Assembly: GCA_018664075.1 (NCBI GenBank)
Contig: JABJOY010000086.1
Coordinates: forward strand, 1-45,083
Reading direction: 5' to 3'
DNA from: Porticoccaceae bacterium
GTDB taxonomy: Bacteria; Pseudomonadota; Gammaproteobacteria; Pseudomonadales; Porticoccaceae
Length of the DNA stretch: 45,083 nt
Shown here: positions 1-45,083 of the stretch, in pieces
Position numbering within the stretch: position 1 is the first letter of the stretch
How the letters are laid out: each line of letters begins with the position of its first letter
Notes under the pieces: model-generated
The model's database searches: none
The model's input: the letters and a program-made list of their open reading frames with translations, nothing else
What the model was told of the DNA's origin: nothing
Made by a program: the position numbers and the translations under genes

Positions 1-16
1 AAAATGGAGAGTTGTT

Positions 17-223
17 TTATAAACTAGCAGCTTTCTGTTGAAAGCTAGCCTGATTGAAGCCATTCCAATAATCTTCGCGACCCTCTCGCCAACCTCTTGC
101 CCAGTGATAGGCCATTGTGGTGTTTTCTTGATAGGGAATTACTGCGAGAGAGCGTCCTTGAGTTGCTGCCTGATAGCCTCTTACAAACGAACGGTGTTCA
201 GTATCTCTTTTGTGTTTTTTCAC
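17..223 (-). CDS. rmf: Ribosome modulation factor (RMF)
   Basis: 68 aa, small and basic. The N-terminus MKKHKRDTEHRSFVRGYQAA and the middle segment with a GWREGRED-type motif match the RMF family (E. coli RMF is 55 aa and has KRDRLERAHQRGYQAG and GGWREA). RMF binds 70S ribosomes in stationary phase or starvation and drives dimerisation into inactive 100S particles. Here it is slightly longer than the E. coli protein at the C-terminus. It is transcribed divergently from rlmKL across a ~210 bp spacer. The last codons lie in an imperfect hairpin (CTTTC/GAAAG arms around positions 30-45) with little U tract, so I do not call a terminator. Confidence 0.9.
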   Translation of the reverse strand: MKKHKRDTEHRSFVRGYQAATQGRSLAVIPYQENTTMAYHWARGWREGREDYWNGFNQASFQQKAASL

Positions 224-436
224 TTATATCTCCTAACTGTTAATGTAGGAAACTGACACTCAGCTTGAAAAACATGCTGAGAGCAGTTTTTATCAAACAA
301 AATTGTGTAAAGAGCGATAGAATGAGCGCCTTTTTGCGCTAACTCCAGTTGACCAAATTTCATCGGCCCTGTCGAAGATTTTGTTTGTCTATACAGAGAG
401 CGCTTTATTCCTAGAAGTAATGAAAGGATCATATTT

Positions 437-2614
437 GTGAGTGTTGGGTTAGATCATCAGTCATGGCTGGCTACCTGTCCCAAGGGATTGGAGCTTTTGC
501 TGGCTAACGAACTGCAAGAGCTGGGAGCCACCGGCGTCAAGGAGACCGTGGCCGCCGTGCACTTTGAGGGCTCTGTGGAGCTGGCCTATCGCGCATGCCT
601 GTGGTCAAGGCTGGCCAATCGCATTTTGCTGCCGCTGCACAGCTTTATGCTCAATAGTGCAGATGATCTATATCAACAATGCAACGATATTGCCTGGGAG
701 AGCCACTTTACGGCAGCACAGAGTATCGCAATCGACTTTATAGGAACCTCGCGCCACATTGACAACACCATGTATGGGTCCCAGCGTGTCAAAGATGCGG
801 TGGTGGATCGCATTCGCCGGGTTGAGGGTGAACGCCCCAATGTAGATCCCAAAAATCCGGATATTCGCATTCAGGTGCGCCAGCACAAGGGCCGGGTAAC
901 AGTATCCCTGGATATCTCCGGCGAAAGTCTGCACCGCAGAGGCTACAGAACAGGTCAGGGCAGTGCACCGATTAAAGAAAACCTCGCAGTGGCCCTGTTG
1001 CTGCGCGCCGGCTGGCCAGAGATCGCTGCCAATGGCGGTGCTTTGCTGGACCCCATGTGCGGCAGCGGCACATTAGTAATTGAAGGCGCCATGATGGCCG
1101 CCGATATAGCCCCGGGCATTCTGCGCGGTCATTATGGTTTCCACTACTGGCTACAACACGACCAGGCCCTGTGGGATTCGTTGGTAGTCGAAGCTCAGGA
1201 GCGCAAGGCCGCCGGGCTGGAAAAGCTCGAGCTGGATATTCGCGGCTACGATGCCAACCCTCGGGTATTAGAATTTACCACGCAAAATATTGAAAACGCC
1301 GGTCTGGATGAGCATATCCGCCTGGCCCACAAACCCATAGATCAGTTTGGCAAGCCCACAGCGGAGACTGGCCTGCTATTGACCAACCCTCCCTATGGCG
1401 AGCGTCTGGGCGAGATTGATGAGTTGATTCCCCTGTACCAAAAACTGGGCACCGTGTTGCAAAAGAACTTTACCGGCTGGAAGGCCGCTATCTTTACCGG
1501 CAATGTGGATCTGGGTCGTGAAACTGACCTAAGCCCCACCAAACAGTACAGTTTATTTAACGGCACCATTCCCTGTAAGTTGCTGGTGTTTACCGATATG
1601 ACCTCCAAGTCCGCTCGCATTGCCGAGCGGTTAAGCACGCCGGCACCAGCCCAAGAGCTGACCGAGGGTGCGCGCATGGTGCTCAATCGGTTAAAGAAAA
1701 ATCAGCGCCGCTTGGATGGTTGGCGCAAGAAATCCAATATCAGCTGCTACCGACTCTACGATGCCGATATCCCCGAATATGCCGTGGCCGTGGATATCTA
1801 CGATCAGTCTGTTTATGTGCAGGAATATGCCCCGCCGGCGACCATCTCCGAGAAGGTGGCCCGCGAGCGCTTTGCCGAGGTTAAGCAGGCAGTTAAAGCA
1901 TTCTCTGCCCATTACCGCGGCAAAACCCATTACAAAGAGCGCCGCCGCCAAAAGGGTGACAGCCAGTATCAGCGCGCAACCGAGGGGGCCAGCGATATTA
2001 TTGAGGTAACCGAGGGCCGCGGTCGGTTTGAGGTTAATCTCTCTGACTATTTGGATACCGGGTTATTTCTCGATCATCGCCCAGTGCGTGCCATGATGGG
2101 CGAGCTGGTGCAGGGCAAGAGCTTTCTCAACCTATTTTGTTATACCGCCGCTGCCTCAGTGCAGGCGGCTCTGGCCGGCGCCAAAAGCTCACTGAGCATT
2201 GATATGTCCAACACCTACCTGGATTGGGCTGGGCGCAACTTTGAATTAAATAGTATGAGCGCCAGTAAGCATCAACTGCTGCGCGCCGACTGCTTGAAAT
2301 GGCTAGAAGAAGAGGGGGAGCTGTACGATGTTATATTCCTTGACCCGCCGACTTTCTCCAACTCCAAGAAAATGGATTCGGTGTTGGATATTCAGCGAGA
2401 TCACGGCGATATGATCCGCAACGCCATGGCCAAACTGGCCCCCAATGGCGTACTGATTTTCTCCAATAACTTCCGCAAATTTAAAATGGACGAGCTGACC
2501 TTGCGCCAGTTTGATTGCCAAAATATCACGCCCCAAACATTGGATATGGATTTTGAGCGCAACCCGCGTATTCACAATGTCTGGAAAATCACCAGGCGCA
2601 GCAGTTTTGGTTAA
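437..2614 (+). CDS. rlmL: Bifunctional 23S rRNA methyltransferase RlmKL (m2G2445 / m7G2069)
   Basis: 725 aa, close to the 702 aa of E. coli RlmKL. The N-terminal half has a THUMP region (about residues 50-160), an SAM motif LDPMCGSGT and a catalytic-type NPPYGERLG motif (the RlmL part, N2 methylation of G2445). The C-terminal half is the RlmK domain with LNLFCYTAAAS and the FLDPPTFSNS motif (N7 methylation of G2069). The start is GTG at 437, supported by GAAAGGA about 8 bases upstream. The gene overlaps the next ORF, which suggests translational coupling with the glutaredoxin-like gene. A fused rlmKL is normal for gammaproteobacteria. Confidence 0.96.
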   Translation: MSVGLDHQSWLATCPKGLELLLANELQELGATGVKETVAAVHFEGSVELAYRACLWSRLANRILLPLHSFMLNSADDLYQQCNDIAWESHFTAAQSIAIDFIGTSRHIDNTMYGSQRVKDAVVDRIRRVEGERPNVDPKNPDIRIQVRQHKGRVTVSLDISGESLHRRGYRTGQGSAPIKENLAVALLLRAGWPEIAANGGALLDPMCGSGTLVIEGAMMAADIAPGILRGHYGFHYWLQHDQALWDSLVVEAQERKAAGLEKLELDIRGYDANPRVLEFTTQNIENAGLDEHIRLAHKPIDQFGKPTAETGLLLTNPPYGERLGEIDELIPLYQKLGTVLQKNFTGWKAAIFTGNVDLGRETDLSPTKQYSLFNGTIPCKLLVFTDMTSKSARIAERLSTPAPAQELTEGARMVLNRLKKNQRRLDGWRKKSNISCYRLYDADIPEYAVAVDIYDQSVYVQEYAPPATISEKVARERFAEVKQAVKAFSAHYRGKTHYKERRRQKGDSQYQRATEGASDIIEVTEGRGRFEVNLSDYLDTGLFLDHRPVRAMMGELVQGKSFLNLFCYTAAASVQAALAGAKSSLSIDMSNTYLDWAGRNFELNSMSASKHQLLRADCLKWLEEEGELYDVIFLDPPTFSNSKKMDSVLDIQRDHGDMIRNAMAKLAPNGVLIFSNNFRKFKMDELTLRQFDCQNITPQTLDMDFERNPRIHNVWKITRRSSFG

Positions 2615-2846
2615 GCAGCTAACATTGTATACGGGCCCCAGCTGCCATCTCTGCGAGCAGGCCAAAACCATTCTCTATCCGCTAATGTCTCAGCAGGGCT
2701 GGGAGCTGGTGGAAGTAAATATCCAAGAGAGCGAAGACCTAAAGCAACGCTATGGTATTCGTATTCCAGTGGTGGCTCTGCCGGATGGCAGCGAAAAGGG
2801 CTGGCCTTTCACAGCGGCTCAGATTGGGCGGTTGTTGGATGTTTAG
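2577..2846 (+). CDS. Glutaredoxin-like family protein (DUF836 type)
   Basis: Thioredoxin-fold protein of about 80-90 aa. The segment LTLYTGPSCHLCEQAK carries the CxxC redox motif (CHLC), followed by VNIQESEDLKQRYGIRIPVVAL with the cis-proline typical of glutaredoxins. It is a known neighbour type in gammaproteobacteria, but its substrate is not established. The start is uncertain: ATG at 2577 (89 aa) lies inside the end of rlmKL, and a TTG at 2607 would start right before the beta strand (VKQLTLY), overlapping the rlmKL stop and preceded by an AGG. Either start overlaps rlmKL in another frame, so coupled expression is likely. Confidence 0.8.
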   Translation: MSGKSPGAAVLVKQLTLYTGPSCHLCEQAKTILYPLMSQQGWELVEVNIQESEDLKQRYGIRIPVVALPDGSEKGWPFTAAQIGRLLDV

Positions 2847-3095
2847 CTATTTCGTGGCTTAAACCTTTTAACTCAGAAAATTAATGTGCTCTTGGGGCGG
2901 TAAGCCCATGTTTTTAATGATCAAATAGCCCTGTCTAGGCTCAGTTCCCAATCCAATCACCTGCCAATATTCATATCAGAGGTGGGGATTTCTCCTATTA
3001 AACTGTCTTACTTGGCGGGTTAGTAATTCTTATAGCCCAAACCAATGGTTAGCTATAAGTTGTTGGGCCAAATGGAAAGTCAGACTTTACAAAAA
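2847..3095. other. Non-coding stretch before the cassette-like region
   Basis: No convincing gene. It contains an inverted repeat CTTATAGC (3029-3036) / GCTATAAG (3052-3059) with a 15-base loop, and an overlapping GCCCAA/TTGGGC pair. The composition is AT-richer than rlmKL. It leads directly into the attC-like element at 3096. No integrase gene or recognisable attI site is present. Confidence 0.5.
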
Positions 3096-3180
3096 GCATA
3101 ACAAGCTGCTGATGCATGGTTCCGGCCCCAAGCGGCTTGCACTGGGCGCGCTAAAGCGCAGTGCTTGGCAAGCGTTAGGC
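3096..3180 (+). repeat. attC-like site 1 (integron cassette recombination site)
   Basis: 85 bp element that starts GCATAAC (3096-3102, fits R'' consensus RYYYAAC) and ends GTTAGGC (3174-3180, fits R' consensus GTTRRRY). The two ends are complementary apart from one position. The interior folds: GCTTGC (3134-3139) pairs with GCAAGC (3168-3173), and GCACTG (3138-3143) pairs with CAGTGC (3158-3163), capped by a GCGC...GCGC hairpin. Length, end motifs and imperfect palindrome fit attC sites. The next ORF starts 7 bases after it, as in gene cassettes. A covariance-model search would be decisive. Confidence 0.6.
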
Positions 3181-3186
3181 GAAGAC

Positions 3187-3462
3187 ATGGATTTAGAAAT
3201 GGGCGTCGACTTTTCGAAATTGAAACGATCGAAACATCCTATGCCTGATTTCGTGCGGAAAGCACTAAACGATAGTGGATTAATGGGTGATTATCATAAT
3301 CGGCCAGCATATCAGCAAAACGATTACATCGGTTGGATTGAAAAGGCGAAAAGAGAAGAAACTAAAATAAAGAGGCTGGCCCAGATGCTGAATGAGCTCG
3401 AAGTGGGCGGAATCTATATGAAGATGAAGCATCCTGCATCTCAGAAAAATAAGAACCAATGA
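3187..3462 (+). CDS. YdeI/OmpD-associated-like small protein (cassette-type ORF)
   Basis: 91 aa from ATG 3187, which has AGGCGAAG upstream. An upstream in-frame ATG at 3112 lies inside the attC-like element and is unlikely to be used. The C-terminal half (PDFVRKALN ... YIGWIEKAKREETKIKRLAQML) resembles the conserved tail of YdeI/OmpD-associated or bacteriocin-protection family proteins (pattern YVxWIxxAKRxETRxxRI). The usual N-terminal DUF1905-like part is missing, so this is a short version. The biochemical role is unknown. It sits between two attC-like sites, so I read it as an integron-type cassette gene. Confidence 0.65.
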   Translation: MDLEMGVDFSKLKRSKHPMPDFVRKALNDSGLMGDYHNRPAYQQNDYIGWIEKAKREETKIKRLAQMLNELEVGGIYMKMKHPASQKNKNQ

Positions 3463-3472
3463 GCACAAATTC

Positions 3473-3501
3473 GCCTAACAAGAGCATCAGAGGCGTTACG
3501 T
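3473..3501 (+). repeat. Degenerate attC-like site 2 (truncated)
   Basis: Eleven bases after the YdeI-like stop, GCCTAAC (3473-3479, perfect R''-type motif followed by AAG) is separated by only ~15 bases from GGCGTTACG (R'-like GTTACGT at 3495-3501). At 29 bp it is too short for a working attC site, so it is probably an internally deleted remnant. It separates the two cassette-like ORFs. Confidence 0.4.
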
Positions 3502-3516
3502 AATTCGGGAAATAAA

Positions 3517-3885
3517 ATGAAAGCAAACTACCTTGTGGTCGGTACTAATGACCTGGAAGCATCAGTTAATTTCTATGATTCATTATTTGAGAAAACGGAA
3601 CTCACTAAGGTGCGAGAAACAGATAGAATGACATTTTGGCACTGCGAGCACTTTGTATTCTCGGTAGCTATACCTTTTGATAAAGAGCCTGCAACAAATG
3701 GAAATGGAACAATGATTGGAATAAACGTGGAGTCAGTAGATGAAGTGAAAAGGCTTTACAACAAGGTACTTGAATTAGGTGGTACATGCGAGGGTAAACC
3801 AGACCAACGTGATAGTTCTAATTACTCCGCTTACGTCAGGGATTTAGACAGAAATAAGCTTTGTTTTTATACTTGGACTGCCTAA
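3517..3885 (+). CDS. VOC (glyoxalase/bleomycin-resistance) family protein
   Basis: 122 aa, the length of a single VOC module pair. It begins YLVVGTNDLEASVNFYDSLF, the typical first beta-alpha-beta unit, and ends with the second unit (SAYVRDLDRNKLCFYTW), where D-x-GNK-like residues normally sit (here DLDRNKLCF). VOC proteins bind a divalent metal and act on varied small substrates, and the substrate cannot be told. GGGA lies 8 bases before ATG. It is flanked by attC-like sites, and VOC genes are common integron cassette cargo. The composition is AT-richer than neighbouring operons. Confidence 0.8.
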   Translation: MKANYLVVGTNDLEASVNFYDSLFEKTELTKVRETDRMTFWHCEHFVFSVAIPFDKEPATNGNGTMIGINVESVDEVKRLYNKVLELGGTCEGKPDQRDSSNYSAYVRDLDRNKLCFYTWTA

Positions 3886-3888
3886 TAA

Positions 3889-3963
3889 ACATATTAAAAA
3901 TTGCCTACAAAAGGCATGGGCTGGACTCGCAAAAAGCACTCGCCGTTTATGTGGGCGTTATGT
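3889..3963 (+). repeat. attC-like site 3 (candidate)
   Basis: Just after the VOC stop, ACATATT (3889-3895) is partly complementary to GTTATGT (3957-3963). The right end reads GTGGGCGTTATG, like the L'-R' end of many attC sites. The interior carries GCCTACAAAAGGC-type self-complementarity (3903-3915). The left motif departs from RYYYAAC at the last two bases, so the site is either decayed or coincidental. Its position after a cassette-like gene is the main support. Confidence 0.4.
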
Positions 3964-4013
3964 TTCTTCGGCGATAGGCCGTTCATAGGCCCAACCCCGT
4001 TCTTACGTTAAAC

Positions 4014-4028
4014 CCACCCTCTGGGTGG
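4014..4028. terminator. Short GC-rich hairpin, possible terminator
   Basis: CCACCC (4014-4019) and GGGTGG (4023-4028) form a 6 bp stem with a TCT loop, at the right edge of the cassette-like patch. There is no U tract on the plus strand. It could mark the patch edge or be a weak pause site. Confidence 0.3.
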
Positions 4029-4080
4029 ACTGTCAGTGATACACTTTCTCCCTACTACCGGCAGTGAAACCATTCTACAT

Positions 4081-4470
4081 ATGAAAGACTGTAACCAATG
4101 TGGCAAGTGCTGCCTCAAATACGGTGATGGCGCACTGTCTGCAACAGCGGCCGAAATCGATATGTGGGAGCTGTTTGAGCCGCATATTTACCAATATGTA
4201 AAAGACAATAATATCTGGTTTGATCCGGCTACCGGTGTGCAGCTGACCCGCTGCCCTTTTCTTGAAGTTGAGCCTGGGCAGGGCAACGAGAAATATACAT
4301 GCTCTATTTACCTTAGCAGGCCTGAAGACTGCAGGCACTACCCAAGCAATATTACGGAGATGATTCGCGATGAATGCGAGATGATTGAGATTAAATATTT
4401 AGAGGACTTTGATAAGGCGCAATCTAAATTGGATGATTTGATGGTAGATAGTCGGCCACGAAGGCGCTAA
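4081..4470 (+). CDS. YkgJ-family cysteine-cluster protein (putative metal-cluster binding)
   Basis: 129 aa from ATG 4081. The N-terminus MKDCNQCGKCCLKYGDGAL has the CxxCxxCC-type cluster of the YkgJ/UPF0153 family. Further cysteines occur in RCPFLE, KYTCSIYLSRPEDCRHYP, the usual second cysteine set. Proteins of this family are thought to bind a zinc or iron-sulfur site; no reaction is established. A GTG at 4036 would add 15 residues with no family resemblance, so the later start is preferred, although neither has a strong ribosome binding site. Confidence 0.8.
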   Translation: MKDCNQCGKCCLKYGDGALSATAAEIDMWELFEPHIYQYVKDNNIWFDPATGVQLTRCPFLEVEPGQGNEKYTCSIYLSRPEDCRHYPSNITEMIRDECEMIEIKYLEDFDKAQSKLDDLMVDSRPRRR

Positions 4471-4505
4471 AAAAGTGCATTTACAAGATGCTTTTGTCAA
4501 TTTTT

Positions 4506-4575
4506 CAATTACTTGTGCAGGTCCGACCCAGTTAAGACGACAATTACTTGTGCAGGTCCGACCCAGTTAAGACGA
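4506..4575. repeat. 2 x 35 bp perfect tandem duplication
   Basis: The 35 bp unit (4506-4540) beginning CAATTACTTGTGCAGG is repeated exactly at 4541-4575. Each copy holds GGTCCGACCC, a near-palindrome, followed by AGTTAAGACGA. It lies in the 197 bp gap between the YkgJ-type gene and the converging YaiI-family gene. Identity of both copies implies a recent duplication. Further right, AAGCC (4649-4653) and GGCTT (4662-4666) plus T5 form a weak plus-strand terminator-like hairpin. Confidence 0.9.
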
Positions 4576-4667
4576 AAGTTTGTATGCCTAGAAACAACTA
4601 TGAAAACGCTCATTGGTTTTTGTCAGGCAATGGAATTTGAACTGGAGCAAGCCTCACTTTGGGCTTT

Positions 4668-5117
4668 TTAACCAAACTGTGCCAAATACTTATCTAGCGC
4701 ATTGGCAAATTCCATACGGTCTCGCTGAGACAGGGGAGGAGGCCCGCCACCCACCTGCACACCGCTGTTGCGCATACTGTCCATAAAATCCCGCATATTT
4801 AGCCGAGCCTTAATATTGGCCTTGGAATAGAGCTCGCCTCTCGGGTTTAGCGCCTTGCCACCCTTATCAATTACTTCGGCGGCCAGCGGAATATCTGCGG
4901 TAATTACCAGGTCATCTGCCTCTACCAGCTCAACTATATGGTCGTCTGCCACATCAAAGCCTTGGCTGACTTGGATGCTGCGCACTGTGGGAATGCGCGG
5001 TGTGACCAGTGCCTGGTTGGCCACCAGTATCACCTCAATGCTAGTGCGCTGAGAGACGCGGTAGAGAATATCTTTGATAACCGTGGGGCAGGCGTCGGCG
5101 TCGACATAGATTTTCAT
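4668..5117 (-). CDS. yaiI: YaiI/YqxD family protein (UPF0178, DUF188)
   Basis: 149 aa. [20 protein letters not shown], followed by [17 protein letters not shown] and LNPRGELY, and [14 protein letters not shown] near the end, match the E. coli YaiI family (152 aa) along its whole length. The family has PIN-like nuclease-type features but no proven activity. The start at 5117 follows the conserved N-terminus. An upstream ATG at 5153 has an AGG before it and would add 12 unmatched residues. Divergent from thrS. Confidence 0.9.
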
Positions 5118-5181
5118 AAGATCACTAAACTTAAGTGCAATGACGAACCCCATTGTAACCTAACTCATCGCCGGAATAGGC

Positions 5182-5209
5182 TTGTATCTAGGGCGATACA
5201 GGGTAAAAT
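5182..5209 (+). promoter_or_regulatory. Likely sigma-70 promoter of thrS
   Basis: TTGTAT (5182-5187) and TAAAAT (5204-5209) are separated by 16 bases and lie ~64 bases upstream of the thrS ATG. It is the best match in the yaiI-thrS spacer. Transcription would start near 5216. Confidence 0.5.
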
Positions 5210-5272
5210 GCGCGCTTTATTATTTAACTCATGTGGCCTCTGGTATGGGTCACCACTGAAAAGGAAAGCACT

Positions 5273-7204
5273 ATGCCCGCAATTACCCTGCCTGATGGTT
5301 CCCAACGCGTTTTCGATAACCCTGTTTCTGTTGCCGATGTGGCCGCTGATATTGGCGCTGGACTGGCCAAAGCCACCCTTGCTGGTGTGGTCAACGGTGA
5401 GGTTGTTGATTCCTCCTTTTTGATGAGCGAAGACGCCAGTCTGGCGATTGTTACCGATCGCTCCGATGAAGCGCTGGATATTATTCGCCACTCCTCGGCC
5501 CACTTGCTGGCCATGGCGGTGAAGCAGCTGTTCCCGTCGGCTCAGGTAACCATCGGCCCTGTAATTGAAGATGGCTTTTATTATGACTTTGCCTTTGAGC
5601 GCACCTTTACTCCGGAAGACCTGGAGGCGATTGAAGCGCGCATGACTGAGTTGGTCCAGGCTGACCATAGTATTTGCCGTGAAGAATGGGACCGCGACGA
5701 GGCTGTGGCATTTTTTAGAGAAATGGGCGAGGAGTACAAAGCCGAGATTATTGCCAGTATTCCCGCTGGCGAGCCCATTGGCCTGTACCGTCAGGGTGAT
5801 TTTATTGATCTCTGCCGCGGCCCCCATGTGCCTTCCACCGCAAAATTACCTGCCTTTAAACTAACCAAGGTAGCAGGCGCCTACTGGCGTGGCGACAGTA
5901 ACAACGAAATGTTGCAGCGCATCTATGGCACTGCCTGGACCAACAAGAAAGAGCTAAAAGCCTATATCAACCGCCTGGCGGAAGCTGAAAAGCGCGACCA
6001 TCGCAAGATTGGTAAAAAACTGGATCTCTACCATATGCAGGAAGAGGCCCCTGGCTCGGTGTTCTGGCACCCCAAGGGCTGGTCTGTGTACAAGGCCGTT
6101 GAAGGCTTTATGCGCGATAAGCAGATTGAGCGCGGTTACCAGGAAATTAAAACTCCCCAGGTGGTGGACTTTAGCCTGTGGGAAAAGTCTGGCCATGCGG
6201 ATAAGTTTGGCGACGACATGTTTACCGTCACCACCGAAGACCGCAATTACGCCATTAAACCCATGAACTGTCCCTGCCATGTGCAGGTGTTTAATCAGGG
6301 TTTGAAAAGCTACAGAGACTTGCCCTTAAGATTGGCTGAGTTTGGCTCCTGCCACAGGAATGAGCCGTCGGGCTCGTTGCACGGCATTATGAGGGTGCGC
6401 TCATTTACCCAGGACGATGGCCACATTTTCTGTACAGAGGATCAGATTCAGTCTGAGGTGTCTGAGTTTATCGACTTCCTCCATGAGGTCTACGCTGATT
6501 TTGGCTTTAGCGAAATTATCTATCGGCTGTCTACGCGTCCAGAACAGCGCGTGGGTTCTGATGAAGACTGGGATCGTGCCGAAGAGGCACTGGGCCAAGC
6601 TCTGGATGCAAAGGGGTTGCCTTGGCAAGAGCTGCCGGGAGAGGGTGCCTTTTATGGCCCCAAGATTGAGTTTTCCTTGAAAGATTGCATTGGCCGCGTC
6701 TGGCAGTGCGGCACCATGCAGGTAGATTTCTCTATGCCTGGCCGCCTGGATGCTCAGTATGTGGCCGAGGATGGCTCACGCAAAGTGCCGGTGATGTTGC
6801 ACCGGGCGCTGTTGGGTTCCTTTGAGCGATTTATCGGTATTTTGATCGAACAATATGAGGGGGCATTTCCGTTCTGGTTGGCGCCAGAACAGGCCGCGGT
6901 AATGAATATTACCGATTCTCAGGCTGATTATGCTCAAGAAGTCGCTAAATCATTGCAAAATAAGGGATTTAGGGTCATTTGTGACTTGAGAAACGAGAAG
7001 ATCGGCTTTAAAATCCGCGGTCATTCTATGCAACGGATACCTTACCTTCTCGTTGTGGGTGATAAAGAGAAAGAATCGCGCACTGTGGCGGTCAGAACCA
7101 GAGATGGAAATGACCTTGGCAGCTTGCCTCTCGACGAGGTAATTGCCATGTTTGCTGAGGAATCAGCACAACGCGGGCGCACTTTTGATGGCAAAACGGA
7201 GTAG
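5273..7204 (+). CDS. thrS: Threonine-tRNA ligase
   Basis: 643 aa (E. coli 642). Charges tRNA-Thr with threonine. The order is TGS domain ([18 protein letters not shown]), editing domain ([16 protein letters not shown] with the HxxxH zinc motif, and [15 protein letters not shown]), class II catalytic core with motif 1/2 ([28 protein letters not shown]) and motif 3 ([15 protein letters not shown]), then the anticodon-binding domain ([18 protein letters not shown]). The start ATG 5273 has AAAGGAAA 5 bases upstream and matches the family N-terminus; an in-frame ATG at 5231 is too early. First gene of the translation operon; infC starts 5 bases after its stop. Confidence 0.98.
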
Positions 7205-7209
7205 AGCGT

Positions 7210-7737
7210 ATTAAAAAAGACAGTAAGCGGGCACGCCTCAATGAGGATATTAATGCCCCCGAAGTTAGATTGGTTGGTTCCGATGGTGGTCAGGTAGGCG
7301 TTGTCAGTCTGGCTGAAGCGATCGAAGCAGCACAAAAAGAGTCATTGGACCTGGTGGAGATTTCCCCGGATGCCAAGCCTCCTGTGTGCAAAATCATGGA
7401 CTACGGCAAACATGTCTTTGACGCAAAGAAAAAAGTTGCCCTGCAGAAGAAAAAGCAGAAGCAGACCCAGGTAAAAGAAATGAAATTTAGACCTGGCACG
7501 GATCAGGGCGACTACGATATTAAGTTGCGCAATCTGGTCAGGTTTTTGGAAAATGGCGACAAAGCCAAAGTGACATTGCGTTTCCGTGGCCGCGAGATGG
7601 CTCACCAGGATCTGGGCATGGAAATGATGAAGCGCGTAGAAGCGGACTTGGAAGAACTGGCTCAGGTAGAGCAGTATCCAAAGATGGAAGGTCGGCAGAT
7701 GATTATGGTGTTGGCGCCGCGCAGCAAGAAGAAATAG
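7210..7737 (+). CDS. infC: Translation initiation factor IF-3, rare ATT start
   Basis: 175 aa (E. coli 180). IF-3 binds the 30S subunit, keeps 50S off and checks initiator tRNA and start codon. The first ATG-type start in frame would cut off conserved residues; starting at ATT 7210 gives (M)[20 protein letters not shown], matching the IF-3 N-terminus (E. coli ...NRINGEIRAQEVRLTG). ATT is the well-known autoregulatory start of infC, since IF-3 discriminates against it. GGAG at 7197-7200 lies 9 bases upstream, inside the last thrS codons. Conserved marks: [32 protein letters not shown] and [13 protein letters not shown]-like [12 protein letters not shown]. Confidence 0.95.
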
Positions 7738-7896
7738 ACAGTTTAAAAGTAGTATCGAATTTGTAACACCGCGCGCAAGCGCAACAGCAGTAGCAACAGG
7801 AAGTAATTAGCGCGACCCGCGCTCAGCCACATTTTTTGGCAGGCTGTCCGGGCGTCTCTTGTTGATTTTATAAACCTCTCACATTGGAGAACAGAA
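7738..7896 (+). promoter_or_regulatory. infC-rpmI leader, candidate L20 control region
   Basis: 159 bp with no gene. Contains AGCGCG-ACC-CGCGCT, a perfect 6 bp hairpin (about 7809-7823), and several GC-rich segments. In E. coli this spacer forms the structure by which ribosomal protein L20 represses rpmI-rplT translation. Position supports the same role here, but I cannot show homology of the structure by eye. TTGGAGAACAG precedes the rpmI ATG. Confidence 0.35.
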
Positions 7897-8091
7897 ATGC
7901 CAAAAGCTAAAGTACATAGTGGAGCTGCAAAACGCTTCAAAAAGACGGCTGCGGGCTATAAGCACAAGCATCAGCACAAAAGCCATATCCTCACCAAAAT
8001 GACTACCAAGCGTAAGCGTCAGTTGCGTGGCACCAGCATTCTCAATGCTGCAGATAAGCCTCGCGTCGATCGCATGTTGCGCAACGTTTAA
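7897..8091 (+). CDS. rpmI: 50S ribosomal protein L35 (bL35)
   Basis: 64 aa, standard length. [20 protein letters not shown] and [17 protein letters not shown] are characteristic; very basic. It precedes rplT by 31 bases as in most bacteria. Start supported by TTGGAG upstream. Confidence 0.98.
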
Positions 8092-8122
8092 GTCACTAAC
8101 TAATTTTTGGTAGGAGAATAAT

Positions 8123-8479
8123 ATGCCTAGAGTAAAACGTGGTGTTGAAGCTGGTCGTCGACACAAGAAAATCTTAAAGCAAGCGAAAGGTTATTACGGA
8201 GCGCGCAGCCGCGTCTATCGTGTAGCAGTTCAGGCAGTGACTAAAGCGGGTCAATATGCGTACCGTGACCGTCGTGTTAAGAAGCGCACATTCCGCAGAC
8301 TGTGGATTGCCCGTATTAATGCTCAGTCTCGTGTTGAAGGTTTGTCCTACAGCCGTCTGATCAACGGCCTGAGCAAAGCTGGTATTGCACTGGACCGTCG
8401 AGTACTGGCCGATTTGGCTGTACATGACAAAGCAGCTTTTGGCGCGGTAGTAAACCAAGCCAAAGCCGCCCTAGCTTAA
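8123..8479 (+). CDS. rplT: 50S ribosomal protein L20 (bL20)
   Basis: 118 aa, full length. [30 protein letters not shown]-type N-terminus and [24 protein letters not shown] are diagnostic. L20 is an early assembly protein of the 50S subunit and in E. coli represses translation of its own operon. TAGGAG lies 9 bases before the ATG. Followed by an intrinsic terminator before pheS. Confidence 0.98.
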
Positions 8480-8542
8480 GATACAAGCTTAGTTTAAAGC
8501 TTAAACCTCCTGCCTCTGTGCAGGCTGTTAAAAAGCTAATCG

Positions 8543-8579
8543 AATAGGGAAGGGGCTATCGCTCTTTCCCTATTTTTTT
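8543..8579 (+). terminator. Intrinsic terminator/attenuator between rplT and pheS
   Basis: AATAGGGAA (8543-8551) pairs with TTCCCTATT (8566-8574), followed by T5. Two smaller hairpins precede it: AAGCTT pair (8485-8502) and CCTGC/GCAGG (8509-8524). In E. coli pheST is attenuated here through a Phe-rich leader peptide. No such leader ORF is visible, so this may be a plain partial terminator. Confidence 0.75.
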
Positions 8580-8616
8580 ATCAGTAATAAGATACACAAC
8601 CTGATTTATGTGGTGA

Positions 8617-9636
<1,020 letters not shown>

Positions 9637-9648
9637 GCTGGGTGACTT

Positions 9649-12045
9649 ATGAAATTTAGTGAATCCTGGTTGCGAGAATCAGTCAATCCATCGATATCCA
9701 CAGAAGATCTGGTGGCTCAGATCACTATGGCAGGTCTTGAAGTGGACGCAGTTGATCCCGCTGCCCCTCAGATTTCTGGCGTGGTTGTCGGTGAAATACT
9801 TGCCGTAGAGCAGCATCCCGATGCAGACAAGTTACGCGTCTGTCAGGTCGCTGGCGGCGGCGAAACTGCTCAGGTGGTTTGCGGCGCACCCAATGCCCGC
9901 GCTGGTATAAAAGTGCCATTTGCCACGGTGGGTGCGAAATTGCCCGGTGACTTTAAGATTAAGAGAGCCAAACTGCGTGGTGTTGAGTCCTTTGGCATGC
10001 TCTGTGCCCAGACCGAATTGGAACTGGGTGATGACGATGACGGGCTGTGGGAGCTTCCCGCGGATGCTGCGGTAGGTACCGACCTGATTGAGTATCTGGA
10101 TCTTAACGACAACATTATCGAAGTAGATCTCACTCCAAATCGCGGTGATTGCCTGAGTATTCGGGGTCTGGCTCGCGAAGTAGGAGTGCTGAATCAAGCC
10201 CAGGTATCAGAGCAAGCCTGTGCCCCTGTGGCGGCGACAATCGATGATACTGTCAAGGTTACACTGGATGCGCCAGAGGGCTGTGCCCGCTATGTGAGCC
10301 GTGTTATCCGCGGTGTTGACCTCAGTCAGCCCACGCCCCAGTGGATGCAGGAAAAACTGCGTCGCAGTGGTGTACGCAGCCTGGGTCCTGCCGTCGATAT
10401 TACTAACTATGTATTGCTGGAGTTAGGTCAGCCAATGCATGCCTTTGACCTAACCAAGATCGATGGCGAGATAGTTGTACGCATGGGTCAGGATGAAAAG
10501 CTAAAGTTGCTGGATGACTCTGAGGTTACTGTTGATACAGAGACATTGGTGATTGCCGATCAGAGTAAAGCTCTGGCCATGGCCGGCATTATGGGCGGCG
10601 ATGAGTCTGCCGTAGCCGACAACACCGCCGATATATTATTTGAAAGCGCCTGGTTTAACCCTCTGGCAATTGCCGGCAAGGCACGCAACTATGGCAAGCA
10701 TACAGACTCCTCTCACCGCTTCGAGCGCGGCGTCGATGGCGGTCTGCAAGTGGCTGCCATTGAGCGAGCGACAGCACTGATGCTAGAGATTTGTGGGGGC
10801 AGTGCAGGGCCTGTGTCAGTGACAGAGTCTGCTGAGCACCTGCCAGTATCAGCGACCATTAGATTGCGCGATGCAAGACTGGCTCAGCAGCTGGGCGTAC
10901 CCATTGCCGCTGCTGATGTGGACGATATGCTAGTGCGTCTCGGCCTGTCTCAGATTGAGCGCAACGAGCAGGGATCCTCCTGGGTAGCTCCCAGCTGGCG
11001 TTTTGATCTTGAGATTGAGCAGGACCTGGTGGAAGAGGTAGCGCGCATCTATGGCTACAACAATCTGCCCACTTCAACCCCTTCAATGGCCCTTGAGTTG
11101 GAAGTAAACCCGGAAACCATTCAGGGATTGCCAGCCTTTAGAAGCCATCTGGTCGCCCGGGGTTATCAGGAAGCCGTGACCTACAGTTTTGTTGATCCGG
11201 ATCTGCAGAAGCTGATCGACCCAGAGATTACGCCGGTGGCTCTGGCTAATCCGATTTCAGCGGATATGGCTGTGATGCGCACCAGCCTGTGGCCAGGGTT
11301 ATTAAGTACAGCTGTACATAACCTTAATCGCCAGCAGAGCCGCGTGCGGATTTTTGAAGCCGGCCAGTGTTTTCTGCCAGCAGAGAACGCGGACGCAGAT
11401 TCGGTTTTAGGGCTGACCCAGAATATGGTTCTGGCAGGACTGATTTGTGGCACACGCACGCCCAGCGGCTGGACCGCAGGGAAAGACAAAGTCGATTTCT
11501 ACGATATTAAAGGTGACCTTGAAGCACTGCTCGACTCTACAGGTCTGGCAGCAGAGTTCCAGTTTGAGGCCAAACAGCACAGTGCCCTGCACCCCGGCCA
11601 GGCTGCAGCCCTTGTGCGTGGTGGCGAGCAGGTGGGCTGGATTGGGCAATTGCACCCGAAAATTCAGGCGGATCTGGGTATTGGCACTGCAGTTTATCTG
11701 TTTCAGGTTGAGGTAGATAAAATTGCCCCAAGCAGGCTGCCAAAATTTGAAGAAGTTAGCAAGTTCCCCGAAGTTCGCCGTGATTTAGCGTTTTTTGTCG
11801 ACATTTCCGTGCAGGCATCCGGCCTGATGGATGCAGCCAGGGCAGTAGCCGGTGATCAGTTGACCAATTTAAAGTTGTTTGACGTCTATCACAGCAAAGA
11901 TGTTGAAAACAAAGGAAAAAGTATTGCGCTAGGCTTGACGTTCCAGCATAGTTCACGCACGCTTACTGACGAAGAAATAAACGCGTCAGTAGATCGTGTA
12001 GTAAATGAATTGGGAATTAAATTTAAGGCTGAACTCAGGGGCTGA
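9649..12045 (+). CDS. pheT: Phenylalanine-tRNA ligase beta subunit
   Basis: 798 aa (E. coli 795). Partner of PheS. Domains in order: tRNA-binding EMAP/OB domain near the N-terminus (QHPDADKLRVCQV, VCGAPNARAGIKVPFATVGA), B3/B4 editing domain (MAGIMGGDESAVADNTADILFE), B5 domain, catalytic-like core, and C-terminal anticodon-binding ferredoxin fold (FPEVRRDLAFFVD, FQHSSRTLTDEEINASVDRV). ATG 9649 is preceded by a GGGTGA sequence. Complete, no disruption seen. Confidence 0.98.
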   Translation: MKFSESWLRESVNPSISTEDLVAQITMAGLEVDAVDPAAPQISGVVVGEILAVEQHPDADKLRVCQVAGGGETAQVVCGAPNARAGIKVPFATVGAKLPGDFKIKRAKLRGVESFGMLCAQTELELGDDDDGLWELPADAAVGTDLIEYLDLNDNIIEVDLTPNRGDCLSIRGLAREVGVLNQAQVSEQACAPVAATIDDTVKVTLDAPEGCARYVSRVIRGVDLSQPTPQWMQEKLRRSGVRSLGPAVDITNYVLLELGQPMHAFDLTKIDGEIVVRMGQDEKLKLLDDSEVTVDTETLVIADQSKALAMAGIMGGDESAVADNTADILFESAWFNPLAIAGKARNYGKHTDSSHRFERGVDGGLQVAAIERATALMLEICGGSAGPVSVTESAEHLPVSATIRLRDARLAQQLGVPIAAADVDDMLVRLGLSQIERNEQGSSWVAPSWRFDLEIEQDLVEEVARIYGYNNLPTSTPSMALELEVNPETIQGLPAFRSHLVARGYQEAVTYSFVDPDLQKLIDPEITPVALANPISADMAVMRTSLWPGLLSTAVHNLNRQQSRVRIFEAGQCFLPAENADADSVLGLTQNMVLAGLICGTRTPSGWTAGKDKVDFYDIKGDLEALLDSTGLAAEFQFEAKQHSALHPGQAAALVRGGEQVGWIGQLHPKIQADLGIGTAVYLFQVEVDKIAPSRLPKFEEVSKFPEVRRDLAFFVDISVQASGLMDAARAVAGDQLTNLKLFDVYHSKDVENKGKSIALGLTFQHSSRTLTDEEINASVDRVVNELGIKFKAELRG

Positions 12046-12090
12046 TCTGTCGCAGATCTAACCTAGAGTCTGAATTTAGGTAATCGAACA

Positions 12091-12390
12091 ATGGGTGCTT
12101 TAACCAAAGCTGATCTGGCGGAAATGCTATTTGATGAACTCGGTCTTAACAAGCGAGAGGCCAAAGAGATTGTTGAAATGTTTTACAGTGAAATCTGTGC
12201 GGCATTAGAGAGCAATGATCAGGTTAAGTTGTCCGGGTTTGGCAATTTTGAGTTGCGCGATAAAAGCAGCCGACCAGGCAGAAACCCTAAAACCGGCGAA
12301 GACATTCCTATTTCTGCACGGCGGGTAGTGACCTTTAAGCCCGGGCAGAAGCTAAAGGCTCGAGTAGAGAACTATGCTGGAACCAAGTAA
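12091..12390 (+). CDS. ihfA: Integration host factor alpha subunit
   Basis: 99 aa, family length. [20 protein letters not shown] and [28 protein letters not shown] with the DNA-arm motif are IHF-alpha. IHF bends DNA sharply at specific sites and works with IhfB. It follows pheT as in Enterobacteria and Pseudomonas. Its last 17 bases overlap the start of the MerR-like gene. Confidence 0.97.
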
Positions 12391-12727
12391 CAACAACGAA
12401 CTTCCCACCATTCCGGGCAAACGCTACTTCACCATTGGTGAGGTCAGCGAACTCTGTGCGGTGAAGCCCCATGTGCTGCGTTATTGGGAGCAGGAATTTC
12501 CGAGCTTAAATCCTGTAAAGCGCCGCGGCAATCGCCGCTATTATCAGCGTCAAGATGTAGTACTGATTCGCCAGATCCGTTCCTTACTCTATGAGCATGG
12601 GTTTACCATTGGCGGTGCCCGTCAGCGCCTGGACGGTGAATCCGCCAAACAAGAGCAAACTCCGTACAACCAACTTCTTGAGCAGACCATTGTCGAGTTG
12701 GAAGATATTCTAGAGGCTCTGAGCTAA
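12374..12727 (+). CDS. MerR-family transcriptional regulator (ihfA-linked)
   Basis: 117 aa. [30 protein letters not shown]-type winged-helix N-terminus followed by [16 protein letters not shown] is a MerR DNA-binding domain; the C-terminus is short and lacks cysteine metal ligands. This gene next to ihfA is widely conserved in gammaproteobacteria but its regulon is not known to me. The ATG overlaps the ihfA end by 17 bases, so it depends on ihfA transcription. Confidence 0.9.
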
Positions 12728-12802
12728 CAGCAAACCGTCGTCTGAAACTCACCAAATTTGTTGCAATAACATGCCTAGCCTGTATCATTGCGGCTCTCAA
12801 AT

Positions 12803-12879
12803 CGGGGCGTAGCGCAGCCTGGTAGCGCACTACACTGGGGGTGTAGTGGTCGCAGGTTCAAATCCTGCCGTCCCGACCA
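12803..12879 (+). tRNA. tRNA-Pro (GGG anticodon)
   Basis: 77-base cloverleaf. Acceptor CGGGGCG pairs with CGTCCCG (one G-U), discriminator A and an encoded CCA. The anticodon arm CTACA-CTGGGGG-TGTAG gives anticodon GGG. T arm GCAGG-TTCAAAT-CCTGC. Complete and apparently functional. Directly followed by a perfect palindromic terminator and then three long tandem repeats that carry pieces of this T arm. Confidence 0.96.
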
Positions 12880-12882
12880 ATT

Positions 12883-12924
12883 AAATAAAAAAGGCCATCT
12901 ATAAATAGATGGCCTTTTTTATTT
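12883..12924 (+). terminator. Perfect 20 bp palindromic terminator after tRNA-Pro
   Basis: Bases 12883-12902 and 12905-12924 are exact reverse complements around an AA loop. The GC part is GGCCATCTAT/ATAGATGGCC and the flanks are A-rich/T-rich, so it works as an intrinsic terminator in both directions. The right arm (AGATGGCCTTTTTTATTT) recurs at the head of each downstream repeat unit, but the left arm does not. Confidence 0.9.
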
Positions 12925-13099
12925 AACCGCCGGAACGGCGGATTCGAGCGTAAAGCGCCAGGTTCACAGATTGAGCCTGCGGCGCAATCTGGACGAGGAA
13001 CGAAGAGACGATGCCCCGAAGGGGTGCTAATAGCCCAGAGGCTATTAGCATCAAATCCTGCCAATCCGCCACCAACCTCGGTTTTGCCAAGTACCTAAT
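12907..13099 (+). repeat. tRNA-Pro-linked tandem repeat, unit 1 (193 bp)
   Basis: Begins AGATGGCCTTTTTTATTT, then hairpin CCGCCG-GAA-CGGCGG (12927-12941), then a structured module, and ends in a tRNA-like tail (TCAAATCCTGCC ... CCACCA, about 13050-13074). This copy differs most from the others. Only here does the tail contain AATCCGCC, complementary to GGCGGATT at 12937-12944, forming a would-be acceptor stem before CCACCA. Confidence 0.9.
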
Positions 13100-13293
13100 A
13101 GATGGCCTTTTTTATTTAACCGCCGGAACGGCGGATTCGAGCGTAAAGCGCCAGGTTCACAAATTACGCCTACGGCGGAATTTGGACAAGGAGCGCAGCG
13201 ACGCAGCCCCGCCGGGGTAGTAATAGCCCAAAGGCTATTACTATCAAATCCTGCCCCACCAAAGGCACCTCGGTCTTCCAAGTCATCCGCAAA
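13100..13293 (+). repeat. tRNA-Pro-linked tandem repeat, unit 2 (194 bp)
   Basis: Same plan as unit 1: T tract, CCGCCG-GAA-CGGCGG hairpin at 13120-13134, CAGGTTCA, internal hairpins, then TCAAATCCTGCCCCACCA. Nearly identical to unit 3. Compared with unit 1, both sides of the 11 bp hairpin (13218-13228 / 13233-13243) changed together. Confidence 0.9.
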
Positions 13294-13487
13294 AGATGGC
13301 CTTTTTTATTTAACCGCCGGAACGGCGGATTTGAGCGTAAAGCGCCAGGTTCACAAATTACGCCTACGGCGGAATCTGGACAAGGAGCGCAGCGACGCAG
13401 CTCCGCCGGGGTAGTAATAGCCCAAAGGCTATTACTATCAAATCCTGCTCCACCAACGGCACCTCGGTCTTCCAAGTCATTCGCAAA
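13294..13487 (+). repeat. tRNA-Pro-linked tandem repeat, unit 3 (194 bp)
   Basis: Third copy, ending TCAAATCCTGCTCCACCA and then the same AACGGCACCTCGGTCTTCC-like tail. Similarity stops near 13487. GGATTTGA (13326-13333) is perfectly complementary to TCAAATCC near 13438-13445; units 1 and 2 have GGATTCGA with one mismatch. Confidence 0.9.
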
Positions 13488-13591
13488 ACCCACAAAATTA
13501 CTGATATCCATAAACAAAACTATTTTGCCCGCACTCTGTCAGATTTATAATATGCTTCTTTGTATAAAATAAAAAATTAAGAGGGTGTAAT

Positions 13592-14155
13592 ATGAAAGCG
13601 ATGTTATTCCAGTCGTTTTTGGGTTTAGTTGAGGCTCAGTATGGGCCTGATGTTCTTGAAAGCATTATCTCTGATGCTGGTGCACCCAGTGAGGGTATTT
13701 ATACCACCAGTGGCGAGTACTCCCACAGAGAACTGATTGATTTAATCGTAGCCTTGAGCGAGCGCAGTAATGTGTCAGTCTCCAATTTGACCAAGAGCTT
13801 TGGTATGTATCATTTTGCCGAGTTTATTGCCGCTTATCCTCAGCTGTTTAAAGATCTGCACTCGTCCTTTGAACTGTTGGAGAAGATAGATAGCTTTATC
13901 CATGCAGAGGTCAAAAAACTCTATCCCGGTGCCAGACCGCCAAAATTTGATGTCAAAAGAACCAGCGATAAAACCATCGAGCTTCTGTATCAGTCGCCCC
14001 GTTGTATGGGAGATGTGGCCGAGGGTTTGATTCTGGGTTGTGCTGCCTATTACGGTGAAAAAGTGGCAGTAAAACGAGAAACCCTTGGCGATGGCTCTGG
14101 TTCTACTGAGCGATTCTTGTTGACCCAGCAGATTGCCGAGACGCCAAATTCCTAG
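13592..14155 (+). CDS. hnoX: H-NOX (HNOB) haem gas-sensor protein
   Basis: 187 aa, full H-NOX length (~180-190). Haem-binding marks are complete: proximal His104 in SFIHAEVKKLYPGARPP and the YxSxR motif at Tyr132-Ser134-Arg136 (YQSPR) that holds the haem propionates. The fold otherwise follows the family (GMYHFAEFIAAYP). H-NOX proteins sense NO (or O2) and usually partner a neighbouring histidine kinase, diguanylate cyclase or chemotaxis protein. Neither is adjacent here; the next gene is a convergent hydrolase 6 bases away. GAGGGTG lies 7-8 bases upstream of the ATG. Likely cytosolic. Confidence 0.92.
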   Translation: MKAMLFQSFLGLVEAQYGPDVLESIISDAGAPSEGIYTTSGEYSHRELIDLIVALSERSNVSVSNLTKSFGMYHFAEFIAAYPQLFKDLHSSFELLEKIDSFIHAEVKKLYPGARPPKFDVKRTSDKTIELLYQSPRCMGDVAEGLILGCAAYYGEKVAVKRETLGDGSGSTERFLLTQQIAETPNS

Positions 14156-14161
14156 GCACTG

Positions 14162-15103
14162 TTACTGCAATACTTGTATCCAGTTGAGCAGATCCTGATA
14201 CACTTCTTCCCGGTTGGTTTCATTGAGCATTTCGTGTCGGCCTTCCTTGTATAACGTCATATCCACTTGCTCTACGCCAGCGCTGAGCAGCGCTTGTTGC
14301 AGTTTAATAACTCCCTTTCCCTGACCCCCAACAGGATCCAAGTTACCTGAAAACAGAAGCATCGGCAGTTTACTATTGATTCTACTCAGAGCCTTGGAGT
14401 CGAAAAGATCAGCCAGCCCCTGAATAAAATCCAACCAGGACTGGGTGCTTATAGCACCACCACACCAAGGGTCCTCGATATAGCGGTCAACAGTCTTGTG
14501 ATCTCTGGACAGCCAGTCCTTTTCCGTACGAACCGGGGCAAAGGCGCGATTAAAGGTACCAAATGATAGTTGCTCAAGAATATTACTGACATTGCGACCA
14601 CCCACCCGGGCGCGTTCTACCCAGGCCACGCCAGCGATAATTTTGCATGCTGCAGGTGGAATGTAGTTGGAACCTGAGAGCACCAGGCCACCTAGGCTCT
14701 GATTGCATTCCTGCTGCAGTCGCTGGCCATAGAGCTGGCAGAAACGAGTGGCCATAAAGGAGCCCATACTGTGGCCCAGAATGATTAGGGGCAACTGCTG
14801 CTGTCTGGCGATATGGCTGATAAGCTGCCACTGATCATCGACCATCTGATTCCAGCCATTATGGTCGGCAAAATGATAGAGACTGTCAGCAGAACTTCCG
14901 GTCATGCCGTGGCCGCGATGATCTCCAGCGGTGACCATAATTCCATGCTGGTTAAGAAATGTCGCCAAACCAGCGTATCGGGCGCTATGCTCGGCCATAC
15001 CGTGCATAATATGCAGCCAGCCTACAGGTTGCTCTGGCATCCACTGGTGGTAGTGCATGGTTCCGGCATCGCCACTGCTAAAGTCTATACTTTTATTTTG
15101 CAT
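14162..15103 (-). CDS. Alpha/beta hydrolase, monoacylglycerol-lipase-like (Hydrolase_4)
   Basis: 313 aa. Oxyanion region HIMHGMAEHSARY, nucleophile elbow ILGHSMGSFMA (Ser), acid region SGNLDPVG (Asp) and C-terminal EGRHEMLNE (His) give the full catalytic triad of lysophospholipase/monoacylglycerol lipase-type enzymes. Substrate unknown; probably an ester lipid. No signal peptide seen. ATG 15103 chosen because the family begins shortly before the first strand; an upstream ATG at 15139 would add 12 residues. Convergent with the H-NOX gene. Confidence 0.85.
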   Translation of the reverse strand: MQNKSIDFSSGDAGTMHYHQWMPEQPVGWLHIMHGMAEHSARYAGLATFLNQHGIMVTAGDHRGHGMTGSSADSLYHFADHNGWNQMVDDQWQLISHIARQQQLPLIILGHSMGSFMATRFCQLYGQRLQQECNQSLGGLVLSGSNYIPPAACKIIAGVAWVERARVGGRNVSNILEQLSFGTFNRAFAPVRTEKDWLSRDHKTVDRYIEDPWCGGAISTQSWLDFIQGLADLFDSKALSRINSKLPMLLFSGNLDPVGGQGKGVIKLQQALLSAGVEQVDMTLYKEGRHEMLNETNREEVYQDLLNWIQVLQ

Positions 15104-15323
15104 AACAATTAAAGTCCTCGAACCGACCTGTCTCGGCATTACTTAGCATGAGTATCAGGTTGAAAAGCGCCGCTGACAAGAAGAAGTTTTAAAAATTCGG
15201 CAGTATCTAGTCAAACATAAACCGGGACTGGTTGTGACATATCAGGGCAGGGCACTGCAGTCTTCAGTCGCCACCACTCTATGTTATGCTCTGCGCAATT
15301 ACCCCCGTTGATCTGAGGCTGTC

Positions 15324-16871
15324 TTGAATATTGCTGTTGCTGTTGGTTTTCTAGTTGTTGCTCTGCTTCTGCCATTTAAGCCTCTGGCGCTCAGATGTGC
15401 TGCTTGGTTGCTGTCTCTCGCTTCCTGGCGGTTGATTGCAGTTGGTGGGATTTTGCTTGCTCTGCCGTTGCTGATATGGGGTGCTGGAATTGCTGATTGG
15501 TATTTTTACAGCGCTCGTATTGCCCTGTTTGTTATTGGTCTGCTGCTTATGGGGGAAGGGCTTTATATTCTTATGGTAGATGCAGCGCCGCTGCAAAAAC
15601 TGCTGCGCTTTATGGCTAAGCATTACTACCTTATCGCCATTCCAATGTCGTTGATCTGTCTACTGCTATCAATTTTTATTCTTGCCCGCTCCTATATTGG
15701 GCCGATTCCCGATGTCTCCAGCTGTAAGTCTGGCTCAACACTGTCGGTATCCTGTGTGGTCAGTAATCCCGAAGATATGGTGATTACACCAGATAACCGC
15801 TTTATTCTGCTGTCTGAGTTTGGTGGCTCCGGCCCCTTAAATGAAGCAGGGCCGGGCAATTTGGCATTGGTGGATGCACAGACCAAGTTGCCTGTGCCTC
15901 TGGCGATTATCTACTCGGACAATACCTGGGGTGATGGCCAGTGCGTCAAAACTGCCGATAGCCCTTTTGGTCCCCATGGTATCGATCTGGTGGAGCGCAC
16001 TGATGGTCGTCACCAGCTGGCTGTGGTTAATCATATGGGCGGTGAGTCGATTGAAATGTTTGAGCTGGTGGCCGTGGATTCTGCTGCGCAAGATAATGCT
16101 CCGAGGCTAACCAGGTGGGGGCTGGTTTGGCGCGGCTGTGTTGTAGCGCCAGAAGAGAACTTTATCAATGATGTCAGCCTGCTCAGTGACGGCAGTTTTT
16201 TTGTCAGCCATATGTACTCCCATAAATTTACCACGGCAGACTTTTTGTATCAGCTGATCGCCAAGCAGGATACTGGCTATGTGTTGCACTGGGATGATCA
16301 CACCGGCTTTAGCCAGGTGCCTGGTACAGAGGGGTCGCAGCCCAATGGCCTAGTGTTTGATGAGGCCAGTAATATTCTCTATGTGGCCTTTAATATTGCC
16401 GACAAACTCAGTGCTATCGACGTAATTACCGGGCAGGTGCTGCACAGTTTTTATGCCGACGCGTTGGATAATCTGGTATTGGATCAGGGCAATCTGTGGT
16501 TGACCTCCCTGGATCATGCCGTCCTCGATGTGTTGGTCTGTGAGGAAAATAGTCTCTGCCCATTGCCATTTACCGTTACCAAATTAGATGCCAATAGTCT
16601 CACTGAGATTGAGCATTGGTCATTTACCCAGCAGCCTTTTGGTTTGCCTTCGGTGGCGATGCCGTTTCAAACGGAAACCCTGAATCAGGTTATTGTTGGT
16701 ACATTTATGGGAGACAGGTTGGCTTATTTTGATGTTGGATTAAACCTTGAGCCAACGCTGAGACCGAGACTGGCGCCGAACGTGCAGCCGTTAGAGGAGT
16801 CACTAGAGGAGCCATCGCCCCTTGGAAATTTCCCAGATATCGAGCCAATAGCTGAGCAGGTTGACCGATAG
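15324..16871 (+). CDS. Membrane protein with paraoxonase/SMP-30-like beta-propeller
   Basis: 515 aa. Residues 1-125 hold about four hydrophobic segments (VAVGFLVVALLLPF; LIAVGGILLALPLLIWGA; IALFVIGLLLMGEGLYIL; YLIAIPMSLICLLLSIFIL). The rest is a propeller: NPEDMVITPDNRFILLSEFGG, FGPHGIDLVERTDGRHQLAVVNHMGGESIEMFEL, and GSQPNGLVFDEASNILYVAFN resemble arylesterase/paraoxonase-type calcium-dependent lactonases. Hydrolysis of lactones or esters is plausible but unproven. TTG start with GAGG 6 bases upstream. The C-terminus is acidic and proline-rich. The propeller probably faces the periplasm. Confidence 0.75.
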   Translation: MNIAVAVGFLVVALLLPFKPLALRCAAWLLSLASWRLIAVGGILLALPLLIWGAGIADWYFYSARIALFVIGLLLMGEGLYILMVDAAPLQKLLRFMAKHYYLIAIPMSLICLLLSIFILARSYIGPIPDVSSCKSGSTLSVSCVVSNPEDMVITPDNRFILLSEFGGSGPLNEAGPGNLALVDAQTKLPVPLAIIYSDNTWGDGQCVKTADSPFGPHGIDLVERTDGRHQLAVVNHMGGESIEMFELVAVDSAAQDNAPRLTRWGLVWRGCVVAPEENFINDVSLLSDGSFFVSHMYSHKFTTADFLYQLIAKQDTGYVLHWDDHTGFSQVPGTEGSQPNGLVFDEASNILYVAFNIADKLSAIDVITGQVLHSFYADALDNLVLDQGNLWLTSLDHAVLDVLVCEENSLCPLPFTVTKLDANSLTEIEHWSFTQQPFGLPSVAMPFQTETLNQVIVGTFMGDRLAYFDVGLNLEPTLRPRLAPNVQPLEESLEEPSPLGNFPDIEPIAEQVDR

Positions 16872-16877
16872 GCCCGC

Positions 16878-17459
16878 CTAGGGGCTGGTCACCACCAGAT
16901 AACATATTAACTCGCAATCACCGCAATTCTCGATACTGTGGCTAAGGTCTGCCCGATAATGAGCTGAATCCCCATCCCGCAGTTCGCAGATACTCTCTCC
17001 GGAAATTACTTTTGCACAGCCGCTGGTCACAGTGAGCAGTTCTTTGGTGCCCTCAAAATGAGGGGCGCTAGTCAGGCTGGCTCTGGGCGCGATTCTCAGC
17101 TCATAAAACTCCACAGATTTTTCAATATGCAGCGGTGACAGGGTTTTTATCTGGCATTCTTTATCCGAGCGGAACAGGTTGCTCTTATCTTCCCCGTGAA
17201 CAATCTCAATATTGGATGAGGCCCAGGGCTGGTCAATCAATTCGCCAATATTCATACCAAAAGCCTGGGCAATTCTGAAAGTCACCGTCAAGGTGGGATT
17301 GGCCTGTCCCCGCTCAATCTGACTTAGCATAGATCTACTGACGCCAGAGGCGGAAGACAGCTGGTCTAATGTCAGATGATGTTTTTTGCGCAGCTCTATA
17401 ACCCGGTTGCCAAGGGTAAGGCTGGTGTTATCAGGCTGATTGTCTGCTGGTGTTGCCAT
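16878..17459 (-). CDS. XRE-family regulator with C-terminal cupin domain
   Basis: 193 aa. N-terminal helix-turn-helix (LTLGNRVIELRKKHHLTLDQLSSASGVSRSMLSQIERG motif region, residues ~14-70) and a C-terminal cupin (HFEGTKELLTVTSGCAKVISG ... HYRADLSHSIENCG). Such regulators usually control the adjacent metabolic operon, with the cupin sensing a small molecule. Start ATG 17459 has AGGAG 7 bases upstream. It is divergent from tdh-kbl across 129 bp, so a threonine- or glycine-linked regulator is likely. Confidence 0.9.
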   Translation of the reverse strand: MATPADNQPDNTSLTLGNRVIELRKKHHLTLDQLSSASGVSRSMLSQIERGQANPTLTVTFRIAQAFGMNIGELIDQPWASSNIEIVHGEDKSNLFRSDKECQIKTLSPLHIEKSVEFYELRIAPRASLTSAPHFEGTKELLTVTSGCAKVISGESICELRDGDSAHYRADLSHSIENCGDCELICYLVVTSP

Positions 17460-17499
17460 GGGTGGCTCCTAATTGCATCCGTTATATAAGATATTAATC

Positions 17500-17556
17500 T
17501 TGCATAAAGGAAATACACTGTCTACGATAATAGAATAATTTCTCCTATATTAGACA
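17500..17556 (+). promoter_or_regulatory. Candidate promoter and operator of tdh
   Basis: TTGCAT (17500-17505) and TACGAT (17523-17528) are 17 bases apart. Nearby symmetric elements: AAGAT-ATTA-ATCTT (about 17488-17501) and TGTCTA (17519-17524) / TAGACA (17551-17556). Both are plausible binding sites for the divergent XRE-cupin regulator; no choice between them is possible by eye. Confidence 0.35.
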
Positions 17557-17588
17557 ACTGTCAAGTAAAAGCCAAGGTAAAAGCTAAC

Positions 17589-18614
17589 ATGAAAGCACTG
17601 GTTAAAAAGCATGCACAGAAAGGGCTCTGGCTGGAAGATGTGCCCGACCCAGAGATTGGTATTAATGATGTACTTATAAAAATCAATCGCACGGCCATTT
17701 GCGGTACGGATATGCATATCTACAACTGGGATGCCTGGGCCCAGTCAACCATACCTGTACCCATGGTGGTGGGTCACGAGTTTGTTGGTGAGATTGTTGA
17801 GGTGGGCTCCAATGTTAACGATTTCCGCGAGGGGCAGGTTGTCTCTGGCGAAGGCCATGTGGTCTGCGGGCGCTGTCGCAACTGTCTGGCCGGGCGGCGT
17901 CATCTCTGCGCCCAGACCAGTGGGGTAGGTGTGGACCGACCTGGGGCCTTTGCCGAATATGTGGCTCTGCCCATGTCTAATGTGTGGGAGCACAGCCCGG
18001 GTATTGATTTAGATATTGCCGCATTATTTGATCCCCTCGGCAATGCAGTGCACACAGCATTGCAATATGACCTTCTAGGTGAGGACGTATTGATCACTGG
18101 CGCAGGACCCATCGGCGCTATGGCCGCAGCGGTGTGCAAACATGCGGGTGCCAGACATGTGGTGGTTACAGATATTAACCCCCAACGTCTGGAGATGGCT
18201 CGAACATTGGGCGCCAGCTGCACTGTTGATGTACGCACAGAAAAATTAACGAATATTCAGTCTGCCCTGGGTATGAGCGAAGGCTTTGATGTAGGTCTGG
18301 AAATGTCAGGTAACCCCGCGGGTTTTGCAGATTTGTTGGCCAATATGTGCCATGGCGGCAAGGTGGCGATACTGGGTATACCCAGTGGTGAGCTGGCAAT
18401 TGATTGGAGTCAGGTGATTTTTAATATGCTTACTTTAAAGGGGATTTACGGCCGCGAGATGTACGAGACCTGGTACAAAATGTCAGTGATGATTGAGTCC
18501 GGTCTAGATATTTCTGCGGTGATTACCCATCGCTTGGGCTATAAAGATTTTCAGACCGGTTTTGATGCGATGAATGCAGGGCAAGCCAGCAAAGTCATCC
18601 TTAACTGGCAATAG
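17589..18614 (+). CDS. tdh: L-threonine 3-dehydrogenase
   Basis: 341 aa, same as E. coli Tdh. Zinc-dependent medium-chain dehydrogenase oxidising threonine to 2-amino-3-ketobutyrate with NAD. Catalytic zinc residues in [12 protein letters not shown] (Cys) and VGHEFVG (His-Glu); structural zinc cysteines in [19 protein letters not shown]; nucleotide-binding [10 protein letters not shown]. Followed after 12 bases by kbl, the next enzyme of the pathway. AAGGTAAAAG precedes the ATG. Confidence 0.97.
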
Positions 18615-18626
18615 GGAGCAGCAACC

Positions 18627-19817
18627 ATGTATGCACAATTTCAACATCATCTGGCGGCAGAGTTAAAGGCAATACGACAAGCCGGGCTGTACAAGACTGA
18701 GCGCGAGATCACTACACCTCAGGGTGCCAGAGTAGGGGTTGAGGGCAGTGCCGAGCTTATTAATCTCTGCGCTAACAATTATTTAGGCCTGGCTCAGCAT
18801 CCCGAGGTTAATGCCGCGGCTAGAGCTGGACTTGACGAATGGGGCTATGGTCTGGCCTCCGTACGTTTTATCTGTGGCACCCAGACCTTGCATAAGCAGC
18901 TGGAATCCAGACTCAGTCAATTTGTCGGTACACAGGACACGATTCTCTATCCCTCCTGTTTTGACGCCAATGGTGGTCTATTTGAAACGCTTTTGGGTGC
19001 AGAGGATGCGGTGATCAGTGATGCCTTAAATCACGCCAGCATTATTGATGGTGTGCGTCTGTGCAAAGCCCAGCGCTACAGATACCGCAATAATGATATG
19101 GCTGATTTAGAGCTCCAGCTGCAAACCGCTGAGGCGGCCGGCGCACGTTTTAAACTGATCACCACAGATGGCGTGTTCTCCATGGATGGCAGCATAGCGC
19201 GGCTGGATGAGATCTGTGATCTGGCGGACAGATATCAGGCCATGGTGCATTTTGATGACTGCCATGCCACCGGCTTTGTCGGTGCCAATGGTCGCGGTAC
19301 CCATGAGTTGCGCGGCTGCATGGACCGGGTCGATATTATCACCGGCACCCTTGGCAAAGCTCTGGGTGGTGGCAGTGGTGGTTACACTAGTGCCAGGTCA
19401 GAGGTGATTGAATTGCTGAGGCAACGCTCAAGGCCTTACCTGTTTTCAAATACAGTGGCGCCTCCTGTTGTGGCAGGAGCCATTAAAGCCCTCGAGCTGG
19501 TATCTGAATCAACTGAGCTGCGGGATAAACTCGCGGCCAACACGGCATTTTTCCGAGAGGGATTACAAAAGCTGGGTTTTAAGCTTTTGGAAGGCGAGCA
19601 CCCCATCGTACCAATTATGTTGGACGACGCGGCACTGGCCAGCCAGTTTGCAGCAGCTATGCTCGAGCAGGGTATCTATGTGGTAGCGTTTTCTTTTCCT
19701 GTGGTTCCCAAGGGCAGTGCGCGCATCCGCACTCAGATGTCGGCGGCCCTCAGTCAGGATGATCTGGAGCTTGCCCTGCAGGCCTTTGCTAGAGTTAAGA
19801 ATAAACTGTCACTGTAG
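18627..19817 (+). CDS. kbl: Glycine C-acetyltransferase (2-amino-3-ketobutyrate CoA ligase)
   Basis: 396 aa (E. coli 398). PLP enzyme that cleaves 2-amino-3-ketobutyrate with CoA to glycine and acetyl-CoA. Marks: [48 protein letters not shown] and the PLP-lysine [14 protein letters not shown]. Reads with tdh as one operon (GGGAGCAGCAACC before the ATG) and ends at a bidirectional terminator. Confidence 0.97.
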
Positions 19818-19833
19818 ATTAAATTCAACAGCC

Positions 19834-19866
19834 AAAAAAAGGGCAACTCAAATGAGTTGCCCTTTT
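19834..19866. terminator. Bidirectional terminator between kbl and the TonB receptor
   Basis: GGGCAACTC (19841-19849) pairs with GAGTTGCCC (19854-19862), with A7 on the left and T4 on the right. It serves kbl (plus) and the convergent receptor gene (minus). Confidence 0.85.
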
Positions 19867-19887
19867 GGGTACTGCTTTTACCGCGCC

Positions 19888-22425
19888 TTAGAAATTCTTG
19901 CGCAGGGTGAAACCATAGGTGCGCGGAGCATTTGGATATCCGCTGAAGCTACCTGGTTGCGCAGGCGTTGGGAACGCAGAGATCAAGCTCTCGTGATCGG
20001 TCAGGTTGCGACCCCACAGCATCGCATCCCATTCCCCATCAGCGCTGGTAAAGCCCAGACTGGCATTGAGGTTGTCAGAGCCACGCTTGGCAATGCTGAA
20101 AGGGATCAGATCAGCAAGCTTAACGTCTTTCTCATGGAGATACTCAACTCTGAAGAAACCATTGCCACCGCGAGGCATTGAAAAGCTATACGTAGCGTTT
20201 ACGTTATAGCTTAGTTCGTGAATGCCAGCAGGTGAATTGCCGCTTAGATCAATAGTTGATGCACCAGTTGGGCACGCAAACTCAGGATCAGACAGACCAG
20301 TAGCGTCGCAGGTTCCATTGAGGAATTCGTCATATACTGCATCTATGTACATTGCAGAAAATCCAATAACCAGATCATCAGACAGGGCATACATACCGTC
20401 TAGTTCTAGGCCCTCGTGGGTTTCTTTACCGGCATTTTCCAGATTAAACCCGGTTCCGCCAAAGACATTGGACTGGAATCCTTCAATTGACTGCTCGAAC
20501 AATGCAATATTGACATAGCCATTATCAAAAACGGCTTTTAAACCAATTTCAATATTAGTTGCTTCCTCGGGATCCGCTGTGCGGTTACCAGGCGTGCGAC
20601 CATCGACAGACATGTTGATAGAAGTTGCTTTGAAACCCGTTGAGTGGCTGCCATAAACAGTAACTGAATCATTCATGTTGTAAGCCACACGGAATGTATG
20701 AGTCAAATCATCTGATTTAAACCGACCTGTCTCATCCGCATCGCCACCATATGCAGGGAATGGAGGAATCAGCTGCAAGCCTGTAAGGTCATCGAGTGCT
20801 GTGCCTGCGAGTGGTAGCTCTGCAAATGGATCAACAATTTCTACCGCTGAAACAACTGTTTTTTCGTCTTCAGTGTAGTTTAGGCCAAGAGTGACCCTGA
20901 GGTTGTCTGAAACATTGTAATCGAGCTGCGTGAAGATCGACGTGGCTACTGCATCCAAATCGAATCCCTCAGCTATTAAACCAGTGCCAGGGACAAACCA
21001 GGTACCAACCATTTGGCCAGGTACAGCGGCGAGTCCAGCATCGACAAGGAAAGTATCTATCACAGTGGGGTCTGTACCCGGTGCTGCTAAAGCGCCGATA
21101 GCCGCTGCTCCAGCTAGATCTCCAGCTAGCGCTGTCTGCTCGGCAGCTCCCACTAGGGTGAGGATCGTAGCTACTGGTGCTAAACCGCCAGTGATATCTG
21201 CTGGTGCAGTACCTTCTGGCGCTAGTGCCGAACCAATTAAGAAGTCAGCAAATGGGAAAACATCATTGCCGTATTTAAGGGTACGGAAGCTTTCTACTTG
21301 CTCGTCTGAGTGGAACAAACCAACCATCCATTGCAGGTCGCCATCTCCATCGGACGTTAAGCGAATCTCTTGGGTAAAGTTCTCGAAATCATAATCGACG
21401 CGATTCTCGCCCAAAATATCTGCTGCACTGAAGTCCGCATCAAAATTAGATCTCAAAGACTGGTCTCTAACAGAAGTAATAGATGTCAAAGTCGCAAAAT
21501 CGTAGTCTTTGTCAATTTGAATTGACAAGCCTTTGCCCACCAACTTGTTCGACGGGTCAAAGCTCATGTTTAGATCTCGTGCCCATGGATCTACTGGCGT
21601 AGTAGCAAAACCATTACCTGCGGCGATCATAGAGGCAACTGCTGAGGCGCCACCATAGGTCAAAGAGCTTGCAGAGCAACATATTTCATCAATTTCGTTG
21701 TAATCACCAATTACTCGAATAGTTAAGTCGTCGGCAGGGTCGATCAATAGCTGTGCGCGGATGGCACTGCGATCTCTTGAGTTAACGCCAGCACCAGTAG
21801 TGATGTTGGTGCCATAACCGTCTGATGAATTATCGCTGGCAGATACTCTATAGGACACAGTGTCGCTGATTGGCCCGGTGACGGTACCTTTCACGATGCG
21901 AGTGCCATAGTTGCCCGTGGTTGCTTCGATCATGCCACCAAGTTCGTCTTCAGGAAGCATTGTGGTAACGCTGATAACACCAGCAGATGCATTTTTACCG
22001 AACAGAGTTGACTGGGGGCCGCTAAGCACCTCAATACGCTGTACGGTGGGTAAATCGGCGAGCGCTGAAGCTGACCGAGTTCTGGCAACGCCATCAATAT
22101 AAACGGTTACTGCAGGCTCAATCCCTGGGTTATTAGCGCCGTTACCGTAGCCACGAATGGTAAAGTTGGTCTGTGCGGAACTTTGCAGCTGGTTTACACG
22201 CAGTGATGGTACAGACGTCTGCAAGTCGACCAGATCGACAATGCTAGCACGCTGGATGGTTTCACCGCTGGTCACTGTTACGCTAACAGGTACATCTTGC
22301 AGTGATTGTTCTCTCTTGTTCGCTGTGACAATAATTTCGTCAATAGCGGCTTGAGCCATTCCCGTAGTTAACGCACTTGCGATAGCAGCAGAAAGACATA
22401 TGTTTTTGCAATGAAAAGAATTCAT
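19888..22425 (-). CDS. TonB-dependent outer-membrane receptor
   Basis: 845 aa. Signal peptide about residues 1-26 (ALTTGMAQA), a TonB-box-like stretch IDEIIVTANKREQ, plug domain with LQDVPVSVTVTSGE, FTIRGYGNG, VYIDGVARTRSA and VLSGPQSTLFGKNASAGVISV, then a long barrel ending in aromatic RTYGFTLRKNF. Of the type common in sphingomonads and marine gammaproteobacteria for carbon-substrate uptake. An Ala/Gly-rich segment (about residues 395-485) looks like an enlarged external loop. It lies downstream of alkB on the same strand, 331 bases away. GAGGGG precedes the ATG. Confidence 0.93.
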   Translation of the reverse strand: MNSFHCKNICLSAAIASALTTGMAQAAIDEIIVTANKREQSLQDVPVSVTVTSGETIQRASIVDLVDLQTSVPSLRVNQLQSSAQTNFTIRGYGNGANNPGIEPAVTVYIDGVARTRSASALADLPTVQRIEVLSGPQSTLFGKNASAGVISVTTMLPEDELGGMIEATTGNYGTRIVKGTVTGPISDTVSYRVSASDNSSDGYGTNITTGAGVNSRDRSAIRAQLLIDPADDLTIRVIGDYNEIDEICCSASSLTYGGASAVASMIAAGNGFATTPVDPWARDLNMSFDPSNKLVGKGLSIQIDKDYDFATLTSITSVRDQSLRSNFDADFSAADILGENRVDYDFENFTQEIRLTSDGDGDLQWMVGLFHSDEQVESFRTLKYGNDVFPFADFLIGSALAPEGTAPADITGGLAPVATILTLVGAAEQTALAGDLAGAAAIGALAAPGTDPTVIDTFLVDAGLAAVPGQMVGTWFVPGTGLIAEGFDLDAVATSIFTQLDYNVSDNLRVTLGLNYTEDEKTVVSAVEIVDPFAELPLAGTALDDLTGLQLIPPFPAYGGDADETGRFKSDDLTHTFRVAYNMNDSVTVYGSHSTGFKATSINMSVDGRTPGNRTADPEEATNIEIGLKAVFDNGYVNIALFEQSIEGFQSNVFGGTGFNLENAGKETHEGLELDGMYALSDDLVIGFSAMYIDAVYDEFLNGTCDATGLSDPEFACPTGASTIDLSGNSPAGIHELSYNVNATYSFSMPRGGNGFFRVEYLHEKDVKLADLIPFSIAKRGSDNLNASLGFTSADGEWDAMLWGRNLTDHESLISAFPTPAQPGSFSGYPNAPRTYGFTLRKNF

Positions 22426-22756
22426 TTTTCCCCTCGGATGTTGAGTTGTTACCTTTTTGATTCAGGATATTGTGAGTTCAGCTACAGCTCGGTCTAAACG
22501 AGCTCTAGAAAAACCGGCCCACTCTATGCATGAATGAAATCCATATCAAGCTGTATATATAGAGTTTTCAGCGGTTTGCGACTAAACGCTCGATTTTTAT
22601 GATGAATGCAATTTATTCGAACTAATATAGGCTCGAGATCATCATTTCCTGACTTGCACTAGGGGCCTGACTGCTCCAAACAAGATGGAGCAGCCAGAGG
22701 TTTAAGGGGATGGGGAAGGCTCTGTCAGAGCCTTTGTCATAGTATCAGCCGGAGCC
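22426..22756. other. 331 bp spacer between alkB and the TonB receptor gene
   Basis: No gene. It should hold the receptor promoter on the minus strand. Two clean inverted repeats lie near the alkB end: CTGCTCC (22671-22677)/GGAGCAG (22687-22693), and AAGGCTCTG (22716-22724)/CAGAGCCTT (22726-22734) with a one-base centre. Neither has a U tract on the minus strand, so they may be operators or RNA-end stabilisers rather than plain terminators. Confidence 0.5.
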
Positions 22757-23935
22757 TCAGTCAGAATCATAGCGAGCAAGTATTTCGGCCCGTTTTTGCG
22801 GTGCTATATTGACCTTGGAGAGATCGCCATTGATATGGGGCAGGGCTAGTACTCTGTGGTCCATAACCCGATACCACAACCAGGGGAAGTAGGCCAACAT
22901 GTACATACCGTAATAGCCATTGGGCAGTTCCGGTATATCCGCAAAATTGCGCAGGCTCTGGTAGCGGCGAATAGGGTTGGCATGATGGTCGGAATGGCGT
23001 TCGAGATGAAACAGAGCGAGGTTGCTCATAATGTAATTGGCATTCCAAGAATGATGGGGCTGGCAGCGCTCGTAGCGGCCGTTTTCCTGTTTCTCACGCA
23101 GCAGGCCATAGTGCTCAATATAATTGGCCGACGTAAGCTGAAACCAAGCCCAGAAGTTGTGTACAGCCAAGAACGGTAGCATTACCCAGCCAAAGCTATA
23201 GATCAAACCACCCTGTAACAGGGCACTCAAACAATAGGATTGCAGAATATTGTTGTGTCTAGACCAGGTTTTTTTACCCTGCTTTTGCAGTCTGCTCTTC
23301 TCCAGGTTCCAGCCCCTGGCAAAGGTCCCGGGAATCTCACGCAGAGTGAACCCATAGATAGATTCACCCAGACGGGCGCTGGCAGGATCATCGGGCGTTG
23401 CGACCAATACATGATGACCACCGTTATGCTCGACACAGAAATGCCCATAGGCGGGCACCGCCAGAGTGATTTTGGCCAGCAGCTGTTCAATGGCAGTCTG
23501 TTTGTGGCCCAGTTCATGGGCAGTGTTAATACCCAGACCGCTGTAGCCACCAGCGATAATGGCTGTTACCAGAATGGCCCACCAGCTGAGATCATTGGTG
23601 CCCACCACATAGGCCAAGGCGATCAACACCACAAAGTGCAGTGGCACGGTAATATAGGTTAAAAAGCGATAGTAAGTGTCTGCTTCCAGCTGAGGTACAA
23701 GCTCTTCCGGCGGGTTGTTCTCATCACTGCCGACCAGCCAGTCAAGCACAGGGAGAATGGTATAGTTAATAATCAATGGCAGACACAGCGTCCATTCCAG
23801 GCCAGTCTGGTAAAAGATAAACACGCCCATTAGAGGGAAGGTCGGCATAATGACTGAGATCAGCCACAGATAGCGCTTCCTGTCGCTGTAAGTGATAGGT
23901 CCCTTTTGAGCATCTTCAATAGAATATGTGATCAT
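22757..23935 (-). CDS. alkB: AlkB-type alkane 1-monooxygenase
   Basis: 392 aa, integral membrane di-iron enzyme that oxidises alkanes to 1-alkanols using rubredoxin electrons. The histidine boxes are present: HELGHK (residues 140-145), EHNGGHH (169-175) and LERHSDHHA near residue 310, plus the AlkB signature NYIEHYG. About six hydrophobic segments surround them. Start ATG 23935 has GGAGG 8 bases upstream; a longer frame to TTG 24001 lacks such support. No rubredoxin or AlkT gene is in the window. The downstream receptor gene may share its regulation. Confidence 0.95.
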   Translation of the reverse strand: MITYSIEDAQKGPITYSDRKRYLWLISVIMPTFPLMGVFIFYQTGLEWTLCLPLIINYTILPVLDWLVGSDENNPPEELVPQLEADTYYRFLTYITVPLHFVVLIALAYVVGTNDLSWWAILVTAIIAGGYSGLGINTAHELGHKQTAIEQLLAKITLAVPAYGHFCVEHNGGHHVLVATPDDPASARLGESIYGFTLREIPGTFARGWNLEKSRLQKQGKKTWSRHNNILQSYCLSALLQGGLIYSFGWVMLPFLAVHNFWAWFQLTSANYIEHYGLLREKQENGRYERCQPHHSWNANYIMSNLALFHLERHSDHHANPIRRYQSLRNFADIPELPNGYYGMYMLAYFPWLWYRVMDHRVLALPHINGDLSKVNIAPQKRAEILARYDSD

Positions 23936-24129
23936 AGTAGGCCTCCAGTCATTTCTTTGGTCTGCAAGTTTGCAGTGATGACTTTTATTATTTTTGTCCA
24001 ACGACTATAAGTACTTTTTAGCCAAAATAATAGACATCCCATGCCTTTTACTGCCCTGTTGAGGCTGATACAAATGGCCCTTTTCTGCGTATTTAAACTA
24101 TTGTCTGTCGCCCAAGGTTAACATTTATC

Positions 24130-24411
24130 ATGTCATCGCTGCCCCTCAGGCCCAACCCCATTCTGGAGTTTACTGCCAGCGAGATATCGCGAATTGTAGA
24201 AATGGCATGGGAAGATCGCACACCATTTGAAGCCATAGAGTTTAATTTTGGTCTCAATGAGTCTTCGGTGATCAATCTAATGCGAGGGCAGCTAAAGCCC
24301 AGATCATTTCGCCTGTGGCGCAAGCGTGTAACCAGCCGCAAAACCAAGCATCTCTCTCTTCGCTCCCCGGATGTGAGTCGGGGCTACTGTCCAACCCAAT
24401 ACAAACGATAA
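24130..24411 (+). CDS. DUF2805 / TIGR03643 family small protein
   Basis: 93 aa. The segment EISRIVEMAWEDRTPFEAIEFNFGLNESSVINLMRGQLKPRSFRLWRKRV is the near-complete family pattern; helical and DNA-binding-like (helix-turn-helix flavour), with a basic tail. Function not established. Starts ATG in the alkB-divergent spacer and is followed 19 bases later by the CIA30 gene, probably one transcript. Confidence 0.8.
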   Translation: MSSLPLRPNPILEFTASEISRIVEMAWEDRTPFEAIEFNFGLNESSVINLMRGQLKPRSFRLWRKRVTSRKTKHLSLRSPDVSRGYCPTQYKR

Positions 24412-24430
24412 GTTCCTATGGAGGCCTGTC

Positions 24431-25000
24431 TTGAACAAGCTCTTTGGCACAATAACCCTCAGCATATTGGTCGGCGCAATCTCTGCCATTGCGCCCCTGA
24501 CTCTAGGCGAAACCATGCAGGCCGATAAATTCGAAGCAGATCCCCAAAAGCGATGGACCTATATCAGCGATCAGGTAATGGGTGGCGTATCCCAGGGGCA
24601 GCTGCAGTTTGAGCAGCAGGGCGACGAGTTGTACGCTCGTATGACAGGGCAGGTCAGCACCGACAATAATGGCGGCTTTATCCAGTTTCGTAAAAAGATA
24701 GCCAGAGGTACCACTGAATCAGCTCTTGGGGTCTACCTCCGGGTGCGGGGTAACGCAGAAGGCTATTTTGTACATTTGCGCACTGCAGGCACCCTGCTGC
24801 CCTGGCAGTATTACCAGGCCAGCTTTACACCAACCGATGACTGGCAAGTGATAAAACTGCCCCTTGCTGATTTTTCCCGGTCCAGTTCATGGTTGAAATC
24901 TTCGGTCAAACCCGACTCCATTCGCAGCATTGCAGTAGTAGCCTTTGGCAGTGATTACCAGGCCGAGATTGATGTGGCTGAAATCGGCTTTTACGATTAA
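24431..25000 (+). CDS. CIA30 / NDUFAF1-like family protein, exported
   Basis: 189 aa. N-terminal signal peptide (LSILVGAISAIAPLTLG), then WTYISDQVMGGVSQGQLQ, GFIQFRKKI, WQYYQASFTPTDDWQVIKLPLADF and a C-terminal AEIDVAEIGFYD, matching the CIA30 jelly-roll domain. The mitochondrial homologue helps assemble complex I; the bacterial exported forms have no proven role. TTG start with GGAGG 7 bases upstream. Confidence 0.85.
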   Translation: MNKLFGTITLSILVGAISAIAPLTLGETMQADKFEADPQKRWTYISDQVMGGVSQGQLQFEQQGDELYARMTGQVSTDNNGGFIQFRKKIARGTTESALGVYLRVRGNAEGYFVHLRTAGTLLPWQYYQASFTPTDDWQVIKLPLADFSRSSSWLKSSVKPDSIRSIAVVAFGSDYQAEIDVAEIGFYD

Positions 25001-25056
25001 CTCGCTTTGCTCTATGCTTGTGTCTTTAGCTAATCAAATGACAAGGAGCAATTCCC

Positions 25057-26133
25057 ATGGCGGACTCAAGGCGCACCGAAGGGCGTGGCACACTATACAG
25101 CAGCATCTTAGACACCATTGGCGACACACCCTGTGTGCAGGTCAAAACTCAGGTGCCGGACAATGTGCGGCTCTACGTCAAAGCCGAATTCTTTAATCCC
25201 GCCGGGTCAGTCAAAGACCGGTTAGCGATCAGTATTATTGAAGAGGCAGAGCGCAACGGTCAGCTCAAGCCGGGCCAGACCGTTATTGAAGCCACCAGCG
25301 GCAATACAGGTGTTGGACTGGCAATGGTGTGTGCGGCCAAAGGTTATCCCTTTATAGCCACCATGCCCACCAGCGTGTCCATAGAGCGACGCAAGTTGAT
25401 GCGCTTCCTAGGCGCTCAGGTCATTCTTACGCCAAAAGCCGATAAAGCTATGGGCTGCTACCTAAAAGCCGTTGAGCTTGCCGACGCCAATGGCTGGTTT
25501 CTGGCGCGACAGTTTGAAACCGATGCCAATGCCAAAATCCATGAAAACACCACAGCCCGCGAAATACTTGCAGACTTTGCCGGCGATCGACTCGACTACT
25601 GGGTAACAGGTTACGGCACAGGGGGTACTTTTTCCGGTGTCGCCAAAGTGCTCAGACAAGAGCGGCCAGAGACCAAAATAGTACTAAGTGAGCCGGCAAA
25701 TGCCCAGCTTATCCAGAGTGGTCAGGCCCAGCAGCGCACAGCTGACGGCTCACCGGCAGGCAGCCATCCAGCCTTCGAACCCCACATGATTCAGGGCTGG
25801 ACCCCGGACTTTATTCCAGCGGTACTGCAGGAATCCATTGATCAAAACCGCTTCGATCAGCTGGTTCCCATAGATGCCCAGGACGGCATAGAAGCATCGA
25901 AGTTGCTGGCGCAAAAAGAAGGCATCTTTACCGGCATATCCGGAGGCTCAACATTCTCCGTGGCGCTGGATATAGCCAAGACGGCAGAGCCAGGTACCGT
26001 TATTCTCTGCATGTTGCCGGATACTGGCGAGCGCTACCTGTCATCACCATTGTTCGAGGACGTGGGTGAAGATATGAATGAGGCAGAACTGGCCCTGTCC
26101 CAGTCAACTCCGGGATTCCACCTTAACGAATAA
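25057..26133 (+). CDS. Cysteine synthase-family PLP enzyme
   Basis: 358 aa. Fold type II PLP enzyme: Lys in FFNPAGSVKDRLA, substrate loop EATSGNTGVGLAM, phosphate-binding GYGTGGTFSGVA, and GIFTGISGGSTFS at the end. It most resembles O-acetylserine sulfhydrylase (CysK) and makes cysteine from O-acetylserine and sulfide if so; it is ~35 aa longer than E. coli CysK with an extra C-terminal tail, so a cystathionine-beta-synthase-like or other variant cannot be excluded. AAGGAGC precedes the ATG. Confidence 0.85.
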   Translation: MADSRRTEGRGTLYSSILDTIGDTPCVQVKTQVPDNVRLYVKAEFFNPAGSVKDRLAISIIEEAERNGQLKPGQTVIEATSGNTGVGLAMVCAAKGYPFIATMPTSVSIERRKLMRFLGAQVILTPKADKAMGCYLKAVELADANGWFLARQFETDANAKIHENTTAREILADFAGDRLDYWVTGYGTGGTFSGVAKVLRQERPETKIVLSEPANAQLIQSGQAQQRTADGSPAGSHPAFEPHMIQGWTPDFIPAVLQESIDQNRFDQLVPIDAQDGIEASKLLAQKEGIFTGISGGSTFSVALDIAKTAEPGTVILCMLPDTGERYLSSPLFEDVGEDMNEAELALSQSTPGFHLNE

Positions 26134-26134
26134 T

Positions 26135-26428
26135 CTATTTCTGGCGCGCCGCAAAGGCCTCAAGTTGCTCTGCAGTGGCAGGGGGTTGGTGTTTATCCTT
26201 CCACTCACTGTAGGGCATGCCATAGATAATTTCCCGCGCCTGCTCGTAGTCCATAGGGATATCCCTTTCCTCCGCCGCAGCGGCATACCATTTGCTCAGG
26301 CAGTTGCGACAGAAATCCGCAAGAATCATAAGATCAATATTCTGTACGTCTTTATGATCGTCCAGATGTTGCAGCAGGCGGCGGAAGGCAGCGGCCTCAA
26401 TTTCGGTGTGGTCAGATAATTGGGTCAT
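26135..26428 (-). CDS. DUF1244 family protein
   Basis: 97 aa. AAAFRRLLQHLDDHKDVQNIDLMILADFCRNCLSKWY and MDYEQAREIIYGMPYSEWKDKHQ match the conserved DUF1244 small helical protein found in many proteobacteria. CRNC and other residues suggest a possible metal site; function unknown. Convergent with the cysteine synthase-like gene, stops almost touching. Confidence 0.85.
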   Translation of the reverse strand: MTQLSDHTEIEAAAFRRLLQHLDDHKDVQNIDLMILADFCRNCLSKWYAAAAEERDIPMDYEQAREIIYGMPYSEWKDKHQPPATAEQLEAFAARQK

Positions 26429-26560
26429 GATGTCAGAGGTTTCATTCAGGTTGATTAGTCGGTAGTCTAACAGTCTGGGGGGAGGTTCTAAAGCTGCTGA
26501 TGTTACTGTGATAACAGACCGCGAACTTGCCTGATAATGACTAAAAAGAAGGAAACCACA

Positions 26561-26992
26561 ATGAAAAATATCATGCTTGCCCTGCTTGTACTCTGGGCTC
26601 CAATTTCATTTGCCGGTCACCATGAGGCCACTGAGAATCAGATTATCTTTGCGATTAATGCAGATATCGTGGAGGGCAAAGCGGAATCCTTCAAAGCACT
26701 TCTCAAGGACATGGTACCAGCGGTAAAGGCCTCAGAGCCGGACACAGATCGCTATCAGTACTTTATGAGCCCAGACAATAAAAAACTCACGCTGATTGAA
26801 GTCTATCCCAACAGCGACGCTGCGCTATTCCATATGACAGCCTTTGCCGTCAGTCCATTTGGAGCAGAGTTTCTTGCCTCGATCAACATTAGGTCATTTG
26901 TGGTTGCAGGCAATGCCAGCCCGGAACTAATGAAATCCGTAGCCGCATTTACATCGGATAACAGAACCCCAGTGGAAGGTTTTATACGCTAG
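26561..26992 (+). CDS. Exported ABM-like (antibiotic biosynthesis monooxygenase fold) protein
   Basis: 143 aa. Signal peptide about 1-18 (LLVLWAPISFAG), then IIFAINADIVEGKAESFKALLKDMVPAVKA, YQYFMSPDNKKLTLIEVYPNSDAALFHM, the pattern of a ferredoxin-like dimeric ABM domain. Probably periplasmic; catalytic role not shown. Start 26561 with AGAAGGAAA upstream; the in-frame ATG at 26537 would add eight polar residues before the signal peptide. Confidence 0.7.
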   Translation: MKNIMLALLVLWAPISFAGHHEATENQIIFAINADIVEGKAESFKALLKDMVPAVKASEPDTDRYQYFMSPDNKKLTLIEVYPNSDAALFHMTAFAVSPFGAEFLASINIRSFVVAGNASPELMKSVAAFTSDNRTPVEGFIR

Positions 26993-27013
26993 GGCGAGGC
27001 GATTTGCAGAAAA

Positions 27014-27046
27014 CACAAACCCGCTGCAAACAGCGGGTTTTTTGTG
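27014..27046. terminator. Bidirectional intrinsic terminator
   Basis: AACCCGCTG (27018-27026) pairs with CAGCGGGTT (27031-27039), followed by T6; flanking CACAAA/TTTGTG extends it. Serves the ABM-like gene (plus) and the membrane gene ending at 27056 (minus). Confidence 0.85.
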
Positions 27047-27055
27047 GATCAGGGT

Positions 27056-27358
27056 TTACTGCTGTTGCAAAGCACGCAGCTGTAACAGCCAGCTATCATG
27101 GCGTTTTTCCGCATCGTAGAAGACAGCGGCAGTGAAGGCGACCATAAATATCAGTATAAAGTGGGACGCAATGCTAATGCCCATATAGATAACGCTTCCC
27201 AGGTAGGCGCCAAATACCACCGACCACATCCAGGCAAGCACAGTCATTATCCACATGCGTGACACGGGATCGGGAATATTGCGCAACGGGTTTTTGTTGT
27301 GATCCATAACCATGTTGTAGCAGTCATAGAACCAGAGAAATGCCAGTTTAGTTTTCAT
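27056..27358 (-). CDS. Small membrane protein, unknown
   Basis: 100 aa with two hydrophobic segments (MTVLAWMWSVVFGAYLGSVIYM and ASHFILIFMVAFTAAVFY) and a basic/aromatic N-terminus (FLWFYDCYNM). Not recognised. Start ATG 27358 preceded by AAGGGTAACC. It sits upstream of a terminator and downstream of another two-helix membrane gene on the same strand; the two may be co-expressed. Confidence 0.6.
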   Translation of the reverse strand: MKTKLAFLWFYDCYNMVMDHNKNPLRNIPDPVSRMWIMTVLAWMWSVVFGAYLGSVIYMGISIASHFILIFMVAFTAAVFYDAEKRHDSWLLQLRALQQQ

Positions 27359-27467
27359 AAGGTTACCCTTTACTCTGTTGAATTGATTCAATCTATTATT
27401 TTTTTCGAGTATTCCTAATAACCTACGCCTAAGAAAAACATTTGGATCAGGCTAAACTCTGCCAGTA

Positions 27468-27824
27468 TCAGGTGATTGGCCACCCGGTCGGCCTGCCTTC
27501 GGCTTCCCAATGCTGCAAGGCTGTCTCATAAGCGTACATTTCACACTTATCGATAAAGCAGTATTTGCCGTAGGCAAATGCAGCAAAATGCATTAACAGC
27601 ACGGCAACAAAGCCCATGCCCTGAAAGAAAGAAAAAACTGCCGCAATCACATATACCGCCATTAACAGCTTCTTTTGCAGCTTCTTTCGCCGTTTAATCT
27701 CCTCTAGGCGCATATTCAGCTCTTGTTTAGCTGATTCCAGTCTGACTTCGGGGCTGTTACCGCATTTCTCAGAGCGAAGGCGCCAGTTATATAGGGCAAT
27801 GTTATGACTATCTTTGAAAACCAT
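27468..27824 (-). CDS. Small two-helix membrane protein, unknown
   Basis: 118 aa. A charged coiled-coil-like N-terminal part (ESAKQELNMRLEEIKRRKKLQKKL) precedes two hydrophobic segments (LMAVYVIAAVFSFF and GFVAVLLMHFAAFAYG). The C-terminus is soluble with two Cys nearby (KYCFIDKCEMY). Not recognised. On the minus strand, 109 bases upstream of the other small membrane gene. Confidence 0.55.
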   Translation of the reverse strand: MVFKDSHNIALYNWRLRSEKCGNSPEVRLESAKQELNMRLEEIKRRKKLQKKLLMAVYVIAAVFSFFQGMGFVAVLLMHFAAFAYGKYCFIDKCEMYAYETALQHWEAEGRPTGWPIT

Positions 27825-28008
27825 GATCAGTGTTCCTGACTTAACTTAATAATTGAAGGCGTAACCATACTGAAAAGTAGGGGTCTGTGGCCAACTTAAA
27901 TCTCAATTTGGCATCCGGCGATGGCAATATAATTACATCGTCGTCTTTGTCCATAATGTTGTGCGTTGCGGCTTGGTCCAAATTGCTCCTTAGGTTCAAC
28001 TAATCGAA

Positions 28009-28026
28009 CGGAAGGATTCGAACCTT
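28009..28026. repeat. 18 bp copy of the tRNA-Arg T-arm region
   Basis: CGGAAGGATTCGAACCTT is identical, in the same orientation, to 29857-29874 inside the tRNA-Arg gene (T arm and start of the acceptor side). The rest of a tRNA is absent here: no anticodon arm or CCA. It lies left of the metal operon while the tRNA lies right of it, so it could be an old attachment-site remnant, or merely a tRNA fragment. Confidence 0.55.
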
Positions 28027-28062
28027 ATCTCTCCAGCCGCGTAACCAGTTTCTCTGCACACA

Positions 28063-28100
28063 TTGACAGCAGCTTAATTTCATATACCCTATGGGGGTAT
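28063..28100 (+). promoter_or_regulatory. Metal-operon promoter with CsoR-like operator on the start codon
   Basis: -35 TTGACA (28063-28068, consensus) and -10-like TACCCT (28085-28090), spacer 16. The inverted repeat ATACCC (28084-28089) / GGGTAT (28095-28100) covers the -10 and runs into the ATG at 28099. CsoR-family repressors bind C/G-tract palindromes of this kind and one is encoded at the operon end. The predicted transcription start falls at about 28097-28099, so the mRNA may be leaderless; no ribosome binding site is present. Confidence 0.6.
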
Positions 28101-28698
28101 GAAAGCGCTGATCATTATTATCTCCCTGCTGGTCGCCCCAATCGCAATGAGCCGACCCATCTCCTATGTGGGAGGCCATACCTTAATGGCCAACTCCGGG
28201 GCAGAGTCAGATAATATCTACTGGCACTACACGCCCAGCATCAAGTACTCATTAGGCTTGGATTACCAAAAAGATAAAATCAGTGGTGAGGCATTTCCCT
28301 CAGCCAGATTGACCTATCTGATCAACCGCAAGAATACCGCTACCTCTCAGCGCAACCTATACGTAAAAACCGGCTTTGGGCTCGACAGTAGTGACAACCA
28401 CTTTTATTCCCTCAGTGGTGACTGGGAGACTCGGCGCCTGTTCGGCGGTTTCTCCGCCAAACAGGTCTCAGGCATTGGCTATGACCTTTTTGAGCAGAGA
28501 GTAAAACTGGGGGTAGCCCCCTATCTGGGTGCCTACGGCGACCTGCATACCTGGTTGATGATTGAGAGCAAAAAAAATGACTTGGACAACAAACGCATCA
28601 CTTACCCTGTGCTGCGGTTTTTTAAAGGTGGTGGCTTGATTGAATTCAGCTATCACAAAAAAACCGACTGGGATATTCACCTGATGTATAGATTCTGA
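28099..28698 (+). CDS. Outer-membrane beta-barrel-like protein of the metal operon
   Basis: 199 aa. Signal peptide about 1-18 (ALIIIISLLVAPIAMS), then alternating polar/hydrophobic strands (KYSLGLDYQKDK, RNLYVKTGFGL, GLIEFSYHKKTDWDIHLMYRF) ending in a C-terminal phenylalanine, as outer-membrane barrels do. No family recognised. It is the first gene of the operon and its ATG overlaps the operator. The only start in frame is ATG 28099, since a stop lies at 28075. Confidence 0.65.
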   Translation: MKALIIIISLLVAPIAMSRPISYVGGHTLMANSGAESDNIYWHYTPSIKYSLGLDYQKDKISGEAFPSARLTYLINRKNTATSQRNLYVKTGFGLDSSDNHFYSLSGDWETRRLFGGFSAKQVSGIGYDLFEQRVKLGVAPYLGAYGDLHTWLMIESKKNDLDNKRITYPVLRFFKGGGLIEFSYHKKTDWDIHLMYRF

Positions 28699-28714
28699 TA
28701 AAGGATGGACCATT

Positions 28715-29122
28715 ATGAATAAATTCTTACTGGCAACATTATTGCTCACCGCGGTAGCAACTCAGGCCGCCCACCATGAAATGGGACATATGCATTCCCA
28801 CAAAGGCCATGTGCACGACACCATTGTCGATGGCCAAAAGCTCAGCGTGGATGCCGAGCGTTTCGATAACTTTGTTAACGCCGTTCCCGGGGATCAAGTA
28901 GTGGTGATCAGTGTTCAGGGCATGGTCTGTGACTTCTGTGCCCGCGGTATTGAAAAGACCTTTGGCAAAGACAGCGCTGTGACCAAAATAGATGTAGATC
29001 TGGCCTCAGGAAAAGTCCTGCTGGCCTACGCCCCAGAGACAGAAATAAACCGCGCTGGCATTGAGCAAAATATTCTTAACAACGGCCTTAACACCACGGC
29101 CATCCAGTTGGTAGGCAAATAA
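28715..29122 (+). CDS. Exported HMA-domain metal-binding protein with His-rich N-terminus
   Basis: 135 aa. Signal peptide about 1-19, then a His/Met-rich stretch (residues 20-34 with seven His: HHEMGHMHSHKGHVH) and an HMA fold whose metal loop is GMVCDFCARGIEK (Cys72, Cys75). Likely a periplasmic copper or mercury carrier/scavenger; copper fits the CsoR-type regulator. AAAGGATGG precedes the ATG. The stop is one base from the next ATG. Confidence 0.85.
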   Translation: MNKFLLATLLLTAVATQAAHHEMGHMHSHKGHVHDTIVDGQKLSVDAERFDNFVNAVPGDQVVVISVQGMVCDFCARGIEKTFGKDSAVTKIDVDLASGKVLLAYAPETEINRAGIEQNILNNGLNTTAIQLVGK

Positions 29123-29123
29123 T

Positions 29124-29489
29124 ATGCAAGACAGAGCGGCCAATTTCTTTTCACTATTCGCCTCTACTTCGACATTGATCTGCTGCGCGCTGCCCGCACT
29201 TTTTGTCGTCCTGGGCGCTGGGGCCAGCTTTGCCAGTCTGCTGGGCGTATTCCCCTTTTTGATTGTGCTGTCCCAATACAAAATAGCCATTAGCCTGTTT
29301 GCCCTGATAATGATTGTGGTAGCCGGTGTGGTCAACTATAAAACAGCCAGAATGCCATGCCCTGCTGACCCGGAGCTGGGTCGCGCCTGCTTGCAGATGA
29401 GGCAGCGTTCCCGAAGGATTTACACCGCATCCATAGGCGTCTTTATCTGCGCCAGCATTTTCACTTACATAGTGCCGCAACTTATCTAA
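29124..29489 (+). CDS. MerT/MerC-like small metal transport membrane protein
   Basis: 121 aa with three hydrophobic segments. The first contains TLICCALPALFVVLGAG with vicinal Cys20-Cys21, the signature position of MerT-type metal-transfer helices; a second cysteine pair is in the loop (MPCPADPELGRAC). It would pass a soft metal from the periplasmic HMA protein across the inner membrane. Whether inward (as MerT) or outward is not known. Immediately follows the HMA gene. Confidence 0.75.
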   Translation: MQDRAANFFSLFASTSTLICCALPALFVVLGAGASFASLLGVFPFLIVLSQYKIAISLFALIMIVVAGVVNYKTARMPCPADPELGRACLQMRQRSRRIYTASIGVFICASIFTYIVPQLI

Positions 29490-29498
29490 GGAGAGGCC

Positions 29499-29762
29499 AT
29501 GACACATTCCTGCCACAAAAAATTGATTCCCAATATCAACCGCATTTCCGGGCAAATTAATGGTATTGGCAAAATGATTGATGAGGGCCAGTACTGCATA
29601 GATATCCTCAATCAGCTTAAAGCCGCCAAATCAGCCATAGCCACAGTTGAGGCAAAGATACTGGAAAAGCATATTGAAGAATGTGTCAGGGATTCCCTGC
29701 ATAGCCAGAATCAGATCGATATTAAAATCGCTGAATTAGTAAAAATACTTAAGCGAGCCTAG
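29499..29762 (+). CDS. CsoR/RcnR/FrmR-family metal-sensing repressor
   Basis: 87 aa all-helical repressor: NINRISGQINGIGKMIDEGQYCIDILNQLKAAKSAI is the family core. Putative ligand positions are Cys33, His58 and Cys62, matching the Cys-His-Cys set of copper-sensing CsoR; N-terminal His/Cys (THSCHKK) could add ligands as in RcnR. Metal binding would release it from the operator at 28084-28100. AAGGAGAG precedes the ATG; last gene of the operon. Confidence 0.88.
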   Translation: MTHSCHKKLIPNINRISGQINGIGKMIDEGQYCIDILNQLKAAKSAIATVEAKILEKHIEECVRDSLHSQNQIDIKIAELVKILKRA

Positions 29763-29788
29763 GGCAGCCTTTATTATTGAATCGCTAC

Positions 29789-29817
29789 AAAAAAGCCCGT
29801 CTAAGAAGACAGGCTTT
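29789..29817 (-). terminator. Terminator after tRNA-Arg
   Basis: On the minus strand AAAGCCtGTCT pairs with AGACgGGCTTT around TCTT, followed by T6. It lies 31 bases beyond the tRNA 3' end. The hairpin also sits after the CsoR-like gene on the plus strand, with a weaker T run there. Confidence 0.75.
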
Positions 29818-29847
29818 AAAGCGTTATGAACATCACAACTAAGAAAA

Positions 29848-29924
29848 TGGCGCACTCGGAAGGATTCGAACCTTCGACCGCCCGGTTCGTAGCCGGGTAC
29901 TCTATCCAGCTGAGCTACGAGTGC
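29848..29924 (-). tRNA. tRNA-Arg (ACG anticodon)
   Basis: Reverse strand cloverleaf of 77 bases: acceptor GCACTCG/CGAGTGC, discriminator G, encoded CCA (29848-29850), D arm with AGCTCAGCTGGATAGAG, anticodon arm CCCGG-CTACGAA-CCGGG (anticodon ACG, read as inosine after TadA), T arm AAGG-TTCGAAT-CCTT. Its 3' end faces the metal operon. Confidence 0.96.
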
Positions 29925-30014
29925 GTTTGGGACTCATTTCTGAGGTAGCGCACTATAGGTGAGCAGAGGATTTGAGTCAACCTTAAGCTGGGGATAATCA
30001 CTGGTTTTTAGTGC

Positions 30015-30512
30015 TTATTTGCGGCTGTAAGGCACTGGCACCGCCATGGTTTCTTTTAGCTCTTCCATCACCACATAGCTGGTTGATTCCTGAACGGCGG
30101 GGAGCTTGAGTATTCGGTGTCCGAGCAGTTCTCTGTAGGCTGCCATATCTGCGACTCTGGCTTTGAGCAGGTAGTCATAGTTGCCGGAGACCAAAAAGCA
30201 GCTCTGCACATTTTCCAGATCCATCACCGAGCGGTGGAACTCCTCGAAGTTTTTCTGTGAGGTGTGGTTGAGCCTTATCTGCACAAACACCACCAGGCTG
30301 GCATTGAGTTTGTTCGGGCATACCTGAGCCGAGTAGCCAAGAATATAGCCATTGCGCTCGAGCCGTTTAACACGCTCGATGCAGGGGGTCACCGAGAGGC
30401 CCACTTCCCGGGCCAGATCTGTGTAGCTTATGCGTCCGTCTTTCTGCAGTAGCCGCAGTATATTGCGGTCGATTTTGCCCAGTTTATCGGTGGTTTCTGC
30501 TGGTGAGACCAT
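30015..30512 (-). CDS. Lrp/AsnC-family regulator, likely of ald
   Basis: 165 aa. HTH (KIDRNILRLLQKDGRISYTDLAREVGLSVTPCIERVKRLE) followed by the RAM/ACT-like sensing domain (CFLVSGNYDYLLKARVADM) as in Lrp. ATG 30512 fits the family N-terminus; an upstream frame to 30569 adds hydrophobic residues without family match. Divergent from alanine dehydrogenase, the usual target of AldR/BkdR-type Lrp members, sensing alanine or another amino acid. Confidence 0.9.
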   Translation of the reverse strand: MVSPAETTDKLGKIDRNILRLLQKDGRISYTDLAREVGLSVTPCIERVKRLERNGYILGYSAQVCPNKLNASLVVFVQIRLNHTSQKNFEEFHRSVMDLENVQSCFLVSGNYDYLLKARVADMAAYRELLGHRILKLPAVQESTSYVVMEELKETMAVPVPYSRK

Positions 30513-30667
30513 AAATAAAATATCCTGTTTAATCGCCAAAAATATAAAAATACTCTGGATTATACCCAATTTAACAAATAAATATTATTACTGAATTATA
30601 GAATAACCAGATAACTTGATGAGCGCATTAATGCTTTTGGACAATAGTAAATAAAGAGGGATGACAA

Positions 30668-31783
30668 ATGTTGATTGGTGTACCTAAGGAAATTAAGAAT
30701 CACGAATATCGGGTTGGCCTCACGCCATCATCGGTCAATGAGCTGGTCAAGCGTGGCCACAAAGTGATTGTCGAGCGTATGGCAGGTCTGGCGATTGACT
30801 TTACCGATGCAGAATATAGTCAGGCTGGTGCCGAGATGGTTGATTCCGCTGGCGAGGTATTTTCCCGCGCTGATATGATCGTCAAGGTCAAAGAGCCTCA
30901 GCCCGCTGAGTGCAAGATGCTGCGGGAAGGGCAGATCTTATATACCTACCTGCATCTGGCTCCTGATCCACAGCAAACCAAATTATTGGTTGAGTCTGGT
31001 GCAACCTGTGTCGCCTATGAAACAGTCACAGACAATCAGGCCGGGCTGCCTTTGCTGGCGCCCATGTCCGAGGTTGCTGGCCGCATGTCCGTGCAGGCTG
31101 GAGCCCATCATCTGGAGAAGGCCCAGGGCGGTCGCGGAGTGCTGTTGGGCGGTGTGCCCGGTGTTGCGCCGGCCAAGGTGCTGGTAATTGGCGGCGGTGT
31201 AGTGGGCGACAATGCCGCGGCAATGTCTGTTGGCATGGGGGCGGATGTGACCATTCTGGATCGCTCGATTCCCCGTTTGCGTGAGCTCGATGCCAAATAC
31301 GAGGGCCGCGCACGCTGTGTCTACTCCACTAATGCCGCCATTGAGGACTACGCTCTGGAAGCGGATCTGGTTATTGGCGCTGTATTGATTCCCGGTGCCG
31401 CTGCCCCCAAGCTGCTATCCCGAGACCTGATCGGGCGTATGAAAAAAGGCTCAGTGGTGGTGGATGTTGCCATTGATCAGGGCGGTTGTTTTGAAACCTC
31501 AAAAGCCACCACCCATGAACAGCCGACCTATGTGGTTGATGATGTTGTGCACTACTGCGTCGCCAATATGCCCGGCGGTGTTGCACGCACGGCCACCATC
31601 GCACTGAACAATGCCACATTGCCCTACGCGCTGGCGCTGGCTGATGACCCCATTAGCAGTCTGTTCAGGGATAAGAACTTGCAAAATGGCCTTAATATTC
31701 ACAAAGGCAAAGTGACCTACAAGGCAGTAGCTGATGCTCTGGAATATCAGTATGTAGCAGCAGATGAGGCATTAAAGGCATAA
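30668..31783 (+). CDS. ald: Alanine dehydrogenase
   Basis: 371 aa, family length. [20 protein letters not shown] with substrate-binding Arg15, KVKEPQ with catalytic Lys, catalytic His in YTYLHLAPD and Rossmann motif [14 protein letters not shown]. Oxidatively deaminates L-alanine to pyruvate and ammonia with NAD (reversible). AAAGAGGGATGAC precedes the ATG. Ends at a strong terminator. Confidence 0.97.
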
Positions 31784-31805
31784 CCCAGCCGTTAATGTCA
31801 GGTCC

Positions 31806-31838
31806 AAAAACCACCGCTTACCCGCGGTGGTTTTTTTT
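31806..31838 (+). terminator. Terminator of ald
   Basis: CCACCGC (31811-31817) pairs with GCGGTGG (31824-31830) around TTACCC, flanked by A5 and T8. Strong on the plus strand and also usable on the minus strand. Confidence 0.9.
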
Positions 31839-31869
31839 GCCGATATTTCAGCCTCCAGGTTTCTATTGT

Positions 31870-31938
31870 GGAGCCCTCAGCTCTTCTAAAAAGGAGCCCT
31901 CAGCTGTTCTAAAAAGGAGCCCTCAGCTGTTCTAAAAA
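31870..31938. repeat. 3 x 23 bp tandem repeat over the cmoB stop codon
   Basis: Units at 31870, 31893 and 31916, each GGAGCCCTCAGCT-S-TTCTAAAAA, plus the start of a fourth at 31939. The rightmost junction contains the last sense codons and stop (TAG) of cmoB on the minus strand, so the 3' end of cmoB has been duplicated downstream of the gene. The protein is not changed. Confidence 0.9.
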
Positions 31939-32921
31939 GGAGCCTCCGCCAAAATCACCGCTCTAACCGGAGCAGGGTGCCCCTCAATGGTTTTGCTGTG
32001 GTCATCCGGATCCAGAAAGTCCTGCAGAGACTCAAAGGTCATCCAGTCAGTGCTGCGCTGTTCCTCAATGCTAGTGGTACTCAGATCCACCAGACGGGGG
32101 TTCTTAAAACCATTTTTGCGCATCCAGCTCAGTAGGGTGTCCACCGTCGGCAGATACCAGACATTGGGCATCTTGGCATAGCGCCCCTCGGGCACCAGAG
32201 TCATGCCCTCTGGGCCCTCAATCACCAATGTTTCCAGCACCAGCTGGCCACCGGGGCGCAGCAGTTCTCTAAGTTCACGCAAGTGGTCCATAGGCGAGCG
32301 GCGGTGGTAGAGAATGCCCATAGAGAAAACCGTATCAAAGGCCGCCAGCCGGGTCGGCATATGTTCTATACCCAGAGGCAGCACATCAACAGGCAGGTCG
32401 GCCCCGGCAAAATTCTTGATCGCCTGAAACTGAAAAACAAATTTTACCGAAGGATCAATACCAATTACCCGCCTTGCACCCGCACCGAGCATACGCCAGC
32501 AGTGGTAGCCATTGCCGCAGCCAACATCCAGAATCAATCGATTTTCAAGGCTGTCCAGATGGGGGGCAACCCGATCCCATTTCCAGTCCGATCGCCATTC
32601 AGTATTTACTGGCAACCCAAACAGGTTGTAAGGGCCTTTGCGCCAGGGGTGCAGACCCATCAAAGTGGCTTGCAGTGCCAGGCGGCGGCCTTTGTCCATC
32701 AGGCTAGCGTCGCCAATGGCGACTTCGGTTGCAAGTTCTATTTCAAGGGGGTCTATCTCCGGCAGGCGCCTCAGAGTCTCTTCCCATTCTGGCATATCGC
32801 CCCAGCGCTCACGGCGCAGCTGTTGGGCCAGAAGTTCCGGCAGCGTCTGACCCCAGTCGCCGAGAGGGGACTCTTCCAGCCAGGAGAGGAATGGCCCGTA
32901 ATCAAGTGTTTGAGGAATCAT
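31932..32921 (-). CDS. cmoB: tRNA U34 carboxymethyltransferase CmoB
   Basis: 329 aa (E. coli 323). Transfers carboxymethyl from carboxy-SAM to 5-hydroxyuridine-34 of tRNAs, giving cmo5U. Conserved: LHPWRKGPYNLFGLPVNTEW, DVGCGNGYHCWRM SAM loop, AFDTVFSMGILYHRRSP, LVLETLVIEG and DFLDPDDHSKTIEGHPAPVRA. ATG 32921 follows the family and has AGG 8 bases upstream. Its partner CmoA is 2 kb away, with slyX and an aldehyde dehydrogenase between. Confidence 0.95.
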   Translation of the reverse strand: MIPQTLDYGPFLSWLEESPLGDWGQTLPELLAQQLRRERWGDMPEWEETLRRLPEIDPLEIELATEVAIGDASLMDKGRRLALQATLMGLHPWRKGPYNLFGLPVNTEWRSDWKWDRVAPHLDSLENRLILDVGCGNGYHCWRMLGAGARRVIGIDPSVKFVFQFQAIKNFAGADLPVDVLPLGIEHMPTRLAAFDTVFSMGILYHRRSPMDHLRELRELLRPGGQLVLETLVIEGPEGMTLVPEGRYAKMPNVWYLPTVDTLLSWMRKNGFKNPRLVDLSTTSIEEQRSTDWMTFESLQDFLDPDDHSKTIEGHPAPVRAVILAEAPF

Positions 32922-33008
32922 TGTTATGCCTGCGATTTTGACAGGCAATTATAAGGCATTTCCGCTATGGTGTTAGCCGAAACTACAGAGGCTGTACCGG
33001 GACAAATA

Positions 33009-33236
33009 ATGGAAGACAAACGATTTGATGTGCTGGAAGAAAAGCTGGCTTATTTAGAAATGGCCAATGCCCAGCTCGAAGACGAGATTTTTCGTCAGCA
33101 GCAAGAGATAGACGCCCTGACCAAGGCCCATCGCAATATGCTCGAGCGGATAGAAGTGCTGCAGGACAGCGCTGCTGATGGCGATAGCATGGGTCAGACC
33201 GGTGGTGGTGCCGGAGAGCGGCCACCCCATTACTGA
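33009..33236 (+). CDS. slyX: SlyX family protein
   Basis: 75 aa. ERIEVL-type heptads across VLEEKLAYLEMANAQLEDEIFRQQQEIDAL predict a coiled coil, and the C-terminal PPHY tail is the SlyX signature. Function unknown. ATG 33009 has GGGA 7 bases upstream; a GTG/ATG at 32967 is less likely. Divergent from cmoB. Confidence 0.85.
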   Translation: MEDKRFDVLEEKLAYLEMANAQLEDEIFRQQQEIDALTKAHRNMLERIEVLQDSAADGDSMGQTGGGAGERPPHY

Positions 33237-33409
33237 GACCCATACAGCAAACCACCTATAAGATACTGGGGAGTCATATATTTTGATTGCACCTTTGCCC
33301 CAGACCAACAATTATTAGGCCAAACAATAACAAAAATGCGCTTGCGCCCAACAAATATTTAACGGCGGTAAATAAAATCAAGCGACGCGAGATATCCCGG
33401 GGGGGGACT

Positions 33410-34834
33410 ATGAGTGAGTTAAAGCCGGCAGCTAAAGCCAAAATCGACCAGGTGTTTGCGCAGCAAAAAGACTACGCGCTGGAACTGCGTAAATCAGACT
33501 ACAAACAGCGCCTGGCGGTGCTGGACCGTTTTGAGCAAGCCTTTACTGCTGCCTACGACGATATTCATAAAGCCGCCGCCGCAGACTTTGGCAAGCCCGA
33601 AGCGGAAATAGACCTGGCTGAGATTATGCCGGTGCGTGCCGAGCTTAAGCATATTCGCAAGTCCCTGAAAAACTGGATGAAGCCTGAACATGTCAGTGCC
33701 ACCATCTCCATGTTTGGCACTAAATCTCGTATCATCAAAGAGCCAAAAGGCGTTACCCTGGTGGTGTCGCCCTGGAACTACCCGTTTAACCTGACCTTTG
33801 GTCCCATGATGTGGGCCATCGCCGCAGGTAACACGGTGATAATCAAGCCCTCGGAAATGACCCCGAAAATGTCTAAGGTCATTGGAGCCATTGTTAAGCA
33901 GGCATTCAGGCCAGAAGAAGTGGCGCTGTTTGAAGGCAAGGCCGATGTGGCTGGCTACCTGACCAGTCTGCCATTTGACCATATCTTCTTTACCGGCAGC
34001 CCAGCGGTTGGCAAGCATGTTATGGCCGCCGCCGCGAAAAATCTAACCTCAGTCACATTAGAGCTGGGTGGCAAGAGCCCGGTGATTGTGGACAAATCCG
34101 CCAACCTGAAAAAGGCGGTCGGGTCCATAGCCTGGGGTAAATTTAACAACAATGGCCAGACCTGCATTGCCCCCGACTACATCTATGTCCACGAAGCCAT
34201 CAAAGATGAGCTGGTCGCGGAGCTGACCGCCTGCATTGAGTCCCAATATGGCCTGGGCAATGACGCCAAAGCCAACAGCGACTACTGCCGGGTAGTGAAT
34301 GCGGGCCATCACAGCCGCATTACCCGCCTGCTGGATGACGCCAAGAGCAAAGGTGGCCGAGTGCTGACCGGTGGCCAGGTGAGCAAGACAGGGCAGTTTA
34401 TCGCCCCCACATTGATTGAAGGCATGAGTGAAGATTCATCGATTATGGACGAAGAAATCTTTGGTCCAGTACTGCCCATTATTACCTTTGCGGATATTGA
34501 TACCGCCATTGGCTATGTCAACAGCAAGCCCAAGCCGCTGGCCCTATATATCTACAGCACTGACGACGCATTCACCAACAAAGTACTCCAAGAGACTAGT
34601 GCTGGTGATACCTGTGTCAACCAGACTATCATGCATTTCCTGCACCCTAACTTGCCCTTTGGTGGGGTTAACAACAGTGGTATTGGCAAGTCCGGCGGCG
34701 TGTGGGGCTTCAAAGCTTTCACCCATGAGCGCAGCGTGTTGGTGGACAAGTTCAGCACACTCTCAATGATGTACCCGCCCTACACACCCAAGGTGAAAAA
34801 GCTGATCAAGACTACCATGAAGATGTTGACCTAA
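33410..34834 (+). CDS. Aldehyde dehydrogenase, ALDH3/coniferyl-aldehyde type
   Basis: 474 aa. Oxidises an aldehyde to the acid with NAD(P). Marks: VVSPWNYPFNLTFGPMMWAIAAGN, FTGSPAVGKHVM, catalytic Glu in TLELGGKSPVIV and catalytic Cys in NNGQTCIAPDY. The short ALDH3-like length and C-terminal hydrophobic/basic end suggest a membrane-associated fatty or aromatic aldehyde substrate, consistent with alkB elsewhere in the window. The first ~40 codons of the open frame upstream are not family-like; ATG 33410 has a G-rich stretch before it. Confidence 0.92.
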   Translation: MSELKPAAKAKIDQVFAQQKDYALELRKSDYKQRLAVLDRFEQAFTAAYDDIHKAAAADFGKPEAEIDLAEIMPVRAELKHIRKSLKNWMKPEHVSATISMFGTKSRIIKEPKGVTLVVSPWNYPFNLTFGPMMWAIAAGNTVIIKPSEMTPKMSKVIGAIVKQAFRPEEVALFEGKADVAGYLTSLPFDHIFFTGSPAVGKHVMAAAAKNLTSVTLELGGKSPVIVDKSANLKKAVGSIAWGKFNNNGQTCIAPDYIYVHEAIKDELVAELTACIESQYGLGNDAKANSDYCRVVNAGHHSRITRLLDDAKSKGGRVLTGGQVSKTGQFIAPTLIEGMSEDSSIMDEEIFGPVLPIITFADIDTAIGYVNSKPKPLALYIYSTDDAFTNKVLQETSAGDTCVNQTIMHFLHPNLPFGGVNNSGIGKSGGVWGFKAFTHERSVLVDKFSTLSMMYPPYTPKVKKLIKTTMKMLT

Positions 34835-34872
34835 GCTCGCAATCTAAGCCTTTTAACCTCAGGCTGGGTTGG

Positions 34873-35607
34873 CTACTTTATAGCTACCAGAGAACAAAAG
34901 TTAAAACATTGAAACCAGGGGCTTGCGGACTGAAATCCGCAGGCCCTTAATCGTTGGATATGGCTATCCAATGTTTCAGGCACCAGCACATTTTCAATAG
35001 AATCCCGCTTCTGACTGATCTCCAGATCACTGTACCCCTGAGCCCGCTTAAAGCCATGATGCAGTTCACTGAGCAACTGATTAAGGGACTCAGGTTCAAA
35101 GCTGAGCTTCTCCGAAATAATCACACAGCCGCCGGGGTTAAGTCCCTGATAAATCTTCTCCATCAATGCCGCTCGCTGAGCCAGAGGCACAAACTGCAGG
35201 GTAAAGTTCATCACCACTAACGAGGCATTGCTGATCTCAATATCACAGATGTCACTGTCAACCAGCTCCACATGAGTGCTGTCCGGCCTGGCATCCAGAA
35301 TCTTCTGGCATTTGCTGAGCATGGCCGTGGAATTATCCACCGCAAAAATCGTCGCACCGCGGCCTTCAATACGCTGACGCACTGCTATGGTCGAGGCACC
35401 CAGAGAACAGCCCAGGTCATAACAGTGGGTGTTGGCCTGCACAAAACGCTCAGCCAGCTCGCCGGTGTGAGCAAGAATGGTTTCATAGCCAGGCACTGAT
35501 CTGCTGATCATATCCGGGAACACATCCACCACGGCCTGATCAAACACAAAAGACGGTACCTTGCCCAGAGGGCTGGAGAATAGATTATCGCGGCTTGAGT
35601 CAGTCAT
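34873..35607 (-). CDS. cmoA: Carboxy-SAM synthase CmoA
   Basis: 244 aa (E. coli 247). Makes carboxy-S-adenosylmethionine from SAM and prephenate for CmoB. Conserved: VFPDMISRSVPGYETI, CYDLGCSLGASTIAVRQ, VVMNFTLQFVP, IYQGLNPGGCVIISEK and QGYSDLEISQKRDSIENVL. Directly downstream of the protease gene (13 bases). Not adjacent to cmoB, unlike the common arrangement. Confidence 0.96.
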   Translation of the reverse strand: MTDSSRDNLFSSPLGKVPSFVFDQAVVDVFPDMISRSVPGYETILAHTGELAERFVQANTHCYDLGCSLGASTIAVRQRIEGRGATIFAVDNSTAMLSKCQKILDARPDSTHVELVDSDICDIEISNASLVVMNFTLQFVPLAQRAALMEKIYQGLNPGGCVIISEKLSFEPESLNQLLSELHHGFKRAQGYSDLEISQKRDSIENVLVPETLDSHIQRLRACGFQSASPWFQCFNFCSLVAIK

Positions 35608-35620
35608 CGATTAGTGCTTT

Positions 35621-38542
35621 TTAACTGGCAATAATGTCAAGGCCGGTGCCCGCTGCCAGCTCAGCATTGGTGATCACCGCTGTATGTGCAGCATCGGCGC
35701 GCAAATAAGTACTTGTCACCCGCTTAAGGTCAGCCTCAGTCACCGCCAGCACCTGATTTCTAAACTGCTCCGTGCAGACTTTGCCGCGACCATTAAGCTC
35801 CGCATGGAACGCCTGAATAGCTTCCCCAGCAGGGGAGCCCGGCTTATCCAGACCTCCGACCACACCCAGAATAGCCTCTTCGATTTTGTCATAACCCAGG
35901 GCCTGTTCCTGTACCCAGCTGATGGAATTATCAAAGTCTTGCAAGGTGCCGGCAATGCGCGGATCCCGGTAGGAGAAAAAGCGGAAGGCACCAGTTTGGT
36001 TATCTTGAGAAGCGCCGCCCCCATAGGCGCCGCCCTGTTCACGCACCGCCCGGTGCAAATAGCCATTGCGCAAAACACCGCCCAGCACGGTCAGCGCCGC
36101 CGAATCCGGATGGCCCGTAGGCACTGTGGCATAGGCCTTGGCACAGAAACTCACCTGAGTATTGGCGGTAAAGGCATGATTAACCGGGGTGAGTGCAGGG
36201 TTATAGTTAATTAGATTATTGGTGGCGGCATCGGAAGCTCCACCGGAGAAGCCAGACTGCATCACCCCGGCAAAGTGATCCAGACGTTCTCCTTCAGCGA
36301 CCAGCAGATACTGACGGGGCTGGGCAAGAACCAACTGATGAATCTCCTGCAACTGGGCAGAAAGCTGGGCCAACCCGTCCTTGGAATCCAGGCTTTTATC
36401 CAGCGCTTTTAATAATGTCAGCCCCGTCATGCCACCCCAGCGTTGGCTGAGATTAGCATTGGCAGAAATACCACTAGCCGCAGCGGTCATAGCCAGCACA
36501 TGGCCATTGCCAGTAATAGAAGATTCCCGGTAAGTGCGAATTTGCGCCACTAGTTCCCGCAGCCGCGGCAGCTCGTCAAAGCGGGCAGCCGTAATGGACT
36601 CCTGCATTAGATCAGTCATGGTTGATTGATTGCGCGCCAGGCCTTTGCTGGTAAAACTAATGTTGCCATGGAGCTTATCTAGGCTGTCTTTGTCGGTGCG
36701 CACAGAAGCCGATGCCGAATAGGCGCCCACCAGACTCGAGTGCCATAGCTGGGTCTGCTGATAATCCCGCTGGCCCACAGCCATCTCGGTGACACAGGTG
36801 CTGTAGAGGGGCAACAGATCCATCTGTGTTTCGCTCAGCGCAGGCATAGGTACAACCACCTGCTGGTAAGCCAGGCCATTGGTGCCCGCACTGTAGCTGG
36901 TCAGCAGGTTGGGGCTGGATAACACAGATGCTTTTTCCGGGTAAGTAATATCAGCAGGTACATCCTCAATACCCACCTTGGGCAAAATATCTAAATTCTC
37001 CTCCATCTCCTGACGCTGCTTTAGCGCTGCGGCATTGTCGATAATAGCCTGAGCCTCATCAGCATTGAGGTCCGCTTTAATAGCCGCCAGCCGATCTTTC
37101 TCTGCCTGTTCTTTTTGCTCGCCCAATTGAGTATCAGGTTTTAATACCAGTCTGGTGCGGTGGGGGTTGTTGAGCAGCAGGTCACGGGCCAGAGACTTAA
37201 TAAACTCAGGATCAGTAATTTGTTGCTGCAGCTTATCAAGCACCGGATCGAGATTTAACAATGACACAGGGTCACCGCGATGTGTGGCACTGGTCAGGCT
37301 GGTTAATATCAGATGCAGGCCGTAGGGGTAGCCACCGCCAGATATCTCGCGCTGGGACAGCTCCAACTGATGGAGACTAGCGGCCACCTGTTCCTGGGGC
37401 AGGCCTTTGTCAGCCACATCCTGCAACACCTGCAGAATCATGGTTTCAACCTGGTCTGCCTGCTCCGGGTTAGAGCCCTCAATACCACAGGCAAAGCACA
37501 GTTCTTTCTGGGAGTCCTCAAGCCCGCACATGGGAGAGGGGGAAGTACCCAGGTCGGTGGTTTCCAGAGCCTTCTGCAATGGCGACCCACTGTTGTCCAA
37601 CAATACGCTGGCAAGCAGACGCGCCTGCATAGTAGCTTCCAGATCAGTGGAGTCTCCCAGCAGCCAGGACAGCACTACATGGGTACTGTCGTCGCTTGAT
37701 TCCCCTTGGCTGGCATCAAAGGCATAGGACTCCTCAAAGTACTGGGGCTCGCTGTAACGCTGTTCATTGGTGACCGCAATATGGCAGTCCAGTTTATCAA
37801 AGCGACTCAGGGCGTTCTCTTCAAAGCTGGCCTGATGCTCCACCGCCGGAATATCACCAAAGGTGACAAAAATAGCATTGCTGGGGTGGTAATGGTTTTG
37901 GTAAAACGCCTTAAACTGATCGTAGGTCAGATCCGGAATATTGGCCGGCTCACCACCGCTGTTGTAATGATAAGTGCTGGTGGGATACAGGTGCTTGCTC
38001 ATGGTCTGCCACAGCACCGAGTTAATGGAGCTCATGGCACCTTTCATTTCATTGTAAACCACCCCTTTAAAGGTCAGCTCCGACGTGGCGTCGCTGGCAT
38101 TAGCAAACTCCAGACGATGGCCCTCCTGGGCAAAATCCAATGGGTCCAGTCGGGCAAAAAATACCGAGTCCAGATACACACCCAGCAGATTGTTAAAGTC
38201 CTTTTTATTCTGGCTGGCAAAGGGATAAGCCGTCCAGTCACTGCTGGTAAACGCATTCATAAAGGTGTTGAGCGAACGCCGAATCATCATAAAGAATGGG
38301 TCGCGCACCGGGTACTTCTCACTGCCACAGAGCGCCGTATGCTCAAGAATATGGGCCACACCGGTAGAGTCCATAGGCACAGTGCGCAGAGCCACCAAAA
38401 AAACATTCTCGCTGTTGTCTGCCGCCAGATGAATATGCTGGGCACCAGTCTCGCGGTGACGAAACTCCTGGTAGCGAACTTTTAATGAGGGGATGTCTTG
38501 CTCGCGCAACAACTCAAACGCGGGATGGGCATGGTCAGTCAT
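35621..38542 (-). CDS. M16C (presequence protease/insulinase family) metalloprotease
   Basis: 973 aa, typical PreP size. Inverted zinc motif HILEH (His64, Glu67, His68) with downstream acidic ligand, followed by ALCGSEKYPVRDPFFMMIRRSLNTFMNAFT, the M16C signature. Two pseudo-symmetric halves form a peptide-degrading chamber; substrates are short unstructured peptides. No signal peptide, so probably cytosolic. Same strand as cmoA, close enough to be co-transcribed. Confidence 0.93.
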   Translation of the reverse strand: MTDHAHPAFELLREQDIPSLKVRYQEFRHRETGAQHIHLAADNSENVFLVALRTVPMDSTGVAHILEHTALCGSEKYPVRDPFFMMIRRSLNTFMNAFTSSDWTAYPFASQNKKDFNNLLGVYLDSVFFARLDPLDFAQEGHRLEFANASDATSELTFKGVVYNEMKGAMSSINSVLWQTMSKHLYPTSTYHYNSGGEPANIPDLTYDQFKAFYQNHYHPSNAIFVTFGDIPAVEHQASFEENALSRFDKLDCHIAVTNEQRYSEPQYFEESYAFDASQGESSDDSTHVVLSWLLGDSTDLEATMQARLLASVLLDNSGSPLQKALETTDLGTSPSPMCGLEDSQKELCFACGIEGSNPEQADQVETMILQVLQDVADKGLPQEQVAASLHQLELSQREISGGGYPYGLHLILTSLTSATHRGDPVSLLNLDPVLDKLQQQITDPEFIKSLARDLLLNNPHRTRLVLKPDTQLGEQKEQAEKDRLAAIKADLNADEAQAIIDNAAALKQRQEMEENLDILPKVGIEDVPADITYPEKASVLSSPNLLTSYSAGTNGLAYQQVVVPMPALSETQMDLLPLYSTCVTEMAVGQRDYQQTQLWHSSLVGAYSASASVRTDKDSLDKLHGNISFTSKGLARNQSTMTDLMQESITAARFDELPRLRELVAQIRTYRESSITGNGHVLAMTAAASGISANANLSQRWGGMTGLTLLKALDKSLDSKDGLAQLSAQLQEIHQLVLAQPRQYLLVAEGERLDHFAGVMQSGFSGGASDAATNNLINYNPALTPVNHAFTANTQVSFCAKAYATVPTGHPDSAALTVLGGVLRNGYLHRAVREQGGAYGGGASQDNQTGAFRFFSYRDPRIAGTLQDFDNSISWVQEQALGYDKIEEAILGVVGGLDKPGSPAGEAIQAFHAELNGRGKVCTEQFRNQVLAVTEADLKRVTSTYLRADAAHTAVITNAELAAGTGLDIIAS

Positions 38543-38631
38543 AGGGAAGCTACAGCTCTGTGGTTACTGGGTTCAATCGAGCCAGCATTCTACTGCAAGT
38601 CGCGGGCCGAGGGAATTGGTGACAGGAGTTG

Positions 38632-39495
38632 CTACGCTTGGTCCAACAACCCCAAAAATGCCACTGCCGCATTAGACAGGCTTCTTTTAGTGTGGTGTAT
38701 ATACCCCAGCTCCCGCTCTATTTTTACCCCCTCAAACGGCATCACATGTAGGTCTCTCACCAGGGTCTCTGGCAGTACGCTCCAGCCCAGTCCCACCTCA
38801 ACCATAGTGCTTATGGTCTCCAAATAGTTGGTCGACATAGGCGCTTTTAACGGTATCCCTTCCTTCTGAAATAGCTTCTGAATAATCTGCCCGGTGTAGG
38901 TATTGATGCCCGGCAAAATAATCGAGTACTCTGCCAGGTCATCTAGCGACGGCTGTTTTATTTTGGCTAGGGGGTGGTCCTGGGCGCAGATAAACCGCAG
39001 CGGGTCGTTCCATATTACCTGGCTGTCTATATTGTGCTGCTCTTCTAGGGCTAGGGTAATTACTGCCACCTCAGACTGGCCCTGCAGCACGCGCTCGTAG
39101 GCTTTTTCGGAGTCCATAAACTCAATATCCAGGGTTACGCTGGGATACTTTTGGGCAAATTGTTTGAGTACCGGGGGCAGGCGATGCAGGCCCAGGTGGT
39201 GGCTAATGGCTAGTCTGAGCGTGCCACTTACTTCACCAGAGAGATCACTAATAGCTTGCAAGGCATTTTCGTACTCCTGAAGTATGCGTTTCACTCTGGG
39301 CAGCAGCTCGGTGCCGGCTTCGGTCAGGCTCACCTGGCGGGCAAAGCGATCAAATAGTTTTTTGCCCACCTGGTGCTCCAGCTGGGCTATGCGCTTGCTA
39401 ATCGCCGACTGGGTTAGGTAAAGCTGCTCGGCGGCTTCCGAAAATGAACCGCAGTGGGCCACGGTAATAAAGGCCTTGATATTCTGATTGTCCAT
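38632..39495 (-). CDS. LysR-family regulator divergent from leuC
   Basis: 287 aa. N-terminal HTH (NIKAFITVAHCGSFSEAAEQLYLTQSAISKRIAQLE) and a C-terminal effector-binding domain. The real start is ATG 39495 (GGGA spaced ~6) since upstream codons are not family-like. Adjacent to leuC; Pseudomonas has a LysR gene at this locus too. Probably controls leuCD and/or itself through the palindrome in the spacer. Confidence 0.92.
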   Translation of the reverse strand: MDNQNIKAFITVAHCGSFSEAAEQLYLTQSAISKRIAQLEHQVGKKLFDRFARQVSLTEAGTELLPRVKRILQEYENALQAISDLSGEVSGTLRLAISHHLGLHRLPPVLKQFAQKYPSVTLDIEFMDSEKAYERVLQGQSEVAVITLALEEQHNIDSQVIWNDPLRFICAQDHPLAKIKQPSLDDLAEYSIILPGINTYTGQIIQKLFQKEGIPLKAPMSTNYLETISTMVEVGLGWSVLPETLVRDLHVMPFEGVKIERELGYIHHTKRSLSNAAVAFLGLLDQA

Positions 39496-39530
39496 AGTCA
39501 TTCCCAGAAAGAATGTAAGATATGCGAAAT

Positions 39531-39564
39531 ATGAATTTAATTCATCATATGACAGGTTTACAAT
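39531..39564 (+). promoter_or_regulatory. LysR-type operator and leuC promoter
   Basis: Perfect inverted repeat ATGAATT-T-AATTCAT (39531-39545), a T-N11-A LysR box. A -10-like TACAAT lies at 39559-39564, with the palindrome covering the -35 position, the usual place for LysR activation of leuC. Confidence 0.55.
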
Positions 39565-39597
39565 GGGCGCAACAACGGAATTCTCTGGGAGAGAGTT

Positions 39598-41031
39598 ATG
39601 ACGGGAAGAACACTTTACGACAAGCTGTGGGACAGCCACCTTGTTAAGCAAAATAGCGATGGCTCATCGCTAATCTATATAGATCGGCACGTGATCCATG
39701 AGGTGACCTCACCTCAGGCATTTGAAGGCCTTCGGCTGGCTAATCGAAAGCCCTGGCGTCTGGATACCAATATTGCAACGCCGGACCACAATATCTCCAC
39801 CGATAAGTCGGAGCGGGATGCTGGTGTGGCGGGCATGACCGACGAGGTGTCGCGGATTCAGGTGCAAACCCTGGATGACAACTGCGACCTCTACGGCATC
39901 AAGGAATTTAAGATCAATGAAATGGGGCAGGGCATTGTCCATGTAATGGGCCCGGAGCTGGGCGCCACCATGCCGGGTATGACCGTGGTCTGTGGAGATT
40001 CCCACACGGCGACCCATGGTGCGCTGGCCTGTCTGGCCCATGGCATTGGCACCTCTGAGGTTGAACATGTGTTGGCGACCCAGTGTTTGGTGGCCAAAAA
40101 GATGAAAAATATGCGTGTGACTGTCGATGGCACAGTGGGCGCTGGTGTGACCCCTAAGGATGTGGTGTTGGCGATTATCGGCAAGATTGGTACTGCCGGT
40201 GGAAATGAGCATGCCATTGAATTTGCCGGGTCTGTGTTCCGCGATATGTCGATTGAAGGGCGCATGACCGTTTGTAATATGGCCATTGAAGCCGGTGCCC
40301 GAGTGGGCATGGTGGCGGTGGACCAGAAGACCATTGATTACTGCGAAGGGCGCCAGTTTGTGCCCAAGGGCGAGATGTTTGAGCAGGCGGTGGCCTACTG
40401 GAATACCCTTACCAGCGATGCTGATGCGGTGTTTGACACTGAGGTGATATTGCACGCCGATGATATTGCGCCTCAGGTGACCTGGGGCACGTCCCCTGAA
40501 ATGGTGGCGCCAGTCACGGCCTCTGTGCCCAGATTGGATGAGCAGCCCAGTGAAGAGCAGCGCAAAGGTCTTGAGCGAGCATTGGACTATATGGGCCTTG
40601 AGGGCGGGCAGGCAATTAATTCCATCAAGGTGGATCGTGTGTTTATTGGCTCTTGCACCAACTCCCGCATTGAAGATATGCGCGCGGCAGCAGCTGTGGC
40701 CAAGGGCCGCTTTGTGGCCAGCTCGGTGAAGCAGGTTTTGATTGTGCCGGGGTCCCAGATGGTCAAGGCTCAGGCTGAGGCTGAGGGGCTGGATAAAATC
40801 TTTATTGAGGCAGGTATGGACTGGCGGGAGCCGGGCTGTTCTATGTGTCTGGCCATGAATGCGGATAAGTTAGGGGCGGGGGAGCACTGCGCTTCCACGA
40901 GCAACCGTAACTTTGAGGGGCGTCAGGGCAATGGCGGTCGCACCCATTTAATGAGTCCGGCAATGGCGGCAGCCGCTGCGGTGGCTGGGCATATTGTTGA
41001 TGTGCGCGAATTTGTAGGAGGTGATCAATAA
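39598..41031 (+). CDS. leuC: 3-isopropylmalate dehydratase large subunit
   Basis: 477 aa (E. coli 466). Aconitase-type enzyme of leucine synthesis with a [4Fe-4S] cluster: [12 protein letters not shown] and [11 protein letters not shown] carry the cluster cysteines; [22 protein letters not shown] is typical. GGGAGAGAG precedes the ATG. Its TAA overlaps leuD ATG by one base (TAATG), so LeuC and LeuD are co-translated. Confidence 0.98.
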
Positions 41032-41678
41032 TGAAAGCATTTACCACACACCGTGGTTTGGTGGGTCCTATGGATCGCGCCAATGTGGACACGGATATGA
41101 TTATCCCCAAGCAGTTTTTAAAGTCGATCAAGCGCAGTGGCTTTGGCCCCAATCTGTTTGATGAACTGCGTTATATGGATGAGGGTCAGCCGGGCGCTGA
41201 CTGTTCTAATCGGCCGGTTAATCCAGAGTTTCCGCTCAATTTCCCCCGCTATAAAGGGGCATCTATATTATTGGCGCGCAAAAACTTTGGCTGCGGCTCT
41301 AGCCGCGAGCACGCCCCCTGGGCGCTGGAAGACTGCGGCTTTAATGCGGTGATTGCGCCCAGCTATGCAGATATCTTCTACAATAACTGTTTTAAAAATG
41401 GTTTATTGCCGGTGATTCTGACTGAAGAGCAGGTGGATGTGCTGTTTAAGGAGATGGAGGCCGAAGAGGGCTACCAGCTATCTATTGATCTGCATACGCA
41501 AACAGTGACCACGGACAGCGGCCATGTATTTAGCTTTGAGCTGGATGAATTCCGCAAGGACTGCCTGCTTAATGGGTTGGATGAGATTGGTCTGACGTTG
41601 CAAAACGCGGATGACATTAAGGCCTACGAGGCCGAGCGCGCGGCACAGCACCCCTGGGTGTTTGGTGCCATTAAATAA
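41031..41678 (+). CDS. leuD: 3-isopropylmalate dehydratase small subunit
   Basis: 215 aa (E. coli 201). Swivel domain: [52 protein letters not shown] and [16 protein letters not shown] are diagnostic. Follows leuC with a one-base overlap. The next gene is asd, 22 bases later; leuB, which sits here in Pseudomonas-type genomes, is absent. Confidence 0.97.
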
Positions 41679-41700
41679 GTAACAGAAAGGGTTTGAAACA

Positions 41701-42813
41701 ATGAAGAAAACAGGATTTATCGGTTGGCGCGGCATGGTTGGATCTGTGCTGATGGACAGAATGCGCGAAGAGAATGACTTTGCCCATATTGAGCCGATCT
41801 TCTTTACTACCTCTCAGGCTGGCCAAGCGGGGCCGGATGTGGGTGTGGATATTCCCTTGTTAAAAAGCGCCTTTGATATTGAAGCACTACAGCAGCTGGA
41901 CATTATTGTGACCTGTCAGGGTGGCGACTACACCAAAGAGGTTTATCCGCAGCTGCGCAATGCTGGCTGGGATGGCTACTGGATTGATGCGGCCTCTGCC
42001 CTGCGTATGGAAGACAGCTCTATTATTGTGCTCGACCCGGTCAATATGAATGTGGTCAAGGATGGTCTGGCCAATGGTGTTAAGGACTATATAGGCGGCA
42101 ACTGCACCGTTAGCCTGATGCTGATGAGCCTGGGCGGGCTGTTTAACGCCAATCTGGTGGAGTGGGCCAGTTCCATGACCTACCAGGCCGCCTCTGGTGC
42201 CGGAGCACAGAATATGCGCGAGCTGATCAACCAAATGGGGGTGATTAAGGACTCTGCCGCTGACAATCTGGCCAATCCGTCCTCGGCAATTCTGGATATC
42301 GACCGTCAGGTAACAGATACCCTGAGGTCCGATAGTTTCCCAGTGGACAACTGGGGTTACCCTCTGGCGGGCAGCCTGTTGCCCTACATTGATTCTCAGC
42401 TGGACAATGGTCAGAGCCGTGAAGAGTGGAAGAATCAGGCCGAGGCCAACAAAATTCTTAACCGCGAGGGCAATCCTATCCCCCTGGATGGCCTCTGTGT
42501 GCGAGTCGGCGCCATGCGCTGCCACAGTCAGGCGCTGACTATCAAGCTGAGTCAGGATGTGCCCATGGATGAAATTGAGTCCATGTTGGCGGAGGCCAAT
42601 CAGTGGGCCAGAGTGATTGCCAATGATAAAGACGCCTCTGTTGCGCACCTGACCCCAGCAGCTGTGACCGGTGGTCTGGATGTGCCGGTTGGGCGTCTGC
42701 GCAAAATGAATATGGGTGAGCAGTACCTGTCTGCCTTTACTGTGGGTGACCAGTTGCTCTGGGGTGCGGCGGAACCCCTGCGTCGCATGCTGAGGATTGT
42801 GATCGAAGACTAG
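41701..42813 (+). CDS. asd: Aspartate-semialdehyde dehydrogenase
   Basis: 370 aa (E. coli 367). Reduces aspartyl phosphate to aspartate semialdehyde for lysine, threonine, methionine and diaminopimelate. NADP-binding [17 protein letters not shown], catalytic Cys in [11 protein letters not shown], and [14 protein letters not shown] are family marks. AAAGGG precedes the ATG. Same operon as leuCD by spacing. Confidence 0.97.
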
Positions 42814-43074
42814 TTTCCGGCGATATTTTTTGCTTTAAAAGGGTTGAGCATTCTATTACTCTACCGCCACGGCGTTTTGTTGATACCATGCTTGGCCCTT
42901 TTTTGTGGGTTTTAAGCCTTAATTGACTAAATATGGCCTTTTTAGGCTAAGTTTCGCTACAATATTTCGTCGCTAATTCTCAGGCACCCAGCAGCTGTTT
43001 TAAAAATCCTGGTATCAGGTTGTTGTATAAGAATTGCTGGATTGTTCAAGCACTGTGCACAACAGGAAATACTT
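42814..43074. other. asd-fimV spacer
   Basis: 261 bp, no gene seen. AT-rich with T6 runs after asd (near 42828 and 42899) but no strong hairpin. AGGAAA lies 8 bases before the fimV ATG, so a fimV promoter is likely within. Confidence 0.5.
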
Positions 43075-45083
43075 ATGACAATCAGGACATGGTCGATCAA
43101 ACTGGCAGCCGGATCTGCTCTGGCCGCGTTACTCTACACCAGCGCCGCCATTGCCGTTGGCTTTGGAGAAATTGCACTCAAGTCAGCGCTCAATGAACCG
43201 CTCAATGCAGAGATCGAGCTGACCAATGTCGATGATATTGACGACAGCATGCTGCTGGTCAAGCTTGCCTCTCCCCAGGCCTTTACCCAGGCCGGTGTTA
43301 GCCGCGACTTTTACCTTACTGCCCTGGACTTTGCGGTGGGCAAAAATGCCGCCGGCGCCACCATTGTGCGAGTCACTACCAAACAGCCGGTTGTTGAACC
43401 CTATCTGGATTTTCTGGTGCAGCTGGAATGGCCCTCAGGTCGCCTGGTGCGGGAATATACCCTGTTACTCGATCTGCCTGTCTACTCCGAAGGCCAGGTT
43501 GCCCCTGCGCCGGTTAGCAAAGCGGTCTCTGGATCTGCCCCCAAAGCAGCTGCCGGCAAACAAACGCTTTCCGGTGATCAGCACAGGGTGGTGGTTGGCG
43601 ACACATTGTGGAATGTCTCCAAACGGCTGCGCCCTAGGGGCCTGACCATTCTGCAAACCATGGATGCCCTGTACAGCCAGAATCCCAGTGCCTTTGTGAA
43701 TGGCGATGCCAATCGCATGCAAGAGGGAGCGATTTTACGCCTGCCTTCCAAGACCGAGATCGGTGAAGAAGCGGGAGATATTGTTGCCAGCCAGATTGGG
43801 TTGGTTGCGCCTGCTGCCGAGGAGCTTGCTACTCAAGAGCCCGCTATTGAAGAGCTTGTTAGTGACCAGCAAGCAGAGGAACTATTCGCCGTAGATGAGC
43901 TGTTCCCGGAGTTAGACAGCAGTGCTGACCAGCAGGAGTCCGGTGGCGTTCTGGAATTGATTACCGCCTACGATGCATCTGAAGCCACCGAGCTGGCCAT
44001 TGCCGGTGACGGGCTGGAGTCTGAGGAAGGTCAGTTTCCTGAAGGGCCGTCAGAGGATGCCGATACCGCTGTGGCAGCTGAGGTTGACCAGGTAGACCAG
44101 CTAAATTCTGAGCTGGTGGTGACCCAGGATGAAATGAGCAAAACCCAGCTGGAAAATAACGAGCTGCGCGAGCGCATGGCTCTGCTGGAGGCTCAGGTCG
44201 ACACCATGGAAACCCTGGTAGATGTTGCCGAAGAGCAGGAGGCCGCTGTGCCCCCTGTGGCAAAAGCCAGCCCAGTTGAAGACTTTCAAGCCCAGTTAAA
44301 GGAGCAGCCCTGGTACCTGTGGTTGGGTTTAGGGGTGATTATTCTGGTTCTAGTCATGCTGCTGCGCAGAACCTCCAAAACTAGCCCGGACGATTCCGAG
44401 CAGCTGGACGAGAGTGCCGCAGGCGCTGGTTATCAGGACTATGATAACGGTACATCTGTGGATACAGGCGCCAATCTGCTGGTCGATGAGCTGGATGGTC
44501 TGGAGCTTGATCCGGAAGATAATCTGTTTGACGAGACCGACAAAGAAATCTTTGCCGAAGAGGATGCGGATGTCAGCCCGGAGATTTTTGATTCCATGGT
44601 TGAAGCCACTGCAGAGGCTGAAGTGTATCTGTCCCTGGGCAATATCGATCAGGCCATAGAGATTTTGCAGAAAGCCCGCGACGCCGATGCTGCCGACACC
44701 GCCAGCCGCCTCAAGCTGATGGAAGTGTTGTTTAGGGAAGGTCGCCGGGACGAGTTAAAGCCGATTTTCCTCGAGATTGAATTGACCGGCGATGAAGTTG
44801 CCACATCTATGGCCTCGGTGATTCTGGGGCCTGAAGAGCAAAAGCCCTTAGAAGAGTCCGAGCCAGAGTCCGAACCCTCGACGAACCAAGAAGCTTCAGG
44901 GGAGCAGGAGCCTTCAGCGTCTCTTAACGAAGATCCTGAGCCAGAGTCCGAACCCTCGATGAATCAAGAAGCTTCAGAGGAACAGGAGCCTTCAGCGTCT
45001 CCTAACGAAGATCCTGAACCAGAGTCCGAACCCTCGACGGATCAAGAAGCTTCAGAAGAACACGAGCCCTCAGCTCCTATTAA
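43075..45083 (+). CDS. fimV: FimV-like peptidoglycan-binding membrane protein (3' partial)
   Basis: At least 669 codons, open at the window end. Residues 1-27 signal peptide; FimV N-terminal domain GFGEIALKSALNEPLNAEIELTN; LysM domain HRVVVGDTLWNVSKRLRP to about residue 225; coiled coil (~345-385); transmembrane segment WYLWLGLGVIILVLVML (~412-430); then a cytoplasmic acidic region with a TPR-like part (AEVYLSLGNIDQAIEILQKA, ~510-565). FimV organises type IV pili, polar localisation and c-di-GMP-linked signalling in Pseudomonas. It follows asd as in Pseudomonas. Near the window end are 26-residue tandem repeats. Confidence 0.93.
   Translation, partial: MTIRTWSIKLAAGSALAALLYTSAAIAVGFGEIALKSALNEPLNAEIELTNVDDIDDSMLLVKLASPQAFTQAGVSRDFYLTALDFAVGKNAAGATIVRVTTKQPVVEPYLDFLVQLEWPSGRLVREYTLLLDLPVYSEGQVAPAPVSKAVSGSAPKAAAGKQTLSGDQHRVVVGDTLWNVSKRLRPRGLTILQTMDALYSQNPSAFVNGDANRMQEGAILRLPSKTEIGEEAGDIVASQIGLVAPAAEELATQEPAIEELVSDQQAEELFAVDELFPELDSSADQQESGGVLELITAYDASEATELAIAGDGLESEEGQFPEGPSEDADTAVAAEVDQVDQLNSELVVTQDEMSKTQLENNELRERMALLEAQVDTMETLVDVAEEQEAAVPPVAKASPVEDFQAQLKEQPWYLWLGLGVIILVLVMLLRRTSKTSPDDSEQLDESAAGAGYQDYDNGTSVDTGANLLVDELDGLELDPEDNLFDETDKEIFAEEDADVSPEIFDSMVEATAEAEVYLSLGNIDQAIEILQKARDADAADTASRLKLMEVLFREGRRDELKPIFLEIELTGDEVATSMASVILGPEEQKPLEESEPESEPSTNQEASGEQEPSASLNEDPEPESEPSMNQEASEEQEPSASPNEDPEPESEPSTDQEASEEHEPSAPI
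44863..45083 (+). repeat. 78 bp in-frame tandem repeat in fimV
   Basis: Units at 44863-44940, 44941-45018 and 45019 onward (cut by the window), each encoding a 26-residue Glu/Pro/Ser-rich block starting PESEPS. Copies are about 90% alike with mostly silent or conservative changes. Expected in a flexible linker. Confidence 0.9.

Follow-up and report, generated by a model that had tools for sequence, protein, structure and literature searches.

Hairpin repeats behind a Porticoccaceae tRNA-Pro gene, probably a new branch of the RtT superfamily seated in copies of tRNA loops

Introduction

Most of what is known of RtT repeats comes from the tyrT operon of Escherichia coli (E. coli), together with cases that Rfam picked up in relatives such as Actinobacillus. 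The repeats of the tyrT operon were reportedly described by Bosl and Kersten in 1991. The Rfam model of the family, RF00391, scores the tyrT/tyrV units of E. coli at 132.9-137.5 bits, and the annotated rttR RNA of E. coli has its 3' end exactly at the tRNA-like CCA. According to a study of Actinobacillus pleuropneumoniae, relatives of RtT are RNAs by Northern blot, and two such RNAs, located upstream of tRNA-Asn and tRNA-Lys, gave Northern signals (PMC4986893). A tandem GA is noted in two papers on RtT (PMC7657543, PMC8250186), and a further related source is a reference entry (PMC11623569). Elsewhere, a BIME cluster upstream of other genes is found to resemble rtT (PMC2965389) and rttR is listed as REP-containing (PMC12306157). 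Our searches of PMC literature turned up papers on RtT and no account of a family that occurs at many tRNAs and is nested in the T-loop.

Other known systems resemble the repeats described here in part. REP/BIME palindromes with RAYT (Y1) transposases are also short, multi-copy, non-coding hairpin DNA, but the present family lies mostly beside tRNAs, is nested in a tRNA loop and has no association with Y1 transposases. Integron attC sites are short structured repeats in arrays as well, but the flanks of the present family are tRNA arms and no association with the integron integrase was seen. tRNA-targeting integrative elements, which have their att sites in T-loops, share the duplication of the tRNA 3' end, although the acceptor part of it is altered in our sequence. 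They differ from the present unit, which is without integrase or cargo and whose core is conserved across kinds of tRNA.

Here, we analysed three tandem repeats behind a tRNA-Pro(GGG) gene in a stretch of 45,083 nucleotides from a Porticoccaceae bacterium (the window). As judged from sequence, the array probably forms a new branch within an enlarged RtT superfamily rather than being an independent invention. The family is widespread and little described, and it comprises tRNA-loop hairpin sequences in many related bacteria. RtT would then appear as one branch of a gammaproteobacterial family that occurs at many different tRNAs. The simple rule for the seat of the core leads to testable predictions on the gain of cores at new tRNAs, on the insertion point and on action as RNA or as DNA, and the family could account for unannotated repeats behind tRNA genes.

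Results

The tRNA-Pro(GGG) gene of the window is intact according to ARAGORN and Rfam, and it is followed by a perfect 22-nt inverted repeat with a T-run (Table 1), in agreement with an earlier reading of the sequence alone (the sequence-only reading), which had described a complete tRNA-Pro and a terminator. This terminator-like hairpin is the centre of a larger inverted repeat and is not among the terminators of a stricter terminator and promoter scan. The minus-strand match listed in Table 1 means that the inverted repeat extends past the terminator. The tRNA 3' end thus occurs in three forms: in direct orientation within the tRNA itself, in inverted orientation behind the terminator, and again in direct orientation, but interrupted, in each repeat unit. 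A search of the complete window with Rfam gathering thresholds yields this tRNA-Pro, a tRNA-Arg at 29851-29924 and nothing else. The upstream genes, named from the look of their proteins, are presumably pheS (8623-9636), pheT (9649-12045), an IHF-alpha-like gene (12091-12390) and a MerR-like gene (12374-12727). By the ORF list, the next likely gene after the array starts at 13592, and the ORFs over the array have only 68-115 aa, none being integrase-sized. Promoters in 12700-13600 are not above chance (one found, upstream of the tRNA; 0.9 expected).

Table 1 Coordinates of the tRNA-Pro(GGG) gene, the terminator-like hairpin and the repeat units in the window.
Feature	Positions	Strand	Evidence or remark
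tRNA-Pro(GGG), intact	12803..12879	+	ARAGORN and Rfam (Rfam match ends 12876)
Perfect 22-nt inverted repeat and T-run	12881-12902 / 12905-12926	.	Terminator-like hairpin
Inverted copy of tRNA 3' end plus terminator	12881..12947	-	87% match to 12858-12926, BLAST
Unit 1, T5' half CAGGTTCA	12959..12966	+	
Unit 1, four-hairpin core	12967..13051	+	R1, 87.3 bits
Unit 1, T3' half CAAATCCTGCC, altered acceptor strand, CCA	13052..13074	+	
Unit 2, copy of terminator right arm	13097..13119	+	
Unit 2, T5' half	13152..13159	+	
Unit 2, core	13160..13244	+	R1, 100.7 bits
Unit 2, T3' half, shortened, CCA	13245..13261	+	
Unit 3, copy of terminator right arm	13291..13313	+	BLAST with tRNA plus terminator
Unit 3, T5' half	13346..13353	+	
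Unit 3, core	13354..13438	+	R1, 91.1 bits
Unit 3, T3' half, shortened, CCA	13439..13455	+	

The array consists of three direct repeats of 194 nt, which start at 12904, 13097 and 13291 (spacing 193 and 194); the repeats had been recognised before, with starts placed 3 nt off. Units 1, 2 and 3 have identities of 77%, 100% and 96% to the middle copy. The tRNA piece TCAAATCCTGC(C/T) recurs at 12858, 13051, 13244 and 13438, and the donor of this T-arm sequence is the tRNA-Pro(GGG) gene. Each unit has a core of about 85 nt between a T5' half, CAGGTTCA, and a T3' half, CAAATCCTGC. As the core lies between both halves of the tRNA's own T-arm, its seat is the T-loop of a truncated tRNA copy. The likeness of the units to the tRNA peaks in the T-loop and T-stem. 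A CCA is kept in all three units, but the acceptor part is altered or shortened to AATCCGCCACCA, CCCACCA and TCCACCA in units 1 to 3, respectively. A comparison of 21 units, from several tRNAs, shows that the core is composed of four hairpins, A to D. In hairpin B, the sequence GTCGC..GCGAC alternates with GGAGC..GCGAC, in which a tandem G-A step replaces two pairs. The repeats are beyond chance: the unit matches 29 of the 94 genomes searched, the window's own included. It is conserved in relatives, contrary to the lack of conservation that the sequence-only reading had named as a refutation.

The distribution of the core was determined with R1, a covariance model of the core only. T-arm sequence was excluded from it, so that the linkage to tRNAs can be tested without bias. 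The core set has 99 source loci, from which duplicates and several further loci, including L109, L110, L113 and L135-L155, were excluded. Loci L005-L031, found via the whole unit and so not unbiased, contribute 20 of the 99; with the window included, 21 of the 99 were found with, or are, the whole unit with its T-arm halves. Among 293 genomes of the order with a completeness of at least 90%, R1 matches 67 (own genome included), with up to 15 matches per genome. In a class sample it matches 20 of 323 genomes, 19 of them besides the own one. A DNA pattern scan of named genomes gave four contigs, one of which is from a Porticoccaceae MAG. The copy number of the unit and of the core differs between relatives. 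The own genome has the three array cores, two opposite-strand echoes and one weak match (L038, 29 bits). This weak match, at 1501-1581 of L038 on contig C63, is without clear T-arm halves and without a tRNA in its 1.5-kb flanks, and it is either a decayed copy or a chance match.

In 71 of 97 loci, which hold 135 cores, a core is located at most 150 nt downstream of a same-strand tRNA, and 19 anticodon kinds are represented; with about 45 tRNAs in 3 Mb, we estimate the chance of such a position for a random place at about 0.1%. The class sample adds 26 loci from the 19 genomes other than the own one; these have a same-strand tRNA at most 800 nt upstream (22 loci), just downstream (1) or none near (3). 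Around 12 orphan loci of the order, about 20 kb each (14 kb for one) were inspected. A fitting same-strand tRNA was found 4-8 kb upstream in four of them (L156, L158, L162 and L165), and the other eight had no related tRNA over about 20 kb. A cargo model, in which an orphan core is the far end of a mobile element, was rejected on these counts. At L165 a prophage-like element and at L162 an integrase-bearing element have displaced the array, which is still preceded by the tRNA 3' part and the terminator, while at L156 a transposase lies between the tRNA and the array. The prophage of L165 (2480-9600) inserted at tRNA-Arg(ACG) and pushed the array downstream; with a Zot-like protein and an integrase of 276 aa, it is presumably filamentous-phage-like.

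The insertion point of the core was located by threading the flanks of 93 cores on a same-strand tRNA within 1.5 kb. The flanks of 86 cores score at least 12 of 18 against the neighbouring tRNA, and those of seven score lower; with shuffled tRNAs (n = 119) the 95th percentile is 12 and the maximum 13. The break is in the T-loop in 81 of the 86; its distance from the tRNA 3' end is 18 nt in 57 cores and 19 nt in 24, which corresponds to a site after nucleotide 57 or 58 in tRNA numbering. The remaining breaks are in the D-loop (3), in the anticodon loop (1) and elsewhere (1). The D-loop and anticodon-loop copies, together with four T-loop copies, are upstream of their best-fitting tRNA and all belong to family f46; one of these four, L070, is also 79 nt behind a tRNA-Ser. 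The D-loop, anticodon-loop and some T-loop copies lie inside 5' fragments of tRNA-Ser, tRNA-Arg(CCG) and tRNA-Val. The seat of the branch, the loop of a tRNA-arm copy, follows a clear rule.

The flanks also carry the mark of the local tRNA. In 41 of 71 units, no other tRNA fits the 3' flank as well as the own one does. The spacer resembles the reverse complement of the 3' end of its own tRNA (8.7 vs 6.1), and this tRNA ranks first in 17 of 71. Identity to the tRNA stays at 0.90 along the T-stem strand, but the acceptor and CCA part decays (0.60), with at least 80% likeness in 32 of 71 units and at most half in 37. A new core can directly follow an old core (L084/L158; L032). Stems P1 and P2, specific to each tRNA, were also considered. 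The closing stem P1, predicted between the inverted T-arm piece and the T3' half, scores 6.01 within its own unit and 5.38 across units, with the own partner above all others in 3 of 71, and the complementarity of P2 is 5.19 for own and 5.17 for cross pairs. The own value is barely higher for P1 and no higher for P2, and this own-versus-cross comparison lent tRNA-specific stems no support.

Of 71 loci, 57 have a terminator-like hairpin with a T-run in the spacer that separates the tRNA from the core; of 71 shuffled spacers, none has one. In the core alignment, which was fitted to the model and contains only matches at E<=1e-7, 92.9% of the cells are paired, and double changes occur in 28 of the 29 pairs of the core hairpins (581 cells vs 129 in shuffles). 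GU and AC cells number 77 and 36, respectively, and 32 and 12 in 44 clusters under 75% identity; this excess of GU, about 2:1, is a sense-strand bias. The acceptor and T stems of 55 tRNAs from the same loci have a GU:AC ratio of 32:0, and the pairing changes of the cores are less RNA-like than those of the tRNAs. The loops give a mixed picture with regard to action at the DNA level. C(GNA)G loops are stable in DNA. Loops of 3 nt are found in 101 of 114 B hairpins and 98 of 110 C hairpins, with GNA in 45 and 73 and GNRA in 2 and 0, respectively, and UNCG in neither. Hairpin A has 3-nt loops in 75 of 79 and no GNA; hairpin D has 4-nt loops in 117 of 127, two of them GNRA. The units fold better than shuffles both as RNA (z from -2.9 to -3.7) and as DNA, and so does one minus-strand stretch folded as DNA.

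The window units lie directly downstream of a tRNA and contain a tRNA 3' end, which is a trait of RtT. The layout of the array resembles that of the E. coli tyrT/tyrV units, as the sequence-only reading had proposed: both are tandem units directly downstream of a tRNA, with a T5' half (GGTTCGA in E. coli), hairpins and a T3' half that runs to the CCA, and both have an inverted T-arm piece (GGATGAGAACC in E. coli) upstream of the unit. The tandem GA of the RtT literature is also found in hairpin B of the window family, and a hairpin of the E. coli tyrT-tyrV spacer, GGAGCGAAGCGAC, resembles hairpin B of the window cores. The two differ in the length and order of the core hairpins, and the window family usually has a terminator-like hairpin ahead of the unit. 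A check with Rfam and Infernal, which had been suggested for the repeats, gave no RtT match: RF00391 is absent from the window at its gathering score of 45 bits, and from 12600-13700 even at E up to 10. When thresholds were relaxed for the window stretch and for L025, L027, L031 and L021, Rfam gave no RtT and, besides tRNA, only weak matches below cut-off. Conversely, R1 does not recover the E. coli units, scoring there at most 9.1 bits, on the other strand.

Intermediates between the two models were found among relatives. RF00391 scores 34.1 at L136, 31.6 at L141 and 26.7 at L132. Four loci, each from a different genome, are matched by R1 and RF00391 on the same segment and strand, both at E<=0.001, namely G601:C17, G415:C23, G452:C35 and G449:C140. 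Their RF00391 scores (44.5, 31.6, 34.1 and 36.9, respectively) are all below 45, and the link between R1 and RtT through intermediates is therefore weak. Given these four genomes, the view that the array is an independent instance of a tRNA-linked repeat is not supported. RF00391 matches 51 of 276 class genomes at E<=0.001, with 18 over the cut-off. For 30 of those 51 genomes the best locus was retrieved, and in 25 of these the match follows a tRNA (Tyr, Gln, Ser or Glu) by no more than 150 nt. The same T-loop junctions can be seen by eye at RF00391 loci, with the proviso that RF00391, unlike R1, includes the T-arm halves. From the weak scores and the shared plan, we take RtT and the window family to be one superfamily, which would have two or more core types. 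In two species of the window's genus (L185 in G043 and L186 in G010), the T-loop slot of this tRNA-Pro(GGG) holds a core of another type that looks RtT-like by eye; RF00391 finds nothing in these cores at E up to 1.

The mean identity between cores is 0.649 for the same tRNA in other genomes, 0.632 for other tRNAs in the same genome and 0.600 for neither, so that the three means lie close together. Within a genus, cores of orthologous tRNAs are the most similar, which indicates that much of the distribution is inheritance. In four genomes (G219, G340, G054 and G212), cores at different tRNAs are each other's nearest. Apparently, cores moved or underwent conversion from one tRNA to another, the flanks remaining local. 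In arrays at tRNA-Arg(CCG), e.g. those of G209 and G265, the units share a locally diverged terminator arm, which points to unequal crossing-over. At tRNA-Pro and tRNA-Arg(CCG), empty sites have diverged too far to reveal an inserted piece. No mobilising enzyme linked to the core was found. A Y1 transposase is present in 16 of 30 genomes with the core vs 18 of 23 without, and an integron integrase over the cut-off in 11 of 30 vs 13 of 23, both being absent from the own genome; the 23 core-free genomes were drawn from among those listed in the order and class searches and include one (G016) with short unit fragments in the unit search. Blastn at E<=1e-5 gave no hit for unit 1 among plasmids and no hit for unit 2 among phages.

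Discussion

The explanation that we prefer, with confidence about evenly poised, is that the array belongs to a new branch of the RtT superfamily, in which cores of about 85 nt sit in tRNA-loop copies and would act and spread at the DNA level. For this branch, a DNA-level hairpin element appears, short of proof, more likely than a trailer RNA. The core would be a single-strand DNA hairpin sequence that is copied into the loop of a tRNA-gene arm, mostly the T-loop and at times the D- and anticodon loops. Copying would come with a partial duplication of the tRNA, the intact tRNA surviving alongside, and would probably involve a fold-back at the palindromic tRNA/terminator and a switch of template there. 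Unequal crossing-over between units would subsequently enlarge the arrays and make their units more alike. Since no enzyme is linked to the core, we infer the copying step. A bolder version, which we hold tentatively and consider somewhat more apt to be wrong than right, would make the cores a new class of mobile DNA that inserts precisely in the loops of tRNA arms, produces a fresh partial tRNA copy each time, uses the tRNA arm as its landing site and is ancestral to the RtT RNAs. Its landing sites would be in the T-loop after nucleotide 57 or 58, and in the D- and anticodon loops after CGA.

The units could instead encode an RtT-type regulatory RNA, made by read-through past the terminator or from its own promoter and cut at the CCA like a tRNA trailer. 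It would be a small RNA with a defined structure that may influence tRNA maturation or the stringent response. We regard this as rather unlikely. The following agrees with it: the plan shared with E. coli RttR, whose annotated 3' end is at the tRNA-like CCA, the strong covariation, the excess of GU over AC (77:36) and the RNA folding, better than in shuffles (z -2.9 to -3.7). The tandem GA that hairpin B shares with RtT (PMC7657543, PMC8250186) and the Northern signals of the A. pleuropneumoniae study (PMC4986893) point the same way. Nevertheless, the core is preceded by a terminator-like hairpin in 57 of 71 loci, no promoter rises above chance in 12700-13600, the acceptor/CCA part is not kept (0.60 vs 0.90 in the T-stem) and the GU:AC ratio of the cores is far from the 32:0 of the tRNAs. 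Because of the terminator at tRNA-Pro, the main product there is unlikely to be a tRNA-trailer RNA; at RtT-like loci that lack a terminator, transcription may occur in addition.

It is improbable, in our judgement, that the units are att-site remnants, left by small non-autonomous integrative elements through a tyrosine recombinase crossover in the T-loop and tandem insertion. Such elements would duplicate the tRNA 3' end as at att sites, tRNA-Pro has the look of a hot spot in the genus and islands displace some arrays, but the units contain no integrase, the integron integrase is not associated, and the elements of L165 and L162 break the tRNA near the anticodon, not in the T-loop, and outside the units. 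Both T-arm halves around the core and the inverted copy would also be left unexplained. A neutral by-product, i.e. an old insertion in a tRNA copy that was amplified by unequal crossing-over and has neither function nor mobility, would be at odds with the presence of the same core at many tRNAs of distant families, where compensatory changes preserve its hairpins (alignment fitted to the model, only matches at E<=1e-7). We think it very doubtful, even though homogenised arrays with local terminators and differing copy numbers among relatives would be in line with it.

Some minor observations concern the surroundings and the interior of the units. At L194, L197 and L198, other sequence is found directly after the CCA of tRNA-Pro(GGG), and in G020:C36 and G019:C4 a tRNA 3' part is located about 12 kb and 17 kb, respectively, from the intact tRNA-Pro(GGG). 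This tRNA looks like an integration hot spot in the window's genus. The spacers of L010, L014 and L022 have a second dispersed palindromic repeat, CCCTCGACTGCGCTCGGGATGACA-like, between units. A sequence of about 50 nt, which consists of the hairpin CAGATTTTTGCTCCTGCAAAATCTG and the letters that follow it, is found both in L016 (at about 1600-1647) and in the second unit of L029 (1301-1416, minus strand). It takes the position of hairpin B inside the core in these two genomes, at tRNA-Pro and tRNA-Leu(TAA), and it looks like another small dispersed element.
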